A stretch of 64,000 nucleotides of DNA from Pseudomonas sp. (GTDB lineage: Bacteria > Pseudomonadota > Gammaproteobacteria > Pseudomonadales > Pseudomonadaceae), in assembly GCF_028293835.1 (NCBI RefSeq), contig NZ_JAQGNX010000064.1, forward strand, positions 1-64,000. Direction: 5' to 3'. The first letter of the stretch is position 1. Each line of letters starts with the position of its first letter. This document shows positions 1 to 64,000 of this stretch, piece by piece. Under the pieces are notes generated by a model. The model was given only the letters and a program-made list of their open reading frames with translations. It did not search any database and was not told the DNA's origin. Both the position numbers and the translations under genes were made by a program.

Positions 1-1
1 T

Positions 2-859
2 ATAGAACGCGATTTTTGGCAACTGGTCGGAGTGGGATTTCAGACCGAACTCTTAGGGCGTTTACTCGGGGCGATGGGGTTGCTCGGCCTATGTTGGCAT
101 GCAACGTTAAAGGACGTTCGTAAAAGCGCCAAACAATACCCCATACGTTTCAACCGCCAGCGGCGTGAAGTCAGTTTCGTCGATGGCGATACTCACGAAG
201 TACTAATCGTTCCATGGGAAAGCGTTGTGGCCTGGGTATCCCAATCAGAAATGGTCACCCAGTACGGCGCCGTCCAGATGTTCACGTTCGGCATGGGGCT
301 TGAAGATGAAAAGAACGACACCGTGCAATTCGTTCTCGCCAGTAAACCGAGTCAGGCCCATGCCATCGGTACGTGGGAAGCCATTCGTTCGTACATGGAG
401 CACGGCATTCCCAAGGATCGGGCCGGTGGCGCCGTAGTGTGGATGATAGGCCGTGAGTTAACCGAAGATGAATTGCGCCCATATGAAGGCCTCCACACTT
501 GGGATGTTGAGCGGCGAATCAAAGAGGACTTGGGTAGCTTGCATATGGACATCACCGACGAGCGCATGGCCGAAATAGGCCTGGAACCCCGCACCCGCTG
601 GCCACTACGCTGGTGGTACGTTCGCCGGGTGTTAACCTTTTGGAAAATGCCCTACATGCTTGCCGAATGGGGCCATAAAGCGGGTTCGCCTGTACTGCCC
701 GAAGCGGTGCAGCTATGGTCACAACCTATCCCAACCGAACAATGGGCCAAACCCAGCGCCGCGCTGCAAAAAGCCACGCAGACCGTTCAAGACGCCATGC
801 GTAAAAAAAAGATGCCGTTTGTCCATGCCTGCGAGTTGCTGGTTACAGATGTTAAATAA
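2..859 (+). CDS. DUF6708-like protein, 5' end outside the window
   Basis: The frame is open back to the first bases of the window, so the GTG at 32 in the ORF track is probably internal and the true start lies upstream. A hydrophobic segment (LLGRLLGAMGLLGLC) is followed by PIRFNRQRREVSF and a WESVVAW motif, a pattern I associate with DUF6708 proteins, which often sit beside type VI secretion effectors or other polymorphic-toxin loci in Pseudomonas. The rest is soluble and mixed alpha/beta, ending with a lysine-rich tail. No effector or toxin is visible downstream; the next gene is convergent. Function unknown; the family name is from memory and only moderately certain. Confidence 0.55.
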   Translation: MERDFWQLVGVGFQTELLGRLLGAMGLLGLCWHATLKDVRKSAKQYPIRFNRQRREVSFVDGDTHEVLIVPWESVVAWVSQSEMVTQYGAVQMFTFGMGLEDEKNDTVQFVLASKPSQAHAIGTWEAIRSYMEHGIPKDRAGGAVVWMIGRELTEDELRPYEGLHTWDVERRIKEDLGSLHMDITDERMAEIGLEPRTRWPLRWWYVRRVLTFWKMPYMLAEWGHKAGSPVLPEAVQLWSQPIPTEQWAKPSAALQKATQTVQDAMRKKKMPFVHACELLVTDVK

Positions 860-994
860 AAAATTGCAGTCTCCCAATAATGCCGCGACGTTTCATCTCC
901 GGGATCGTTTGCCGAGGTCTATGGCAACAGTTATGGCGGTCACGGAAATGTCGGAACCGAAGGCTGCGATAGGCCGGTAGGCGGCGACTGAAAC

Positions 995-1660
995 CTAAAC
1001 CATCGCCGCCATGGCCACTGACGTCGCCGCCGTCCGGGTCTCAACCCCCAATTTGATGTAGATATGTTCTAAATGCTTATTCACCGTCCTGGGGCTAAGT
1101 TGCAAGATATCCGCAATGTCCTTGTTGGTTTTCCCACAAGAAACCCAGCGCAAGACTTCAATCTCCCGTTCGGTCAGTTTGAAGCGGGCGGACAATTTTT
1201 CGTTGGCCGGTTTGTTATCGAACCCTGTACTGGACAGCGATGGATTGCGCGCCGACTGCAGTATGCGAGCCGTGCGCAGGTGTGAGGCGACGCGGGCCAA
1301 TACTTCGTTGCATTCGATGGGTTTGGTCACGTAGTCGATGGCGCCGGCTTCGAAGCCTTTGACCACGTGTTCGCTGTCGGTTAATGCGGTCATGAACAGC
1401 ACCGGGATGGCGGCGGTGTCGGGCTGGGATTTAATCTGCCGACAGGTCTCGAAACCATCGAGTCCGGGCATCAGTGCATCGAGCAGTATCAAGTCCGGGC
1501 GGCGGCGCTGGATGCGGTTTAACGCGCTGATGCCGTCCAGCGCGACCAGCACCAGGTAGCCGGCGTCTTCCAACGCATCGGAGAGCAGCGCAAGGTTTTC
1601 CGGCGTGTCGTCGACAATGAGAATCACGCCCTTTTCAGCGTACGGAATCAGAGCGTTCAT
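995..1660 (-). CDS. Response regulator, receiver plus LuxR/NarL-type HTH
   Basis: This 221-residue protein has an N-terminal receiver domain (VDD near 17-18, predicted phosphoacceptor Asp61 in LILLDALMPG, conserved Lys in VTKPIE) and a C-terminal LuxR/NarL helix-turn-helix (LTEREIEVLRWVSCGKTNKDIA, residues about 162-212). It overlaps the end of the upstream kinase gene by 26 bases and has a strong Shine-Dalgarno (AAGGAGG), so the two are co-transcribed and translationally coupled. The kinase is its probable partner, with activation of the divergent amide/urea transporter genes as the likely output. The TACGTCA dyads at 5199-5239 are candidate binding sites. The regulated target is inferred from position. 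Confidence 0.9.
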   Translation of the reverse strand: MNALIPYAEKGVILIVDDTPENLALLSDALEDAGYLVLVALDGISALNRIQRRRPDLILLDALMPGLDGFETCRQIKSQPDTAAIPVLFMTALTDSEHVVKGFEAGAIDYVTKPIECNEVLARVASHLRTARILQSARNPSLSSTGFDNKPANEKLSARFKLTEREIEVLRWVSCGKTNKDIADILQLSPRTVNKHLEHIYIKLGVETRTAATSVAMAAMV

Positions 1661-4600
1661 TGAGCGCCTCCTTTAGCTTGAAACTGAGTTCATCCAGGCG
1701 AAACCCTTTGGCTAGGGCGCGCATGTCGGCTACGAAGCTGGCGCTGGTTATGCTGTGGCGCTCATTTCTGTCGAGTTTGGTTTGAATCCCGCGCACGTAA
1801 CCAAGGCCGCAGAGTTCATACAGCTCCTCAAGGTCCGCTCGGGGCGGCAATACCCATGGGGTTTTGCTCAGGGTTTCGATGCGCAGACGACGGACCCAAT
1901 GCAATTGCAGGTGGCGCTGAATCAGGTCCAATAGTTGCGGAAAATGCACCGGCTTGACCAGATAGTCGTTACAGATCGGCGGTGTGGGTTGCTCCTTGTC
2001 GTCGGTCAGCGGATTGGCGTTGGCCGAAATGACAATGATCGGCGCCAGCGACGCCGCGTTGCGACGAATCAAGCGGCTGGTCTCCCAGCCATCCATGTCC
2101 GGCATGGACAGGTCCATGAGGATCAAATCCGGGTGCAGTAATGAGACCTGACGAATCGCCTCCTGACCATTGGCCGCTTGCGCCACTTCGAAGCCCAAGG
2201 GCACCAACATGCCGCTGATGATGTTGCGGTGTTCGATGTGGTCGTCCACCACCAGAATCAAACGGCGGTGTCCTTCATAGGCAATGATGTCGTGATCGCT
2301 GTGCACCACGGCTTTTGGCACCCGCACCTCGGATAAAAACAGCTTCACTTGAAACTGCGTGCCTTTGCCTGGCTCGCTGGTAACGGACAATGCGCCGCCC
2401 ATCAATGCGGTCAACATTCGGGTGATGGTCAGGCCCAGGCCGACGCCGTTGTCCTGGCGCACCAGACCGCCGCGTTCGAAGGGTTGAAAGATCAGTTCGA
2501 TCTGCTCTGGCGGGATGCCGATGCCAGTGTCGATGATGTCGAAGATCACTGTCTCCCGGCGATAGCTGACCCGTAGGCTCACCTCGCCGCTGTCGGTGAA
2601 GTTCACTGCGTTGCCCAGCAGGTTGATGAGGATTTGCCGCACACGTTTCTCATCGCCGCGCACTACGCCTGGCATCCGCCCGATGACCTCAAGGCGAAAG
2701 CCCAGGCCCTTGCTGCGGGCGGTGGGTTCGAACATCCGCTCCAGGTCGTGAATGAACTCCTGAAAGAGAATTTCCGAAGGCTCCAGCCGTAGTTTGCCGG
2801 CCTCGATTTTGGCCACGTCCAACAAGCCATCGATGAGGGACAACAGGTGCGAACTGCTACGGCGGATGGTCGCCAATACGTCTTGTTGGGCGAAGGGGGT
2901 GGTCGCGTCCCGTTGCAGAATTTGCGTGAACCCCATGATGCTGTTTAGCGGGGTGCGAAGTTCGTGGGAGAGGCCGGTGACGTAGCGACTTTTCGCCGCG
3001 TTGGCGGCTTCCGAGGCCTCTTTGGCTTTTTGCAAGGCTTGGTCGGTTTTGTAGTGGGCGTCGATTTCCTGCATGAGCAAGGCGGTTTGGCGATCCGATT
3101 CTTCCAGCGCCACCCGGCGACTTTCCCGGGTCAATACCACCCACCATGCCAGGATAGCGGCGAATACGCACAGGGTGAAAAACGCCTTGATGAACGCCAC
3201 CCATAAGGTCTGGTGGACCGCTGGCGATTGCTGCAACAGGCCGTGGGATACTTGACTGAAAATCAGTGCCAGCGCCCCGGACAGCATCAATACCAACACG
3301 GTCAGCAGGCCAAGATAATGCGCCAGCCGTGAGTGCAAATACGTCTGCACCAACCGGGGGAAAAACCGGCTGACCACGTCTTCAAACTGCATCGACAACC
3401 GCGCCCGGGGTTTGCATTGGTCGGCGCAACGGGCGTCCAGCGAGCAACACAATGAACAGATCGGCGAGCCGTAGGCCGGACAATAAGCCATGTCCGGGGT
3501 CTCGAACGCGTTGCTGCACAAGCCGCAGGTCAGCGTGGCCTGCGGGCCTTGGGGGTAGAGCTGCAACGGATCGCTGCGCCGAGCGATGTAATAACGCCCC
3601 TTGGTAAGCCAGGCGATCAGCGGCGCAACGATCAGCGCGGTGATCAACGAGATCATCGGTGAGGCGGCTTCGGCAAGGTCGCCAAACACCCCAAAGTGCG
3701 CGAGCACCGACAACAGTGAGGCGAAAAACATCGCGCCGACCCCCACCGGGTTGATGTCGTACAGGTGCGCGCGTTTGAACTCGATGTAGCCCGGCGACAG
3801 GCCCAGCGGTTTATTGATCACCAGGTCGGCCACCAACGCGCCGATCCAGGCAATTGCCACATTGGCGTACAGCCCCAGTACTTGCTCGATGGCATCGAAG
3901 ACCCCCAGCTCCATCAACACCAGAGCGATGGCGACGTTGAAAACCAGCCACACCACCCGGCCGGGATGACTGTGAGTAACGCGGGCAAAGAAGTTTGACC
4001 ACGCCAATGACCCGGCATAGGCATTGGTCACGTTGATTTTCATTTGGGAAATGATCACGAACAGCATCATCGCGGTCAGCGCCCATTCCGGGGAGCTGAA
4101 CACGTATCGGAACGCCACCAGGTACATCTGCGTCGGTTCTACCGCGCGCTCGATGGGCACTTCGTGTTGCAGGGCGAGGAATGCCAGGAACGCACCGCCG
4201 AGGATTTTCAGGGCGCCGGGGATGATCCAGCCTGGACCGGCCATCAGCAACGCGGCCCACCAGCGGTTGCGATTGCGCCGGGTTTTTTCCGGGAGGAAGC
4301 GCAAGTAATCCACCTGCTCGCCAATTTGCGTCACTAACGACAAGGCCACGCTGAATCCTGCGCCAAAAAATAGCAGATTGAAGGTGCCGCCTTCACCTTC
4401 ACGCCCGGAGAAGCTGCCCAGTTGCATCAGTGCATCGGGGTTTTTCCAGATCACAAACAGGTAAGGCAGGACCAACAGCACCAGCCACAACGGCTGGGTC
4501 CACATCTGTAATCGACTGATCAGCGTGATGCCGTAGGCCGCCAATGGAATGACAATGATCGAGCACAGCACGTAGGCCAAGGCAATCGGGATGTGGAAAT

Positions 4601-5036
4601 ACAGCTCCAGGGCCAAAGCCATGATCGCTGCTTCCAGGGCAAAAAACAGGAAGGTGAAGCTGGCGTAGATCAGCGAGGTAATGGTCGAGCCGATGTAGCC
4701 GAAACCGGCGCCGCGGGTGAGTAAGTCCATGTCTACGCCATAGCGGGCGGCGTAGTAGCTAATGGGCAAGCCGGTGAAAAAAATCACCACGGCTGCGGCA
4801 AGGATCGCCCAAAAGGTATTGGTAAAGCCGTAACTCATGACCAGCGCGCCGCCGATGGCCTCCAGCGCAAGGAACGAAACCGCGCCAGCGGCGGTGTTGG
4901 CGATGCGAAATTCCGACCATTTTCGAAACGATTTCGGGGTGAAGCGCAGGGCGTAATCTTCCATCGTCTCGTCGGCGACCAGGCTGTTGTAGTCGCGGCG
5001 GACCTTGACGATACGTTGGGAACTGGAAGGGCGCAC
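1635..5036 (-). CDS. NCS1 permease fused to a hybrid sensor histidine kinase
   Basis: An 1133-residue fusion. Residues about 1-480 form an NCS1 (cytosine/allantoin permease) transporter-like domain with about twelve hydrophobic segments, preceded by the NCS1-type RRDYNSLVADETMEDYALRFTP. Then come an eight-cysteine cluster (about 499-545), two more membrane segments, a short coiled coil, HisKA (SHELRTPLNSI, His691), HATPase_c (NLLGNAVNFT, DTGIGIPPEQ, GVGLGL) and a receiver domain (Asp975 in LILMDLSMPDMDG). I chose the GTG at 5036 because AGGAA lies 8 bases upstream; the ORF-track TTG at 5072 adds 12 cysteine/serine-rich residues with no clear ribosome site. The permease part probably senses or imports the ligand, by analogy with CbrA, whose transporter domain is of a different family (SLC5). 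Partner: the overlapping response regulator. Confidence 0.9.
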   Translation of the reverse strand: MRPSSSQRIVKVRRDYNSLVADETMEDYALRFTPKSFRKWSEFRIANTAAGAVSFLALEAIGGALVMSYGFTNTFWAILAAAVVIFFTGLPISYYAARYGVDMDLLTRGAGFGYIGSTITSLIYASFTFLFFALEAAIMALALELYFHIPIALAYVLCSIIVIPLAAYGITLISRLQMWTQPLWLVLLVLPYLFVIWKNPDALMQLGSFSGREGEGGTFNLLFFGAGFSVALSLVTQIGEQVDYLRFLPEKTRRNRNRWWAALLMAGPGWIIPGALKILGGAFLAFLALQHEVPIERAVEPTQMYLVAFRYVFSSPEWALTAMMLFVIISQMKINVTNAYAGSLAWSNFFARVTHSHPGRVVWLVFNVAIALVLMELGVFDAIEQVLGLYANVAIAWIGALVADLVINKPLGLSPGYIEFKRAHLYDINPVGVGAMFFASLLSVLAHFGVFGDLAEAASPMISLITALIVAPLIAWLTKGRYYIARRSDPLQLYPQGPQATLTCGLCSNAFETPDMAYCPAYGSPICSLCCSLDARCADQCKPRARLSMQFEDVVSRFFPRLVQTYLHSRLAHYLGLLTVLVLMLSGALALIFSQVSHGLLQQSPAVHQTLWVAFIKAFFTLCVFAAILAWWVVLTRESRRVALEESDRQTALLMQEIDAHYKTDQALQKAKEASEAANAAKSRYVTGLSHELRTPLNSIMGFTQILQRDATTPFAQQDVLATIRRSSSHLLSLIDGLLDVAKIEAGKLRLEPSEILFQEFIHDLERMFEPTARSKGLGFRLEVIGRMPGVVRGDEKRVRQILINLLGNAVNFTDSGEVSLRVSYRRETVIFDIIDTGIGIPPEQIELIFQPFERGGLVRQDNGVGLGLTITRMLTALMGGALSVTSEPGKGTQFQVKLFLSEVRVPKAVVHSDHDIIAYEGHRRLILVVDDHIEHRNIISGMLVPLGFEVAQAANGQEAIRQVSLLHPDLILMDLSMPDMDGWETSRLIRRNAASLAPIIVISANANPLTDDKEQPTPPICNDYLVKPVHFPQLLDLIQRHLQLHWVRRLRIETLSKTPWVLPPRADLEELYELCGLGYVRGIQTKLDRNERHSITSASFVADMRALAKGFRLDELSFKLKEALNERSDSVR

Positions 5037-5336
5037 GAATGAGTTTCCTGAGGAGGAACAAGCGGAGCACAAGGTTTCAACAGCAACTTAGCAACTTCCA
5101 TGCCGGTCAACCGGCTGGGTCAGGCCTGTTACGCGCTCGCGAATCAAGGATCGGCTGGGTGACGCCTGCGCCAGCATGCGCCGCGGCGCGCTTTTTGGCC
5201 CTACGTCAAATGACGTAGGGCGGTACGTCAAGCTGCGTATATTCCCTTTGCGCCGTCCCGCTCATGCTTGTTTCAACCTCGCTGCACCGTCTTTTCAGAC
5301 GTGTTTGTAGCGAATCATAAGCACAGGAGCGGGAAC
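5037..5336. promoter_or_regulatory. Divergent control region between kinase and transporter operons
   Basis: This 300-base gap separates two divergent transcription units. It holds a perfect 10-2-10 inverted repeat (CCCTACGTCA-AA-TGACGTAGGG, 5199-5220) followed at once by a weaker dyad (TACGTCA-AGC-TGCGTA, 5224-5239). A TATATT box at 5238-5243 faces the transporter genes, with no recognisable -35 box in front of it, which fits an activator-dependent promoter. A GC-rich palindromic stretch (GCGCCGCGGCGCGC) lies near 5179-5192. The dyads are of a size typical for NarL/FixJ-type regulators. That the adjacent response regulator binds here is an inference. Confidence 0.6.
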
Positions 5337-6581
5337 ATGGATTCACGACTGACAGGCGCGAAACGCTTTCTTCCTCGCCGATTGGCATTGGGCGCCGCTG
5401 CGCTCTCGCTGATTGCGGCTGGGGTGTTCAGCCAAGGGGTGATGGCCGATGACGCCAACACCACCGGGCTGGCGGTGACCCCGACGGAAGTGACAGTCGG
5501 TCAGTTGCACTCGGCAACCGGCACCATGGCTATTTCAGAAACCGGTTCGATCCAGGCCGAGCGTCTGGCAATTGACCAGATCAACGCCTCGGGCGGCATC
5601 CTCGGTCGGCAAATCAAGGTGGTTCAGGAAGACGGCGCATCCGATTGGCCCACCTTCGCGGAAAAAGCCAAGAAGCTCCTGGTGGGCGACAAGGTCGCCG
5701 CGGTATTCGGTTGCTGGACGTCCGCGTCGCGCAAAGCGGTGTTGCCGGTGTTCGAGAAAGAAAACGGCCTGCTTTACTACCCGACCTTTTACGAAGGGCT
5801 GGAGCAGTCGAAAAACGTGATTTACACCGGCCAGGAAGCGACGCAGCAAATCCTCGCCAGCCTGGACTGGATTGCTAAAACCAAAGGCGCCAAGACGTTT
5901 TACTTGATCGGTTCGGACTACATCTGGCCGCGCACCTCGATGAAGATCGCCCGTAAACACATCGAAAACGTCCTGCACGGCACCGTGGTTGGCGAAGATT
6001 ACTACCCGCTGGGCAACACCCAATTCGGTTCGCTGATCAATAAAGTCAAACTGAAAAAGCCTGACGTGGTATTCGCCGCAGTGGTCGGTGGTTCAAACGT
6101 GGCGTTCTACAAGCAACTCAAAGCGGCCGGTGTGGATTCCACCAAGCAAACCCTGCTGACGTTGTCGGTGACCGAGGATGAATTGGTCGGTATCGGCGGC
6201 GAAAACATGGCGGGTTTCTACGCTTCCATGAAGTACTTCCAGAGCCTCGACAACCCGGCCAACAAAGCGTTCGTCGCGGCGTTCAAAGCCAAATACGGCA
6301 AGGATTCGGTCATGGGTGACGTGACCCAGGCTGCTTACCTCGGCCCATGGTTGTGGAAAGCCGCCGTGGAAAAAGCCGGTAGCTTCGACGTCGACAAAGT
6401 CGTCGCGGCATCGCCTGGCATCGAACTGACCAATGCCCCGGAAGGCTACGTGAAAGTTCACGAAAACCACCACCTGTGGAGCAAGTCACGCATCGGCGAA
6501 GTCCAGCCTGACGGCCAGTTCAAAGTGATCTACGAGTCCGGCCTGATTGAGCCGAACCCGTTTCCTAAAGGCTATCAGTAA
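5337..6581 (+). CDS. urtA: Urea/amide-type ABC transporter substrate-binding protein
   Basis: Periplasmic receptor of a branched-chain-amino-acid-type (HAAT family) ABC transporter, 414 residues with an N-terminal Sec-type signal (KRFLPRRLALGAAALSLIAAGVFSQGVMAD). The motifs VGQLHSATGTMAISETG, DWPTFAEKAKKLL, VFGCWTSASRKAVLPVFE and NGLLYYPTFYEG are typical of the UrtA/FmdD/AmiC group that binds urea or short-chain amides. I chose the ATG at 5337, which has AGGAGCGGG upstream and puts the signal peptide at the N-terminus; the ORF-track start at 5268 adds 23 unlikely residues. It leads the transporter genes that end in formamidase, so formamide or a related amide is the likely ligand. The symbol reflects family membership and is not proof of urea transport. 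Confidence 0.87.
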   Translation: MDSRLTGAKRFLPRRLALGAAALSLIAAGVFSQGVMADDANTTGLAVTPTEVTVGQLHSATGTMAISETGSIQAERLAIDQINASGGILGRQIKVVQEDGASDWPTFAEKAKKLLVGDKVAAVFGCWTSASRKAVLPVFEKENGLLYYPTFYEGLEQSKNVIYTGQEATQQILASLDWIAKTKGAKTFYLIGSDYIWPRTSMKIARKHIENVLHGTVVGEDYYPLGNTQFGSLINKVKLKKPDVVFAAVVGGSNVAFYKQLKAAGVDSTKQTLLTLSVTEDELVGIGGENMAGFYASMKYFQSLDNPANKAFVAAFKAKYGKDSVMGDVTQAAYLGPWLWKAAVEKAGSFDVDKVVAASPGIELTNAPEGYVKVHENHHLWSKSRIGEVQPDGQFKVIYESGLIEPNPFPKGYQ

Positions 6582-6638
6582 CAGTTGAAGCGACCGCGGC
6601 CTCTTTGACGTCGCGCTGTCGTGCCTCAAACGCAAAAC

Positions 6639-6720
6639 CTGTAGGAGCCAACGTGTTGGCGAGGGGCTTGACGCGTTCAGTCTGGTAAGACGCCTCGCCA
6701 AAACGTTGGCCGCTACAGGT
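6639..6720. repeat. REPIN-type inverted repeat (GCCAACGTGTTGGC family), copy 1
   Basis: Left arm CCTGTAGGAGCCAACGTGTTGGCGAG and right arm CTCGCCAAAACGTTGGCCGCTACAGG enclose a spacer of about 30 bases. Related copies occur at 10336-10414, 11690-11768, 32427-32500 and 54206-54233. This copy lies between the binding-protein and first permease genes, where a hairpin could stabilise the upstream mRNA and set a higher level for the binding protein. That effect is inferred from similar transporter operons. Confidence 0.8.
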
Positions 6721-6754
6721 GGTTTGCATCAACCTTCACCTGGAGACCATCAAC

Positions 6755-7672
6755 ATGGAATGGCTATCGGAATTTGGTGCCATCGCGGCGATGCAGGGGT
6801 TCAACGGCCTTTCCGTGTTCTGCGTGCTGTTGCTGATGGCCCTGGGGCTGGCGATTATTTTCGGCCAGATGGGGGTGATCAATATGGCCCACGGTGAGTT
6901 TCTCACCATCGGCGCCTACACCACGTACGTCATGTCCAGTCTCACCACGCACTACCTGCCTTCAATGCAGCCTTACTACTTTTTCTTCGCCATCGCGCTG
7001 TCGTTCGTGGTGGCCGGTGCCATTGGTTGGCTGGTCGAGGCGGTGATGATCAGCCGCTTATACCACCGTCCGCTGGACACATTGCTCGCGACCTGGGGTC
7101 TGTCGTTGGTGATGCAACAAGCCTTCCGCTCGATCTTCGGCGCCCGGGAAGTCAGTGCGACGCCGCCGGAATGGCTGATGGGTGCGGTCAACGTCACCGA
7201 CACCATCGAAATTCCACGCAACGGCCTGTTCGTCATGGCCGTGACCATTCTCCTGACCGCGACCATTTTCTGGATGCTGTACCGCACCCGCTGGGGCCTG
7301 CAAGTTCGGGCCACGGTGCAAAACCGCATGATGAGCCGTGCCGTTGGCATTAACACCCGCAAGGTCGACCGCATGACTTTTGCCTTGGGTTGTGGCGTGG
7401 CCGGCGTTGCCGGTGCGGCGTTTACCACCATTGGCTCGACGGGGCCCACCGCTGGCTCGCTGTACATCGTCGACACGTTTTTAGTGGTGGTATTCGGCGG
7501 CGCGCAGAGCCTGTTCGGCACCATCGCTTCAGCGTTCGCCATCGCCCAGACACAGTCGATCTCCGAGTTTTTCATGAGCGGTTCGATGGCCAAGGTCCTG
7601 ACGTTGTCGGCGGTGATCCTGATTCTGATGATGCGCCCGCAAGGCCTGTTTTCCAGCAAAGTCCGCAAGTAG
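6755..7672 (+). CDS. urtB: UrtB-type ABC transporter permease (LivH family)
   Basis: Integral membrane subunit of the amide/urea-type importer, 305 residues with about eight hydrophobic segments. GLAIIFGQMGVINMAHGEFLTIGAY is the signature of LivH/UrtB permeases, and the C-terminal PQGLF is typical of the family. I chose the ATG at 6755, preceded by GGAGA; the track start at 6719 lies in the end of a REP element. It is separated from the binding-protein gene by the REPIN and followed 10 bases later by the second permease gene. It should pair with that protein in the inner membrane. Substrate is inferred from the fmdA neighbourhood. Confidence 0.88.
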   Translation: MEWLSEFGAIAAMQGFNGLSVFCVLLLMALGLAIIFGQMGVINMAHGEFLTIGAYTTYVMSSLTTHYLPSMQPYYFFFAIALSFVVAGAIGWLVEAVMISRLYHRPLDTLLATWGLSLVMQQAFRSIFGAREVSATPPEWLMGAVNVTDTIEIPRNGLFVMAVTILLTATIFWMLYRTRWGLQVRATVQNRMMSRAVGINTRKVDRMTFALGCGVAGVAGAAFTTIGSTGPTAGSLYIVDTFLVVVFGGAQSLFGTIASAFAIAQTQSISEFFMSGSMAKVLTLSAVILILMMRPQGLFSSKVRK

Positions 7673-7682
7673 AGGCAGCCAG

Positions 7683-8861
7683 ATGAAAGCGTTAAATAAC
7701 ATACTGGGCGGCAAGCAAGGGGTCATCGGCCTGCTGGTGCTTGCGCTGCTGATCCTGGTGGTATTCCCGTTGACCCTCGATGCCTTCCGTTTGGGCATGG
7801 TCGGCAAATACCTGACCTATGCGTTCGTCGCGGTTGGCCTGGTGTTGTGCTGGGGCTACGGCGGCATTCTCAGCCTGGGGCAGGGCGTGTTCTTTGGCCT
7901 TGGCGGCTATTGCATGGCGATGTTCCTCAAGCTCGAAGCCTCGGACCCCATCAGTACCAAAATCCAGTCGACGCCCGGTATTCCGGACTTTATGGACTGG
8001 AACCAGATCACTGAACTGCCGTGGCTGTGGGTGCCGTTTCACAGCTTCAGCTTCACCCTGATCGCAGTGGTTGTGCTACCGGTGCTGTTGGCGCTGATCA
8101 TTGGGTTGGCGATGTTCAAACGCCGTGTTGGCGATGTGTATTTCTCCATCGTCACCCAAGCCATCGCGCTGATACTGACGGTGCTGATCATTGGTCAACA
8201 AGGGCTGACCGGAGGCATCAACGGCATCACCGACCTGAAAACCCTGCTCGGCTGGGACATCCGCACCGATGGCGCCAAGCTGGCGTTGTACTTCATCAAT
8301 GCCGGGCTACTGTTCGGCTGCATCCTGATCGGCAAGTTCATCCTGGCCTCCAAGCTCGGCCGACTGCTGATGGCCATGCGCGACAAAGAAGAGCGGGTGC
8401 GGTTTTCCGGCTACGACGTCGCCAGTTTCAAAATCTTCGTGTATTGCGTGGCAGCGGCGTTTTCGGCCATCGGTGGTGCAATGTTCGCGTTGCAAGTGGG
8501 CTTTATGTCGCCGTCCTTCGTGGGCATCGTGCCCTCCATCGAGATGGTGATTTTCGCTGCAGTCGGCGGGCGCATGTCGCTGCTGGGTGCGGTGTACGGC
8601 TCGCTGCTGGTGAACTACGGCAAGACCTACTTTTCCGAGTCCTTTCCGGAGTTGTGGCTGTACTTGATGGGCGGATTGTTCATCGCCGTGGTCATGTATT
8701 TCCCAGACGGCCTCGCCGGTTTGTGGGAAAGCCACGGACGCGCTCGTTTAGACAAACTCCTCGGCAAACCTGCACCAGTCATCACCGCACCCGCCAAAGC
8801 CAAGGCCGTCGAAGCGCCTGCCGTCGTGCCTGTTGCTGAATCCCTGGAGACACAACCATGA
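7683..8861 (+). CDS. urtC: UrtC-type ABC transporter permease (LivM family)
   Basis: Second membrane subunit of the HAAT-type importer, 392 residues. LCWGYGGILSLGQGVFFGLGGYCMAMFL near the N-terminus is the LivM/UrtC signature. A UrtC-like insert (KIQSTPGIPDFMDWNQITELPWLWVPF) follows, then GLTGGINGITD and the coupling-loop region DKEERVRFSGYD. The C-terminus ends in an Ala/Pro/Val-rich tail after PDGLAGLW that may be disordered. The stop overlaps the next start (ATGA), which couples it to the ATPase gene. It should form a heterodimer with the preceding permease. Urea, formamide and other short amides are possible substrates. Confidence 0.88.
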   Translation: MKALNNILGGKQGVIGLLVLALLILVVFPLTLDAFRLGMVGKYLTYAFVAVGLVLCWGYGGILSLGQGVFFGLGGYCMAMFLKLEASDPISTKIQSTPGIPDFMDWNQITELPWLWVPFHSFSFTLIAVVVLPVLLALIIGLAMFKRRVGDVYFSIVTQAIALILTVLIIGQQGLTGGINGITDLKTLLGWDIRTDGAKLALYFINAGLLFGCILIGKFILASKLGRLLMAMRDKEERVRFSGYDVASFKIFVYCVAAAFSAIGGAMFALQVGFMSPSFVGIVPSIEMVIFAAVGGRMSLLGAVYGSLLVNYGKTYFSESFPELWLYLMGGLFIAVVMYFPDGLAGLWESHGRARLDKLLGKPAPVITAPAKAKAVEAPAVVPVAESLETQP

Positions 8862-9616
8862 CCGCCGTAGGCTTCCAAATGCCCAAACCGGTGTTAGCCA
8901 TAGAAGGCCTTACCGTGTCGTTCGACGGTTTCAAGGCAGTGGATGACCTCAACCTGTACATCGACCGCAATGAGGTGCGGGTGGTGATCGGGCCAAACGG
9001 TGCGGGAAAAACCACGGTGCTCGACCTGATCTGCGGCAAGACCCGCGCAACCAGCGGCAGCATTCAGTTCAACAACCGCGAACTGACCAAAATGCACGAG
9101 TACGACATTGTCCGCGCCGGGGTCGGCCGCAAGTTTCAGACCCCGTCGATCTACGACAACTTGTCGGTGTTCGAGAATCTGGAAATGTCCTTCCCCAAGG
9201 GCCGCAGCGTGCTGGGCGCACTGTTCTTCAAACGCACCGCCGAGGTGGTTGACCGAGTGCGGGAGGTGGCGGGTGACATTTTCCTCGGCGAGCTTCTGGA
9301 ACAGCAAGCCGGGCTGTTATCCCACGGCCAAAAGCAGTGGCTAGAGATCGGCATGCTGCTGATGCAAGACCCCGAATTGTTGATGCTCGATGAGCCGGTG
9401 GCGGGCATGAGCGTGAGCGAACGTGCGCAAACGGCAGACTTGCTCAAGCGCATCAGTCAAGGCCGCTCGGTGTTGGTGATCGAACATGACATGGAATTTG
9501 TGAAAAGCATCGCCCACAAAGTCACGGTTTTGCACCAGGGCAAAGTATTGGCCGAAGGCAGCATGGAATCAGTGCAGAACAACCCAAAAGTCATTGAAGT
9601 CTATCTGGGCCACTAA
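8858..9616 (+). CDS. urtD: UrtD-type ABC transporter ATP-binding protein (LivG family)
   Basis: Cytoplasmic ATPase, 252 residues. Visible motifs are Walker A GPNGAGKT, the Q-loop region VGRKFQTPSIYDNLSVFENL, the signature-like LSHGQKQWLEIGM (a degenerate LSGGQ, common in UrtD), Walker B LLMLDEP and the switch His in VIEHDMEFV. The start overlaps the end of the permease gene (ATGA), so it belongs to the same translationally coupled operon. It should pair with the following UrtE-type ATPase to power uptake. Confidence 0.9.
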   Translation: MTAVGFQMPKPVLAIEGLTVSFDGFKAVDDLNLYIDRNEVRVVIGPNGAGKTTVLDLICGKTRATSGSIQFNNRELTKMHEYDIVRAGVGRKFQTPSIYDNLSVFENLEMSFPKGRSVLGALFFKRTAEVVDRVREVAGDIFLGELLEQQAGLLSHGQKQWLEIGMLLMQDPELLMLDEPVAGMSVSERAQTADLLKRISQGRSVLVIEHDMEFVKSIAHKVTVLHQGKVLAEGSMESVQNNPKVIEVYLGH

Positions 9617-9626
9617 GGAGCGCAGC

Positions 9627-10316
9627 ATGTTCACGATTAACCGGCTGGCGTGCGGCTATGGCCAGAGTCAAATTTTGCATGACCTCGACCTGAGCGTGGC
9701 CAGGCAAGAAATCGTCGCAGTGATGGGGCGCAACGGCATGGGTAAAACCACGCTGTTCAAAACGCTTATGGGCATCTTGCCGCAATGGGGCGGGCAGATT
9801 CAGGTGGAAGGCGTCGAGGTGTCGGGCATGGAAACCCACTCCAGGGTCGCCCACGGCATTGCTTACGTGCCCCAGGGACGAATGATTTTCCCCGCCATGA
9901 GCGTGCTGGAAAACATCCAGACCGGACTGCCGGCGTCAGCCAAAGGCGTGGTGCCGGAGGACCTCTATACCTTGTTTCCGGTGCTGTACGAAATGCGTTC
10001 GCGACGCGGCGGCAACTTGTCCGGTGGCCAACAACAGCAGTTGGCAATCGCCCGAGCGCTGGCAACCAACCCCAAGGTCTTGCTGCTGGATGAGCCCACT
10101 GAAGGCATCCAGCCGTCGATCATCAAAGACATCGCCCGCACCCTTAAAGAGATCCGCACCTTGCGCAACCTGACCATCGTCGTCTCGGAGCAAGTGCTGT
10201 CGTTCACCCTGGAAATCGCCGACCGATTTCTGGTCATCGAAAAAGGCCGATTCGTCATCGAAGAAACCCGCGCTAACGTCGACGAAGCCACCATCAGCCG
10301 GTATTTGTCGGTTTAA
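9627..10316 (+). CDS. urtE: UrtE-type ABC transporter ATP-binding protein (LivF family)
   Basis: Second ATPase of the importer, 229 residues. Motifs: Walker A GRNGMGKT, AYVPQGRMIFPAMSVLENI (LivF/UrtE type), signature LSGGQQQQLAIARAL, Walker B LLLLDEPTEGIQPSII and a C-terminal ETRANVDEATISRYLSV. Many family members carry His in the switch position (VEQ or VSEQ types occur); here the switch reads VVSEQVL, usual for this subfamily. I chose the ATG at 9627 because AAGGAG lies 7 bases upstream; the track start at 9594 overlaps the previous gene. A REPIN follows, then fmdA in the same direction. Confidence 0.9.
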   Translation: MFTINRLACGYGQSQILHDLDLSVARQEIVAVMGRNGMGKTTLFKTLMGILPQWGGQIQVEGVEVSGMETHSRVAHGIAYVPQGRMIFPAMSVLENIQTGLPASAKGVVPEDLYTLFPVLYEMRSRRGGNLSGGQQQQLAIARALATNPKVLLLDEPTEGIQPSIIKDIARTLKEIRTLRNLTIVVSEQVLSFTLEIADRFLVIEKGRFVIEETRANVDEATISRYLSV

Positions 10317-10335
10317 AACAACGCCCCTATTACAA

Positions 10336-10414
10336 CTGTAAGAGCCAACGTGTTGGCGAGCTTTTTTGCGGTGTACCCATTGCATCGCCCCGCCAACACG
10401 TTGGCTCCTACAGG
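10336..10414. repeat. REPIN-type inverted repeat, copy 2
   Basis: Arms CTGTAAGAGCCAACGTGTTGGCGAG and CGCCAACACGTTGGCTCCTACAG flank about 30 bases. It sits between the ATPase gene and fmdA. It may separate mRNA stability of the transporter part from that of the formamidase part without ending transcription, since no T-tract follows. Confidence 0.8.
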
Positions 10415-10444
10415 GAACGATTACCTCAAGTAAGGAGATACGCC

Positions 10445-11680
10445 ATGACCGAGACCCTCATCAAAGTTGATTTGAACCAGCCTGTCACCGAGAACGAGAA
10501 CATTCACAACCGCTGGCACCCGGACATACCTATGGCGGCGTGGGTCAGGCCGGGTGATGATTTCATCCTGGAAACCTACGACTGGACGGCCGGTGCGATC
10601 AAGAACAACGATGACGCCAGCGATGTGCGTGACGTTGACCTGTCCACCGTGCATTACCTGTCCGGTCCGATTGGCGTGCACGGTGCCGAGCCTGGGGATT
10701 TGCTGGTGGTCGATCTGCTCGACATTGGCGCTCGGGCCGACTCCATGTGGGGCTTCAACGGCTTCTTCTCGCGCAATAACGGCGGCGGCTTTCTGACTGA
10801 TCATTTTCCGTCTGCGCAAAAAGCCATCTGGGACTTCAAAGGCATGATGACCAGCTCCCGGCACATTCCGGGCGTTGAATTTGCCGGCCTGATTCACCCC
10901 GGTTTGATTGGCTGTTTGCCCGACCACAAAATGCTCGCGGACTGGAACAAGCGCGAGCAGGAACTCATCGACACTGACCCAATGCGCGTTCCGCCATTGG
11001 CCAACGCGCCGCTGGCCGCCACTGCGCACATGGGCAAGCTCAAAGGTGAAGCCCGCGACCGCGCTGCTGCAACCGGCGCCCGGACCGTGCCGCCCCGCGA
11101 ACACGGTGGCAACTGCGACATTAAGGATTTGTCCCGGGGTTCGAAGGTGTTCTTCCCGGTCTACGTCGACGGCGCCGGTTTGTCGGTGGGCGATTTGCAC
11201 TTCAGCCAGGGCGACGGCGAAATCACCTTTTGCGGTGCCATCGAAATGGCTGGCTGGGTGCACATGCGTGTGGAGCTGATCAAAGGCGGCATGGAAAAAT
11301 ACGGGATCAAAAACCCGGTGTTCAAGCCGAGCCCAATCGTTCCCAACTACAACAAATACCTGATCTTCGAAGGCATTTCGGTGGACGAAGCGGGCAAACA
11401 GCACTACCTGGACGTGAGCATTGCCTATCGCCAGGCGTGCCTGAACGCGATCAATTATTTGACCAAGTTCGGTTACTCGCCAGCCCAGGGTTATGCGTTA
11501 TTGGGGTCTGCACCCGTACAAGGGCACATCAGCGGCGTGGTGGACATTCCGAACGCCTGCGCGACGTTATGGCTACCGACGGAAATCTTCCAGTTCGACA
11601 TCAACCCTAATGCCAACGGCCCGACCCGGTTTATCGATGGCAGCATCGATTTGCCCATCGCCCACGACCTGAAACGTTAA
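10445..11680 (+). CDS. fmdA: Formamidase
   Basis: Hydrolyses formamide to formate and ammonia in the cytoplasm; member of the acetamidase/formamidase family (FmdA_AmdA). The 411-residue length matches characterised FmdA. Family stretches are HNRWHPDIPMAAWVRPGDDF, YLSGPIGVHGAEPGDLLVVDLLDIG, FKGMMTSSRHIPGVEFAGLIHPGLIG, PPREHGGNCDIKDLSRGS and FSQGDGEITFCGAIEM. The ATG at 10445 follows AAGGAGATACGCC. It lies downstream of the UrtABCDE-type genes and upstream of fmdB, so the cluster brings amide in and releases ammonia as a nitrogen source. Activity on other short amides is possible but cannot be read from sequence. Confidence 0.93.
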   Translation: MTETLIKVDLNQPVTENENIHNRWHPDIPMAAWVRPGDDFILETYDWTAGAIKNNDDASDVRDVDLSTVHYLSGPIGVHGAEPGDLLVVDLLDIGARADSMWGFNGFFSRNNGGGFLTDHFPSAQKAIWDFKGMMTSSRHIPGVEFAGLIHPGLIGCLPDHKMLADWNKREQELIDTDPMRVPPLANAPLAATAHMGKLKGEARDRAAATGARTVPPREHGGNCDIKDLSRGSKVFFPVYVDGAGLSVGDLHFSQGDGEITFCGAIEMAGWVHMRVELIKGGMEKYGIKNPVFKPSPIVPNYNKYLIFEGISVDEAGKQHYLDVSIAYRQACLNAINYLTKFGYSPAQGYALLGSAPVQGHISGVVDIPNACATLWLPTEIFQFDINPNANGPTRFIDGSIDLPIAHDLKR

Positions 11681-11689
11681 CGTCAATCC

Positions 11690-11768
11690 TCTAGGAGCCA
11701 ACGTGTTGGCGAAGGGTTCGGTGCGGTATGTCAGGTATGCCGCCTCGCCAACACGTTGGCTCCTGCAG
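11690..11768. repeat. REPIN-type inverted repeat, copy 3
   Basis: Arms CTAGGAGCCAACGTGTTGGCGAAG and CCTCGCCAACACGTTGGCTCCTGCAG flank about 30 bases between fmdA and fmdB. This is the third copy in 5 kb, each in a gap of the same presumed operon. Confidence 0.8.
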
Positions 11769-11805
11769 AAGTTAGCGGCAGCATCGCCTGTTTAAGGAAT
11801 CAGCT

Positions 11806-12153
11806 ATGCCAATGTATGAATACGATTGCCAACACTGCGGCGATTTTACCGCCATGCGGCCCATGGCTGAGAGCGGCCAACCATGCGCATGTCCGGCCTG
11901 TGGCGAATCCAGCTTGCGGGTGATCCTGTCTGCGCCTGGGTTGAGTTCCCTGGCGGGTAATACTCGGCGCGCAATGGAAACCAACGAGCGCAGTTCCCAC
12001 GAACCCAAAACCGTTGCCCACTATCAGGAAAGCAAGCGTCACCCCAGCGGATGCGCCTGCTGCGGGCCCCAAAAAACCGAGCTACCCACCAAAGCCAATC
12101 CCCATGGGCTTAAAGGCAAACCGGCTGGCAGACCATGGATGATCAGCCACTGA
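11806..12153 (+). CDS. fmdB: FmdB family zinc-ribbon protein
   Basis: Small 115-residue protein starting MPMYEYDCQHCGDFTAMRPM with a second pair CPACGESSLRVI, the zinc ribbon (two CxxC knuckles) of the FmdB/CxxC_CXXC_SSSS family. A third cysteine group (CACCG) occurs near residue 83. FmdB of Methylophilus was described as a putative regulator linked to formamidase expression; the molecular role is unsettled. It follows fmdA across a REPIN and probably closes the operon. The start has TAAGGAATC upstream. Confidence 0.85.
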   Translation: MPMYEYDCQHCGDFTAMRPMAESGQPCACPACGESSLRVILSAPGLSSLAGNTRRAMETNERSSHEPKTVAHYQESKRHPSGCACCGPQKTELPTKANPHGLKGKPAGRPWMISH

Positions 12154-12168
12154 GCTAGCTGGTCACGC

Positions 12169-12202
12169 AAAAAAAAGCCGCTTCTGCATTAACAGAAGCG
12201 GC
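12169..12202 (-). terminator. Rho-independent terminator for the 24-aa peptide unit
   Basis: Perfect 10-bp stem GCCGCTTCTG/CAGAAGCGGC with a 6-base loop. The A-tract at 12169-12176 becomes a run of U on the minus strand, so it ends transcription coming from the small membrane-protein genes. It could also halt fmdB read-through weakly. Confidence 0.85.
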
Positions 12203-12225
12203 GTTGGTGTATCACGCTGGAATTA

Positions 12226-12300
12226 TCAGTGCATAAACAACGCGATCAGGATAATGATCGGGATCGGTACACCGAGGAAAAACAGAAGTAGTGAGCGCAT
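12226..12300 (-). CDS. 24-residue hydrophobic membrane peptide
   Basis: Too short for the ORF track. The minus strand reads MRSLLLFFLGVPIPIIILIALFMH, one membrane-spanning stretch with a charged N-terminus. Its ATG at 12300 follows an excellent ribosome site (AAGGAGATTAACC) and its stop lies 24 bases before a strong terminator, so it is very likely translated. It is 34 bases downstream of the larger membrane protein gene. I recall similar tiny proteins of the form FFLGIPIPIIILL in other Pseudomonas, without known function. It may modulate or accompany the neighbouring membrane protein. Confidence 0.75.
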   Translation of the reverse strand: MRSLLLFFLGVPIPIIILIALFMH

Positions 12301-12334
12301 GGTTAATCTCCTTGGTAAAAATTATCCAGTCGAC

Positions 12335-13297
12335 TTAGCGAACCGGTGGCAGGTTGGTGGCTGCGGTGTAGGTTTCATTACTCGTCGACGAGGTGTCGTG
12401 CAGGTACACCACTGCATCCCGGCGGCGACCGCCCATGGTGGCTGCGAAGCTGGCGAAAAAGGCACCGCACAGCAGCGCAACGAACATCCACAATGAGGTG
12501 TAGGCAGCTACCTTAGCGGCGGTGTCCGCAGCGTTTTTAGCTGCCGTTTTGGCGTCATTTACCGCTTGGCGTGCCTGACCGTACACCTGGTCAACCCGCG
12601 CTTGAGCGTCGGCTTGGCTAAGGTTGGTACGTTGAGCAACTAACTGCGAAATGTAAGTGCGGTCATCGGCGCTCAACTGGCCGTCTTTGCTGTTGAGGGT
12701 CTTGGTGAAGATACGGAACACAACGCCGTGCGCAGCGTCATCGCTGACTGAAGCCGCACGGTCATCGCGAAATAGCGTATCGATGAAATAACCGGAGTCC
12801 TCACCGCCGCTGTTGCTGGCTGCACTGCCTGCGGCTTGAGTAGCTGCGCCAGCTACACCGGACGCTGCGCTCGCGCCGGCTTGCACGCCGCCGCTGACCA
12901 TGCTGCCTACCGAACTGGCAATCAGCGTCGCTGCTACCAGGGTGGCCACTGCCCACGCCAGGAAGCCGTGAGCGGTATCGCGAAAGTACACTTCATCGCC
13001 GTGCATATTTGCCCATTTGACCCGCAAGCGTCCGGCGATGTAGCCGCCCATGCCCGAGGCAATGATTTGTGTCAGTGCCAACCAGACAATCGTCGATACG
13101 CCTATCCCTTTGGCACTCATCCCGCTGTCCGCCCACGGCGAAACTGCCGAAAAGCCGAGACCAAACCCCAGAATGACCAGAATTAACGACAGCGCCGCTG
13201 CGCCTGCCGCACCGGCGAATATGGCCCCCCAAGAGACTCCTGAGAGGCTTGCCGACTCCTGTGAGCCAGATGCGTATTTACCCGAGGATAAAGTCAT
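12335..13297 (-). CDS. PhnA-like conserved membrane protein
   Basis: A 320-residue protein with an N-terminal glycine/alanine-rich membrane pair (VSWGAIFAGAAGAAALSLILVILGFGLGF), further membrane segments around residues 70-140, a soluble middle (GYFIDTLFRDDRAASVSDD, then a Gln/Ala helix) and a last membrane segment (YTSLWMFVALLCGAFFASFAATMGGRRRD). Similar Pseudomonas proteins are sometimes annotated PhnA-like, but nothing points to phosphonate metabolism. I chose ATG 13297 (GGAAGAG upstream) over the track start at 13342. Co-transcribed with the 24-residue peptide. Function unknown; glycine-zipper-like helices suggest an envelope role. Confidence 0.7.
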   Translation of the reverse strand: MTLSSGKYASGSQESASLSGVSWGAIFAGAAGAAALSLILVILGFGLGFSAVSPWADSGMSAKGIGVSTIVWLALTQIIASGMGGYIAGRLRVKWANMHGDEVYFRDTAHGFLAWAVATLVAATLIASSVGSMVSGGVQAGASAASGVAGAATQAAGSAASNSGGEDSGYFIDTLFRDDRAASVSDDAAHGVVFRIFTKTLNSKDGQLSADDRTYISQLVAQRTNLSQADAQARVDQVYGQARQAVNDAKTAAKNAADTAAKVAAYTSLWMFVALLCGAFFASFAATMGGRRRDAVVYLHDTSSTSNETYTAATNLPPVR

Positions 13298-13697
13298 TGT
13301 TGTTCTCTTCCGTGCGTGAATAAGATTGTTACAACTTTGCACGAAAGGAAATGCAGCAGCTGTGCCAGTGTCTGCTTTGTAAATAAATCGTTATTTTTCA
13401 ACAGGTTAATAATTATGTAAAGAATGCAAGTCATGCATTTTGCAATAATGGCCAAAATCGTACGGGCGATATGCATTGTCGCGGCGGAGTGAGATCGTAG
13501 TTGGGCATGATTATTGATGTGAGAACCGTGAATTCTCTGCCGTTAATCCTGTCTCATCAGAGTCATTTCTAAGATTTTCAGCCTACACAGTAAAAACCAG
13601 CCTTCGACGCCGATTGGTTCGCGCGTTTTCTTATCGTTCGCATATAGTTTCCCTGCTGTTATGCATTTGATCCTGTTCTTCAAGAGGTTTCCCGCTC
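13298..13697. other. AT-rich intergenic region, divergent promoters
   Basis: A 400-base gap between divergent genes. The half next to the membrane-protein gene is AT-rich (TTGTAAATAAATCGTTATTTTTCAACAGG) and probably carries its promoter. No ORF with a ribosome site, no REP element and no strong hairpin was seen. Confidence 0.5.
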
Positions 13698-14195
13698 ATG
13701 TTCCTTCATCGCCCCCTAGAAGAAAAAGACATCGATGTCATTTGCGGCTTTGCGCAGAGCGCTGACGAGTTGTTTTACATGTTCCCCAAAGCCACCTATC
13801 CCCTGACGCCAAATCAACTGCGCGACGCCATTGCGAGTCGCTCTGACTCTACGGTCATTGTGCAAAAGGGTGAGGTGGTCGGTTTTGCCAATCTGTCCCG
13901 TTGGGATTTTCGCGGGCGCTGCTCGTTGGGCAATGTGATTATTGCTCCCGGCACCCGTTCCCGTGGCGTGGGCAGCTACCTGATAGGCTGCATGATTGAC
14001 CTTGCCTTCGACAAACATGAAGCCTTGGAGTTGACCGCTTCATGCTTCAACCATAACGTGCCCGGCTTGTTGTTTTACCCGAAGCTGGGCTTTCGCCCCT
14101 TCTCTATCGAAGAGCGCGTCGACAAACAGGGACATCGAGTGGCGTTGATCAATTTAAGGCTGAACAAACCGGAAGTCGAATCGATTCAGCCCTGA
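13698..14195 (+). CDS. GNAT family N-acetyltransferase
   Basis: A 165-residue acetyl-CoA-dependent transferase of the GNAT fold. It starts LHRPLEEKDIDVICGF; the acetyl-CoA loop lies around LGNVIIAPGTRSRGVGSYLIGCMIDLAF (an R-x-x-G-x-G/A variant, RSRGVGS), followed by LELTASCFNHNVPGLLFYPKLGFRP, the usual asparagine and final beta strands. The substrate cannot be told from sequence. It stands alone, with AGAGG before the start and a hairpin with partial T-run behind it (14219-14240). Confidence 0.87.
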   Translation: MFLHRPLEEKDIDVICGFAQSADELFYMFPKATYPLTPNQLRDAIASRSDSTVIVQKGEVVGFANLSRWDFRGRCSLGNVIIAPGTRSRGVGSYLIGCMIDLAFDKHEALELTASCFNHNVPGLLFYPKLGFRPFSIEERVDKQGHRVALINLRLNKPEVESIQP

Positions 14196-14525
14196 GTTAT
14201 ATGCGATGAACGGTAGGTGGAAAGGGCGCAGGCTCTTTCCGTTTCTGTTGATACAAATACACCCATACGAGTGCGTTCATTGAGAAGCTACATGTCCCGA
14301 ACGGTTGATTAAACGTTTTTTCAATAAATTTAATACATCAGAACACTGCACTTGATATATGCACGCTTTAACTAGCCGCGTTGCAACCCTTTTACGCGTG
14401 AGGTATAAGATTAAATCCGTTCGCTAAAAGGGTGTCGATAATTTGGCGCCACGAGAACGTGATTGTAGTACATAAATAGAAGATCAACGAACTTCTTATT
14501 AACTGCCTAGTTTCCAGGAGGAACG
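14196..14525. other. Intergenic region with a terminator hairpin, otherwise AT-rich
   Basis: It starts with the hairpin GGAAAGGGC-GCAG-GCTCTTTCC at 14219-14240 followed by GTTTCTGTT, a plausible terminator for the acetyltransferase gene. The remainder is AT-rich (AATAAATTTAATACATC, TTGATATATGC) and probably holds the promoter of the DUF1652 gene. No further gene seen. Confidence 0.5.
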
Positions 14526-14798
14526 ATGATTGCATACAGGCTATCCACGTTGGAGTTACGCGGCATCATTGAGCGTGCTTTTCTGCCGTTGCGCTGCACG
14601 TGTTGTGTGGCGCCTGATTATTCAATGACTGTTCAGATTTCCGATCCGCACTCCGATCGAGTGGACTTACTAGTAACCGGCATTTCTTTGGAGAGACTCA
14701 ACACCAGCAGAGACATCTCTGAACTGGTGGCTGAATTACGTTATGACCTGACTCATAGCGGTCAACTGCAGGGCCCAGTCCACGCGAAAGCGGGGTAA
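14526..14798 (+). CDS. DUF1652 domain protein
   Basis: A 90-residue protein with the pattern LELRGIIERAFLPLRCTCCVAPDYSMTVQISDPHSDRVDLLVTGISLERLNTSRDISELVAELRYDL, which I recognise as DUF1652, a small family largely confined to Pseudomonas with no established function. The start has a strong ribosome site (CCAGGAGGAACG). Two adjacent cysteines (TCC) could bind metal or be coincidental. It stands alone and is followed by a long hairpin at 14808-14847. Confidence 0.75.
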   Translation: MIAYRLSTLELRGIIERAFLPLRCTCCVAPDYSMTVQISDPHSDRVDLLVTGISLERLNTSRDISELVAELRYDLTHSGQLQGPVHAKAG

Positions 14799-14807
14799 TA
14801 GAGCCGT

Positions 14808-14847
14808 TCACCACGGACCGAGACGAGTCGTACGGTTCGGGTGAAAG
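14808..14847 (+). other. Long stem-loop after the DUF1652 gene
   Basis: TTCACC-AC-GGACCG-AG-ACG-AGT-CGT-A-CGGTTC-GGGTGAA can fold into a stem of about 15 pairs with small internal loops. There is no T-tract after it. It could be an RNA-stability element or a weak terminator for the DUF1652 transcript. No match to a named RNA family could be made by eye. Confidence 0.45.
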
Positions 14848-15103
14848 GAGATTATCGAAGCATCATCCATTCATTAACGTCGATTGCATTGTCACAACGA
14901 TCATTTTGACAACACGTTGCCTCTTGCGCAAAGCCGCTTGTAGGGTTGCTTAAACGTTTCAATACCCTTCGTTTTACTCTTCCTTCTGCTAGCCAATACT
15001 TTTTTTGTGCAAATTCTGGCCTTTTGTTCAATTACGCAGATGGCGTTAGAACTATATGGCTGCGCCATAGACGAATACATATGGATTGAAACGGAACCGC
15101 GCG
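14848..15103. promoter_or_regulatory. Upstream region of the ACIII-caa3 operon
   Basis: About 255 bases without a gene, before the first act gene. A TTGACA hexamer lies at 14906-14911, but no good -10 box follows at 17 bases, so the promoter position is uncertain. A pyrimidine-rich segment (CCCTTCGTTTTACTCTTCCTTC) follows. No inverted repeat of operator type was obvious. Confidence 0.35.
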
Positions 15104-15760
15104 ATGACGCAGGTATTCAACCGTTCTGCCGACACTTGGCTGCGCCTGGGGTTGCTCGGCGTAATGGTCGGACTTATTGGGGGGCTCGCTGTGGCCTTGA
15201 TCCTGGATCGCTCAGACTATCGGACTGACCGCGGCTGGGTAGTTGATCAGCCAGTTCCCTTTAGCCATGCCCACCACGCCGGTGAGTTGGGCATCGATTG
15301 TCGTTATTGTCACGGGTCGGTGGAAACATCCGCCGAAGCGGGTTTGCCGCCGACGTATACCTGCATGACCTGCCATTCGCAAATTTGGTCCGACAGCGAT
15401 GTGCTCGAACCCTTGCGTCGAAGTTTGCGTGAACGCATTCCGTTGCACTGGCAGCGGGTCGCCAAGCTGCCCGATTACGTGTACTTCCATCATGCCGTGC
15501 ATGTGCAGGCTGGGGTGGCCTGCGTCAGTTGCCATGGGCCGGTGGATCGCATGCCACTGTTGAGCAAGGCCGAACCTTTGAACATGGGACAATGCCTGGC
15601 CTGTCATCGAGACCCCGCACCGAATCTGCGCCCCCGTGAGCAGGTCACCCAGATGGACTGGTCCACCGATGAAGACCGGCGGCAAATGGGTCAGCGGTTG
15701 ATGAAGGCTTATCACATCAATCCGGTTGGGTTGACTGATTGCGGGGTCTGTCACCGATGA
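15104..15760 (+). CDS. actA: Alternative complex III, pentaheme cytochrome c subunit ActA
   Basis: A 218-residue membrane-anchored multiheme cytochrome. One N-terminal membrane segment (LGLLGVMVGLIGGLAVALIL) is followed by five CxxCH haem c sites: CRYCH, CMTCH, CVSCH, CLACH and CGVCH, the number known for ActA. It should face the periplasm and pass electrons within the quinol:electron acceptor oxidoreductase. I prefer ATG 15104 to the TTG at 15086 in the track; neither has a strong ribosome site. The stop overlaps the actB start by 4 bases, opening a run of eleven overlapping or near-abutting genes. Confidence 0.9.
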   Translation: MTQVFNRSADTWLRLGLLGVMVGLIGGLAVALILDRSDYRTDRGWVVDQPVPFSHAHHAGELGIDCRYCHGSVETSAEAGLPPTYTCMTCHSQIWSDSDVLEPLRRSLRERIPLHWQRVAKLPDYVYFHHAVHVQAGVACVSCHGPVDRMPLLSKAEPLNMGQCLACHRDPAPNLRPREQVTQMDWSTDEDRRQMGQRLMKAYHINPVGLTDCGVCHR

Positions 15761-18690
15761 GCGAAGCGCTGGATTTCGCCGCCCTGCGCCAGCGGCTTGC
15801 CGGACTCGGTGGGCAGGCCTACTGGCGAGGCCTGGACGCCCTGGCGCAAACTGAAGAAGCGCAAGCGTTGTTCGAAGCCGAATTTCCCGGCATAGCGCCG
15901 TTGCTGGACCGCCGACGATTTCTGCAATTAATGGCCGCCTCGTTGGCCATGGCCGGGCTCGCCGCGTGCGGTAGAACGCCTGAGGAAGCGGTTGCCCGGA
16001 TTGAACAGCCGGAACAGATGATTCCGGGGAAGGCCTTGTGGTACGCCACCGCGATCCCGTTTGCTGGCTATGCGCAGCCAGTGTTGGGTAAAACTCGCGC
16101 AGGGCGTCCAATCAAGCTTGAGGGTAATCCGGAACATCCATTGTCGGCAGGCGCCTGCGATGGGTTTACCCAAGCTGCAATCCTTCAGTTGTATGACCCG
16201 GATCGTTCCCAGGCGCCACGCTTCAAAGGCCGGGAAACGGCGTGGACGAATGTGCAAACCGAACTGGTGGAACTGGCATCGGCTTTGGATGCCAAGGGGG
16301 GCCGCGGCCTGCACATCGCCTGCGGGGCCAGCAGCTCGCCGACCCTGGCCCGGCAATTGCGCGAATTGCGCCAGCGATGGCCGCAGGTGGCGTTTTATCA
16401 CGCTGAACCCTTTGCTGACGGCGCACGGGTCGATGCTACTCGCCAGGCGTTCGGCCAACCGTTGATGCCACGCCTGCACCTGGAACAGGCTGAAGTGATC
16501 ATCAGTCTGGATGACGATTTTCTCGGCCCTGGCCCGCTGCAAACGGTCCAGCAGCGCGGTTGGTCCCATCGGCGCAGGGCGGCCGCTTCCGGCGATGGCA
16601 GTGCCCTGCTGTATGTGGCGCAAAGCGTACCCGGTTTGACCGGCGCGGCTGCCACCGAATGCTTGCGGCTAGCCCCGTCGCGCATGGCTGACCTGACGCT
16701 GGCCTTGGCGCGGGCGCTGGATCAGGCGCCACCTGGGGAGTCGCGGCTCGACGCCGCGCAACAGGCGTGGGCGCAGCGTGCGGTCAGCGCGCTCAAGGCT
16801 CATCCAAAGCGCGGCCTCATCAGTGCCGGCAGCCAAACGTCGGTGGATGTCCAGGCGGCGGTGGCCGCCCTCAACCAGCATATTCAATCCCCGGCTGTGG
16901 ATTACCAGGCGCCCGTACTGCTGGGTTACGCCAACGATGATCGCTGGCTGACCCTCGGTGATCTGGCGCAGCAATTGCTCTCGGGCGATGTCGAATGCCT
17001 GATGTTTTTCGACTGCAATCCACTGTACAGCGCACCGGCGGAATGGGCCTTGCTCGAACGGCTTCAGCAGGTGCCGTTGCGTCTGCACGTCGGGCTTTAT
17101 TACGATGAAACCGCCGCGCAGTGCCATTGGCATTTACCCATGAACCATCCGTTGGACGGCTGGAGCGACGCCCGGGGCAGTGACGGCAGCGCCTGCATTG
17201 TGCAACCGCTGATAGAACCCATGTACGCCACCCGAACCCTGCATCAAATCATCGGGTTGCTGCTGACGGGTAACGAAACCGATGCCTTGAAAGCACTCCA
17301 CGACAGTTGGAAGCAGTTGGACGCCGGGCAATGGAATCAAGCGTTATCTCAAGGCTGGATTGATGGGGCGTCATCTGCCAAACCAGTGCCCGTAGCCCAG
17401 GCGGTAAACCTGCAACTGCCGGTGCAGGCTGAGGGCTTGGAGGTGCTGGTAAAACCTGACGCCTGTATCTGGGATGGGCGTTTTGCCAACCTCGGCTGGT
17501 TACAGGAATTGCCCAAGCCCATCAGTAAACTGACCTGGAGCAATGTCATTGGCGTCTCGCCAGCACTGGCCGAACGCATGGGCTTGAGCAACGGCGACGC
17601 ACTGCGTATTGAGCTGCCGGGGCAATCGATCACAGGCCCGGCCTGGATCGAGCCGGGGCAAGCCGATGAGGTGGTTGCGCTGTACAGCGGGTATGGCCGC
17701 AGCCGTGCCGGCCATGTGGGCAACGGCTTAGGCTATTGGGTGCGGCCGCTGGCACCGGGGTCGTCGTCAACGGTGGCGGTGCAAAAGGTTGAGGGTCGCT
17801 TTGCCTTGGCCAGCACCCAGACCCACCATCGCCTCGCGCCAGACGACACGCCGCCGATCCTCAGTGTGCCGCGCCGAGCCGCAGTGCTACCAATGAAGGA
17901 AGCGTCCGCCACCCTGTATCACTCTGCCGTCACCACCCAGGAGAAAGGCGACGGGCCGCAATGGGGCATGGTCATCGACCTGGACCTGTGCACCGGCTGC
18001 AACGCCTGTGTGGTGGCTTGCCAGGCGGAGAACAATATTGCCGTGGTGGGTGCCGAACAGGTGGCCCATGGGCGCACCATGCACTGGTTACGCATCGACC
18101 ACTATTACCAGGGCGACATCGAGGCGCCACGCTCCAAATTTCAGCCGCTGCCCTGCATGCATTGCGAGCAAGCACCCTGTGAAACCGGTTGCCCGGTCAA
18201 CGCTACCGTGCACGGGAGCGATGGCCTGAATCAGATGGTCTATAACCGCTGTATTGGCACCCGCACCTGTGCCTCTTACTGCCCGTACAAAGTCCGGCGC
18301 TTTAATTGGTTCGACTGGAACGCTAATGCCGCGCCGTCGATTCAGGCGCAACGCAACCCTGACGTTACCGTGCGCGCTCGCGGGGTGATGGAAAAGTGCA
18401 CCTATTGCATCCAGCGCATCAGCGCCGCCCGCATAGACGCGCGGATCGCTGCCGGGCAGGGCGGCGATGACGCCCCGAACCCGGCCTACGAAGTCACCAC
18501 GGCCTGCCAACAAACCTGCCCGAGCCAGGCCATTCAGTTCGGCAATATTGCCAGCCCAACCAGTGCCGTAAGCCAGTCCCGACGATCCCCACGTCATTAC
18601 GCATTACTTGAGGACTTGAACACCCGGCCGCGCACGACTTATCTGGCGCAGATCGACGACCGCGATCCGGACCTTGACCATGGTCAATGA
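15757..18690 (+). CDS. actB: Alternative complex III, iron-sulfur subunit ActB
   Basis: A 977-residue fusion of a molybdopterin-oxidoreductase-like domain and a ferredoxin-type domain. A twin-arginine signal (RRRFLQLMAASLAMAGLAACG) sits unusually far in, near residues 52-71, as is common for ActB. The middle resembles MopB proteins but, as in other ActB proteins, is expected to lack the cofactor. From about residue 745 come four cysteine clusters for Fe-S centres: CTGCNACVVACQ, CMHCEQAPCETGCP, CIGTRTCASYCP and CTYC with CQQTCP. Start ATG 15757 overlaps actA (ATGA). Periplasmic electron-transfer core of the complex. Confidence 0.92.
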   Translation: MSEALDFAALRQRLAGLGGQAYWRGLDALAQTEEAQALFEAEFPGIAPLLDRRRFLQLMAASLAMAGLAACGRTPEEAVARIEQPEQMIPGKALWYATAIPFAGYAQPVLGKTRAGRPIKLEGNPEHPLSAGACDGFTQAAILQLYDPDRSQAPRFKGRETAWTNVQTELVELASALDAKGGRGLHIACGASSSPTLARQLRELRQRWPQVAFYHAEPFADGARVDATRQAFGQPLMPRLHLEQAEVIISLDDDFLGPGPLQTVQQRGWSHRRRAAASGDGSALLYVAQSVPGLTGAAATECLRLAPSRMADLTLALARALDQAPPGESRLDAAQQAWAQRAVSALKAHPKRGLISAGSQTSVDVQAAVAALNQHIQSPAVDYQAPVLLGYANDDRWLTLGDLAQQLLSGDVECLMFFDCNPLYSAPAEWALLERLQQVPLRLHVGLYYDETAAQCHWHLPMNHPLDGWSDARGSDGSACIVQPLIEPMYATRTLHQIIGLLLTGNETDALKALHDSWKQLDAGQWNQALSQGWIDGASSAKPVPVAQAVNLQLPVQAEGLEVLVKPDACIWDGRFANLGWLQELPKPISKLTWSNVIGVSPALAERMGLSNGDALRIELPGQSITGPAWIEPGQADEVVALYSGYGRSRAGHVGNGLGYWVRPLAPGSSSTVAVQKVEGRFALASTQTHHRLAPDDTPPILSVPRRAAVLPMKEASATLYHSAVTTQEKGDGPQWGMVIDLDLCTGCNACVVACQAENNIAVVGAEQVAHGRTMHWLRIDHYYQGDIEAPRSKFQPLPCMHCEQAPCETGCPVNATVHGSDGLNQMVYNRCIGTRTCASYCPYKVRRFNWFDWNANAAPSIQAQRNPDVTVRARGVMEKCTYCIQRISAARIDARIAAGQGGDDAPNPAYEVTTACQQTCPSQAIQFGNIASPTSAVSQSRRSPRHYALLEDLNTRPRTTYLAQIDDRDPDLDHGQ

Positions 18691-20059
18691 ACCCGTTGCC
18701 CATGACACCGCGCATTTTTTGCCGCTGGATTTGAGCGACCAGGAAGTATCGCGTCGGGTATTCGGACCGATGCAGTATTTCGTTCGACGCACTGCCTGGC
18801 GCTGGCTGTTCGGTATCGGCGTGCTGCTGCTGGGGCTGTATGCCGTGGCCGCAGGCACGTTGCTGTGGCGCGGGGTCGGTGTGTGGGGCAATAACCAGAC
18901 GGTGAACTGGGGTTTCGGCATCATCAACTACATCTGGTGGTTGGGTATCGGTCACGCTGGCACTTTCATTTCTGCGCTGTTATTGCTGATCGAGCGCCCG
19001 TGGCGACACACGCTGAATCGCTTGGCCGAACTGATGACCTTGATGGCGGTAATTTGCGCTGCGCTGTACCCGATTTTGCACTTGGGGCGGCCTTGGCTGT
19101 TTTACTGGACCATGCCATACCCCAATGAAATGGGATTGTGGCCGCAATACAAAAGCCCCACCGCCTGGGACATGTTTGCCGTGGTGACGTACCTGTTGGT
19201 GTCGATGATGTTTCTGTTCGTCGGCGCGCTACCGGATTTCGCCACTGCTCGTGACCGCGCCCAAGGTCGCGGTGCGCAGGTGTTCTACGGGATGCTGGCC
19301 CTGGGCTGGCGTGGCTCGCAACGGCATTGGGCTTTGTGGCGGCGCACCACACGGGCGTTGGCGATGCTCGCGATTCCACTGGTTTTCGCCGTGTCCAGCG
19401 GCTATTCATTTTTGATGACCATGGGCGTACAGAGCGGTTGGCATTCGACCTTGTTCCCGCCGTACTTTGTCGCCGGCGCGGTGTTCTCGGGATTCTCGCT
19501 GGTGGCCTTGATCGCCATCGGCCTGCGCTGGTTGCTGTGCATCGAAGTGCTGATTACCCCGCGCCACCTGGACATGCTGGGTCGCTTGATGTTGGCCACC
19601 GGACTGATGACCGCCTACGGGTATTTGGCCGATCTGTTCATTCCGTTCTATTCCGGCGAGGCCCATGAAATCGAGGTGCTGATGGCGCGCATGACCGGAC
19701 CGGATGCCTGGAGCTTTTGGCTGGCGGTGCTGTGCAATGTCGGGGTATTGCAAGCCTTGTGGTGGCACCGGGTCCGGCAAAACCCCAAGGCGTTGGCGGG
19801 CGTTGCGCTGGCGGTGTTGATCGGCATGTGGGCCGAGCGTTACATGCTGTTGATACCGCCTCAAACCCGTGACCATCTGGTCTCGGCGTGGGGGCAATAC
19901 GCACCGACGCTCTTTGACTGGGCCCTGTTCGCCGGCAGTTTCGGGGTGTTCCTGGTGCCCTTCAGTCTGTTCATTCGTTGGCTGCCGATGGTCTCGGCGT
20001 TCGAGGTCAAACAGTCATTGCACGCTGAGCGCCAACAGCGGGAGGCCGACCATGACTGA
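18680..20059 (+). CDS. actC: Alternative complex III, NrfD-like quinol-binding subunit ActC
   Basis: A 459-residue polytopic membrane protein of the NrfD/PsrC family with about ten hydrophobic segments (e.g. NYIWWLGIGHAGTFISALLLLIERPW, typical of ActC). It is expected to oxidise quinol and pass electrons to the Fe-S chain of ActB. ATG 18680 overlaps the end of actB by 11 bases; its own end overlaps actD. Length and motifs match ActC rather than generic NrfD, which is shorter. Confidence 0.92.
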   Translation: MVNEPVAHDTAHFLPLDLSDQEVSRRVFGPMQYFVRRTAWRWLFGIGVLLLGLYAVAAGTLLWRGVGVWGNNQTVNWGFGIINYIWWLGIGHAGTFISALLLLIERPWRHTLNRLAELMTLMAVICAALYPILHLGRPWLFYWTMPYPNEMGLWPQYKSPTAWDMFAVVTYLLVSMMFLFVGALPDFATARDRAQGRGAQVFYGMLALGWRGSQRHWALWRRTTRALAMLAIPLVFAVSSGYSFLMTMGVQSGWHSTLFPPYFVAGAVFSGFSLVALIAIGLRWLLCIEVLITPRHLDMLGRLMLATGLMTAYGYLADLFIPFYSGEAHEIEVLMARMTGPDAWSFWLAVLCNVGVLQALWWHRVRQNPKALAGVALAVLIGMWAERYMLLIPPQTRDHLVSAWGQYAPTLFDWALFAGSFGVFLVPFSLFIRWLPMVSAFEVKQSLHAERQQREADHD

Positions 20060-20585
20060 GCGCCCGGCGGCCCATGATCTGCTGGCGCAATTCGCCAATG
20101 GCCAACAGTTGGTAGCGACGACTCGTCTGGCATGGGCATTGGGCTACCGAAAGATGGACGCCTATGGGCCGTTTGCGCTGCAAGCGCTGGAACCTTTATT
20201 GCCCCAGCAAGCCTCCCGGGTGCCGTGGAGCGCCTGTGCTGGCGCAGTGGTTGGCGCGTTGCTGGGGGTTGGCATGCAGATCCTGCCCGCGCTGACATAC
20301 CCCTTGAACATTGGCGGCAGGCCGCTGATTGTGCTCCCGTCGCTGATGGTGGTGACCTTTCTGATGAGCGTGCTGTTCGCCGCGTTTGCAGCATTTTTGT
20401 CGCTGTTCCGGGGTTGCCGTTTGCCGCGTTTGCACCACCCGATATTTGCCGCCGATGAATTCGAGCGTGCCAGCGACGACCGTTTTTTTCTGTGCATTTA
20501 CGCCGATGACGGGCAATTCGATGCCCACACCACCGGCAACTGGCTGCGGGAACAAGCGCTGCACGTCAGCGAGGTGCCGCGATGA
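20052..20585 (+). CDS. actD: Alternative complex III membrane subunit ActD (DUF3341)
   Basis: A 177-residue DUF3341 protein. An N-terminal soluble part (LAWALGYRKMDAYGPFALQALEPLL, with the usual G-Y..mDaY pattern) leads to two membrane segments (GALLGVGMQILPALTYPLNIGGRPL and VVTFLMSVLFAAFAAFLSLF), then a C-terminal domain (HHPIFAADEFERASDDRFFLCI). The ORF track runs from 19869, but the gene starts at ATG 20052 (GGGAGGCCGACC upstream), overlapping actC by 8 bases. A structural component of ACIII. Confidence 0.9.
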   Translation: MTERPAAHDLLAQFANGQQLVATTRLAWALGYRKMDAYGPFALQALEPLLPQQASRVPWSACAGAVVGALLGVGMQILPALTYPLNIGGRPLIVLPSLMVVTFLMSVLFAAFAAFLSLFRGCRLPRLHHPIFAADEFERASDDRFFLCIYADDGQFDAHTTGNWLREQALHVSEVPR

Positions 20586-21121
20586 GCGCCTGGGTGTTGC
20601 CGCCGCTGATCCTGACGGGATTGATCCTGCTGTGCGGCGGCTGCGATGACATGTCCCATCAGCCCAAAGCGTTGGACAATCGGCCCACCCCAGGCCTGCA
20701 TGAACTCGCGCCACCCACTGGCACCGTTGCCCGTGGTGAGTTGCAGGATCAAGCCAAACTGAGCGACCGCCCGCCCATGGACGCTGCATTGCTGGCTCGC
20801 GGCGAGCAGCGTTACGGCATCTACTGCACGCCGTGCCACGGCCTGTCGGGCCTGGGTGATGGACGCATCGTGCAGCGTGGTTTTTCCGCGCCGCCGCCGT
20901 TCACCGACGAGCGCCTGAGTGCCGCGCCCGACGCGTATTTGCTGCAAGTCATCGCTCAGGGACACGGGCTAATGTACGGCTACGCGGCGCGGGTTTCGCC
21001 GGCTGACCGCTGGGCCATCGTCGCGCACCTGCGGGTACTGCAGTTCAGCCAACACGCGCAGGTATCACAACTGCCAGAGGCGCTGAAACAGTCGCTGGAA
21101 TCAGCGGGGCAGGCGCGATGA
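20582..21121 (+). CDS. actE: Alternative complex III, monoheme cytochrome c subunit ActE
   Basis: A 179-residue cytochrome c with one haem site (GIYCTPCHGLSGLGDG) and a distal methionine candidate in GHGLMYGYAARVSPADRWAI, the pattern of ActE. The N-terminus (LPPLILTGLILLCGGC) looks like a lipoprotein signal with a slightly non-standard lipobox, so the protein may be lipid-anchored in the inner membrane facing the periplasm. Start and stop overlap the neighbours by 4 bases each. Confidence 0.9.
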   Translation: MSAWVLPPLILTGLILLCGGCDDMSHQPKALDNRPTPGLHELAPPTGTVARGELQDQAKLSDRPPMDAALLARGEQRYGIYCTPCHGLSGLGDGRIVQRGFSAPPPFTDERLSAAPDAYLLQVIAQGHGLMYGYAARVSPADRWAIVAHLRVLQFSQHAQVSQLPEALKQSLESAGQAR

Positions 21122-22140
21122 GCCTCTCCCGTCTGGAGCGCTGTTGCTGGGTCCTCGGCGCAGTCCTGCTGCTGTTATTGCTGCTGCTGTCCATCTGGCA
21201 GCCGGCGATGGTCGCTGCCGCAACCTTGCCCGCAGCAGTGGCGATTATCAACCTGACGTTAGGCTGTTTGCTGCTGGCGATGGTCGTGCCACTGATGAGG
21301 GGCGCCTGGCAACCGCTGTTGCTGCGCGGTCTGGGTCTTGGGGCCAAAGGCGTGCCGCTGATTGTGCCGTTGCTATTGCCGGTATTGCTGGGCGTACGCC
21401 TGATATACCCATGGGCCAATCAGCTTGAATCGGGGTTTCGTGGCGTTTGGCTGTCGCCCTTGGGGTTTTGTCTGCGCAGTCTGATGTATGCAGCTGTCTG
21501 GTGGGCAATTCAGCGGCGGGTTGGCCGCGATGCCCGGGGATTCCCGGCGGGGCTGATCATGCACGTGTTGGTGGCGAGCCTGGCGGCGGTGGATTGGCTG
21601 ATGTCGCTACAGCCCTCATTCTTCTCAAGCCTGTTTGGCTTGCTGCAAATCGCCCGGCAACTGCTCGACGGACTGGCGTTTGCCGGATTGATTGCATTAC
21701 TGACCCAGGCCGGTTTGCGCCTGGATATCTTGCGCGGACTGTTGGTGGTGGGGTTGGCGTTTTGGTTGTACTTGCACGCTGTGCATTACCTGATCATCGC
21801 CTCGGTGAATCTGCCCAACGAAGCGCAGTGGTACTTGCTGCGGCAAGGGGGTGAATGGGCGGTCGTCACCATTCTGCTGATGTCCGCTCAAGTTTTTTGT
21901 CTGCTGTGGCTGGCCTCGCCATGGGGGCTGCGGCGCAATGCGTTGTTAGCAGTTTGTGGCCTTGTTTTGCTGCTGGGCGCAGTGGAGGCACTGTGGATGT
22001 CGCTGCCCTCACTGCCGGCCATGACAGGCTTCGCGCCGTTGGCCATGGCGTTATTGGCGCAAGTGGCCTATGCCGCCATCATGGGCAGTTGGCTGCTGCG
22101 GGCCTGGCGGCGCGAGATCGCTGGAGGCGCCCATGGCTGA
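21118..22140 (+). CDS. actF: Alternative complex III, second NrfD-like subunit ActF
   Basis: A 340-residue membrane protein with about ten hydrophobic segments, related to ActC and to ActF of other ACIII clusters. Stretches such as PSFFSSLFGLLQIARQLLDGLAFA and LHAVHYLIIASVNLPNEAQWYLLR contain His and Glu residues of the sort that may carry protons. It overlaps actE by 4 bases and the next small gene by 8. Its role is quinol binding or proton translocation; which one is debated for the family. Confidence 0.85.
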   Translation: MSLSRLERCCWVLGAVLLLLLLLLSIWQPAMVAAATLPAAVAIINLTLGCLLLAMVVPLMRGAWQPLLLRGLGLGAKGVPLIVPLLLPVLLGVRLIYPWANQLESGFRGVWLSPLGFCLRSLMYAAVWWAIQRRVGRDARGFPAGLIMHVLVASLAAVDWLMSLQPSFFSSLFGLLQIARQLLDGLAFAGLIALLTQAGLRLDILRGLLVVGLAFWLYLHAVHYLIIASVNLPNEAQWYLLRQGGEWAVVTILLMSAQVFCLLWLASPWGLRRNALLAVCGLVLLLGAVEALWMSLPSLPAMTGFAPLAMALLAQVAYAAIMGSWLLRAWRREIAGGAHG

Positions 22141-22558
22141 CAAGGCGCAATCAAACCCGCTGCGCAGGGACCAGGAGCAGGGCTACCAAGCCGATGCGGT
22201 GGACCCGCGCAAGGTCTGGGCGACGGTGGGTGTACTGCTGCTGACGGTATTGCTGTGCTGGGGCGCGATTGCCTGGCTGGTCAATTCCCTTGAAACCCGC
22301 CACGCGGCGTTTCGCTTGCCCATGAGTGAACTCGAACGGGAGCATCTGTTGCCGCCGGAGCCGAGGTTGGAAGCTCAACCGAGGCTTGATGGCATTCGCT
22401 ATCGTCAGCAAGCGCTACAGCAACTGAACAGCTATGGCTGGGTCGATCAGCAACAGGGCATCGCCCATATTCCACTGAAACAAGCGCAGCAGCTGATGTT
22501 GCAGCAGGGCTGGCCGGGGCATGACGCCGGACAACCGGGAGAGCGCCATGGGCCTTGA
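22133..22558 (+). CDS. Unassigned single-span membrane protein in the ACIII-caa3 operon
   Basis: A 141-residue protein with a cytoplasmic N-terminus (MADKAQSNPLRRDQEQGYQADAVDPRKVW), one membrane helix (ATVGVLLLTVLLCWGAIAWLV) and a periplasmic tail of about 90 residues with REHLLPPEPRLEAQPRLDGIRYRQQALQQLNSYGWVDQQQGIAHIPLKQAQQLML. The tail resembles short proteins that sit beside Sco and caa3 genes in other bacteria. No metal or haem motif is visible. ATG 22133 overlaps actF by 8 bases, and the end overlaps sco by 11. It may help assemble the ACIII-oxidase supercomplex; this is inferred from position. Confidence 0.75.
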   Translation: MADKAQSNPLRRDQEQGYQADAVDPRKVWATVGVLLLTVLLCWGAIAWLVNSLETRHAAFRLPMSELEREHLLPPEPRLEAQPRLDGIRYRQQALQQLNSYGWVDQQQGIAHIPLKQAQQLMLQQGWPGHDAGQPGERHGP

Positions 22559-23378
22559 TGCGCGCTGGTTTTTCATGGGGCTGCTGCTAATCGGCGCGCC
22601 GCTGGTTGCCGCTGCCGCCACGCCATTCGACCCGTTTGCCGCAGCCGGTATCGACACCCGGCAAGTGGGTGCGACCCTGCCCCGTGACCTGACCTTTGTC
22701 GATCAGTCAGGTCGGTCAGTGCACTTGGGCGATATTCTGGATAAGCGACCCACGCTGCTGGTGCCGGTCTATTACCGCTGTCCCAACGTGTGCGGCGCGG
22801 CGCTGTCGAACCTGTTCAGCCAGCTGGAAAATGTGCCGTACAAACTGGGCGCGGATTACCAGGTCATTGCGTTCAGCTTCGACCCTCGGGAACACGACGA
22901 TGCGGCGCGGGAAGAGCTTGAGAAACTGGTTAAGCACTGGCCCAGGCTGGCCCATGACCCCGCGTTACATTTACTCACCGCAACGGCTGAAAACAGCACA
23001 GCGCTAGCCGGGGTTTTGGGTTTTGGCTACCGCTTCGACGACGTTCAGCAGCAATACGCCCACAGCTCGGCCGTGGCGGCCATAACCGGTGACGGGCGCT
23101 TGTCACGCTGGTTATATGGCCTGGGTTATCAAGCCAGCGACCTGCGTTTGGCATTGACTGAAGCCGGGCAAGGCCGACTGGGCGCGGTCAAAGAGCAACT
23201 GCTGTTGCTGTGCTACCACTACGACCCGAGCAGCGGCACCTACAGCAGCCGCATCATAGTTCTGCTGCAAATAGCCGGCACCTGCCTGGTGCTGGTCATG
23301 GGCCTGTTCATCGGCGGCTCGCTGCTGCACGAACGCACGCGCAGCCGCCGGGATCTAGAGGCGCCGCGCGATGATTAA
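22548..23378 (+). CDS. Sco1/SenC copper chaperone
   Basis: A 276-residue thioredoxin-fold protein with an N-terminal signal (WFFMGLLLIGAPLVAAAA), the copper-binding YRCPNVCGAAL (CxxxC) and a downstream His in QQYAHSSAV. A C-terminal membrane helix (IIVLLQIAGTCLVLVMGLFIGGSLL) is an addition relative to simple Sco1, as seen in caa3-linked forms. It should load copper into the CuA site of the following subunit II. ATG 22548 has GGGAGAG upstream; the track start at 22521 is earlier and less likely. Overlaps coxB by 8 bases. Confidence 0.88.
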   Translation: MGLDARWFFMGLLLIGAPLVAAAATPFDPFAAAGIDTRQVGATLPRDLTFVDQSGRSVHLGDILDKRPTLLVPVYYRCPNVCGAALSNLFSQLENVPYKLGADYQVIAFSFDPREHDDAAREELEKLVKHWPRLAHDPALHLLTATAENSTALAGVLGFGYRFDDVQQQYAHSSAVAAITGDGRLSRWLYGLGYQASDLRLALTEAGQGRLGAVKEQLLLLCYHYDPSSGTYSSRIIVLLQIAGTCLVLVMGLFIGGSLLHERTRSRRDLEAPRDD

Positions 23379-24330
23379 TGATCAGTTCATGCGCCTGTGG
23401 CCCGAGCAGGCCTCGTTATACGCCGGGCAGGTGGACCGGTTGGTGATCGCCTTCACGGTGATGATGGCGTTCTTCGTGTTGCCAGTGCTGGTAGCGCTGG
23501 GGGTGTTTATCTACCGTTACCGACGGGGGAGGCCAGCGGATCGCGATCACCGACCGGAAACCAATATGCACGTTGAAATAACCTGGATTGTTTTGCCGTT
23601 CATCGGCGCCATGGTGGTGTTCGGTTGGTCTGCATACCTGTTTTTTCAGGCACGGACGCCGCCGGATGACGCGCTGGAAGTGCAAGTTACCGCGCGCCAA
23701 TGGATGTGGAAATTTCAGCACCAGGGCGGCCAGCGCGAGATCAACACCTTGCACGTTCCGGCACGTCGTCCAGTCAAACTGACGATGATTTCCGAGGACG
23801 TGATCCATAGCCTGTTCTTCCCCAGCCTGCGGATCAAACAGGACGTGCTGCCGGGTCGTTACACCATGCTCTGGTTCGAGGCGCAGCACAGCGGGACGTA
23901 TGAGGTGTACTGCGCACAGTTTTGCGGCTCCGATCACGCCTCGATGCTGGCGCGGTTGGTGGTGCTGGATCCTGCGGACTATCAAAACTGGCTGCAAAGC
24001 AGCGGCGGGCATGAAGACTTGGCGGCCCAGGGCAAGACCTTGTTCCGTCAGTACGGTTGCAGCGGATGCCATGCCAGTCAGAGTACGACGCCCATAGCGC
24101 CGCCTCTCGAAGGCCTGTTCGGGCGCCAAGTGGCCTTGAGCGACGGCACCCATGTGCTGGCGGACGACAGTTATCTGCGCGACAGCATCCTGTTGCCGCA
24201 AAAACAGGTGGTGGCCGGTTATGCGCCGATCATGCCCACCTATTCCAATTTGCTCGACGAAGACGCTATTCAGCGCCTTGTGGCGTACATCCGCTCGCTT
24301 GCCGACCATGCGCCTCAGGAGGCCAAATGA
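23371..24330 (+). CDS. coxB: Cytochrome c oxidase subunit II with fused cytochrome c (caa3 type)
   Basis: A 319-residue subunit with two N-terminal membrane helices (about 25-50 and 70-92), a periplasmic CuA domain ([33 protein letters not shown] near residue 180) and a C-terminal haem c domain (GCSGCH near 229; likely Met ligand in PIMPTYSN). This fusion defines caa3 oxidases. It accepts electrons, probably directly from ACIII, and passes them to subunit I. It overlaps sco by 8 bases and coxA by 4. Confidence 0.93.
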
Positions 24331-25946
24331 AACCATCCAGCGGCGTTGCGCCGGTGAACTACCTGAATGCGAAACAGGGGTTGTTGTCCTGGTTTTTCAC
24401 CGTGGACCACAAGCGCATCGCAGTGTTGTACATGATCGCGGTGACCTTCTTTTTCTTCGTCGGCGGCTTGGCTGCGAGCCTGATTCGCATCGAACTGATT
24501 ACCCCGGATGGCGACTTGTTGAGTTCCGACGGCTACAACCGCGCGTTCACCTTGCATGGGGTGATCATGGTCTGGTTTTTTCTGATTCCCTCAATTCCCA
24601 GTGTGTTCGGCAACTTTCTCGTCCCGATCATGATCGGCGCTCGAGACATGGCGTTTCCGCGGCTGAACCTGGTGAGTTGGTATCTTTTGGTGGGCGGCGG
24701 CTTGTTTACTTTGCTGGCGCTGTTGCTGGGCGGGGTGGATACCGGATGGACCTTTTATACGCCGCTATCAACCATGTTCAGCAACGGCCATGTGGTCTCG
24801 GTGATTTGTGGCGTTTTCGTTGCCGGCTTTTCGTCGATTTTTACCGGGATCAACATCATCGCCACCGTGCACACCTTGCGTGCGCCGGGTATGACGTGGA
24901 TGCGTTTACCTTTGTTTGTATGGTCGATGTACGCGACCTCAATCATTTTGGTATTGGCTACTCCAGTGCTGGCCGTAACCTTGCTGTTGTTGGCGGCGGA
25001 GAATTTGTTTGGTATCGGCGTGTTTGATCCGAAGCTGGGCGGCGATCCGTTATTGTTTCAGCATTTGTTCTGGTTCTACAGCCACCCGGCGGTGTACATC
25101 ATGATCCTGCCCGCCATGGGCGTGGTCAGCGAGTTAATCACCGCGTCCGGGCATAAGCGGATTTTCGGCTACAGCTTCATTGCCTGGTCCAGCGTCGCGA
25201 TTGCGGTGATCGGCTTCCTGGTCTGGGGGCATCACATGTTTGTCTCCGGGCAGTCGATGTACGCCAGTCTGTTCTTTTCGTTGCTGAGTTTTCTGGTGTC
25301 GATTCCTTCAGCAATCAAGGCGTATAACTGGACCGCCACCTTGTACAAAAGCGACCTGACGGTGCATGCGCCTTTTCTGTTTGCGCTGACCTTCATCGGA
25401 CTGTTTTTGATCGGCGGCGTGACCGGGCTGTTTCTGGCGCTGTTAGCGGCCGACCTGCACGTGCACGACACTTATTTTGTGGTCGCGCACTTTCACTACA
25501 TCATGGTCGGCGCAGCGGTGGCGGGGTACTTCGGTGCGCTGCATTTCTGGTGGCCGAAAATCACCGGACGGCTGTACTCCGCACTGTGGGGCAAGATCAC
25601 CGCAGTGTTGATTTTCTGCGGTTTTAACCTGACGTTTTTTCCGCAGTTCTTGCTTGGTTATCTGGGCATGCCCCGGCGCTATCACAGCTACCCGGCGGAT
25701 TTTCAATTCCTCAATGTGTTGTCTTCAGCAGGTGCTTCTATCCTGGCGCTGGCCTACGTGCTGCCGTTCTTCTATCTGATCGCTTCATTGCGCTATGGCG
25801 ACAGGGCGCCGATGAATCCCTGGGAGGCGGCTGGCCTGGAATGGCGCATAGCGTCACCGCCGCCGACGCATAATTTCAGTGGCCCGGTAACCGTGGATTT
25901 TGAGGCCTACGATTATTCGCCGGGGGCGTCCCGTGAACCGCTCTGA
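24327..25946 (+). CDS. coxA: Cytochrome c oxidase subunit I, A2-type
   Basis: The catalytic subunit (539 residues, about 12 helices) that reduces oxygen and pumps protons. Ligands seen are the low-spin haem His in [13 protein letters not shown], the CuB set in [13 protein letters not shown] and VWGHHMFV, and the haem pair in [11 protein letters not shown]. The YSHPAV motif in place of GHPEV marks an A2-family haem-copper oxidase, in which Tyr-Ser replaces the Glu of the D-channel. The ORF track begins at 24057, but ATG 24327 (AGGAGGCC upstream) is the start; it overlaps coxB by 4 bases. Confidence 0.94.
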
Positions 25947-26586
25947 GCTGCAGCCCCAACCGCAACCGGAAGACCCCTTTGTCAGTTGGAAGCAACAGCG
26001 CGAGGCTGCGCAACTGGGCATGTGGTTGTTCCTCGCCAGCGAGGTGATGATGTTTGGCAGCTTGATCATGATCGCTTGGTTCTACCGGGCCGAGCATCCG
26101 GACGGCGTTGGCGAAGCGGTCTCCAGGTTGCACTATCTGTTGGCAGGCGGTAACACCGCGCTGTTGCTCACCAGCAGCTTGTGCATGAGCTTGGGATTGG
26201 AGGCGGCGGGGCGCCTTGAGGTGAGCAAGCTACGTCGCTATTTATTGTTTTCGGCGCTGTTGGGATTGGGGTTTCTCGGTTGCAAGTTACTGGAATACGG
26301 CCTTGAGTTTAACGAAGGCTTACTGCCAGGGTTTGGCCTGGATTCACCGCTGCAACTGCCGTCGGCGCGACTGTTCATGGACCTGTATTTCTTCGCCACG
26401 TTTTTGCACGGTATTCATGTGCTGGTGGCAGTTGGTTTGGGCCTGCACTTGTATGTGGGCCTGAAGCGTCGCTGGGTCGAACTGCCCCAGGGCAGCGTGC
26501 GCATCGAGATGACCACCTTGTATTGGCACTTGGTGGATGCCATCTGGGTGCTGCTGTACCCGTCTCTTTACCTGATCGGGCGCTGA
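25933..26586 (+). CDS. coxC: Cytochrome c oxidase subunit III
   Basis: A 217-residue membrane protein with five or so helices and the subunit III patterns [15 protein letters not shown] and [16 protein letters not shown], plus the C-terminal [19 protein letters not shown] prefer the GTG at 25933 (GGGGGCGTCCC upstream, reading [19 protein letters not shown]), which overlaps the coxA end by 14 bases; the track TTG at 25900 is possible. It is shorter than seven-helix mitochondrial-type subunit III, as usual in caa3 oxidases. Confidence 0.9.
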
Positions 26587-26588
26587 GC

Positions 26589-26846
26589 ATGAACACACTG
26601 ACCACCTGGAGGGTGTATGCAGCGCTGATCGGACTGTTAGTGCTGGAGTTACTGTGTGCCACCTCGTCACTTGGACTGAAAAACTGGCTGGTGGCCGCGG
26701 CGGCGTTTGCCCAATTTAGCCTGCTGCTTCTGGCCTACCTCGGCATCGGCAGAACACACGGTTGGGTGCAACTGTTTGGCTGTCTGTATTTACTGTGGCT
26801 GGTGGTGATGTTCGGTTTCGTGCTGGGGGAGGTTGCTACCCGTTGA
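26589..26846 (+). CDS. Cytochrome c oxidase subunit IV-like small membrane protein
   Basis: An 85-residue protein with three hydrophobic segments (YAALIGLLVLELLCATSS, LVAAAAFAQFSLLLLAYLGI, LFGCLYLLWLVVMFGFVLGE), the layout of bacterial subunit IV (CoxD/CtaF type). The ORF track runs from 26523 inside coxC, but ATG 26589 lies two bases after the coxC stop. It closes the operon; REP-like sequence follows, with no clear terminator. Confidence 0.8.
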   Translation: MNTLTTWRVYAALIGLLVLELLCATSSLGLKNWLVAAAAFAQFSLLLLAYLGIGRTHGWVQLFGCLYLLWLVVMFGFVLGEVATR

Positions 26847-26904
26847 TAGGTGAGCTTACCAACGCCTTCTGAACAACGCATAACCCGTTGAATTAGTAGA
26901 AATT

Positions 26905-27012
26905 AAATTGTAGGAACGGGCTTGCTCGCGACGGATCGCGAAGCGGTCCAAATTGCCCAACTCAATTTAACTTTAGGAGCCGCCGAAGGCTGCGATTCGG
27001 CTCGGTCACTCT
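26905..27012. repeat. REP-like sequences after the oxidase operon
   Basis: Contains TTGTAGGAACGGGCTTGCTCGCGACGG and GGAGCCGCCGAAGGCTGCGATTCGGCTC, two different Pseudomonas REP-type cores, lying between convergent genes. Confidence 0.6.
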
Positions 27013-27023
27013 GATGCACCACG

Positions 27024-27935
27024 CTAGCCAACTGCATCCAACAACCATTCTCTTAGTGCTCGAATTTTCGGCAATTGTGCCCGCAGCGCTGGGTAGATCA
27101 GGTAATAGCCGATGCCTTGGTTGAGTTCAGTTTCAAACGGGGCCACCAGTACTCCGTCTTTCAAGCTTTCACGCACCAGGTTCAGGTCCCCCAGCGCGAT
27201 GCCTTGTCCACGTGTGGCAGCCGACAGCGCCAAATCCAATGTGTCGAAGGTCTGCCCGCGGTGAGAGGCGATGCTGCCAACCCCCGCAGCCTCCAGCCAA
27301 CGGCTCCAGCCATTGGCCGGGATGCAATGCAGCAGTGGCATGGATTTCAGGTCAGCGGGTTGCGTCAGGCGCTTGGCCATTTCGGGTGAACACACGGGTG
27401 TGAGTCGTTCGGCCATCAACGGAATGGCCTCAACACCTTTCCACTCACCGCGCCCATGAATAATGGCGGCATCAATGTCGCTGTCTTCGAATCGCGGCTC
27501 CCAGGCATCGTACGTCGTCACCCGCACGTCCACATCGGGCATCAACACTCGCAGGCTCGGCAATAACGGCAAAAACCAGCGCGTGGCCAAGGTCGGCGGC
27601 ATGCGCAAGGTCAGTACCTGACTGGCGGTGCGCAGGCTATTGCACATATTCGTCAGTCGCGCAAAAGCGTCCTCCACTACCGGCAGCAGCGCCTCGGCTT
27701 CTGGCGTCAGGCGCAGCCCGGTTTTATGGCGCACAAACAGGATCACCCCGAGGTGCTCCTCCAACTGTTGAATCTGCCGACTGATGGCGCTTTGAGTGAC
27801 AAATAACTCTTTGGCGGCACGGCTGAACGTGCCGTAGCGGGCGGCGGCAGCAAAGACCTCCAGGCCGCGTAACGGTGGCAATCGCAGCTGAAAGCCAGGG
27901 TTGTCTAATGCATGAGCTGAAAGCATGGATTGCAT
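27024..27935 (-). CDS. LysR family regulator next to the ammonia-lyase homologue
   Basis: A 303-residue LysR regulator of the GcvA-like branch. The helix-turn-helix lies around LRGLEVFAAAARYGTFSRAAKELFVTQSAISRQIQQLEEHLGV (residues about 23-65), followed by a periplasmic-binding-like effector domain. It is transcribed away from the ammonia-lyase homologue across a gap of about 150 bases, the usual arrangement for a LysR gene and its target. A nearby start three codons downstream (MLSAHAL) is equally possible. The ligand is unknown. Confidence 0.88.
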   Translation of the reverse strand: MQSMLSAHALDNPGFQLRLPPLRGLEVFAAAARYGTFSRAAKELFVTQSAISRQIQQLEEHLGVILFVRHKTGLRLTPEAEALLPVVEDAFARLTNMCNSLRTASQVLTLRMPPTLATRWFLPLLPSLRVLMPDVDVRVTTYDAWEPRFEDSDIDAAIIHGRGEWKGVEAIPLMAERLTPVCSPEMAKRLTQPADLKSMPLLHCIPANGWSRWLEAAGVGSIASHRGQTFDTLDLALSAATRGQGIALGDLNLVRESLKDGVLVAPFETELNQGIGYYLIYPALRAQLPKIRALREWLLDAVG

Positions 27936-28088
27936 GAGAAATCACCGCGTTTACTCCTGAGTACAGCGAGCTTAACGTAATTCGACCGCACTTCAACAAA
28001 ACCCTCTCACGCATAGATATGCGCGGCTCGGTGGGTGCTGAAAACAAAGACGTGGGCAATTAATCTTGAGTTCATCTGGAGTGGCTGT

Positions 28089-29606
28089 ATGAAGCGCGTA
28101 ATCCTCGATCAATCGTTGGTTTGGGCACAGGTAGTAGACGTTGCGAGTGAAGGCGCTTTCCTTGAATTGTCACCCTCGGCCAAAGCCCGGATTAACGCGG
28201 CGAATGCCATTGTGCGCACCGTGGTGGAAAAAAACATCCGCGCCTATGGGGTAAACACCGGTGTCGGCGCACTGTCCAACACGGTTGTGGCGCCTGAACA
28301 GCAAAGCGCGCTGTCCCACAGTATTTTGATGAGCCATGCGGTGGGCCTGGGTAGGCCGTTGGCGGTTCACGAGACGCGGGCGATCATGGTCTGTGCGATC
28401 AACAACTTTGCCCATGGTTACTCCGGTTTGCGCCTGGGTTTGGTAGAGCGCTTGGTGATCCTGCTGAACGCGCAGTGCACCCCCGAAGTGCCGCATCAGG
28501 GTTCGGTCGGTTATCTCAGCCACATGGCCCATATCGGGCTGGTGATGATCGGTCACGGCTACTGCCGGCTCGACAACGAACGCCTGACTGCCGCCGCAGC
28601 CTTGCAACGGCTTGGCCTTGTGCCGTTTGTCCTGCAAGCCAAAGAAGGCCTGTGCCTGGTCAATGGCTCGCCATGTGTCACCGGCCTTGGCTGTTTGCTG
28701 CTGGACCGCGCCCGGCAGTTGATGGACTGGGCTGACGCTATTTCTGCCATGAGCTTCGAAACCCAGCGCGGTCAGATTCGTGCCATGCATACGGTGCCCA
28801 TGGCGTTGCGCGCTTCTCCGGGTTTGAAATACGTGGCCGAACGCTTGAACCACCTGCTCGATGATTCACAGATCATGCAGGCCGCTGCGGGCCGACAAAC
28901 TCAGGACGCCTTGAGCCTGCGCAGCATTCCCCACGTCCATGGCGCGGTACGCGATGTCTGGGCTCAGGTAGCGACCGTGGTCGATCAAGAACTGGCCAGT
29001 GTTACCGACAACCCCGTGGTGTGCGGCACGCCTGACGCGCCGGAAATTTATTCCCAGGCCCATGCTGTCAGCGCCGCTATCGGTTTGGCCATGGATCAGC
29101 TAGGGGTTGCCATGGCGCAACTGGGGGCAATTTCCGAGCGCAGGATTGATCGCATGGTCAACCCGTTGGTCAGCGGCCTGCCGTCTTTCCTGGCGGGTGA
29201 AAGCGGCGTGGAGTCCGGATTCATGATCGCTCAGTACACTGCCGTTTCGCTGGTGGCCCATAACCGCCGTCTGGCCGCTCCCGCCAGCCTGGATGGCGGC
29301 ATTACTTCGGGCCTGCAGGAAGACATTCTTTGTCACGCCACACCAGCGGCCCTGAAGGGGCAACTTATTCTCGATAACCTTGAACATATCTTCGCTATTG
29401 AACTATTGGCCGCAAGCCAAAGTTACGACCTGTTGAATTCACCGTTAAATCCGGCGCCACGAACTGCGGCACTGTACCGAACGTTCCGTGAGGAGATTGC
29501 GCTGTACGCCGATGATCGACCCTTGGGCGAAGACATTGGTAAGGCCGCCGTGTTTATTAAGGGTAATTGCCCAGATGGGGTGTTATCGCGTTTGGGGTTG
29601 AGTTGA
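28089..29606 (+). CDS. Histidine/phenylalanine ammonia-lyase family protein lacking the MIO triad
   Basis: A 505-residue aromatic amino acid lyase homologue along its full length. Typical lyases read [14 protein letters not shown], where Ala-Ser-Gly cyclises to the MIO cofactor; here the codons give GSVG-YLSHMAHIGLV (G138-S144), as if ASG had been deleted, with the flanks aligned. Other lyase active-site positions remain: YGVNTG, MSHAVG, LVNGSP, QDALSLR (but Tyr280 of P. putida HAL is Leu), SGLQED. The Phe329 site reads SQAHA. Start ATG 28089 has GGAG upstream. It could be a non-MIO enzyme, a binding protein or a pseudoenzyme. It is divergent from a LysR gene. Confidence 0.85.
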   Translation: MKRVILDQSLVWAQVVDVASEGAFLELSPSAKARINAANAIVRTVVEKNIRAYGVNTGVGALSNTVVAPEQQSALSHSILMSHAVGLGRPLAVHETRAIMVCAINNFAHGYSGLRLGLVERLVILLNAQCTPEVPHQGSVGYLSHMAHIGLVMIGHGYCRLDNERLTAAAALQRLGLVPFVLQAKEGLCLVNGSPCVTGLGCLLLDRARQLMDWADAISAMSFETQRGQIRAMHTVPMALRASPGLKYVAERLNHLLDDSQIMQAAAGRQTQDALSLRSIPHVHGAVRDVWAQVATVVDQELASVTDNPVVCGTPDAPEIYSQAHAVSAAIGLAMDQLGVAMAQLGAISERRIDRMVNPLVSGLPSFLAGESGVESGFMIAQYTAVSLVAHNRRLAAPASLDGGITSGLQEDILCHATPAALKGQLILDNLEHIFAIELLAASQSYDLLNSPLNPAPRTAALYRTFREEIALYADDRPLGEDIGKAAVFIKGNCPDGVLSRLGLS

Positions 29607-29670
29607 AACGTAACGCATTAACAACTATTTACTGCACCCTGCGGTTGGTAAATTCTGACCGACGTTTATA

Positions 29671-29727
29671 AAAAAAGAGGGGTTGATGCAGCGCGAGCTT
29701 CAATAAACGCGCTTCCCCTCCTTTTTT
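29671..29727. terminator. Terminator after the ammonia-lyase homologue
   Basis: AAAAAAGAGGGG ... CCCCTCCTTTTTT, with an inner GCGCG/CGCGC pairing around a short loop. The T-run serves the plus strand and the A-run would serve the minus strand, so it can act in both directions. Confidence 0.8.
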
Positions 29728-29977
29728 ACAACAGTGAATAACCGCTTAAGGCCAAGTAAACGGGCAGCGCAAGTCGATTATTAAAAATATAACTGATACC
29801 GTGCTCCGTTAATTATCCGGCGCCAATAAATAATTCGCTTATAATTCAATGGATTATGGTGATTATCTGATAATTTACGTGCTTTCTCAAAAATTTGACA
29901 CTTTTCAATAATTTTGAAATTATCGATACCGGGTGGTTGATAAGTCCGTTCTCCAACCGCTTTGTAAGCCTTGAGTC

Positions 29978-30072
29978 ACCGTGGTCTACGGTACTGGCGA
30001 GCCGTCGCCGGACCGGGAAATAGCACCGCTACGCTCAGGGGAATGAACTGCCGAAAATGTCGGCGGTCCCTT
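29978..30072 (+). ncRNA. Candidate structured RNA or leader segment
   Basis: Four consecutive stems can be drawn: ACCGT-GGTCT-ACGGT (29978-29992), CTGGCGA-GCCG-TCGCCGG (29994-30011), TAGC-ACC-GCTA (30021-30031) and an outer AGGGGA/TCCCTT with inner CTGCCG/CGGCGG around AAAATGT (30037-30072). The density of perfect short stems between AT-rich flanks suggests a folded RNA, possibly a cis-acting leader of the flavoprotein gene about 350 bases downstream, or a remnant. No known riboswitch consensus could be matched by eye, and promoter and terminator are not evident. Confidence 0.3.
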
Positions 30073-30423
30073 AGAGTTATACAGGTCACATTTATCTATC
30101 CCATAACTTTAAAAGGGCATACCTGTAGGCCCTGTGCGGTAGCTCTGACTTCGCAGTTCTTGGGCTTAATATTTTTCTATTAGCGATCGATAAACAATAG
30201 TTAAACGCTCCCATAGCGGTGTGGGCGGTAGCGTTGCCTAAAGAAAAATTACAGTGCGTTAGGAGAGTGACAACCGCTTTCCTATATTCCTTGGTCAGAC
30301 ACAGTAGGTTTCCTTTATTACGGAAAAACATCTCCCAGCAGTCTTTCTGGTGTGAACTAAACGTGTTTGTTTGATAACAAAGCGTCAGTACATCAGTCCA
30401 CTAAATACGCGGAGCACAACGTC

Positions 30424-31851
30424 ATGTATGGAACACAACTGGAAATCGTTTGCGGTTGTTTGGTAGGTGGGGCTGGGCCTGCTGGCATGGGGTTGCTATT
30501 TAATGCCTTGAAGAGCGGTGCATTGCCGGCGTTGACCCGTAACGGACTAATCATTGTTGATGCCAGTCCTTTTCCAGGAACCGGCCGACTCGCTGACTAC
30601 CACCTCACCGCCAACTCGGTGGGCGATGTTTTCCTCGACTGCCTGCGCGACCCGGCATTACGCGACGTATTCGAGCCGCTGCAGCATAGCGAGGCGTATT
30701 GGCGCATTCGTGATCAGGCGTTCATCGCGCCGCAATTATCTGATGTCGGCGAACTGCTGGCAGAGGCTTCTAAATTAGTGTTGGACCACTTGGTGAAGAA
30801 CTACGCGGTAAAAGTCTGGAGTAGCACGACGATTACCGAGGTGGTCAGTAATTCTGACGAGTATCAAGTCTGGGTCGAGCATAACGGGCATTCTCAAGTG
30901 ATTCGCTGCCGCTCGCTGGTGCTTAACCTGGGCGGGCATCAGGACCCCAAGCATCTGCTTCATGCTCTGGCTGATCAAGGCTTGGCGTTGTCGCCAAAGA
31001 CCCGTGTACAAAGTGCCGATACCTTGTTGCGTATGGACGCTGACGAACTGCGCGCGCATTTTTCCCCGGTACTCGCCGCAGGTGGGCGATTGACCGTGGT
31101 GGGTGGGTCACACAGTGCCTTCTCGATGCTCGAAAACCTGGCTAAAGCGTTGCAATGCATTGGCCTCGAAGAGCTGACCCTGGTGCATCGCTCGCAAATT
31201 CGCTTGTTCTATGAAAGCGTCGAACAAGCCCTTGCCAATGGCTACGTGTTTGATCCGGTGGACGACGTTTGCCCGGTATCGGGTCGGGTTAACCGCTCTG
31301 GCGGCTTGCGTTACAGCGCGTTGGAAGTGGGGCGAAATATCCTGCAATACGGCCGAATCAGCCCGGACGGGGTGCGGGTACATTTACTGCAATCCGGACC
31401 CGGACGGGGGCAGCAATATGAGCGCGCGGGCCAAGCCTTGGCTGAGTCGAGCGTGGTGGTGCAGTGCACCGGTTATCAGCCGCGTTTACCTGCGCTGAAA
31501 TACGCAGACGGTAGGCCGATCACACTCCGCGAAGTAAAGGGTGGGCTGGATTCCGACCCGGCGGGCTGTCCGTTGGATGCCATCGGCCAGCGTATGCATG
31601 GTTTGTATCTGTTCGGTTTGGGCTCCGGCCTGGGTATCGACCCCCGATTGGGCAGCGAGCCATCGTTTGACGGGCGGATTTATGGCGTCTGGCAGTTCCA
31701 CAATGACGCCAGCCGCGCCGCCATTGAATCGGTGTCGGCACGCCTCGACGTGCAGGTCGCAGAAAAAGTGGTTGCTGATCGCAGACGCCAGCAGCGTGCG
31801 GAAGAAGAAACACCGTTTTTCTGGCCAGCCATGGCGTCCATTAAGTTTTAA
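30424..31851 (+). CDS. SidA/PvdA-like FAD-dependent monooxygenase family protein
   Basis: A 475-residue flavoprotein. An N-terminal FAD-binding Rossmann motif (LVGGAGPAGMGLLFNAL, residues about 11-28) is followed by a second dinucleotide motif (LTVVGGSHSAFSMLENL) and the late ATG-type stretch VVVQCTGYQP, an arrangement typical of N-hydroxylating monooxygenases (lysine/ornithine hydroxylases) and related oxidoreductases. I chose ATG 30424, with GGAG 9 bases upstream, over 30367. No siderophore or NRPS gene lies nearby, so iron acquisition is not supported. The nearest neighbour is the ammonia-lyase homologue; a joint role with it is possible but unproven. A strong terminator follows. Confidence 0.72.
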   Translation: MYGTQLEIVCGCLVGGAGPAGMGLLFNALKSGALPALTRNGLIIVDASPFPGTGRLADYHLTANSVGDVFLDCLRDPALRDVFEPLQHSEAYWRIRDQAFIAPQLSDVGELLAEASKLVLDHLVKNYAVKVWSSTTITEVVSNSDEYQVWVEHNGHSQVIRCRSLVLNLGGHQDPKHLLHALADQGLALSPKTRVQSADTLLRMDADELRAHFSPVLAAGGRLTVVGGSHSAFSMLENLAKALQCIGLEELTLVHRSQIRLFYESVEQALANGYVFDPVDDVCPVSGRVNRSGGLRYSALEVGRNILQYGRISPDGVRVHLLQSGPGRGQQYERAGQALAESSVVVQCTGYQPRLPALKYADGRPITLREVKGGLDSDPAGCPLDAIGQRMHGLYLFGLGSGLGIDPRLGSEPSFDGRIYGVWQFHNDASRAAIESVSARLDVQVAEKVVADRRRQQRAEEETPFFWPAMASIKF

Positions 31852-31891
31852 GCGCTGTTGAGCGGTGATGTGAACGGTATTGATGTAAAAG

Positions 31892-31928
31892 AATCCCGAG
31901 TGGCCCCCAGTCATTCGGGATTTTTTTT
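31892..31928 (+). terminator. Rho-independent terminator of the flavoprotein gene
   Basis: AATCCCGA ... TCGGGATT stem followed by a run of eight T, 40 bases after the stop codon. Confidence 0.92.
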
Positions 31929-32171
31929 CGTCTGTACCGCAGGGGTATTGGGACGTTGAGCGTTTACGGATAAATGCCGATTTGATCGTTCAGCTGTTGC
32001 TTCCGGTCCGCGCCAATTAGCGCAATGCTTCCCTCTGGCGCTAATCTGCTGGAGTATGGCGTTGTGGTCTGATTCCCGGCGCACAGCAAAGGGCGTTCAT
32101 TGCTGCGAACCTTTTCCGGGGATCCGTCTCTTAGTCTTAAGACTTGTCACAGGTTCAGGAGAGGTGAAGAC
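31929..32171. other. Intergenic region with two palindromes
   Basis: Between the terminator and the DUF465 gene lie the inverted repeat ATTAGCGC-N14-GCGCTAAT (32016-32045) and a perfect 12-base palindrome AGTCTTAAGACT (32133-32144) just upstream of the ribosome site. The second is well placed for an operator of the DUF465 gene. No ORF is supported. Confidence 0.45.
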
Positions 32172-32423
32172 ATGCCGGTCAAACATGATTTGCTCAAGGA
32201 CTTAAACATCACCAAGGAAGAAATTACCGCGCGCAGAGGCAAAGACCAAAGGCTCAGCCAGTTGCTTGATTCCTACGATGCAGTGGATGCCGAGGTGGTT
32301 GAAGCCGAGTCGCCGTCATCGGGAAATGTCACCGATAATCAGCTCAAAAAACTTAAGGAAAAACGGCTGCTGGTAAAAGATAAAATCGTCCAGCGTCTGA
32401 CCCCGGCGGCTGACCCCACCTGA
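32172..32423 (+). CDS. YdcH-like DUF465 protein
   Basis: An 83-residue, highly charged helical protein. DQRLSQLLDSYDAVDAEVVEAES and DNQLKKLKEKRLLVKDKIVQRL form the two-helix hairpin of the DUF465/YdcH family. The ORF track starts at 32100, but ATG 32172 has AGGAGAGGTGAAG upstream. Function of the family is unknown. REP sequences follow it directly. Confidence 0.78.
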   Translation: MPVKHDLLKDLNITKEEITARRGKDQRLSQLLDSYDAVDAEVVEAESPSSGNVTDNQLKKLKEKRLLVKDKIVQRLTPAADPT

Positions 32424-32426
32424 GGG

Positions 32427-32500
32427 ACGTGTTGGCGAAGGCAGCATCGCGGTTTTCCGGATAATTGCGTCGTCCGCCTCGCCAACACGTTGGCTCTTAT
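32427..32500. repeat. REPIN-type inverted repeat, copy 4
   Basis: GACGTGTTGGCGAAG and CCTCGCCAACACGTTGGCTCT flank about 35 bases just after the DUF465 stop; same family as copies 1-3. Confidence 0.75.
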
Positions 32501-32540
32501 CAAACAACGCATAACTCATCGATTTAAAAGATAATCCATA

Positions 32541-32647
32541 GGAGCTGCCGAAGGCTGCGATTCGACCGGGAACCGCTCGCCCCGTTATACCGCTGAAGGG
32601 GTGCCGGTCGCCCTCGACCCCGGCCTATCGCAGCCTTCGGCAGCACT
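32541..32647. repeat. REPIN of the CTGCCGAAGGCTGCGA type
   Basis: GGAGCTGCCGAAGGCTGCGA and its complement TCGCAGCCTTCGGCAGC enclose about 70 bases. Together with copy 4 it fills most of the gap 32424-32761, which holds no gene. Confidence 0.8.
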
Positions 32648-32761
32648 TACAGGGTGAACTGCGCGACGGCGCGGCATCGGAGACATGGCGGCTCCTCCTA
32701 CAGAGATGTTTAGGATAAGGCTGCTTTCCTGAGTGATGCGTTTAATCCGTAAGGGCCGCCA

Positions 32762-33769
32762 TTATTCCCCCAGCGCACTGGCATGCTGGCGTTGCGCGGC
32801 CTGTTGCCAGTCGCCGGTCATCAGTGCGTTGGCCGACGCGCCGTCAGCGTCGGCTGTCCAGCGCAAGGGCAGGGCGTCTGGCCGTCGAATAATACGCCGC
32901 GGGATAAAGCGCCATAAGCGTTCAGCACCCTGAAACATGGCGATCTGCGGCGATTGGAGGATGACTTCTACGTCGCCTGTCATCTGCAGCAGTTCTCCGC
33001 TGGCGAAGTCAACAAACACCAGACCGCCCTTGGGATTTAATAAAAAGTTACCCAGCGTGCTGAAAAAAAGATTTCCGGAAAAGTCCGGAATCATCATCGA
33101 ACCGTCTGCTTCGATTGCCACGAAACCAGGCTTGCCGCCACGGTGCGAAACATCCACTTTGCGGCTGCCGTCTTCCAGGTCCACGTAAGAGGCGACGAAG
33201 AATGTTGCTGCACCGCCGATGAGCGCACGGGCGCCGGCGTCCAGTCCGTCCAGCCACTGCCCAGGGCGTGATGCGACCACCTGGGCGGGACGCTCGAAAC
33301 TGAATTGGCGCAACTGGATATAGCGCGGGCAATTGCCGAAGCTTTCTTCGACGGCAATCTCGAAACCCGAATCATTAATTCGAGTGATTGAGCCATTCAA
33401 CCGATTACGCCGCCGGGTCAGCAGGTCTATTCCCAGCAAACCGACCTGGTGGCCATGGTCCATGCCACTTTCTGCCGGGTCGGCCAAGTCACGGGGCACC
33501 CTCAGCGACAACTGTTTGGGGTCGTCCGCACGCACAAATCCAGGCTCCCCAGCGCGTAGGGTTGCCCAGATGTCACCGTCAGCATCCACCGCGCCCATGG
33601 CCACGAAAGGCAGTAGCGGAAAAAATTCCTGATGCTGCTCAACCATGTGGTCGCGGATAGCACGCCGTCCCAGCGCATCCATGCGCTCAACCACATCGAT
33701 GCTCTGCTGAATCGCCAGCTCGCCTGGGTGCCACGGCGATCTCGCTAGGTGCTTCGATTCTGAATTCAT
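32762..33769 (-). CDS. PNPOx-fold (pyridoxamine phosphate oxidase-like) protein
   Basis: A 335-residue protein with two split-barrel type regions: FVAMGAVDADGDIWATLRAGEPGFVRADDPKQLSL near residues 55-90 and FFVASYVDLEDGSRKVDVSHRGGKPGFVAIEADGSMMIPDFSGNLFFSTLGNFLLNPKGGLVFVDF near 190-255, the flavin-binding pattern of general-stress and PNPOx-like proteins (HRGGKPGF is characteristic). Substrate unknown. No oxidoreductase ferredoxin domain is attached, unlike some relatives. It stands directly downstream of the GST gene on the same strand, about 45 bases away, so the two may be co-transcribed. Confidence 0.8.
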   Translation of the reverse strand: MNSESKHLARSPWHPGELAIQQSIDVVERMDALGRRAIRDHMVEQHQEFFPLLPFVAMGAVDADGDIWATLRAGEPGFVRADDPKQLSLRVPRDLADPAESGMDHGHQVGLLGIDLLTRRRNRLNGSITRINDSGFEIAVEESFGNCPRYIQLRQFSFERPAQVVASRPGQWLDGLDAGARALIGGAATFFVASYVDLEDGSRKVDVSHRGGKPGFVAIEADGSMMIPDFSGNLFFSTLGNFLLNPKGGLVFVDFASGELLQMTGDVEVILQSPQIAMFQGAERLWRFIPRRIIRRPDALPLRWTADADGASANALMTGDWQQAAQRQHASALGE

Positions 33770-33814
33770 GGCGCGGCCCTCATTGATGCCTGGATTGAGT
33801 CAATCAGCCAACCG

Positions 33815-34435
33815 TCATGCCTGGGCAGTCAGGCCGACAGGGGATTGCTGGAACGGTACGAAGCCTGGCAGTGCTTCCACGCGTTTTAGCCAGGCAAGAA
33901 TCAGTGGATATTCCGACAGGTCGATGTCGCCCTCCGGTGCCCGGGCGATGTAGCTGTAAAGCGCGACGTCGGCCAAGGTGGGGTGATTGCCGACGACGAT
34001 CCAGCAATGGCCTTCAAGTGACAATTCGATCAATTTCAGAATGGCGTGGGCCCGGTTGATGAGATCGGCAGCATCAAGCTTGGCGCCGAACACGTTGACC
34101 AGCCGCGCAGAAGCCGGGCCTCGGTTTATTTCCCCGGCCGCCACCGATAACCAGCGGTGCACGCGAGACGCCTCGGCAGCGGTTTCCGGCAGCCAATCGC
34201 TGTTGCCATAGCGTTTCGCCAAATACACCAGAATGGCATTTGAATCGCTGAACACGTCGCCGCCGTCTTCCAGTACCGGCACTTGTCCAAACGGATTGAG
34301 CGCAAGGAACGCTGGGCGTTTCTGCGCGCCACTGCGCAAATCCACCTCTATCAATTCATGTTCGATGCACAGTAGCGACAGGAACAGCCGAGCACGGTGG
34401 GAGTGGCCGGAGAGCGGGTGGTAATGGAGTTTCAT
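33815..34435 (-). CDS. Glutathione S-transferase family protein
   Basis: A 206-residue GST. The N-terminal thioredoxin-like domain reads [22 protein letters not shown] and [31 protein letters not shown] (cis-Pro and the glutathione-binding Ser-Asp/Asn pattern); the C-terminal helical domain includes [19 protein letters not shown]. The ORF track begins at 34567, but ATG 34435 follows AAGGTG and gives the normal GST length. It is divergent from a LysR gene, which probably controls it through the palindrome at 34522-34540. Confidence 0.87.
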
Positions 34436-34521
34436 TGCAGTCACCTTGGGCATGGGAATGGGGCTTGGGACGATGTTAAGGGCCGGGCCGACTTGAATAA
34501 ATGCCGGAAAGGGAAGATCTT

Positions 34522-34540
34522 TACTCCGAAATACGGAGTA
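34522..34540. promoter_or_regulatory. Perfect palindrome TACTCCG-N5-CGGAGTA, candidate LysR operator
   Basis: TACTCCG-AAATA-CGGAGTA lies between the divergent GST and LysR genes, 20 bases before the LysR start. It contains a T-N11-A core, as expected for a LysR recognition site. Binding by the adjacent regulator is an inference. Confidence 0.65.
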
Positions 34541-34559
34541 GTCGTCAAGAGGACTGCAG

Positions 34560-35477
34560 ATGGACACGGTTCAAGCGATGCGGGTAGTGCTGGGGATTGT
34601 CGACCAAGGCAGCCTCACGGCCGCTGCGGAAAAACTCGATGTCTCGCTGCCAACGGTGGTCAGGGTGCTGGCGTCTACCGAACAGCACCTGGGCGTGCGA
34701 CTGTTCGAACGCACCACCCGCCAGGTACGGATCACGGAAGAGGGCCGGTTGTATGCCGAGGTCTGTCGCACAGTGATCCGTGAAATTGGCGATATCGAAG
34801 ATGTGTTTCGCGACAAGGAAAGTGAGCCCAGCGGCGCGCTGACCATCACCGCGCCGTTGCTGTTTGGCCGTTTGCACGTGGCCCCGGTGCTCAATGGATT
34901 TATGAGCCGTTTTCCCAAAGTGTCCGTCACGTTGAACTTGATTGACCGGGTCACTGATTTGTTGGAGGAGGGCATCGACATCGCGGTGCGTATCGGCCAT
35001 GTCACGGCACCGGACCTGGTGGTCGCGCGGGTTGGCCAAGTGCGCCGCTACCTGTGCGCGAGCCCGGGCCTGCTGGCGGCATTAAAAACCATTAACACGT
35101 TGGAGGACCTGGGCAGCGCTCCGTTTATTCGCCTCGGCGGTCTGGTGTCAGGAGCGCAACTGGCGCTGCAAGCCCAGGGCAAACCAGTGATGGTAAAAAT
35201 GGGCAACATCCGCATGACGACCAATAACGGCGACGCGGCGATTGCAGCGTGCCTGTCAGGGATCGGCGTTGGCTTTTTTCTGTCTTATCAGGTTCAGGAC
35301 CTTATCGATGACGGCAAGCTGCGACAACTGTTGATCGATTACCAGCCCGAGCCATTGCCGGTGTCGTTGGTGTATCTACCGTCGCGGCGAGCATCCATTC
35401 GTTCACGGGCGTTTATTGCCTGGGCCAAGGAGAAGCTCGGCGAGCGCCTGGTTCGATTTTCCGCAACGCCCCCTTGA
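34560..35477 (+). CDS. LysR family transcriptional regulator
   Basis: A 305-residue regulator with the N-terminal [53 protein letters not shown] and a C-terminal substrate-binding-like domain ([27 protein letters not shown]), typical of the large DsdC/AaeR-like LysR group. Starts at ATG 34560 with AGAGGA upstream, divergent from the GST gene. Likely controls the GST and PNPOx-fold genes and itself. Ligand unknown. Confidence 0.9.
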
Positions 35478-35502
35478 TAACGCCGCTGGTAAATCGCACC
35501 CA

Positions 35503-35530
35503 ATAAAAAGGCCCTGTTATTAGCAGGGCC
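35503..35530 (-). terminator. Terminator of the minus-strand DUF3618 operon
   Basis: GGCCCTG-TTATTAG-CAGGGCC stem with an A-tract at 35503-35509, which is a U-run when read on the minus strand. Placed about 40 bases beyond the DUF3618 gene. Confidence 0.85.
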
Positions 35531-35569
35531 GAGCCGCGAGGGCCTAAACGCTAAGGGCAGTGCTGACGT

Positions 35570-36613
35570 TTAACCTAACCCCTGAGTTGATGACGGGCTA
35601 TTTTGCGACGGATTGTTTTGCGACACCGAACCGCCAGGCCCGCTGTTGGACTGGGCAGGGTTCGCCGGCTGGCCGGTTAACGGCTGCTGGCCGGTCGCTT
35701 GGCCGCTGTAGGCCTGATGCTCCGAGGGACCGTTATCTTTGGTCGGATTGCTGGCCCCTTCATCAACCGTTTTCTTCGCTTCATTGGCCATGTCTTTACC
35801 GATCTCGGTGGCCTTGTCGTAGCCATCGCTGGCCATTTGTTTGGCCTTATCAGTCAGTGAATCACTGGTTTGGCCCAGCATCTGATTTTCTTTATTCGTC
35901 ATAGGGAGCGCGGCTCCAACCATTGCCCCAAGCGCGATGCCGATGGCAGCCAATGCCAACGGTTGCTCCTTAAGCATGTAGCTAAAGCCTGATTTCACCT
36001 TCTGCGACTGTTGACGCATGGCATGAGTTGTATCGTGCGAGGTCATATTCACCTGTTGTCCGGCGGACGAAAATTTGTCAGTGACGCTTCCGGTCATTTG
36101 GCTGGCTTTGTCTTTGAGTTGGCTCGCGCCGTCCTGAAGACCGTGGGCCTTCTCTTGAACCCTGGCCTTCACGTTGCCCAAGGTATCGGTCACGCTGTCG
36201 GCCATGTCGCTGATGCGGTTACCCAAAGTGTCGAACATCGACGGGCCAGACGGCGCGCTGGACGTGGAATAGGTCGGACGCTTGTTCGAGCCCAGCATCA
36301 GCCACAACAGCCCCACCGACGTCAGCACCGTCGGCACCGGATTTGCCTTGATCGAGGTGCCCAGATTATTGAAGAACTCACCGCCGTTAGTGCGGGTGTA
36401 CGACATCACTTCATCAATCAGCTGACCAGGAGAAAGTTTGCTTTCCAACGCGTCAACAATGCTGCCAATGCTCGAACGCTGAGCGTCGATTTCCCGCTCA
36501 AGAGCCTCCGGGCTTTTTTCGGATTCGACGTTAAGACTGCTGGCGCCCGCCGGGCTGGTCTGGTAACCGGTATTGTCATACCGATCATCATCAAAACTGC
36601 TATCAGTACTCAT
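35570..36613 (-). CDS. DUF3618 protein with a long Ala/Ser/Gln-rich helical region
   Basis: A 347-residue protein. SPEALEREIDAQRSSIGSIVDALESKLSPGQLIDEVMSY (about 33-72) is the DUF3618 segment. Two hydrophobic segments follow (VPTVLTSVGLLWLML and LALAAIGIALGAMVGAALPM) with LEA-like helical repeats between them (QEKAHGLQDGASQLKDKASQMTGSVTDKFSSAGQQ) and a low-complexity Gly/Ser/Pro/Asn/Gln-rich tail. It should be a membrane-tethered, partly disordered protein. Its start overlaps the end of the preceding holin-like gene by 4 bases. Members of such operons are often stress-induced; no function is established. Confidence 0.78.
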   Translation of the reverse strand: MSTDSSFDDDRYDNTGYQTSPAGASSLNVESEKSPEALEREIDAQRSSIGSIVDALESKLSPGQLIDEVMSYTRTNGGEFFNNLGTSIKANPVPTVLTSVGLLWLMLGSNKRPTYSTSSAPSGPSMFDTLGNRISDMADSVTDTLGNVKARVQEKAHGLQDGASQLKDKASQMTGSVTDKFSSAGQQVNMTSHDTTHAMRQQSQKVKSGFSYMLKEQPLALAAIGIALGAMVGAALPMTNKENQMLGQTSDSLTDKAKQMASDGYDKATEIGKDMANEAKKTVDEGASNPTKDNGPSEHQAYSGQATGQQPLTGQPANPAQSNSGPGGSVSQNNPSQNSPSSTQGLG

Positions 36614-37029
36614 GAGACTTTCCTCTGAATAGCGTCCTTATCCTTTTGCAAGGAATTCACGGTGCGCTCGGGAGTAAAATGGCTGGCTTCAAATGTTTTT
36701 TTGCCGGACTGCAACATGATCACGCCGATGACCATGACCACCACGCCAACGATCAGCGCAGCCAGCCACGGGGCCATGAACATTGCCAGCGCGTAAACCG
36801 CAGCCATCAGCAGAATGATCAAACCGGCGAACAACACCATGGCGCCGCCGGCGACCGCAGCAATGCCCGCCTTGGTGGAGTTGATTGACTCATTGATCTC
36901 GGCTTTGGCCAAGGCCAGCTCTTTAGTGACCAGCGCAGGCACTTCATGGGCCAGTTGGCGAATTAAGCTGACAATCGATGTGTCGCTGTCGGGGGCGCCG
37001 GTTGGAGGCGTTTGTTGACTTGTAGTCAT
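36610..37029 (-). CDS. Phage holin-like DUF1469 family membrane protein
   Basis: A 139-residue protein: a soluble N-terminus (SLIRQLAHEVPALVTKELALAKAEINESI, the DUF1469/Phage_holin_3_6 pattern) is followed by two adjacent membrane segments (AGIAAVAGGAMVLFAGLIILLMAAVYAL and WLAALIVGVVVMVIGVIML). Despite the family name there is no phage context. It overlaps both neighbours (TAATG with the upstream gene, ATGA with the downstream one), so the three form one operon. Confidence 0.83.
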   Translation of the reverse strand: MTTSQQTPPTGAPDSDTSIVSLIRQLAHEVPALVTKELALAKAEINESINSTKAGIAAVAGGAMVLFAGLIILLMAAVYALAMFMAPWLAALIVGVVVMVIGVIMLQSGKKTFEASHFTPERTVNSLQKDKDAIQRKVS

Positions 37030-37763
37030 TACACTTCTCCTTTGGACATACCGTCTCTAGGCAATGGGTCGGTTGTACGGCCAGGGCCAAACGCCTTTTC
37101 ACTCATTGACGGTGTGCCGAGGTTGTCAGGCACCCCAGGGTGGGCGCTGTGGAAAACGTCGTCGGTGTGGGAGGGCGGGGTTGGATAGCCCTGATCCCTT
37201 GCGGCCTGCTCATCAAGCCGGGTCTGGTACCCAGAGCCTCTCTGTTCATCGGCGGCCGGTGTGCTTTTGTAGTCGCTGCCAGCAGAGCCAGAGCCGGTGT
37301 CCATGCCCATGCCCATGCCGGAGCTCATCTGCGACGAAGCGCCAGGGCTTGAGGCTTTCAGGAAGCGCGACAGGCCAAAACCCAGCGCAATGCTTCCGGT
37401 GAGAAACAGCGTCGGATTCTCGCGAGCCAATTGACCGGCCTGGCGCAGCAGCTCATCGGCACTTTTGCCCCGCAGGTTGTCGGCAAGATTGGTCATGCCT
37501 TGGGCAACGTCAGTGACGTAATGGGACAAGCCCAGCGTGTCCTTTTCCTGAAATTGTTCCGCAGCTGATTTGGCAGTTTGCGCCAGGTTATCGATTTGGT
37601 CGGCCGCGGTGTCCCGGTACTGCTCGAACTGAGCTGCACCGTGCTCCTTGGCGCCCTGAAGTGCGGCTTTGGCATCGTCTTGCAAATTCTGCAAGTGCTC
37701 CGCAGCGCCCGGCTTTTCGCCGCTTTCGCCACCGCTGGTTGAGTTCTCGTAGGTCGTGGCCAT
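37029..37763 (-). CDS. LEA-like/nutrient-stress type protein
   Basis: A 244-residue protein. The first half is a long amphipathic helix rich in Ala, Gln and Lys (EHLQNLQDDAKAALQGAKEHGAAQFEQYRDTAADQIDNLAQTAKSAAEQF), then GLSHYVTDVAQGMTNLADNLRGKSADELLRQAGQLARENPTLFLTGSIALGFGLSRFL, a pattern seen in nutrient-deprivation-induced proteins, with one weak hydrophobic segment. The last third is Gly/Ser/Met/Pro-rich and probably disordered. I prefer ATG 37763 (GGTGA 6 bases upstream) to 37769. First gene of the three-gene unit. Confidence 0.72.
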   Translation of the reverse strand: MATTYENSTSGGESGEKPGAAEHLQNLQDDAKAALQGAKEHGAAQFEQYRDTAADQIDNLAQTAKSAAEQFQEKDTLGLSHYVTDVAQGMTNLADNLRGKSADELLRQAGQLARENPTLFLTGSIALGFGLSRFLKASSPGASSQMSSGMGMGMDTGSGSAGSDYKSTPAADEQRGSGYQTRLDEQAARDQGYPTPPSHTDDVFHSAHPGVPDNLGTPSMSEKAFGPGRTTDPLPRDGMSKGEV

Positions 37764-38137
37764 TATCATTCACCGTCGTCTATGCCTTGAAATAAAGGAG
37801 AACGTTCAGCTCACAACGATGACTCGGGCTGCCCGTCTTCTGGCTTACAAAAGGTGGACTAAGGGTTTTCCGGCGGAGTTCGAGGCGGCAGACAAATGGT
37901 ATTGCGTGGCGAAATGATGGCTGGGACGCAACGATCATTGCGTAGGAGCGCCCAAGGCTGCGATAAAGCGTAAGGTTTTTCTCCAACACGTTGCGCCCCA
38001 CAGAGCTATTTGCCGCCCGAGGATTTGAAGTAAACGGCAATAACCAAAAAAAAGGCAAAAAAAACGGCGTCCTGAAGACGCCGATAGCCCACCTGACACG
38101 CAGTCAGATGGCTCAGAGTAGTTGTCCAGTTACGAAT
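37764..38137. other. Intergenic region with REP half-site and csrA terminator
   Basis: Holds a single REP arm (GTAGGAGCGCCCAAGGCTGCGATAAAG, near 37940), then several A-tracts and the csrA terminator at 38053-38083. The promoter of the three-gene operon should lie near 37780-37900; no clear -35/-10 pair was identified. Confidence 0.5.
38053..38083 (-). terminator. Terminator of the CsrA-family gene
   Basis: CGGCGTC-CTGAA-GACGCCG stem with an eight-base A-tract upstream on the plus strand, that is, a U-run for minus-strand transcription, 55 bases after the csrA stop. Confidence 0.88.
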
Positions 38138-38326
38138 TCATTGTGGATCTTGCTGAGGAGCGATCTCGGCCTGGATACGTTTGTAAATTTCTTCGCGATG
38201 CACAGAAACATTTTTTGGAGCGTTGATTCCTAGCCGAACCTGAAGGCCCTGAACGCCAAGAATCGTGACGGTGATCTCGTCACCAATGTTTATGCTTTCG
38301 CCTACTTTGCGGGTGAGTATCAACAT
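38138..38326 (-). CDS. CsrA/RsmE-type RNA-binding post-transcriptional regulator
   Basis: A 62-residue CsrA homodimer subunit that should bind GGA-containing hairpins at ribosome sites. [54 protein letters not shown] shows the five-strand fold, with the RNA-contacting Leu4-Arg6-like region and the late VHREEIY with its conserved Arg44. The [13 protein letters not shown] and GINAPK segments are closer to RsmE of P. fluorescens than to RsmA (RRCAESLIIGD). I chose ATG 38326 (AAGGAAAAG upstream), 13 codons inside the ORF-track start. Standing alone with its own terminator, it fits an accessory CsrA paralogue. Confidence 0.9.
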
Positions 38327-38663
38327 AATCTTTTCCTTGATGGCCTCTTGAAGCGCCTCTACCAAGAGGCTGGCATGTGCCGTGCGGGTGATTGTTGCCG
38401 AGTACGTCCAAATGCGTCCATCTCTAAGACGTCATCCGGGCAAATATAATTCCTTTGAATGCTTTGTTTGCCATCAAGTCGTGGTTTCGCATGCTGATAG
38501 CTTACTCATTTCGGGCTTTTTTTTGAACCTCGGCCTTCGCTTATTGCGTTAATTGTCAGCTAATTGTCAGGTACAGCTGGGCAAATAGCAGTGCGCTGAA
38601 CTAATCCGGCCAGCATCTGCTCTTTAGTGCAGGGTTTATTAAACTGCGGAGCCGGAGTATCCC
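38327..38663. other. Divergent promoter region between csrA-type gene and ligD
   Basis: About 337 bases without a gene. Near ligD there is a direct repeat (TAATTGTCAGC-TAATTGTCAGG, 38549-38569). The csrA side carries AT-rich segments (CAAATATAATTCCTTTGAATGC). No hairpin of note. Confidence 0.4.
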
Positions 38664-41306
38664 ATGAATACATCCCTCGACGACTATCAGCGTAAGCGTG
38701 ACTTCGAGGCGACCCCGGAACCGTCCGGGCTAACCCGTGGTAAACGGGCAGGTTCACGCAAAAAAATAGCGCACGCTTTGCAGTTCTGTATTCAAAAACA
38801 CGATGCCACTCGTCTGCATTACGACTTTCGCCTGGAAATCGACGGCAGCTTGAAAAGCTGGGCCGTGCCCAAGGGTCCGAGCCTGGATCCGAAGGTCCGA
38901 CGTCTTGCCGTGCATGTGGAAGACCATCCGTTGGATTATGCCTCGTTTGAAGGGCATATTCCCGAAGGCCACTATGGCGCCGGCGACGTGATTGTCTGGG
39001 ACCGTGGAGTTTGGATTCCCCAGGGCGATCCGGCCGAGGCCTATGCCAAGGGCAAGCTAAAATTCGAACTGGAAGGGGAAAAACTTGGCGGTACCTGGAA
39101 TTTGGTCCGGACTCACCTGGAAGGTAAACAGGAACAGTGGTTTTTGATCAAGTCCAGTGATTCGTTGGCGCGGCCCGAATCTGAATATGACATCGTCAAA
39201 GAACAACCGGACAGCGTTATCAGCGACCGCACCCTGATCGTGAAAAAACGTGGCGCCAAAGGCGATGAGCCGAAACCCGTCGCCAGTCCGAAGAAAAAAA
39301 CGTCTAAATCCGCATCTAAAAAACCCTCCGCGGACCTGAGCGGTGCCCAGGCGGCGCCGCTGCCGGAATCAGTCAGCCCCGAGCTGGCGACCTTGGTCGA
39401 TACGGCACCGGAGGGCGATTGGCGTTATGAAATAAAATTCGACGGCTACCGGATCATGGCCCGCATCGACAACGGTGAGGTCCGGTTGTTTACCCGCAAC
39501 GGCCACGACTGGACCGCTAAAATGCCGCGTCAGGCCGAGGCGCTGGCCGCGTTGGCGCTGGAGTCCGCATGGCTCGACGGCGAAGTGGTGGTGGCAGACG
39601 AAGAGGGCATGCCCAGTTTCCAGGCGCTGCAAAATGCTTTCGAAAGCCAGCGCAGCAATTCGATTATTTTCTATCTGTTCGATATGCCGTACCTGAACGG
39701 CATGGACCTGCGTCAGGTGCCGGTCGAACAGCGACGCGCGGCGTTGCAACAGGTGCTGGAGCGCGGCGAAGACAACGCGTTGCGCTTTTCCGAGGACTTT
39801 ACCGAGTCTGCCGAGACCATGCTTGATAGCGTGTGCCAAATGAAGATGGAAGGCCTGATCGGCAAGCGGGCCGGCAGCGCTTATGTTTCGCGGCGCAGCA
39901 GCGACTGGATCAAGCTCAAGTGCAAACATCGCCAGGAATTTGTGGTGGTGGGTTACAGCGAGCCCAAGGGCTCGCGCAGTTCGTTTGGTGCGCTGCTGCT
40001 GGGCCTGCACGACGCCGACAGCGGCGAATTGCGCTATGCGGGCAAGGTCGGCACCGGTTTCAACGAGATCACGCTGCGCAGCATTCACGGGCAACTGACG
40101 CCGCTGGAAACCAAAAAGCCCGCAGTGGTCAACCCACCGACCGGGTTTGAAGCCAAGGGTGTGCACTGGTTGCGGCCTGAGCTGTTGGCGGAAGTAGCGT
40201 ACGCCGAGATAACCCGCGAAGGCTCGGTGCGACACTCGGTGTTTCATGGCTTGCGCAACGACAAGCCCGCGAATGACATCACTGAAGAAAAAGCCAAATC
40301 TGCCGCAGAAGTACAAACGGCAGTGAAGCCGACGAAACCGGCCAAAGAAAAACCTGCGGTGAAGAAGAAATCTCCGGCGAAGAAGAAATCTCCGGCCAAG
40401 ACCACTGAGTCATCGGCCGGAGAAGGTTCAGGCAAGATTAAAATTACCCATCCCGAACGGATAATCGATGCCACCAGTGGTTCGACCAAGATGCAATTGG
40501 CCGAATATTACGCCCAGGCATCGCGCTGGATAATGCCGCACCTGCAAGACCGCCCCGTAGCACTGGTGCGGGCCCCCGAGGGGATTGCCGGTGAGCTGTT
40601 CTTTCAAAAAAACGGCGAGAAACTGGCGATTCCGGGGATTACCAGCCTGGGCAAGGAGTTCTCCGGTCAGCCGGTCATAATCATCAACAACCCCGAGGCT
40701 TTGATTGGCGCGGTGCAGATGAGCACTATCGAACTGCACACCTGGAACGCCACCTCGGCAGATTTCGAGCGTCCGGACCGTTTCATCCTTGACCTCGACC
40801 CGGACCCCGCGTTGCCTTGGAAGCACATGGTCGAAGCCACGCAATTGACCCTGACAATTCTTGATGAGTTGGGCTTGACCTCTTTTCTGAAAACCAGCGG
40901 CGGCAAAGGCATTCACATTGTGGTGCCCCTGACGCCGAAAGCCGGGTGGGAGGAGGTGAAGGTGTTTAGCCAAACCATTGTCAAACACATGGCCAAGCTG
41001 ATGCCGGACCGTTTTTCGGCCGTGTCAGGGCCAAAGAATCGCGTCGGGCGAATTTTTATCGATTACCTGCGTAACAGCCAGGGCGCCACCACCATCTGCG
41101 CATTCTCAGTCCGAACCCGCGAAGGCCTGCCGATTTCAGTGCCGGTGTACCGTGATGAGGTGGCCGGGTTGAAAGGCGCCAATGGCTGGAATATCCATAA
41201 CTTCATGGAGCGCATGGCTGATCAGGAAGAGGATCCGTGGGCAGACTATTCGAGTACTCGGCAGACGATTACCGCCGACATGCGAAAACGGCTCGGGTTG
41301 AAGTGA
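38664..41306 (+). CDS. ligD: Multifunctional DNA ligase D for non-homologous end joining
   Basis: An 880-residue protein with all three LigD domains: 3'-phosphoesterase at the N-terminus (HDATRLHYDFRLEIDGSLKSWAVPKGPS), ATP-dependent ligase (YEIKFDGYR with adenylated Lys258; DGEVVV; EGLIGKR) and C-terminal primase/polymerase (FILDLDPDPALPWKHM metal-binding Asp pair; LKTSGGKGIHIVVPL). Two Lys/Pro/Ala linkers separate the domains, the second with a tandem KKKSPA repeat. It repairs double-strand breaks together with Ku, which is not in this window. Start follows GGAGCCGGAG. Order PE-Lig-Pol is the Pseudomonas arrangement. Confidence 0.96.
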   Translation: MNTSLDDYQRKRDFEATPEPSGLTRGKRAGSRKKIAHALQFCIQKHDATRLHYDFRLEIDGSLKSWAVPKGPSLDPKVRRLAVHVEDHPLDYASFEGHIPEGHYGAGDVIVWDRGVWIPQGDPAEAYAKGKLKFELEGEKLGGTWNLVRTHLEGKQEQWFLIKSSDSLARPESEYDIVKEQPDSVISDRTLIVKKRGAKGDEPKPVASPKKKTSKSASKKPSADLSGAQAAPLPESVSPELATLVDTAPEGDWRYEIKFDGYRIMARIDNGEVRLFTRNGHDWTAKMPRQAEALAALALESAWLDGEVVVADEEGMPSFQALQNAFESQRSNSIIFYLFDMPYLNGMDLRQVPVEQRRAALQQVLERGEDNALRFSEDFTESAETMLDSVCQMKMEGLIGKRAGSAYVSRRSSDWIKLKCKHRQEFVVVGYSEPKGSRSSFGALLLGLHDADSGELRYAGKVGTGFNEITLRSIHGQLTPLETKKPAVVNPPTGFEAKGVHWLRPELLAEVAYAEITREGSVRHSVFHGLRNDKPANDITEEKAKSAAEVQTAVKPTKPAKEKPAVKKKSPAKKKSPAKTTESSAGEGSGKIKITHPERIIDATSGSTKMQLAEYYAQASRWIMPHLQDRPVALVRAPEGIAGELFFQKNGEKLAIPGITSLGKEFSGQPVIIINNPEALIGAVQMSTIELHTWNATSADFERPDRFILDLDPDPALPWKHMVEATQLTLTILDELGLTSFLKTSGGKGIHIVVPLTPKAGWEEVKVFSQTIVKHMAKLMPDRFSAVSGPKNRVGRIFIDYLRNSQGATTICAFSVRTREGLPISVPVYRDEVAGLKGANGWNIHNFMERMADQEEDPWADYSSTRQTITADMRKRLGLK

Positions 41307-41314
41307 TGCTGACC

Positions 41315-41344
41315 GATCGTGCCTGCAGGGCCGCAGGCACGATC
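41315..41344. terminator. Perfect 12-bp hairpin between convergent ligD and gntT
   Basis: GATCGTGCCTGC-AGGGCC-GCAGGCACGATC lies in the 49-base space between the two convergent genes. There is no T-run on either side, so it may act as a bidirectional stability element or a weak terminator. Confidence 0.6.
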
Positions 41345-41355
41345 AGTCAATATCG

Positions 41356-42708
41356 TCAGACGACTTGGGACAGGAGCAGAATAAATATCAGGCCGACCAC
41401 CGATAGAATGGTCTCCATCGCCGTCCAGGTTTTGAAAGTTTCCGCGACGGTCATGTTGAAATACTGCTTCACCAGCCAGAAACCCGCATCGTTGACGTGA
41501 GACAGAATCAAGGAGCCAGCGCCGGTGGCCAGCACCAGCAATTCGCGGTTAACCCCAGGAATCAAGCCCACCACCGGCGCAACGATACCGGCACCGGTAA
41601 TGATGGCTACGGTGGCGGAACCTGTGGCAATCCGTACCACTCCTGCCACGAGCCACGCCAACAGAATCGGCGAGATTTCAGCGCGAACAGCCATGTGGCC
41701 GATCACGTCGCCGACACCACTGGCCACCAACATTTGTTTAAACCCACCGCCAGCACCGACGATCATCACAATGGCGGCAACCGGCGCCAGGCTTTGATCG
41801 AGTAGCTTCAGGATTTCCTGACGGGAGAAGCCCCGCGCCGCGCCGAAGGTGTAAAACGCCAGTAGCAAGGCGGCCAGCAGGGCGGTGATCGGGTGACCGA
41901 TGAAGTCCATCCAGACGCGAATCCCGCTGTTGTCCGGCAGGGTGATATCGGACAGGGTCTTGAGAAGCATCAAAAACACGGGCAACAGAATCGTCACCAC
42001 AGTGATGGCGAAACTCGGCAGGTTTTCGGATTTCGACTCCTGCGCAATCTGGTCCATCAACTCTTGGTTTGGCGTGCCGGGCACGTACTTGGAGATCCAT
42101 TTGCCGTAGATCGGACCGGCGATCATCGCCGTCGGCAACGCCACAATCAGGCCGTAGAAAATAGTTTTGCCGATGTCGGCGTTAAAAATCCCGATTGCCA
42201 ACAGCGGACCTGGGTGCGGAGGCACCAGGCCGTGCACTGCTGACAGGCCAGCGAGCAGCGGGATGCCGATCTTGACGATGGACAGGCCGGTGCGACGAGC
42301 AACGATGAACACCAATGGAATCAGCAGTACAAAGCCAATTTCGAAGAACAGCGGGATGCCCACCAGAAACGCTGAGAACATCATTGCCCAGTGCACGCGA
42401 TTCTTGCCGAAGACACGAACCAGGGTTTGTGCGATCTGATCAGCACCGCCGGAGTCGGCCATCAGTTTGCCGAGCATGGTGCCCAGTGCCAACAGAATGC
42501 CGACAAAGCCAAGTACGCCACCGAAGCCGTCCTGGAATGACTTCATGACCTTGTCCACCGGCATGCCCGAGGTCAGCCCAAGGAAGCCCGAAGCAATGGT
42601 CAATGCAACGAAAGGGTGGACTTTGAAGCGGGTGATCAACAGCACGAGGCCAATAATGGTCACCAGTGCATCGACGAGCAGGTACGTCTCTTGGGTCATA
42701 CCGAACAT
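41356..42708 (-). CDS. gntT: Gluconate:H+ symporter (GntP family)
   Basis: A 450-residue permease with about 12 hydrophobic segments that takes up gluconate. ARRTGLSIVKIGIPLLAGLSAVHGLVPPHPGPLLAIGIFNADIGKTIFYGLIV and the ending SHVNDAGFWLVKQYFNMTVAETFKTWTAMETILSVVGL are strongly typical of GntT/GntP. Start ATG follows GGAGAGG. It lies 36 bases after gntK on the same strand, so gluconate is imported and phosphorylated by one unit, with the product entering the Entner-Doudoroff route. Confidence 0.94.
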   Translation of the reverse strand: MFGMTQETYLLVDALVTIIGLVLLITRFKVHPFVALTIASGFLGLTSGMPVDKVMKSFQDGFGGVLGFVGILLALGTMLGKLMADSGGADQIAQTLVRVFGKNRVHWAMMFSAFLVGIPLFFEIGFVLLIPLVFIVARRTGLSIVKIGIPLLAGLSAVHGLVPPHPGPLLAIGIFNADIGKTIFYGLIVALPTAMIAGPIYGKWISKYVPGTPNQELMDQIAQESKSENLPSFAITVVTILLPVFLMLLKTLSDITLPDNSGIRVWMDFIGHPITALLAALLLAFYTFGAARGFSRQEILKLLDQSLAPVAAIVMIVGAGGGFKQMLVASGVGDVIGHMAVRAEISPILLAWLVAGVVRIATGSATVAIITGAGIVAPVVGLIPGVNRELLVLATGAGSLILSHVNDAGFWLVKQYFNMTVAETFKTWTAMETILSVVGLIFILLLSQVV

Positions 42709-42744
42709 GGGTGCCTCTCCAGTTGTATTTGTTTTTTTAGTGGC

Positions 42745-43266
42745 TTACGGCTGCCGCGAGGCTTTCCACCAGGCCGCCGATTGCTCGCCCAAGGTGTCGA
42801 TGGGAAGCGTAGCGTCAACGGCCAGGGTCAGGGGTTCGCCGTTAGGCGGCTCCAGGGTGGCGAACTGGCTGTCAACCAGGCTCGCCGGCATGAAATGACC
42901 GGGACGGTGTTCGCAACGTTCAATTGCGACTTCCCTGGTCAATTCAAGGAATACGAAACCCAGCCCCGGTACGGCATGGCGCAGGGTCTCGCGGTAACTG
43001 TGTTTCAGTGCCGAGCAGGTCAGCACCGGCAGTTCGCCATTGCCTACGGCAGTCGCGAGTTCTTGGCCCAGACGGATCAGCCAACCAGCACGGTCCTGGT
43101 CGTTAAGGGGAATGCCAGCGCTCATTTTTTCGATGTTGGCCGGGGGATGGAAGGCGTCGCCTTCAATCAGGCGACCGCCACTACGTTCGGCAATAGCGGC
43201 TCCGACTACGCTTTTGCCGCAGCCGGAAACACCCATCACCACGAGGGCGGAAATAGCAGTATTCAT
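42745..43266 (-). CDS. gntK: Gluconokinase
   Basis: A 173-residue cytosolic P-loop kinase that makes 6-phosphogluconate from gluconate and ATP. Seen are MGVSGCGKSVVGAAIAE (Walker A), LIEGDAFHPPANIEKMSAGIPLNDQDRAGWL, LTCSALKHSYRETLR and HRPGHFMPASLVDSQFATLEPP, all characteristic of GntK. I chose ATG 43266 (GAGGTG upstream) rather than the track start 43344. Upstream lies a candidate GntR site at 43282-43297. Confidence 0.95.
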   Translation of the reverse strand: MNTAISALVVMGVSGCGKSVVGAAIAERSGGRLIEGDAFHPPANIEKMSAGIPLNDQDRAGWLIRLGQELATAVGNGELPVLTCSALKHSYRETLRHAVPGLGFVFLELTREVAIERCEHRPGHFMPASLVDSQFATLEPPNGEPLTLAVDATLPIDTLGEQSAAWWKASRQP

Positions 43267-43281
43267 AATCACCTCAGCTGG

Positions 43282-43297
43282 AGACAGCGCTATCTTT
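43282..43297. promoter_or_regulatory. Candidate GntR operator upstream of gntK
   Basis: AGACAGCGCTATCTTT; read on the other strand it is AAAGATAGCGCTGTCT, a near palindrome around AGCGCT. It matches the AAG-N-TAGCGCT core that I recall for Pseudomonas GntR. It lies 16 bases upstream of the gntK start. Confidence 0.6.
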
Positions 43298-43442
43298 GGC
43301 GGCTTGAATAAAAGCCCGGCCAGGCTGCTTCCAGTTCTTGTCATTGTTTTGGGTCGATCGATGGATCGTCAGGCGCTGCATACATTGCTCGTAACTCTAT
43401 CCGTGAGAACAAGTAGCGAGGAAAACATTGCGAGGCTCTGCG

Positions 43443-43458
43443 AGACAGCGCTACCTTA
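43443..43458. promoter_or_regulatory. Candidate GntR operator upstream of gntR
   Basis: AGACAGCGCTACCTTA, complementary strand TAAGGTAGCGCTGTCT; the same core as the site near gntK, located about 50 bases before the gntR start. The pair suggests one regulator acting on both directions. Confidence 0.6.
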
Positions 43459-43505
43459 GAGCCCCTTTGCCACTTTTGGCAACCCCTCTGAGTTATTGGC
43501 AGCAC

Positions 43506-44522
43506 ATGACACGCATTGGTTCCCGCTCCACAGGCCGCCCGACGCTCAATGAAGTGGCGCGTCTTGCCGCTGTTTCACCGATTACCGCGTCCCGGGCGTT
43601 ACGTGGCATCGCGACGGTGGCGCCGGAGCTGGTGGAAAAAGTCCGTGCTGCCGCGCTGAGCCTGGGTTATGTCGCCAACCCTGCCGCGCGGGCGTTGGCT
43701 TCTTCACAGAGTCAAACGGTGGTGGTGCTGGTGCCGTCATTGTCGAACCAGTTGTTCATCGAACCCTTGGAAGCTATTCAAGGCGTACTGCGAACCCGTG
43801 GCCTGGAAGTTGTCATCGGCAACTACCATTACTCGCCAGTGGAAGAAGAAAACCTGCTGCGAAGTCATTTGGCGAATCGACCACGGGGCATGTTACTGAC
43901 CGGGTTCGATCACACCCCGGCGGTGCGCGAGTTGCTTAAGTCCAGCGGTGTGCCGTGTGTGCACATGATGGAGCTGGACCCCATGCGTGGCGCCTATTGC
44001 GTGGGCTTTTCCCAAGAGCAGGCGGGCGCTGAAGCAGCGCGGCATTTGCTGGGACGCGGCCGTCGGCGCCTGGCTTACATAGCGGCGCAACTTGACCCGC
44101 GGGTGATACAACGTGGGGACGGTTTTCGGCGGGTATTGCGTGACGCGGGGGTGTATGACCCCGCGTTGGAGGTGATGTCACCGTTGCCGTCGTCCATCGG
44201 TTTGGGCGCAGAGTTATTTGCCAGATTGCTCGAAGAGCACCCAGACGTCGACGCGGTGTTCTTCTGCAACGACGACTTGGCCCAAGGCGCAACCCTTGAG
44301 GCGCTGAGAAGGGGAATCAAGATCCCGGAGCGGGTGTCGTTGATCGGTTTTAACGATTTGCCGGGATCGGCTCACATGGTCCCACGCCTGACCTCGATTC
44401 GTACCCCGAGGGAAGCCGTCGGCGAAAGGGCAGCGCAATTATTGCTGGGGTTGATTGAAGGAATAACCCAGGAACTCCAGATAGACCTGGGGTTTGAATT
44501 GGTGGTGCGCGAAAGTACCTAA
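43506..44522 (+). CDS. gntR: LacI family gluconate regulator GntR
   Basis: A 338-residue LacI-type repressor. The HTH reads RPTLNEVARLAAVSPITASRALRGIATVAPELVEKVRAAALSLGYVANPAARALAS, followed by a periplasmic-binding-type sugar domain (VVVLVPSLSNQLFIEPLEAI, PLTSIRTPREAVGERAAQLLL-like ending). It should respond to gluconate or 6-phosphogluconate and repress the divergent gntK-gntT. ATG 43506 starts the domain in the usual way; the track start at 43428 adds 26 residues that read through the operator region. Confidence 0.92.
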   Translation: MTRIGSRSTGRPTLNEVARLAAVSPITASRALRGIATVAPELVEKVRAAALSLGYVANPAARALASSQSQTVVVLVPSLSNQLFIEPLEAIQGVLRTRGLEVVIGNYHYSPVEEENLLRSHLANRPRGMLLTGFDHTPAVRELLKSSGVPCVHMMELDPMRGAYCVGFSQEQAGAEAARHLLGRGRRRLAYIAAQLDPRVIQRGDGFRRVLRDAGVYDPALEVMSPLPSSIGLGAELFARLLEEHPDVDAVFFCNDDLAQGATLEALRRGIKIPERVSLIGFNDLPGSAHMVPRLTSIRTPREAVGERAAQLLLGLIEGITQELQIDLGFELVVREST

Positions 44523-44583
44523 TCAACCCCTACAGAAGGGCGCGGAGCGACGCGGTTTGACTGGCAGACCGCGCCTCTCGCTG

Positions 44584-46758
44584 TTACTGCTGTTTAAACG
44601 CCAAGCGAAACTCATGCAGCAACGGTTCGGTATAACCACTTGGTTGCTCGCGGCCTTTGAAAACCAGCGCGCAGGCTGCTTCGAAGGCGACTGAACCCTC
44701 GAAGTCTGCAGCCATGGGCGTGTACAGCGAATCCCCGGCGTTTTGCTGATCGACCACCGCCGCCATGCGCTTGAGGGTATCCAGGGTCTGCGCTTCGCTG
44801 ACCACGCCGTGGCGTATCCAGTTGGCCATGTGCTGGCTGGAAATCCGCAGTGTCGCTCGGTCTTCCATCAAACCGACGTTGTGGATGTCCGGCACCTTGG
44901 AGCAACCCACGCCTTGTTCCACCCAACGCACCACATAACCCAGCAAGCCTTGGGCGTTGTTTTCGACTTCCTGGCGAATTTCTTCAGCCGTCCATCGGGC
45001 ATCCGGCGACACTGGAATGGTCAGCAAGTCGTTGAGGATTTGCTCGCTCTCGCTGGCCAGCTCAACTTTTTCCAGTTCTTGCTGAATCGCCCGAACGTCA
45101 ACCTTGTGGTAGTGCAACGCATGCAACGTGGCGGCGGTAGGCGAGGGCACCCACGCGGTATTGGCCCCGGCTTTCGGGTGACCGATTTTCTGTACCAGCA
45201 TGTCGGCCATCAAGTCCGGCATGGCCCACATGCCTTTACCGATCTGTGCACGGCCGCGTAAACCGCACGCCAGACCCACCAGCACGTTGCTGCGCTCATA
45301 GGCCTTGATCCACGGAGTGTTTTTCATTTCGCCTTTGCGCAACATTGCGCCGGCTTCCATGGAGCTGTGCATCTCGTCGCCGGTGCGATCGAGGAAGCCC
45401 GTGTTGATGAACGCAACCCGCGCCGACGCACTGGCAATACAGGCCTTGAGGTTGACACTGGTGCGCCGCTCTTCGTCCATGATGCCCATTTTCAGGGTGT
45501 TGCGCGGCAGCGTCAGCAGGTCTTCGACAGCGCTGAACAGTTGCGCTGCAAAGGCGACCTCGGCCGGGCCGTGCATTTTTGGTTTAACGATGTATACGCT
45601 GCCCGTGCGCGAGTTTTTGCGACCGGCCAGGTCATGCAAAGCGATGAGGCTGGTGACCACGCCATCAAGAATGCCTTCGGGAATTTGATGACCTTCGCCG
45701 TCGATAATCGCCGGGTTGGTCATCAAATGGCCTACGTTGCGGATCAACAGCAACGCACGGCCGTGCAGCTTCACCGACCCGCCGTCAGCGGCGGTGTACT
45801 CGCGGTCGGCGTTCAGGCGGCGGGTGATGGTCTTGCCGCCTTTGACTAAATCTTCGGTCAGGTCGCCCTTCATCAGGCCTAGCCAGTTGCGGTATACCGA
45901 GACCTTGTCGTCAGCATCCACCGCGGCCACCGAATCCTCGCAATCGATAATGGTCGACACGGCAGCTTCCAGCAGCAAATCTTTTACGCCCGCAGCATCG
46001 ATCTTGCCGATGGCGCTGGTGGCGTCGAGTTGAATTTCAACGTGCAGACCATGGTTTTTCAACAGGATGGCGATGGGCTGAGCCGCTTCGCCTTGGTAAC
46101 CGATATATTTTTCGGGCTGCTTGAGCTGCGTCTGGCTGCCGTCGGCCAACGTCACCAGCAGTTTTCCAGAGTCGATGGCATAACGTTGGGCATCGGCGTG
46201 AGAGCCGCTGGCCAGGGGTGCTGCTTCGTCGAGGAAGGCGCGGGCGAAGGCGACGACCTTGGCGCCGCGTACCGGGTTGTAGCCGCTGCCTTTTTCCGCA
46301 CCGTCGGTTTCGGCGATGGCATCAGTGCCGTACAACGCGTCATACAGCGAACCCCAGCGCGCGTTGGCGGCGTTCAGCGCATAGCGAGCGTTGACCGCAG
46401 GGACCACCAATTGCGGACCTGCCTGGCTGCTGATTTCGATATCGACGTTGGCGGTGCTGGCCTGCACCTGGGCTGGTTGCGGTTGCAAATAACCAATGGA
46501 GGTGAGAAATGCACGGTAGGCCGGCATGTCACTGATGGGGCCAGGATGAGCCCGATGCCAAGTGTCCAACTCAATCTGCAAGCGATCACGTTCGGCCAGC
46601 AGCGAGCGGTTCAGCGGCGCCAGTTCATGCACCAGGGCATCGAATCCGCTCCAGAAAGCGTCACGGTCCAGGCCCGTACCCGGCAGTACTTCGTCGTCGA
46701 TGAAACGTTGCAGATTGGCAGCCACTTTCAGGCGTTGGCAGTTAACAAAATCGGTCAT
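44584..46758 (-). CDS. glcB: Malate synthase G
   Basis: Condenses glyoxylate with acetyl-CoA to malate, finishing glycolate use. 724 residues, about the length of E. coli GlcB. Family stretches are [99 protein letters not shown] and [12 protein letters not shown] chose ATG 46758 (GGAGAGCC upstream); the track start adds ten residues. Last gene of the glc unit, separated from glcG by a REP-like inverted repeat. Confidence 0.96.
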
Positions 46759-46790
46759 GTCGGGCTCTCCGTTCAATTCGTAACGCAATC

Positions 46791-46848
46791 CCTGTAAGCG
46801 CCGCCAAATGCGGCGTTCGGCTGCGAGGCTGTCAGCGGCGCCTACAGG
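46791..46848. repeat. REP-like inverted repeat between glcG and glcB
   Basis: CCTGTAAGCGCCGC ... GCGGCGCCTACAGG with an inner GCCGCCAAATGCGGCG hairpin. It probably affects mRNA stability between the two genes. Confidence 0.65.
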
Positions 46849-46860
46849 TTCAAGCGATGA

Positions 46861-47262
46861 TTATTTAAAGCAGTCAGCACCGGCTTTGGCGACTTGTGCA
46901 TCCTGGTCGGCTTTGACCCCGGACACGCCCACGGCGCCGATTACCTGGCCGTCAACGATCACCGGCACGCCACCTTCAAGAGAAGTCAGCAAGGGTGCGG
47001 ACAGGAAAGCGTTGCGACCACCATTGACCATGTCTTCGTAACCCTTGGAATCGCGACGACCCAATGCTGAGGTGCGGGCTTTTTCCTGGGCGATGTAAGC
47101 GCCGATCGGTGCGCAGCCGTCCAGACGTTCCAGAGCCAATGGGTGGCCGCCATCGTCGACCACGGCAATCGATACCGCCCAGTTGTTTTTCAGTGCTTCG
47201 GCACGTGCGGCGGCGAGGATTTGGCCTACTTCGGTCTGGCTCAATACGGCTTTGGTTTTCAT
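46861..47262 (-). CDS. glcG: GlcG/HbpS-like heme-binding family protein
   Basis: A 133-residue DUF336 protein: ILAAARAEALKNNWAVSIAVVDDGGHPLALERLDGCAPIGAYIAQEKARTSA and GGVPVIVDGQVIGAVGVSGVKADQDAQVAKAGADCF are the family pattern. It is a regular member of glc operons but its role in glycolate use is unclear. ATG 47262 (GGAGAG upstream) is the start; the track ORF runs upstream into glcF. The gene is 31 bases after glcF. Confidence 0.88.
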   Translation of the reverse strand: MKTKAVLSQTEVGQILAAARAEALKNNWAVSIAVVDDGGHPLALERLDGCAPIGAYIAQEKARTSALGRRDSKGYEDMVNGGRNAFLSAPLLTSLEGGVPVIVDGQVIGAVGVSGVKADQDAQVAKAGADCFK

Positions 47263-47293
47263 CTGACTCTCCAATAAAACGTTATTAAAGCAA

Positions 47294-48511
47294 TTAGTGC
47301 AGCGCGTCTTCGACCAGTTCAATCCAATGCCTGACCGGGGTCCGGCCGGCACTGTCCAAATGGGTCTGGCAGCCGATATTAGCAGTGACGATCACTTGCG
47401 GCTTGCCACTCTCCAGCGCATTCATTCTGTTGTCGCGTAATTGCCGCGACAGCTCCGGTTGGGTAATTGAGTAAGTCCCGGCTGAGCCGCAGCACAAATG
47501 CCCGTCGGGCACGGCGGTCAAGTTGAAACCCAGTCGGCTTAGCACGCCTTCGACGGCGCCGCCGAGCTTTTGCGCATGCTGTAACGTGCAGGGGCAATGA
47601 AACGCCAGGCGTAAATCACTCTTCACCCCGAGCTTTTCCAGAGGCTCTTCACGCAGCACTTCCACCAGATCCCTGGTCAGGGCGCTGACGGTTTGCGCTT
47701 TGCTGGCGTAGGCTGGGTCGTCCCTGAGCAGGTGCCCATAATCTTTGACGAAGGCCCCGCAGCCGCTGGCGGTTTGCACAATGGCTTCGGCGCCGCTCTC
47801 GACGCTCGGCCACCAGGCATCAATGTTGCGCCGAGCACGATTTAAACCCGCTTCTTGCGCATTCAGGTGATAGTCCACTGCGCCGCAGCAGCCGGCCTGG
47901 CTGATGGGCGTAATGCTGATGCCCAAACGGTCCAGGACCCGGGCGGTGGCCGCGTTGGTATTGGGTGACAAGCCCGGTTGCACGCAGCCTTCGAGCATCA
48001 ACACACGGCGTGCATGTTGCTCGGTGGGACGCGGGCGCGCCGGGTGAATCTGCCGGGGCAGCTTGGCTTTGAGCGCACCCGGCATTAATGGACGAAAGAC
48101 CCTGCCCAACTGAATCAGATTCTTGAACAGCGCTGCATTGGGCACCACGGCCCGTAAACCGCTGCGCAACAGACGCTGGCTCAATGGGCGCGGCACCGCC
48201 TGGTCGACCACGGCGCGGCCGATGTCCAGCAGATTGTGATAGTCGACGCCGGACGGGCAGGTGGTTTCACAGTTACGGCAGGACAGGCAGCGGTCCAGGT
48301 GCAACTGGGTGCGCTCGGTGACTTCGTTGCCTTCCAGCACTTGCTTGATCAGGTAAATGCGCCCACGGGGACCATCCAGTTCATCGCCTAGCAGTTGGTA
48401 AGTCGGACAGGTGGCATTGCAAAAACCGCAATGCACGCAGCTGCGCAGGATGCTCTCGGCTTCTTCGGCACGGGGCAGCTGTTTGGCTTTTTCGCTGAGT
48501 GTGGTTTGCAT
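47294..48511 (-). CDS. glcF: Glycolate oxidase iron-sulfur subunit GlcF
   Basis: A 405-residue subunit with two N-terminal [4Fe-4S] motifs (CVHCGFCNATCPTY near 25-38 and CLSCRNCETTCPSG near 75-88) and two C-terminal CCG domains (QAGCCGAVDYH, HLCCGSAGTYS). It carries electrons from the flavin subunits to the quinone pool at the membrane. Placed 2 bases after glcE with a direct run into glcG. Confidence 0.95.
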   Translation of the reverse strand: MQTTLSEKAKQLPRAEEAESILRSCVHCGFCNATCPTYQLLGDELDGPRGRIYLIKQVLEGNEVTERTQLHLDRCLSCRNCETTCPSGVDYHNLLDIGRAVVDQAVPRPLSQRLLRSGLRAVVPNAALFKNLIQLGRVFRPLMPGALKAKLPRQIHPARPRPTEQHARRVLMLEGCVQPGLSPNTNAATARVLDRLGISITPISQAGCCGAVDYHLNAQEAGLNRARRNIDAWWPSVESGAEAIVQTASGCGAFVKDYGHLLRDDPAYASKAQTVSALTRDLVEVLREEPLEKLGVKSDLRLAFHCPCTLQHAQKLGGAVEGVLSRLGFNLTAVPDGHLCCGSAGTYSITQPELSRQLRDNRMNALESGKPQVIVTANIGCQTHLDSAGRTPVRHWIELVEDALH

Positions 48512-48513
48512 GG

Positions 48514-49605
48514 TCAGATCTCTGCGTACATACGGCCCGGGTTAAAAATTCCCCTCGGGTCGAGTTGATCTTTCAACTGGCGGTGATAACGCAGCAACGG
48601 GTTAACCAACGGCTGAAAAGGGCTGTCACAAGCGGCATGGCCGTAGCAGGTGGCGTGACCGCCGTTTTCGCTGACGATGGCGCGAATCTGCGCGGCATCG
48701 GCGTCGGACTTCAACCAGCGCTGAGCGCCGCCCCAATCGATTAGCTGCTCACCCGGTAACGCCAGCACGCCGGTGTTATTGGGCAGTGACAGGCGCCACA
48801 GTGTTGGCCCTTCATCGAAAAACCCCAGGCGCTGCTCATTGAGCTCGCGCCAATAGTGGCTGTCTACCGGCTCACCGCCGAGGCGATCATGGGCCGCTTT
48901 GACCGAACCCTCACCGCCCTCCAAACGCAGGCGTAACACTTGGCCGTCATGGCTCGCGGCGCTGATGGGGATCGGTTGCTGGCCCCATTCGGCCAGTCGT
49001 CGCAAGGCATGAATGGCATCCATTTCCAAGGCGATGCTGAAGCATTGGCGCGGTTTGGGCAGGACCTTCAGCGAGACTTCGGTCAGTAAGCCGAGGCAGC
49101 CATAACTGCCGGTCAGCAGCCGGGAAAGGTCGTAGCCCGCCACGTTTTTCATCACCTCGCCGCCGAAACGCAGGTGCTTGCCGAGGCCGGTAATCACACG
49201 CGTACCGAGGACAAAGTCGCGCACGGAGCCGGACCACGGGCGACGTGGCCCGGAGAGCCCGGCAGCAACCATGCCGCCAACGGTGGCGTCGTCGATGCCG
49301 TTCTGGCTGAAGCTGGGTGGCTCGCAGGGCAACATTTGCCCAGCCGCTTCCAGCGCAGCATTCAATTCGTGCAACGGTGTGCCGGCGCGGGCGGTGATCA
49401 CCAGTTCGGTCGGGTCGTAACTGACGATGCCGCGATGGGCGCGGGTGTCGAGGATTTCCCCAAAGACTTCCCGGCCCAGGAACGATTTGCTGTTGCCGCC
49501 CTGAATCCGCAGCGGTGTGCCGTTTTGATAGGCTTGATTGACCTGCTCCAGCAACGCAGCGCTGGCGTCGCTGTCAGGTTGAGCGTGATCTTTTTGAGCG
49601 AGCAT
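48514..49605 (-). CDS. glcE: Glycolate oxidase FAD-binding subunit GlcE
   Basis: A 363-residue FAD-binding PCMH protein, the shorter paralogue of GlcD in the enzyme complex. FAD-related stretches are PLRIQGGNSKSFLGRE, DPTELVITARAGTPLHELNAAL, GIDDATVGGMVAAGLSGPRRPWSGSVRDFVLG and EVMKNVAGYDLSRLLTGSYGCLGLLTEVSLKVLPKP. It begins one base after the glcD stop region, so translation is coupled. Confidence 0.95.
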   Translation of the reverse strand: MLAQKDHAQPDSDASAALLEQVNQAYQNGTPLRIQGGNSKSFLGREVFGEILDTRAHRGIVSYDPTELVITARAGTPLHELNAALEAAGQMLPCEPPSFSQNGIDDATVGGMVAAGLSGPRRPWSGSVRDFVLGTRVITGLGKHLRFGGEVMKNVAGYDLSRLLTGSYGCLGLLTEVSLKVLPKPRQCFSIALEMDAIHALRRLAEWGQQPIPISAASHDGQVLRLRLEGGEGSVKAAHDRLGGEPVDSHYWRELNEQRLGFFDEGPTLWRLSLPNNTGVLALPGEQLIDWGGAQRWLKSDADAAQIRAIVSENGGHATCYGHAACDSPFQPLVNPLLRYHRQLKDQLDPRGIFNPGRMYAEI

Positions 49606-51105
49606 TTAGAAACGCTCCAATTCAGGGAAGGGCAACTTGCCCATGTGTACGTGCATGGCGCCGAATTCAGCACAGCGGTGCAAGGTCGGAATGTTCTTGC
49701 CAGGGTTGAGCAGGCCGGTGCGGTCGAACGCCGCTTTCACCGAATGAAACAACGTCAATTCGTCGCTGTTGAACTGCGCGCACATCTGGTTGATTTTCTC
49801 GCGACCGACGCCGTGTTCACCGGTGATGCTGCCACCAACCTTGACGCACAATTCGAGAATCTTGCCGCCCAGGGCTTCGGCCCTGTCCAACTCGCCGGGT
49901 TGGTTGGCATCGAAAAGAATCAGTGGGTGCATGTTGCCGTCACCGGCGTGAAAAACGTTGGCCACTCGTAGCCCGTATTCTTCGGACAATGCGGTGATGC
50001 CCTTCAATACCCCCGGCAGTTCGCGACGGGGAATGGTGCCGTCCATGCAGTAATAGTCTGGCGACAGGCGTCCGACGGCGGGAAAGGCATTTTTACGTCC
50101 GGCCCAAAACCTTACCCGTTCAGCTTCATCCCGGGCCAGGCGTACTTCAGTGGCGCCGGCCTTTTCCAGGACTTCGCGGACCCGGTTGCAATCGTCATGC
50201 ACGTCGGCTTCAACGCCATCCAATTCGCACAATAGAATCGCTTCGGCGTCCACCGGGTAGCCAGCGTGAATGAAATCTTCGGCCGCACGAATCGCCAGGT
50301 TATCCATCATCTCCAGGCCACCGGGAATAATGCCTTCGGCAATAATATCGCCAACCGCACGCCCGGCTTTTTCCACTGAGTCGAACGCCGCCAACAGCAC
50401 GCGGGCGATTTGCGGCTTGGGCAGCAGTTTGACCGTAACTTCGGTAATGATGCCGAGCATGCCTTCGGAGCCTGTGAATAACGCCAGCAAGTCAAAGCCG
50501 GGCGAATCCAATGCTTCGGAGCCCAACGTCATGCGCTCGCCTTCGACCGTGAGGATTTCTACCTTCAGCAGATTGTGCACGGTCAGGCCGTATTTCAAGC
50601 AGTGAACGCCACCGGCATTTTCGGCGACATTGCCGCCGATCGAACAGGCGATTTGCGACGACGGGTCCGGCGCGTAGTAAAGGCCAAAGGGCGCGGCCGC
50701 CTGGGAAATCGCCAGATTGCGCACCCCGGGTTGTACACGGGCGAAGCGTCCAGCCGGGTCGATTTCCAGAATCTGATTAAATCGCGCCATCACCAGCAGC
50801 ACGCCCTTTGCCAAGGGCAGTGCGCCGCCAGACAAACCCGTGCCGGCACCGCGGGCCACAACCGGAACCTGGCGCTCATGGCACAGCTTGAGCAGGGTTT
50901 CTACTTGCTCGATGCGCTGCGGCAATACCACCAACATTGGCGTGGTGCGGTATGCCGACAGGCCGTCGCACTCGTATGGCTTGAGCTCTTCTTCACGATG
51001 GAGGACATCAAGGTCGGGCAGCTGTTCGCGCAGGGCCAGGTACAGCTCGGCTTTGTTAGAGGGCGGTAAAACTCCATCGACGCGTTCGTCGTAAAGGATG
51101 TTCAT
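49606..51105 (-). CDS. glcD: Glycolate oxidase catalytic subunit GlcD
   Basis: A 499-residue FAD-linked oxidase that converts glycolate to glyoxylate. PCMH-type FAD domain: VPVVARGAGTGLSGGALPL, PDPSSQIACSIGGNVAENAGGVHCLKYGLT; C-terminal domain: NVFHAGDGNMHPLILFD and GGSITGEHGVGREK with the metal/substrate His residues. First gene of glcDEFGB, divergent from glcC with two TGGT-N3-ACCA sites between them. Confidence 0.96.
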   Translation of the reverse strand: MNILYDERVDGVLPPSNKAELYLALREQLPDLDVLHREEELKPYECDGLSAYRTTPMLVVLPQRIEQVETLLKLCHERQVPVVARGAGTGLSGGALPLAKGVLLVMARFNQILEIDPAGRFARVQPGVRNLAISQAAAPFGLYYAPDPSSQIACSIGGNVAENAGGVHCLKYGLTVHNLLKVEILTVEGERMTLGSEALDSPGFDLLALFTGSEGMLGIITEVTVKLLPKPQIARVLLAAFDSVEKAGRAVGDIIAEGIIPGGLEMMDNLAIRAAEDFIHAGYPVDAEAILLCELDGVEADVHDDCNRVREVLEKAGATEVRLARDEAERVRFWAGRKNAFPAVGRLSPDYYCMDGTIPRRELPGVLKGITALSEEYGLRVANVFHAGDGNMHPLILFDANQPGELDRAEALGGKILELCVKVGGSITGEHGVGREKINQMCAQFNSDELTLFHSVKAAFDRTGLLNPGKNIPTLHRCAEFGAMHVHMGKLPFPELERF

Positions 51106-51206
51106 GGGCTGACAACCCTTCGTTGTTTTTATTGGAGGATCGATACTACGATCGACTGACTTGCATCATTGGCTGTCAGAGCAGTACTGTCCATGACTTA
51201 CGCTCG

Positions 51207-51217
51207 TGGTCGAACCA
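51207..51217. promoter_or_regulatory. TGGT-N3-ACCA site 1, candidate GlcC operator
   Basis: TGGTCGAACCA in the glcD-glcC gap, about 100 bases upstream of the glcD start. FadR-subfamily GntR regulators recognise TNGTNNNACNA-type palindromes. Confidence 0.6.
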
Positions 51218-51311
51218 GTTCTTTTGATTTGATATTCTGAGTTGTTTAAAAAATATCTTTTATTTCAATAGATTAAATTACTGAACTGATTCAGGTGTCT
51301 TAAGTTTATAA

Positions 51312-51326
51312 ACTGGTCATACCAGT
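51312..51326. promoter_or_regulatory. TGGT-N3-ACCA site 2, candidate GlcC operator at its own start
   Basis: ACTGGT-CAT-ACCAGT ends 10 bases before the glcC ATG and touches its ribosome site (GTGGAG). Such a position suggests self-repression. Confidence 0.65.
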
Positions 51327-51336
51327 GGAGATAAGC

Positions 51337-52104
51337 ATGGATTCGTCCTCTGCGCCTCGTGCGCCGCAGGTTGCCGACGTGGTATGCGAGCGTATCGAGC
51401 GCTTGATCGTCGACGGGGTATTGAAAACCGGGCAGATCTTGCCGTCCGAACGACGCCTGACCGAAAAGCTCGGCGTGTCCAGGACCGCCCTGCGAGAAGG
51501 TCTCAAAATACTGCGCGCCAGGGGCATCATTGATACGGAGCAGGGTAAGGGTTCGTTTGTCGCACAATTATCTGGCCCCACTGCCGCCTCGCCGTTGATG
51601 CATTTATTCGGCTCGCAGCCGCGCACGCTGTATGACTTGTTTGAAGTGCGCAGTCTGCTGGAGGGCGAGTCCGCACGGTTGGCGGCCTTGCGCGGCACGG
51701 ATGCCGATTTCGTTTTGATCACCCGCAGCTACGAAGCGTTGATCGCGGCCCACGGTCAGCCACTGGAAGCGTCTGGGCATGCGCGATTGGACCATGCGTT
51801 TCACTTGGCCATCTGCGAGGCGTCGCACAATCCGGTGCTGGTGCAAACCCTGCGGTCGTTGACGGACTTGCTGTTGAATACGGTGTTTGCGTCGGTGAAT
51901 AACCTTTACCACCGCGAGCCGCAAAAGCGTCAGATCGACCGGCAACATGCGCGCTTATACAACGCCGTCACCGGACGCCTGCCGGAACAGGCGCGCAAGG
52001 CCGCTATAGCGCATATCCAAAGCATCAGCGATAACCTCAAGGAAATCGAAAACGAAGAACAGCGGTTGGTGAGATCGACATTGCGGCTGGAAGGGTGGAC
52101 GTAA
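51337..52104 (+). CDS. glcC: GntR/FadR family glycolate regulator GlcC
   Basis: A 255-residue regulator with an N-terminal winged helix (VADVVCERIERLIVDGVLKTGQILPSERRLTEKLGVSRTALREGLKILRARGIIDTEQGKGSFVA) and a C-terminal FCD ligand domain (FEVRSLLEGESARLAALRG, HLAICEASHNPVL with metal-binding residues). In E. coli GlcC activates glcDEFGB with glycolate. ATG 51337 has GTGGAGAT upstream; the track start four codons earlier falls in the operator. Confidence 0.93.
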   Translation: MDSSSAPRAPQVADVVCERIERLIVDGVLKTGQILPSERRLTEKLGVSRTALREGLKILRARGIIDTEQGKGSFVAQLSGPTAASPLMHLFGSQPRTLYDLFEVRSLLEGESARLAALRGTDADFVLITRSYEALIAAHGQPLEASGHARLDHAFHLAICEASHNPVLVQTLRSLTDLLLNTVFASVNNLYHREPQKRQIDRQHARLYNAVTGRLPEQARKAAIAHIQSISDNLKEIENEEQRLVRSTLRLEGWT

Positions 52105-52233
52105 GCGTCAGATACGGACCCTTCGCGAATAAATTCCACGGTTGGGTCGCGGTTCCCCTGTAGTAGCGAACTCATTCCCGAAGGCGTCTGACCGGATGCA
52201 CCCGCCTTGACATCAACTGCCATCTCCCTCAAC

Positions 52234-52258
52234 TTACGCATTGCGTAATCAGATTACG
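52234..52258. promoter_or_regulatory. Candidate HmgR operator upstream of maiA
   Basis: TTACGCATTGCGTAATCAGATTACG contains two overlapping perfect palindromes (TTACGCA-T-TGCGTAA and CGTAATC-A-GATTACG). It matches the site before hmgA at 20 of 25 positions. Located about 70 bases before the maiA start. Confidence 0.72.
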
Positions 52259-52328
52259 AATAATAACAAGCAGCCATGTCTCCCGCAGCTATCCTTAACG
52301 GGAAACGTGCAACGAAGCAGGCAGCCCC

Positions 52329-52961
52329 GTGGACCTATTTACCTATTACCGTTCAACTTCCAGCTACCGGGTTCGCATCGCGTTGGCGATGAAAGCGCTT
52401 GCGTACGACTCGATTCCGGTCAACCTGATTCGCGACGGCGGTGAACACCTCAACCCCGATTACCTCGCCATTGACCCGCAGGGCAGGGTGCCGGCGCTGC
52501 GGCTGGACAGTGGTAACGTGATCATCCAGTCTTCGGCGATCATTGAATACCTCGAAGAGCGCTACCCCCTGCCGCCGTTGTTGCCCGCAGACTTGATACA
52601 GCGCGCTCAACACCGGGCCGTTGCAGCGTTGATTGGTTGTGATATTCATCCACTGCATAACGTCTCGGTGCTGAAACGCTTGCGGGGGCTTGCCTGCCCG
52701 GAAACGGAAGTGGTCGAATGGATCGGCCATTGGATCACCGAAGGCTTCAATGCGGTCGAAACGCTGATAGGCGATGACGCATTCTGTTTTGGCGCCCCCG
52801 GTCTGGCCGACGTGTTTTTGTTGCCGCAGCTGTACGCCGCCCGCCGCTTTGAGGTGGACCTGACCGACTATCCGAAAATTCGCCGGGTCGAGCAGTTGGC
52901 CCTGCAGCATAGTGCTTTCCAGGTTGCCCATCCCGACTCGCAATCCGACAAGCCAGAGTGA
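52329..52961 (+). CDS. maiA: Maleylacetoacetate isomerase (zeta-class GST)
   Basis: A 210-residue glutathione-dependent isomerase that converts maleylacetoacetate to fumarylacetoacetate in homogentisate breakdown. The N-terminal FTYYRSTSSYRVRIALAMKAL holds the zeta-class Ser motif, with PQGRVPALRLDSGNVIIQSSAIIEYLEERYP for glutathione binding and the usual C-terminal DVFLLPQLYAARRF. It starts with GTG. It stands apart from hmgA-fah but has the same operator upstream, so it belongs to the same regulon. Confidence 0.92.
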   Translation: MDLFTYYRSTSSYRVRIALAMKALAYDSIPVNLIRDGGEHLNPDYLAIDPQGRVPALRLDSGNVIIQSSAIIEYLEERYPLPPLLPADLIQRAQHRAVAALIGCDIHPLHNVSVLKRLRGLACPETEVVEWIGHWITEGFNAVETLIGDDAFCFGAPGLADVFLLPQLYAARRFEVDLTDYPKIRRVEQLALQHSAFQVAHPDSQSDKPE

Positions 52962-53103
52962 TCCATTCAATATGAGAGTCTTGGGCTTACAGCTTATTTT
53001 CGGCGATTTCCTTGCCCGCAGCGTGCGGGGTATTCCCTGCGCGCCACCTGTGTAGAGAGCGACTCGATTTCGACTTCCACTCTCTACTGCAAGGAGCCAT
53101 GTC

Positions 53104-54192
53104 ATGGCTGATCTCTACGCTGATGTTTACGAAAACCCAATGGGCCTGATGGGCTTTGAATTCATCGAATTCGCCTCGCCGATTCCTGATGTCCTTGAGC
53201 CTGTGTTCCAAATCATGGGCTTCACCAAGGTCGCTAATCACCGCTCCAAGAACGTGTCGCTGTACCGTCAGGGTGAGATCAACATCATCCTCAACAACGA
53301 ACCCCACAGCGTCGCTTCGTATTTTGCGGCGGAACATGGACCGTCGGTGTGTGGCATGGCGTTCCGGGTCAAGGACGCACAAAAAGCCTATAATCGCGCG
53401 CTGGAACTGGGCGCACAGCCGGTGGAAATCGCCACCGGCCCAATGGAATTGAGGCTGCCTGCCATCAAGGGCATTGGTGGGGCGCCCTTGTATTTGATCG
53501 ACCGGTTTGGCGAAGGGACATCCATTTATGACATTGATTTCAACTTCATAGAAGGCGTGGAGCGGCACCCAGAAGGCGCCGGACTGAAGTTCATCGACCA
53601 CCTGACTCACAACGTTTATCGGGGGCGCATGGCGTATTGGGCGAACTTCTACGAGAAGCTGTTCAACTTTCGTGAGCTTCGTTACTTCGACATCAAAGGC
53701 GAATACACCGGCCTGACCTCCAAAGCCATGACCGCGCCGGATGGCATGATCCGTATCCCGTTGAACGAAGAGTCGTCGAAGGGTGCGGGCCAGATCGAAG
53801 AATTCTTGATGAAGTTCAACGGCGAGGGCATTCAGCACGTCGCGTTTTTCACCGATGACTTGATCAAGACCTGGGACGCCTTGAAAGCCATTGGCATGCG
53901 CTTCATGACTGCGCCGCCTGCCACTTACTATGAGATGCTGGAAGGGCGTCTACCCAACCACGGCGAGCCCCAGGACGAATTACAGTCAAGGGGCATCTTA
54001 CTCGACGGTACGTCCGACAGCGGCGAACGGCGGTTGCTGCTGCAAATATTCTCGGAAACCCTCATGGGGCCGGTGTTCTTCGAGTTCATCCAGCGCAAAG
54101 GCGATGACGGCTTTGGCGAAGGCAACTTCAAGGCGCTGTTTGAATCCATCGAGCGGGATCAGGTAAAACGTGGGGTTCTAGCTGCGGATTGA
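53104..54192 (+). CDS. hpd: 4-Hydroxyphenylpyruvate dioxygenase
   Basis: A 362-residue non-haem iron enzyme that turns 4-hydroxyphenylpyruvate into homogentisate. Two VOC-fold halves; iron-ligand regions are [12 protein letters not shown] (His), [12 protein letters not shown] (His) and [32 protein letters not shown] (Glu). The ending [14 protein letters not shown] is diagnostic for HPPD. Start follows AAGGAG. It lies 142 bases after maiA and may share its transcript or have its own promoter. Confidence 0.95.
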
Positions 54193-54205
54193 TCTGTAAT
54201 CGGTC

Positions 54206-54233
54206 TGTAGGAGCCAACACGTTGGCTCCTACA
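54206..54233. repeat. Compact perfect palindrome of the REPIN family
   Basis: TGTAGGAGCCAAC-AC-GTTGGCTCCTACA is a 13-2-13 perfect palindrome just after the hpd stop. It looks like two REPIN end arms joined without the usual spacer, and can act as a transcript-end hairpin between convergent hpd and hmgR. Confidence 0.75.
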
Positions 54234-54246
54234 ATGGGATCTGTTC

Positions 54247-55044
54247 TCAATCAATACGAGGCTGAAAACTGCCACCCATCCTCAAGCTTATATCCTGGGC
54301 GGTTTTCAGCAGTTTCAGCGCCGCCTGATCTTGCGCCGCGCCAGTAAACATTGACGCCGACCCCACTACCGTTACCACGCCCGCGAGCTTATCGCCCATG
54401 GCAAACACGGGTGATGACACGGCGTTGACCCCAGCCATCAACATACCGTGAATCTGATGTACCCCGGTGCTGCGGATTTCCTTAAGGTGTTTCTCAGCGT
54501 CTTTCAAGTGCTGGGCGCTCAAATGGCCTGACTCAAGCTCGGCCAGCAGCGCCGTTTCGTTGCTGCTCAGAAAACTGTTGAACACCAGCCCGGTGGACGA
54601 GCTTAGCAGCGGCAACACCGAACCGATTTGTGTCACCAGTGTCACCGCGCCGATGGATTGTTCGACGTAGACCACGGTCGGTCCTTTGTTGCCCCAAACC
54701 GCGAGAAAGCACGTTTCGTTGAGGTCATCACGCAACGCGGACAAGTGCGGTGCAGCCGTTTTCAACACGTCCAGTTGTCCGAGCGCAGCCAATCCCACCA
54801 GCAAGGCTTCACGGCCGAGGCCATAGTGATTGGTGGCGATGTTTTGCTCGGCGAAGCCACTGGCAACCAGCGCTTGCAGGTAGCGGTGGACCTTGCTCGC
54901 CGGCATGCCCACGTGTTCCGCCAGTTTTGACAACGAGGTGGCAGGCGCCAATTCGGCTAACGCTTTAAGGATGCCAACACCGACTTCCGCCGCTTGGACT
55001 TTTTGCTGACGTGGGCCTGCTGGGTTATCGATTTCCGCTGTCAT
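54247..55044 (-). CDS. hmgR: IclR family regulator HmgR
   Basis: A 265-residue IclR-type repressor: winged HTH (VGVGILKALAELAPATSLSKLAEHVGMPASKVHRYLQALVASGFAEQ, about 21-68) and a GAF-like effector domain (LNETCFLAVWGNKGPTVVYVEQS, STGLVFNSFLS). In P. putida the IclR-type HmgR represses hmgABC and is released by homogentisate. Here it is divergent from hmgA with the operator-like motif at 55106-55130 between them. Confidence 0.92.
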   Translation of the reverse strand: MTAEIDNPAGPRQQKVQAAEVGVGILKALAELAPATSLSKLAEHVGMPASKVHRYLQALVASGFAEQNIATNHYGLGREALLVGLAALGQLDVLKTAAPHLSALRDDLNETCFLAVWGNKGPTVVYVEQSIGAVTLVTQIGSVLPLLSSSTGLVFNSFLSSNETALLAELESGHLSAQHLKDAEKHLKEIRSTGVHQIHGMLMAGVNAVSSPVFAMGDKLAGVVTVVGSASMFTGAAQDQAALKLLKTAQDISLRMGGSFQPRID

Positions 55045-55105
55045 GGATAAGGGCGCGCCGGTCTGGGAAGGCTGCTTTATAGCTTGACCTCATCACAAAC
55101 TCAAA

Positions 55106-55130
55106 TTACGTTATGCGTAATCTAATTACG
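55106..55130. promoter_or_regulatory. Candidate HmgR operator between hmgR and hmgA
   Basis: TTACGTTATGCGTAATCTAATTACG, three TTACG/CGTAA half-sites at regular spacing. It corresponds position by position to the site before maiA, which supports a shared regulator. Confidence 0.75.
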
Positions 55131-55153
55131 TTGTTTGCACCCGATCCCTGTAC

Positions 55154-55243
55154 GAGCTGCCCAAGGCTGCGAAAGGTCGGCAAGACCTTCATCGGAATCA
55201 CGAAACCGCCCCGTCTGGGTCGAATCGCAGCCTTTGGCAGCTC
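55154..55243. repeat. REPIN in the hmgA leader
   Basis: GAGCTGCCCAAGGCTGCGA and TCGCAGCCTTTGGCAGCTC enclose about 50 bases, between the HmgR site and the hmgA start. The ORF-track extension of hmgA upstream of 55279 is translation through this repeat and is not real. Confidence 0.8.
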
Positions 55244-55278
55244 CCAACAGGTCACTCGTAAGTAAAAAAGAGGTCAAG

Positions 55279-56586
55279 ATGTTCATAGCCCACTCTCCTG
55301 AATCCCTGGTGTATCTGAGCGGTTTCGGTAACGAGTTCAGCAGCGAAGCAGTGCCAGGTACGTTGCCGCTTGGGCAGAATTCCCCGCAGCGGCATTCACA
55401 CGGCCTGTACACCGAGCAGTTTTCCGGCACGGCGTTCACGGTGCCCCGGGCCGACGCACGGCGGACCTGGCTATACCGCATCAAACCCTCGGCGGCGCAC
55501 CCACGTTTTAAGCGTTTGACGCGACAGATCGTTGGCCAGGAGACTGGCCCGATCACCCCGAACCGCCTGCGCTGGGATGCGTTCGATATCCCCACCGAGC
55601 CCACTGACTTTCTCGATGGCTTGACCGGCCTGGCCAGCACGGCGGCTGCGGATCAGGTTGAAGGTGTCAGCGTTTATGTCTATTGCGCTAACACGTCCAT
55701 GGACCGCGCCTTTTTCAACGCCGACGGTGAGTGGCTGATCGTGCCGCAGACCGGCCGTTTGCGCATCGTCACCGAATTGGGCGTGCTGCAGATCGAGCCA
55801 CAAGAAATCGCAGTATTGCCGCGCGGGCTGAAATTCAGCGTGCAATTACTCGACGCCAGCGCCCGGGGCTATGTCTGCGAAAACCACGGCTGCGCGTTGC
55901 GTTTACCGGACCTGGGACCGATCGGCAGTAATGGGCTAGCCAATCCACGGGATTTTCTAACGCCCGTCGCGCAGTTTGAAAATCGCGATGAGCCAGTACA
56001 CCTGGTACAGAAATTTCTGGGTGAACTCTGGGCCACTCAGCTCGATCATTCACCGTTCGACGTGGTCGCCTGGCACGGTAACAACGTGCCGTACAAATAC
56101 GATTTACGCCGTTTTAATACCTTGGGTTCGGTGAGTTTTGACCACCCCGATCCGTCGATCTTTACCGTGTTGACCGCGCCCAGTGCGGTGCATGGACAGG
56201 CCAACGTTGACTTCGTGATCTTCCCGCCGCGCTGGATGGTGGCCGAAAAAACCTTTCGGCCACCGTGGTTTCACCGCAACCTGATGAACGAATTCATGGG
56301 CTTGATCGACGGCGCTTACGATGCCAAAGCCGAGGGTTTCGCACCTGGCGGCGTGTCGCTGCACAACTGCATGAGTGCCCATGGGCCGGACAACGCCACG
56401 GCAGAAAAAGCCATGGCCACGGAGCTCAAACCGCACAAAATCGACCACACCATGGCCTTCATGTTCGAGACCGGCAAAGTGCTGCGGCCTAGCCGTCACG
56501 CCCTTGAATGTCGGCACTTACAGACCGATTACGATGCCTGCTGGACAGGCATGGCCAAAACCTTTGATTCGGGAAACCAAGCATGA
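55279..56586 (+). CDS. hmgA: Homogentisate 1,2-dioxygenase
   Basis: A 435-residue cupin-type iron dioxygenase that opens homogentisate to maleylacetoacetate. Typical stretches are [26 protein letters not shown] near the N-terminus, [46 protein letters not shown] and the iron-binding region [18 protein letters not shown] with [18 protein letters not shown] 55279 (AGAGGTCAAG upstream) fits the family start. Overlaps fah by 4 bases. Confidence 0.96.
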
Positions 56587-57878
56587 CCTCTCCATCGAAT
56601 GCCCTCAGTTGGGTAACGTCAGCCAACGGCCACAGCGATTTTCCGTTGCACAATCTGCCGCTGGGGGTTTTCAGCCGAGACGGCCTGAGCAAACGCGGTG
56701 GCGTGGCCATTGGCGACATGATATTTGACCTGCGTGCGGCGCTGGATGCGGGTTTTTTCAAGGGTGCCGCCCGTGACGCCGCCGAAGCTGCCAGCCGTGA
56801 TCAGCTCAACGACTTTTTCGCCTTGGGCGCACCCGCCCGGCGTGCACTGCGTGGTGAACTGCTGCACCTGTTGGATCACGGCAGTCCGCACCTGTCGCGA
56901 CTGCGACCCTTGGCTGAAACCTTGCTGCATCCCATGGCCGATTGTCAGATGCACGTTCCGGCGCGCATTGGCGATTACACCGACTTTTACGTCGGCATCC
57001 ACCACGCCATGAACGTCGGCAAACTGTTTCGCCCGGACAATCCGTTGCTGCCCAACTACAAATATGTGCCCATCGGTTACCACGGTCGCGCCTCGACCAT
57101 TTGTATTTCTGATACGCCGGTGCAGCGTCCGAACGGTCAGACCTTGGCGCCAGGCGCTGTGGTTCCCGAGTTCGGGCCGAGCAAACGGCTGGATTACGAA
57201 TTGGAAATGGGCGTGTGGATTGGCCCGGGCAATACTATGGGCGAAGCCATCGCCATCGGTGACGCAGCGCAGCATATCGCCGGCTTTTGCTTGCTTAACG
57301 ACTGGTCGGCACGGGATTTACAGGCGTGGGAATACCAGCCGCTGGGGCCATTTCTGTCGAAGAGTTTTGCCACCAGCATTTCGGCCTGGGTGGTGACTGC
57401 CGAAGCGCTGGAACCGTTTCGCATCGCTCAACCGGCGCGGCCTGATGGCGATCCACAGCCCTTGCCATATCTATTGGATGCAGCGGATCAGCAAAGCGGC
57501 GCGCTGGACATCGAACTTGAAGTGGTGCTGCTCACCGAGCGGATGAAAGAGCAGGGCATGCCGGCACAGCGTCTGGCCTTGAGCAACACGCAAAACATGT
57601 ACTGGACCGTCGCGCAAATGGTTGCGCACCACAGCGTCAATGGCTGCAAATTGCAGCCGGGTGATTTGTTCGGCACGGGAACCTTGTCAGGACCACAGCC
57701 CGGGCAGTTTGGCAGTCTGCTGGAAATCAGCGACGGCGGAAAAACCACCTTGACCCTGTCCAGCGGCGAGTCCCGACGCTTTTTGGAAGCGGGCGACGAA
57801 GTGATCTTCCGCGCCCGCTGCCAGCGAAAAGGATATGCCTCGATAGGATTTGGCGAATGCCGCGGCGTTGTGATCTAG
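56583..57878 (+). CDS. fah: Fumarylacetoacetase
   Basis: A 431-residue hydrolase that splits fumarylacetoacetate into fumarate and acetoacetate, the last step of tyrosine breakdown. The N-terminal SH3-like part precedes the catalytic FAH domain with [86 protein letters not shown] and LKPGD-like [15 protein letters not shown]. Start overlaps the hmgA stop (ATGA). Confidence 0.96.
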
Positions 57879-57886
57879 CTTTGGAT

Positions 57887-59353
57887 TCAAAATTCGCCGC
57901 TAAACCCCGCACTTAACGACCCGCTGCGCGGCAAAAACCGCCCGTGCCGCGTGCCTTGGCTCTGGCCATCGGCATAGCTCAGATGGCCGTTGACCCACAC
58001 GCCATCAATGCCCTCGGCGGCGCGTTGTGGGTCGTTGAAGTCGGCAACGTCGCGGATGAGCGCGGGGTCAAACAGCACCAGGTCTGCCCAATAACCCTGA
58101 CGGATTTCTCCGCGTTCATGCAGGCCGAAACGCGCAGCGGAAAGCCCGGTCATTTTGTGCACGGCGGTGTGCAGGGGAAACACACCCAAATCGCGGCTGA
58201 AATGCCCCAGCACCCTTGGAAATGCCCCCCACAAACGCGGATGCGGGAATGGGTCTTCCGGTAATCCATCCGAACCAATCATTGATAGCGGATGCGCAAG
58301 AATGCGCTGCACGTCGTTTTCGTCCATGCCGTAATACACCGCGCCAGCCGGTTGCAGCTTGCGCGCGGTGTCCAGTAACGACAGCCCCCATTCAGCGGCG
58401 ATATCGATCAAGTCGCGGCCACCTTGATCCGGATGCGGCGTCGACCAGGTGATGGTAATCCGAAAAGCGTCGGTGACTTGCTTGAGGTCAAGGGTCGAGG
58501 AACTGGCGGCATACGGGTAGCAATCGCAGCCTACCGGATGGTTGTGTGCGGCATTTTCCAACGCTTCGAGCAACTGCGGGCTGCGGCCCCAGTTACCGGC
58601 GCCGGCGCATTTCAAATGGGAAATGACGACTGGAGCGTTGGCGTGACGGCCGATGCTGAAAGCCTCGTCCATGGCTTCCAGCACCGGCTCGAATTCGCTG
58701 CGTAAATGCGTGGTGTACACCGCGCCAAAGGCCGTCAGTTCCTCGGCCAGTTGCATTACTTCTCCGGTATCCGCCGAAAATGCCGACGCATAGGCCAGAC
58801 CGGTGGATAGCCCCAGCGCGCCAGCTTCAAGGCTGTCCCGCAACTGGTCGCGCATGGCCGCGATTTCCGCCGGCCTGGCGGTGCGGTACAGATCATCCAG
58901 GTGATTGCTGCGCAATGCGGTATGGCCGATCAGCGCAGCGACGTTAACCGCTGGGCAGGCAGCGTCCACCGCTGCACGGTAATCGCTGAAGCGTGGGTAG
59001 ACGAAGGCCGCGGCGGTACCCAACAGGTTCATTGGGTCGGGTGGCTCGGCCGATAAACTTACCGGCGAAGCGCTGATGCCACAGTTACCGACGATCACTG
59101 TGGTTACGCCTTGGCTGATCTTCGGCAGCATTTGCGGTTTGCGAATCACCACCGTGTCGTCGTGGGTGTGTACGTCGATAAAGCCCGGCGCCAACACGCG
59201 GCCTTTGGCGTCGATTTCCTGGTCGGCCGACTCGCCTTCGAGGTCGCCGATACGGTGGATTCGGCCCTCTGAAATAGCGACATCGGCGGGGTACGCCGGG
59301 GTGTTTGTGCCATCGATGATCAGGGCGTTGCGGATCAATAAGTCATAGCGCAT
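57887..59353 (-). CDS. N-acyl-D-amino-acid deacylase (D-aminoacylase)
   Basis: A 488-residue amidohydrolase that should release D-amino acids from N-acyl-D-amino acids. RVLAPGFIDVHTHDDTVV (metal-binding HxH), VGNCGISASPV (conserved Cys), HLRSEFEPVLEAMDEAF, VISHLKCAG and SDGLPEDPFPHPRLWGAFPRVLGHF with the metal Asp match the D-aminoacylase group. ATG 59353 has GGGAGA upstream; the ORF-track start adds 16 residues. It is convergent with fah across 8 bases. Related amidohydrolases such as dihydropyrimidinases are less like it. Confidence 0.88.
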   Translation of the reverse strand: MRYDLLIRNALIIDGTNTPAYPADVAISEGRIHRIGDLEGESADQEIDAKGRVLAPGFIDVHTHDDTVVIRKPQMLPKISQGVTTVIVGNCGISASPVSLSAEPPDPMNLLGTAAAFVYPRFSDYRAAVDAACPAVNVAALIGHTALRSNHLDDLYRTARPAEIAAMRDQLRDSLEAGALGLSTGLAYASAFSADTGEVMQLAEELTAFGAVYTTHLRSEFEPVLEAMDEAFSIGRHANAPVVISHLKCAGAGNWGRSPQLLEALENAAHNHPVGCDCYPYAASSSTLDLKQVTDAFRITITWSTPHPDQGGRDLIDIAAEWGLSLLDTARKLQPAGAVYYGMDENDVQRILAHPLSMIGSDGLPEDPFPHPRLWGAFPRVLGHFSRDLGVFPLHTAVHKMTGLSAARFGLHERGEIRQGYWADLVLFDPALIRDVADFNDPQRAAEGIDGVWVNGHLSYADGQSQGTRHGRFLPRSGSLSAGFSGEF

Positions 59354-59518
59354 GTCAGTCTCCCAGCGGCAGGCGGTGGTCACCGCCGCGATAATCGTCA
59401 ATGGTCAGCAGCATGCCATAACGAGGCCACATCCATGGACCGCGAAGCGGTCCCGCAACGCGCTGCGCAGTCAATCGCGGCAAGGGCGCTCTTACCGGGT
59501 CCGTGTTTTTTGCGCATC

Positions 59519-60490
59519 TCATCCCGAAAACCGCTCCCGATACGCGTGGGGCGTCACCGCAACGGCCCTGAGAAAACTGCGGCGCAGGGTTTCTTCGGTG
59601 CCAAACCCGCAACGGCTGGCAACGCGTTTGATCGGCAGGGCGGTGTCGCCCAACAATCGCCGTGCGGCCTCTACGCGTAACTGTTCGATGGCCCTTGCCG
59701 GGGTATTTCCGGTATCGGTGCGGTAATGGCGAACGAAGCTGCGCTCACTCATGCCGACCCGTTCAGCAAGGCTGGCGACTGATAAATCACCGCTGAGGTT
59801 GTCTGCGATCCAGGCGTGCAATTCAGCAAAGCGCCCGGCTTTTTTTTGTAGGGCCAGGGTCACGCTGAATTGCGCCTGACCACCGGGGCGCTTGAGAAAC
59901 ACCACCAGATGCCGGGCCACGGCCAGCGCCAGTTCATGGCCCAAATCCTCCTCCACCAAGGCCAGCGCGAGGTCGATCCCCGCCGTCACCCCGGCAGAGG
60001 TCCAGACACCACCCTCATTGATGAAAATCGGATCGGGTTCGACCCTCAGCAGCGGATACCGCAGGGCCAGTTCATCGCAGCGGCTCCAGTGAGTCACTAC
60101 GCGCCGTCCTTCGAGCAAACCGCTGGCCGCCAATAAAAACGCGCCGCTGCAGACGGACGCCAAACGCCGCACCCTGGCAGCTTGTCCGCGCACCCATTTC
60201 AGCAATTCAGGATTTTCAGCAGCGGCATCAACCCCGCGTCCGCCCGCGATAATCAGCGTGTCGCAGTTCTCATCGAAACCTGGCAGCGGTAAGGTCAACA
60301 GCCCCAATCCCGCAGACGAAACCACCGAACCAGGCTCGGCGGCCACCACCTTGAGCACATAGGGCACAGGCTGCCCTTGCTTGCGCATCAATTCATTGGC
60401 CGTGGCAAACACCTGCAGCGGTCCGGAAATGTCCAGCAACTGCACGTCTGGAAACGCCAGCAGGTACAGGGTTTTGAGTGGGTTGGGCAT
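59519..60490 (-). CDS. GlxA-type AraC regulator with DJ-1/PfpI domain
   Basis: A 323-residue protein with an N-terminal class I glutamine amidotransferase-like domain (FPDVQLLDISGPLQVFATANEL, LASVCSGAFLLAASGLLEGRRVVTHW with Cys in the nucleophile-elbow position) and a C-terminal AraC HTH pair (LSVASLAERVGMSERSFVRHYRTDTGNTPARAIEQLRVEAARRLL and FGTEETLRRSFLRAVAVTPHAYRERF). Start ATG 60490 gives the usual length; the track TTG start at 60571 is less likely. Divergent from the isonitrile hydratase gene and probably its regulator. Confidence 0.87.
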   Translation of the reverse strand: MPNPLKTLYLLAFPDVQLLDISGPLQVFATANELMRKQGQPVPYVLKVVAAEPGSVVSSAGLGLLTLPLPGFDENCDTLIIAGGRGVDAAAENPELLKWVRGQAARVRRLASVCSGAFLLAASGLLEGRRVVTHWSRCDELALRYPLLRVEPDPIFINEGGVWTSAGVTAGIDLALALVEEDLGHELALAVARHLVVFLKRPGGQAQFSVTLALQKKAGRFAELHAWIADNLSGDLSVASLAERVGMSERSFVRHYRTDTGNTPARAIEQLRVEAARRLLGDTALPIKRVASRCGFGTEETLRRSFLRAVAVTPHAYRERFSG

Positions 60491-60640
60491 GCGGGCACTC
60501 GGTGGCGGGTTGGCGGCACGCTGTATCCACCCTGTTGGCTTAAATGGTGGGTTATCTGGCGTATCCGCCAAAGCCTAGCGGACTACAGTGGCTTCGTCCA
60601 CCGCGTGCTCTGCGGCGAAAATAAAAGAAGGAGAAACCCC

Positions 60641-61327
60641 ATGACGCTTCACATTGGTCTACTTGTGTTCCCTAAACTGCAACAGCTGGATTTGACCGGC
60701 CCTTATGATGTCTTTGCCTCGTTGCCGGAGGTCACTGTCCACCTGATCTGGAAGAACCTTGATCCGGTCCGCTCCAGCACTGGACTCACTCTGACGCCTG
60801 ACACGGCCTTTGCTGACTGCCCGCCATTGGACGTGATCTGTATTCCGGGCGGCAAGGGGGTCGACGATCTGATGGAAGACGCCGAGACGCTGGCATTCAT
60901 CCGACATTATGCGCAAACGGCGCGGTTCGTGACTTCGGTGTGCACCGGGGCATTGGTGTTAGGCGCGGCGGGATTATTGCGCGGGCGTCGGGCAACCACC
61001 CATTGGGCGGCCCACGGGTTGCTGGAAGCGTTGGGCGCGATCCCGGTGCAGGCGCGGGTGGTGCGCGATGGCAACCTGATGACTGGCGGCGGGATCACCG
61101 CCGGTATCGATTTTGCGCTAACCCTGGTCAGTGAACTGTTCGGCGAACTGGAAGCCCAAACCACGCAATTGCAGCTGGAATACGCACCCGCGCCGCCGTT
61201 TGCTTCGGGTCATCCTGACACGGCTTGCGCCGAGGTGATGGCGTTAGCTCTTGAGCGCGGAGCTGCGTCATTGGCCAAGCGTCAACTACTGGTGACGCGG
61301 GTTGCCGCCAAGCTGAAAAGCGCCTGA
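60641..61327 (+). CDS. inhA: Isonitrile hydratase (DJ-1/PfpI family)
   Basis: A 228-residue protein that matches the InhA of Pseudomonas putida as I recall it: LTLxxGLLVFPKLQQLDLTGPYDVFASLPEV, SSTGLTLTPDTAFADCPPLDVICIPGGKGV, RFVTSVCTGALVLGAAGLLRGRRATTHWA and GGGITAGIDFALTLVSELF, with the nucleophile at Cys101 as in that enzyme. The reaction is hydration of an isonitrile to an N-substituted formamide. The ORF track runs from 60377, but ATG 60641 follows AAGGAG. Divergent from a GlxA-type regulator that carries a related domain. Confidence 0.85.
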   Translation: MTLHIGLLVFPKLQQLDLTGPYDVFASLPEVTVHLIWKNLDPVRSSTGLTLTPDTAFADCPPLDVICIPGGKGVDDLMEDAETLAFIRHYAQTARFVTSVCTGALVLGAAGLLRGRRATTHWAAHGLLEALGAIPVQARVVRDGNLMTGGGITAGIDFALTLVSELFGELEAQTTQLQLEYAPAPPFASGHPDTACAEVMALALERGAASLAKRQLLVTRVAAKLKSA

Positions 61328-61363
61328 AAAACTCAGGCGCTGCATAGGCGCTGCCTCAGTGGA

Positions 61364-62122
61364 TCAAAGGTGAATGCCACCCGAGGCTTCGATCCGTTGA
61401 CCATTGATCCAGCCGCTACCGTCGGTCAACAGCATCAAAATGGCGCCCCCGATGTCATCAGGTAAACCGACGCGGCCCAGGGCTGTGCCCGACGCGATGT
61501 ATTGGTTAACCTGTGCGTTGTCACGCACGAGACCGCCGCCGAAATCAGTTTCGATGGCGCCCGGTGCCAGGGTGTTGACCCGAATACCACGGGGACCGAG
61601 TTCTAGCGCCTGGTAGCGAGTGAGCACTTCGATGCCGCCTTTCATCATGGCGTAGGCAGCCATGCCAGCCATCGAAAATCGGGCAAGGCCGCTGGAAATA
61701 TTGATGATCCTGCCTTGATCGGCAATTAACGGCAGCAAACCTTGAGTCAAGAAGAAGGGCCCCTTGAGGTGAACCTTCATCATGTGGTCAAACTGCTCTT
61801 CGCTGGTGTCGGCGAAGCTGGCGTTTATCCCGGTGCCGGCGTTGTTGACCAGAAAGTCGAAGGAGTCGCGGTTGAAGGTGCTTTTCAGCGCATCGCCCAC
61901 CTGGGAACTGAAAGCGCCAAAGGTGCTGCTGTCGCTGACATCCAGCTGCAGCATTACCGCGCGGCCACCGAGGCGTTCGACTTCGCTGGCCACCGTTTGG
62001 GATTCAGCGGCGTTGCTATGGAACGTGCCGATGATGTCGATGCCCTGGGCAGCCAGGTGCAGTGCTGCGTTTTTACCCAGGCCACGGCTGGCGCCGGTTA
62101 TAAGTGCGATTTTGCGGGTCAT
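61364..62122 (-). CDS. Short-chain dehydrogenase/reductase
   Basis: A 252-residue classical SDR: TGASRGLGKNAALHLA (NAD(P)-binding TGxxxGxG, residues 9-16), LVNNAGTG, the ISSG serine and YAMMKGG (YxxxK), then LAPGAIETD and a C-terminal GxINGQRIEASGG. Substrate unknown. Transcribed away from the following LysR gene, which is its likely regulator. Confidence 0.9.
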   Translation of the reverse strand: MTRKIALITGASRGLGKNAALHLAAQGIDIIGTFHSNAAESQTVASEVERLGGRAVMLQLDVSDSSTFGAFSSQVGDALKSTFNRDSFDFLVNNAGTGINASFADTSEEQFDHMMKVHLKGPFFLTQGLLPLIADQGRIINISSGLARFSMAGMAAYAMMKGGIEVLTRYQALELGPRGIRVNTLAPGAIETDFGGGLVRDNAQVNQYIASGTALGRVGLPDDIGGAILMLLTDGSGWINGQRIEASGGIHL

Positions 62123-62244
62123 GGTGTGTTCCTTTGGCGGAAGTAGGTGGCAGTGACGTCAGTTTATTTATCCGCTGCAACGTGATAAATAGCGCATATT
62201 CGGAATCACTGATCGGCTAGTCCGAACAATCCTGGGGGTTGGGG

Positions 62245-63168
62245 ATGAATAAGCTGGAACTGCTTAAGACGTTTGTCAGGGTTACGGAGCTGTCGAGCTT
62301 TACCCAGGCGGGGGAAAGCCTGGGGTTACCCAGGTCTACCGTTTCCGAGCATGTTCAAGCTTTGGAAGCGTTGATGGGCACGCAGTTGCTGCACCGCACC
62401 ACGCGCAAGGTGCAGGTCACGCAGGACGGACTGGTGCTGTACGACCGCAGCAAAAGCCTGTTGTCGAACATGGACGAACTTGAAGGTTTGTTTCGACAGG
62501 ATGGCGCAGTGCTGGCGGGGCGCTTGCGGGTTGACATGCCCAGCGCAATGGCGCGCAAGCTGTTCATACCACGTCTGCCTGAATTTGTGAGTCGCCATCC
62601 ACAGGTAGAGCTGGAAATCAACAGCACCGACCGGCGAGTCGACCTGGTGCGCGAAGGCTTCGACTGTGTGTTGAGGGTGGGCGCCCAGCCTGATCAATCG
62701 GTCATTGCGCGCTCAATTGGTCGGGTGACGATGGTCAACTGTGCGAGCCCGGACTATTTGCGCACGTATGGTGTACCGAAAACCATCGACGATTTGGCCG
62801 GGCATAAGCTGATTCATTACGTTGGGGTACTGGGCGCGCGTTCCGATGGGTTCGAGTACATGCAAAACGGCAAGCTGCGTCGGCTACCCATGGCGGGCGG
62901 TATCACCGTGAATAACACCGAAACCTATGAGTCTGCCTGCCGCGCCGGTCTGGGACTGGTGCAGGTGCCAAAGATGGGCATGCGCGAATCATTGGCCAGC
63001 GGCGTATTGGTGTCGGTATTGCCAGACCACGTACCCGCACCAATGGAGGTGTCACTGCTGTATGCGCAACAACAGCACGTGCCGGAACGATTGAGGATTT
63101 TCATGCAATGGCTGGAAGTGATATTCAGAGAGCATGCGCGGGAGGGAGGACGGCTTTCAAACCCATAA
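62245..63168 (+). CDS. LysR family regulator
   Basis: A 307-residue regulator of the large DsdC/AaeR-like LysR subgroup. HTH: MNKLELLKTFVRVTELSSFTQAGESLGLPRSTVSEHVQALEALMGTQLLHRTTRKVQVTQDG; the effector domain contains VDLVREGFDCVLRVGAQPDQSVIARSIG. ATG 62245 follows GGGG; the track TTG at 62239 is two codons earlier. It is divergent from the SDR gene across about 120 bases. Confidence 0.9.
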   Translation: MNKLELLKTFVRVTELSSFTQAGESLGLPRSTVSEHVQALEALMGTQLLHRTTRKVQVTQDGLVLYDRSKSLLSNMDELEGLFRQDGAVLAGRLRVDMPSAMARKLFIPRLPEFVSRHPQVELEINSTDRRVDLVREGFDCVLRVGAQPDQSVIARSIGRVTMVNCASPDYLRTYGVPKTIDDLAGHKLIHYVGVLGARSDGFEYMQNGKLRRLPMAGGITVNNTETYESACRAGLGLVQVPKMGMRESLASGVLVSVLPDHVPAPMEVSLLYAQQQHVPERLRIFMQWLEVIFREHAREGGRLSNP

Positions 63169-63191
63169 GTAATTAAGTTAAACATAATCTG

Positions 63192-63809
63192 CTACGGAGC
63201 TGGGATTTCATACCAGCCTAAAAACAGGTTCAGGGTCGATTCAACCACTGCATTTTGCTCGGTTGTGCTTAACACGTCGGCGTCTTGGGTGATTTGTGGC
63301 CAGAAGGCGAACGCCTTGAGCAGGGCATGTATCTGCGTTGCGGCAAAGGCCGGTTCCACCGCTTTGAAACGGCCATCCAGCTGCGCGGCACGAACCCAGG
63401 CGGTAAAGCTTTCTTCCCGTTCGCTAAGGCGCGAGACCATATTTTGCGCCCGTTCAGGGGAGTGAATGGTGGCGGCGATGGCGACCCGTGCCAGGTCGAT
63501 GAAGTTGCTGTCAGCGAGCATTTGCATTTTCGACTCCAGCAAGTCCTTGAGTTGATCCCGCAACGGGCGCTCAGGGTGGTACGTCATGTCTTGCAGCTTG
63601 CCGCTGCTGGTCCACAGCTGTTGCAGGATCTCGGAGAACAGCTCTTCTTTGCTCGGGAAGTGGTTGTACACCGTGCGCTTGGACACTTCCGCCAAGGCCG
63701 CGATCTTATCCATGCTGGTGACCTCAAAACCATTGACGCGAAACTCGGCAATGGCCGCCTGGACAATGGCTTCGCGTTTACGGTCAGTCAGGCGTAGGGG
63801 GGCTTTCAT
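63192..63809 (-). CDS. TetR family transcriptional regulator
   Basis: A 205-residue repressor: REAIVQAAIAEFRVNGFEVTSMDKIAALAEVSKRTVYNHFPSKEELFSEILQQLW is the TetR HTH, and the rest is the helical ligand domain with TetR_C_7-like HSPERAQNMVSRLSEREESFTAWVR. Divergent from the gene that begins at 63986, across a perfect palindrome. Such neighbours are often RND efflux genes, but the next gene is cut and cannot be identified. Confidence 0.9.
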   Translation of the reverse strand: MKAPLRLTDRKREAIVQAAIAEFRVNGFEVTSMDKIAALAEVSKRTVYNHFPSKEELFSEILQQLWTSSGKLQDMTYHPERPLRDQLKDLLESKMQMLADSNFIDLARVAIAATIHSPERAQNMVSRLSEREESFTAWVRAAQLDGRFKAVEPAFAATQIHALLKAFAFWPQITQDADVLSTTEQNAVVESTLNLFLGWYEIPAP

Positions 63810-63887
63810 AGGGTTCGCTTCAGACAGGCGGATTAAAAAAATTACACTCGGCAGTTTACTTGTCGCCAGGGTTGTTGCAAGCTTAAA

Positions 63888-63902
63888 ACTACACTGTGTA
63901 GT
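63888..63902. promoter_or_regulatory. Perfect palindrome ACTACAC-T-GTGTAGT, candidate TetR operator
   Basis: A 7-1-7 palindrome in the gap between the TetR gene and the next gene, with a further TACACT half-site at 63843-63848. TACAC/GTGTA dyads are common for TetR repressors of efflux genes. Ownership is inferred from position. Confidence 0.65.
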
Positions 63903-63985
63903 GTATTTGTAATCGTTTCAAGTTCTACCTGCCATCCTTATTCGTCAAGATCCAGGAATCGTCCTGCTCCTTGGAGTCAGCGTTC

Positions 63986-64000
63986 ATGAGCAAAACAACA
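63986..64000 (+). CDS. Start of a gene cut by the window end
   Basis: ATG AGC AAA ACA ACA with TTGGAG about 10 bases upstream, 176 bases after the divergent TetR start. Only MSKTT is visible. Its position suggests the TetR target. Confidence 0.45.

What the first reader, a model, noticed from the sequence alone, without database searches (positions are those of the whole stretch)
1635..5036. Permease-kinase fusion: NCS1 transporter as the input of a hybrid histidine kinase
One reading frame joins a complete NCS1 nucleobase/allantoin-type permease domain to HisKA, HATPase and receiver domains, with a second response regulator overlapping its 3' end. Transporter-kinase fusions are known from CbrA-like proteins, but with SLC5-type domains; an NCS1 input is less familiar. 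Its divergent neighbour is a five-gene amide/urea-type importer plus formamidase, so the permease part probably senses an amide, urea or a breakdown product of purine or hydantoin compounds.
Basis: partly seen in the sequence, partly recalled or inferred. Interest (0 to 1): 0.68.

Follow-up and report, generated by a model that had tools for sequence, protein, structure and literature searches.

The report
Permease-fused kinase controlling formamide/urea genes
A bacterial sensor protein made of a whole nucleobase-type membrane transporter joined to a signalling kinase sits beside, and almost certainly switches on, genes for taking up and breaking down formamide or urea; the fusion is common in Proteobacteria but I found no published description of it.

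Summary
Window 1635-5036 (-) encodes a 1133-residue protein: a complete 12-helix NCS1 permease, an eight-cysteine ribbon, two further membrane helices, then HisKA, HATPase and receiver domains. A NarL/LuxR-type response regulator (995-1660) overlaps its end. Pfam does not recognise the permease, but its fold does: the five best PDB matches are CodB and Mhp1. A free-standing permease 56% identical over the permease-plus-ribbon part shows the sensor half is an intact transporter module.

The family occurs in about 13% of sampled Pseudomonadota genomes, nearly always beside urtABCDE-fmdA or, after several independent switches, urease. In 200 Pseudomonas genomes, kinase and FmdA occur in exactly the same 43. 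A 16-bp operator, TACGTCA-N2-TGACGTA, lies between kinase and urtA. It stays at a near-fixed distance from urtA and fmdA, and follows them when they move, in one genome 1.1 Mb away. In the window's genome the sites occur only here.

Best reading: a 'transceptor' kinase that senses formamide, urea or similar small amides and, through its regulator, activates their import and hydrolysis. The operator link is strong; the ligand is inferred. It works like CbrA/CrbS kinases but uses NCS1 instead of SLC5. New variant of a known kind.

The parts
1635..5036 (-). NCS1-permease / hybrid histidine kinase fusion, 1133 aa
   Evidence: open frame with RBS; Pfam kinase domains; NCS1 fold
3597..5036 (-). residues 1-480: 12-helix NCS1 permease domain
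   Evidence: AF2 model and Foldseek to CodB/Mhp1; PRK11017 hit; stand-alone twin 56% identical
3411..3536 (-). residues 501-542: cysteine ribbon with eight Cys (504, 507, 519, 527, 530, 531, 537, 541)
   Evidence: all eight Cys invariant in 89 of 89 kinases; also in the stand-alone permease
3132..3329 (-). residues 570-635: two extra membrane helices leading into the coiled coil
   Evidence: hydrophobic segments in sequence; helices 570-600 and 605-679 in the model
2796..2996 (-). HisKA, phospho-His 691
   Evidence: Pfam PF00512; His invariant
2334..2657 (-). HATPase_c
   Evidence: Pfam PF02518
1920..2258 (-). receiver domain, Asp 975
   Evidence: Pfam PF00072
995..1660 (-). response regulator, REC + LuxR/GerE HTH, 221 aa, overlaps kinase 3' end by 26 bp
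   Evidence: Pfam; homologue directly after the kinase in nearly all loci with enough flank
5202..5217 (.). operator 1, perfect 7-2-7 inverted repeat TACGTCA-AA-TGACGTA
5224..5239 (.). operator 2, TACGTCA-AG-CTGCGTA, 22 bp from operator 1
5337..6581 (+). urtA-type amide/urea binding protein; likely ATG at 5337 after AGGAGC
   Evidence: TIGR03407, 535 bits; sequence
6719..7672 (+). urtB permease
   Evidence: TIGR03409
7683..8861 (+). urtC permease
   Evidence: TIGR03408
8858..9616 (+). urtD ATPase
   Evidence: TIGR03411
9594..10316 (+). urtE ATPase
   Evidence: TIGR03410
10445..11680 (+). fmdA formamidase
   Evidence: NF045496, 759 bits; PF03069
11806..12153 (+). FmdB-family zinc-ribbon protein (RPWMISH)
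   Evidence: NF053663, TIGR02605

Best explanation
This is a transporter-type receptor kinase ('transceptor'). A complete NCS1 permease of an amide/urea-specific branch is the sensor of a hybrid histidine kinase. Binding, and perhaps passage, of formamide, urea or a similar small amide changes the permease conformation; this passes through the cysteine ribbon, the extra helix pair and the coiled coil to HisKA. Phosphate reaches the adjacent NarL/LuxR-type regulator, directly or via the receiver. Phosphorylated regulator dimers bind 7-2-7 sites TACGTCA-N2-TGACGTA ahead of urtABCDE-fmdA and, in many relatives, also ahead of fmdA. They then activate uptake and hydrolysis of the amide to ammonia. 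Shown by sequence and comparison: architecture, NCS1 fold, intact permease module, constant regulator partner, genome co-occurrence with FmdA, and operator tracking of target promoters including in trans. Inferred: ligand identity, activation rather than repression, direct binding by this regulator, the phosphate route, and whether the domain still transports.
For: Fold and module; stand-alone twin 56% identical over 534 aa, ending at the ribbon. Context: FmdA in 104 of about 143 loci and urease in 19. The identical 43 of 200 Pseudomonas genomes carry kinase and FmdA. Operator: strict pattern upstream of the kinase in 159 of 201 loci against 1 after shuffling, 130 of 161 after removing duplicates against 1.1 expected. 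The only exact matches in the 5.7-Mb genome are these two sites. In 59 Pseudomonas-type loci the site's distance to urtA varies with sd 20 bp, to the kinase with sd 74 bp. A second site lies 82-130 bp before fmdA in 43 of 97 loci. When urtA or fmdA is displaced, the site moves with it, including unlinked fmdA in G120 and G048. In A. baumannii the site lies between kinase and a stand-alone permease twin. Ligand: formamidase and urease exchange places at least six times on the kinase tree, while pocket-region residues T128, E135, Q237, E240, Q241, K333, N335 and N338 stay invariant. The TM6 aromatic that stacks nucleobases in CodB (Phe204; PMC9379551) is aliphatic here, which fits a small non-aromatic ligand.
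Against: No experiment shows ligand binding, kinase activity or DNA binding. Seven loci where urease is directly divergent (L094, L157-L159, L182, L185, L191) lack the operator in this form near the kinase. FmdA is not within reach in some intact Pseudomonas loci (L101, L105, L112). The A. baumannii locus carries no amide or urea enzyme nearby. Kinase and FmdA co-occurrence is partly linkage, since most copies are adjacent. Mapping of TM8 residues onto CodB is uncertain.
Confidence: 0.68

Rival explanations
1. Same regulon, different signal: the NCS1 domain no longer reads the amide itself but a general cue such as ammonium or nitrogen status, or works as a flux sensor coupled to the Urt transporter.
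For: Both formamidase and urease release ammonia, so a product signal would also explain the swapping of the two contexts.
Against: An intact permease module with invariant pocket-region residues is kept; the stand-alone twins lie beside urease or fmdA/amidase and, in Methylovirgula, where no complete Urt ABC operon is annotated, which points to the amide as their substrate.
Confidence: 0.14
2. The cysteine ribbon is the real sensor, for zinc, nickel or redox state; the permease part is a membrane anchor or metal-coupled transporter.
For: Eight Cys invariant in 89 of 89 kinases; urease needs nickel and FmdA-type amidases are metal enzymes (general knowledge).
Against: The ribbon is also present on stand-alone permeases without any kinase, so it belongs to the permease family; pocket-region residues are as strictly kept as the cysteines.
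Confidence: 0.08
3. A purine, allantoin or hydantoin breakdown product is sensed, as in most characterised NCS1 proteins, and urt-fmd handles its downstream amide.
For: NCS1 proteins classically carry nucleobases, allantoin and hydantoins; distant relative L209 lies beside hydantoinase.
Against: The recurrent neighbours found are amidases and urease, and no purine or hydantoin genes appear in the annotated loci of this clade; the TM6 stacking aromatic is missing.
Confidence: 0.06

Closest known systems
SLC5/STAC histidine kinases CbrA, CrbS, RpuS (PMC7096432, PMC5715377, PMC9100948, PMC13022988)
   Same: Whole transporter as N-terminal sensor of a histidine kinase; CrbS and RpuS are hybrid kinases with a LuxR-family regulator and control a nutrient-use gene set
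   Different: Transporter is NCS1, not SLC5; Cys ribbon plus two helices where STAC (and PAS) would be; amide/urea regulon
Ks-Amt5 ammonium transporter-kinase (PMC5764959)
   Same: Transporter domain fused to a kinase, nitrogen-source sensing
   Different: Unrelated transporter fold (Amt)
NCS1 transporters CodB and Mhp1 (PMC9379551)
   Same: 12-helix NCS1 fold
   Different: No kinase; different pocket; nucleobase or hydantoin ligands; sequence too far for Pfam PF02133
MetT metformin transporter (PMC13390362)
   Same: NCS1 protein with a straight-chain, non-heterocyclic nitrogen substrate
   Different: Stand-alone transporter; relation to this branch not tested
urtABCDE-fmdA amide locus of Bradyrhizobium and Pseudomonas veronii (PMC3098086, PMC13209695)
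   Same: Same transporter and formamidase genes; a non-urea amide substrate was already suggested; P. veronii Yu15, which has such a locus, grows on formamide and acetamide
   Different: In the passages read, those papers name no kinase; the second notes that amiC and amiR are absent from the locus

Membership tests
NCS1 (nucleobase-cation-symport-1) family | NCS1 version of the LeuT fold, 12 helices | tested here: met
   AF2 model; top five PDB matches are CodB and Mhp1
NCS1 (nucleobase-cation-symport-1) family | sequence profile PF02133 | tested here: not met
   no hit at E 10; met only by relatives 23-27% identical; CodB model PRK11017 hits residues 26-191, far below its cut-off. Placed in NCS1 by fold and intermediates, as a divergent branch
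NCS1 (nucleobase-cation-symport-1) family | aromatic sandwich, TM3 Trp and TM6 Phe/Trp | tested here: not met
   TM3 position is Phe131, TM6 position is Leu234 or Val235
NCS1 (nucleobase-cation-symport-1) family | Na2 sodium site | tested here: inconclusive
   G51 and T337 kept, T278 becomes V336, N275 becomes K333; TM8 alignment uncertain
NCS1 (nucleobase-cation-symport-1) family | transport activity | not testable with these tools
   needs uptake assay
SLC5/STAC histidine kinases | SLC5 domain | tested here: not met
   no SSF hit in Pfam; SLC5 structures rank after NCS1 in Foldseek
SLC5/STAC histidine kinases | STAC domain between transporter and kinase | tested here: inconclusive
   no Pfam domain in residues 1-635; the region is a Cys ribbon and two hydrophobic helices; no STAC profile was used
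Hybrid HisKA two-component system with NarL/LuxR regulator | HisKA with phospho-His, HATPase, receiver Asp, adjacent REC-HTH regulator | tested here: met
   regulator homologue after the kinase
Hybrid HisKA two-component system with NarL/LuxR regulator | phosphotransfer and DNA binding | not testable with these tools
   needs biochemistry; a 7-2-7 site is conserved ahead of targets
Urea ABC transporter UrtABCDE | TIGR03407-03411 profiles | tested here: met
   all five above cut-off; substrate not tested, and a distinct type with about 40% identical UrtA lies beside urease in other genomes
Formamidase FmdA | NF045496 above cut-off | tested here: met
   759 bits, cut-off 500

The most novel reading that the evidence does not exclude
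A previously undescribed class of transceptor kinases: an intact NCS1-type amide/urea permease, with its own cysteine ribbon, was fused to a hybrid kinase. It became the dedicated receptor for formamide and urea across Proteobacteria, and in some bacteria (A. baumannii) still controls the stand-alone twin of its own sensor domain.
Probability: 0.55. Interest if true: 0.7.

Novelty: new variant of a known kind. Interest (0 to 1): 0.62.

Why it matters
Few transporter-kinase fusions are characterised, and the ones found in the literature searched use SLC5 or Amt domains. This one adds a third transporter family as a receptor, in a large and very regular set of genomes, with an operator that makes it directly testable. 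It proposes the missing regulator for a widespread formamide/urea locus. The same kinase gene sits beside the 'urea transport system' on a pKPN-type Klebsiella pneumoniae plasmid (L204), the kind reported for the ST307 lineage (PMC5506382, PMC13060141). There, UrtABCDE is of the formamidase-linked type, so formamide rather than urea may be its substrate. Stand-alone twins of the sensor domain offer a clean test of how a transporter becomes a receptor.

Tried and rejected
Pfam and single-sequence PDB searches did not recognise the permease; profile and fold comparison were needed. A profile search of PDB sequences found no transporter, only kinases and weak zinc-finger matches. Literature searches for NCS1-kinase fusions and for a kinase controlling fmdA/urtA found none; only open-licence PMC papers were searched. 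Search for a regulon outside the locus in the own genome: one-mismatch sites are fewer than in the control (52 matches in all against 103), so none is claimed. A Glu/Asp difference at residue 300 between formamidase- and urease-linked kinases was tested for independent origin and is not significant. A weaker 7-2-7 repeat was sought in loci without the strict operator; none was found near the kinase. The palindrome in genome G045, which lacks the kinase, lies inside open reading frames and is taken as chance.
Full report
OBSERVATION. The frame at 1635-5036 (-) is real and intact. The likely start is the GTG at 5036 behind AGGA, giving 1133 residues. Pfam finds HisKA, HATPase_c and a receiver. 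The next gene, 995-1660 (-), is a REC-LuxR regulator whose start overlaps the kinase end. Divergently lie urtABCDE, fmdA and a small FmdB-type zinc-ribbon gene, all supported by NCBIfam models.

IS THE N-TERMINUS NCS1? Pfam PF02133 gives no hit at all, so this had to be tested. The CodB model PRK11017 matches residues 26-191 with E=5e-6. Stand-alone relatives 23-27% identical and aligned over the full permease do pass PF02133. An AlphaFold2 model built from 50 relatives has pLDDT 87.5 and pTM 0.86, and its five best PDB matches are CodB and Mhp1, ahead of SLC5 and other LeuT-fold proteins. It is a divergent NCS1 branch. After helix 12 come an eight-cysteine ribbon (504-541), two hydrophobic helices and a long helix into HisKA.

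THE SENSOR HALF IS A WHOLE TRANSPORTER MODULE. On a Methylovirgula plasmid the kinase and regulator are followed by a stand-alone permease that is 56% identical to kinase residues 10-542, has all eight cysteines and ends there. fmdA and an amidase are nearby and no complete Urt operon is annotated. In Acinetobacter johnsonii a 44-46% identical stand-alone permease lies beside ureABC/DEFG. In A. baumannii the kinase and regulator are divergent from such a permease. The ribbon therefore belongs to the permease family, and the kinase was probably built by adding a two-helix hybrid kinase to it.

DISTRIBUTION AND CONTEXT. High-scoring matches occur in 43 of 200 Pseudomonas genomes and 52 of 399 genomes drawn across the phylum (my count; alpha-, beta- and gammaproteobacteria are represented). 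They also occur on 518 plasmids, 342 of the 532 matching plasmid records being Klebsiella. Of about 143 loci with flanks, 104 carry FmdA, 19 urease, and most of the rest Urt genes or truncated contigs. In the same 200 Pseudomonas genomes FmdA occurs in exactly the 43 that have the kinase. On the kinase tree the formamidase/urease label changes at least six times (quick tree, SH-aLRT support). In loci such as L094 the urease operon takes the place that urtA holds elsewhere.

OPERATOR. Between kinase and urtA lie TACGTCAAATGACGTA (5202-5217) and TACGTCAAGCTGCGTA (5224-5239), 7-2-7 inverted repeats of the NarL type, 22 bp apart. A strict version occurs upstream of the kinase in 159 of 201 loci (1 after shuffling), or 130 of 161 after removing duplicates (1.1 expected). 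In the own genome exact matches exist only here, and in 200 Pseudomonas genomes the perfect repeat occurs in 38, once each, 37 of them kinase-positive. The site's distance to urtA is nearly constant while that to the kinase varies from 68 to 442 bp. In 43 of 97 loci a second site lies 82-130 bp ahead of fmdA. Where genes are displaced, the site stays with urtA (L187, L188, L190, L193, L194, L205) or fmdA (L166, L167, L176). In genomes G120 and G048, with fmdA far from the kinase or on another contig, fmdA has its own site. In A. baumannii a site lies between kinase and permease twin. This links the regulator to amide and urea uptake and hydrolysis genes, partly independently of linkage. The window's own fmdA has no second site.

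LIGAND. This is inference. Formamide and urea are both small planar H2N-C=O compounds, and the sensor is used with either enzyme. Residues of the expected pocket region (T128, E135, Q237, E240, Q241, K333, N335, N338) are invariant in 89 kinases from both contexts. CodB stacks cytosine between Trp108 and Phe204 (PMC9379551); here the TM3 position is Phe131 but the TM6 position is aliphatic, which argues against a nucleobase. An NCS1 protein with a non-ring substrate, metformin, has been reported (PMC13390362). Whether the domain still transports, and whether it uses sodium, cannot be told.

WHAT IT RESEMBLES. It works like CbrA/CrbS/RpuS (PMC7096432, PMC5715377, PMC9100948, PMC13022988) and, more loosely, Ks-Amt5 (PMC5764959). 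It is not a member of the SLC5/STAC family: the transporter is NCS1, and a Cys ribbon with two helices stands where STAC would be. No paper in the searched library describes an NCS1-kinase fusion. A paper on Pseudomonas veronii Yu15 describes an amiE-fmdA-fmdB-urtABCDE locus, growth on formamide and acetamide, and absence of amiC/amiR there (PMC13209695); an earlier one suggested an amide other than urea for the Bradyrhizobium version (PMC3098086). Klebsiella ST307 papers call the plasmid version a urea system and do not mention a histidine kinase (PMC5506382, PMC13060141; text searched).

OPEN POINTS. Seven urease-divergent loci lack the operator in this form; they may use another site or only housekeeping control. 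The role of the eight cysteines is unknown. The phosphate route in a hybrid kinase without a recognisable HPt domain is unresolved.

Noticed in passing
L204 (Klebsiella pneumoniae plasmid NZ_OM489433.1, 5900-15372): The 'urea transport system' of pKPN-type plasmids is the formamidase-linked Urt type with an AmiF-like formamidase, the NCS1 kinase and the operator TACGTCATTTAACGTA; formamide may be the real substrate.
   Followed up: partly
L230 (Acinetobacter baumannii, 3322-9554): Kinase-regulator pair divergent from a stand-alone copy of its own sensor permease, with one operator-like site between; no amide or urea enzyme nearby.
   Followed up: partly
L094, L157, L158, L159, L182, L185, L191: Kinase directly divergent from a urease operon but without the 7-2-7 operator in recognisable form.
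   Followed up: partly
L189, L196, L208: Short kinases (about 875 aa) without the C-terminal receiver, beside fmdA and an AmiS/UreI-type channel gene; in L208 a separate regulator gene follows.
   Followed up: partly
L101:2266-4604: Behind urtABCDE, in the place of fmdA, an Amidohydro_3 enzyme and an ABM-domain protein; possibly another amide hydrolase for the same importer.
   Followed up: no
window 10338-10412: Inverted repeat around GCCAACGTGTTGGCG ... GCCAACACGTTGGC in the urtE-fmdA gap, where many relatives have the second operator; looks like a REP-type or terminator element.
   Followed up: no
window 15086-18690: Multiheme cytochrome (c3/c7-like Pfam hits) followed by a 983-aa frame.
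   Followed up: no
window 32-859: DUF6708 protein (weak hit, below cut-off).
   Followed up: no
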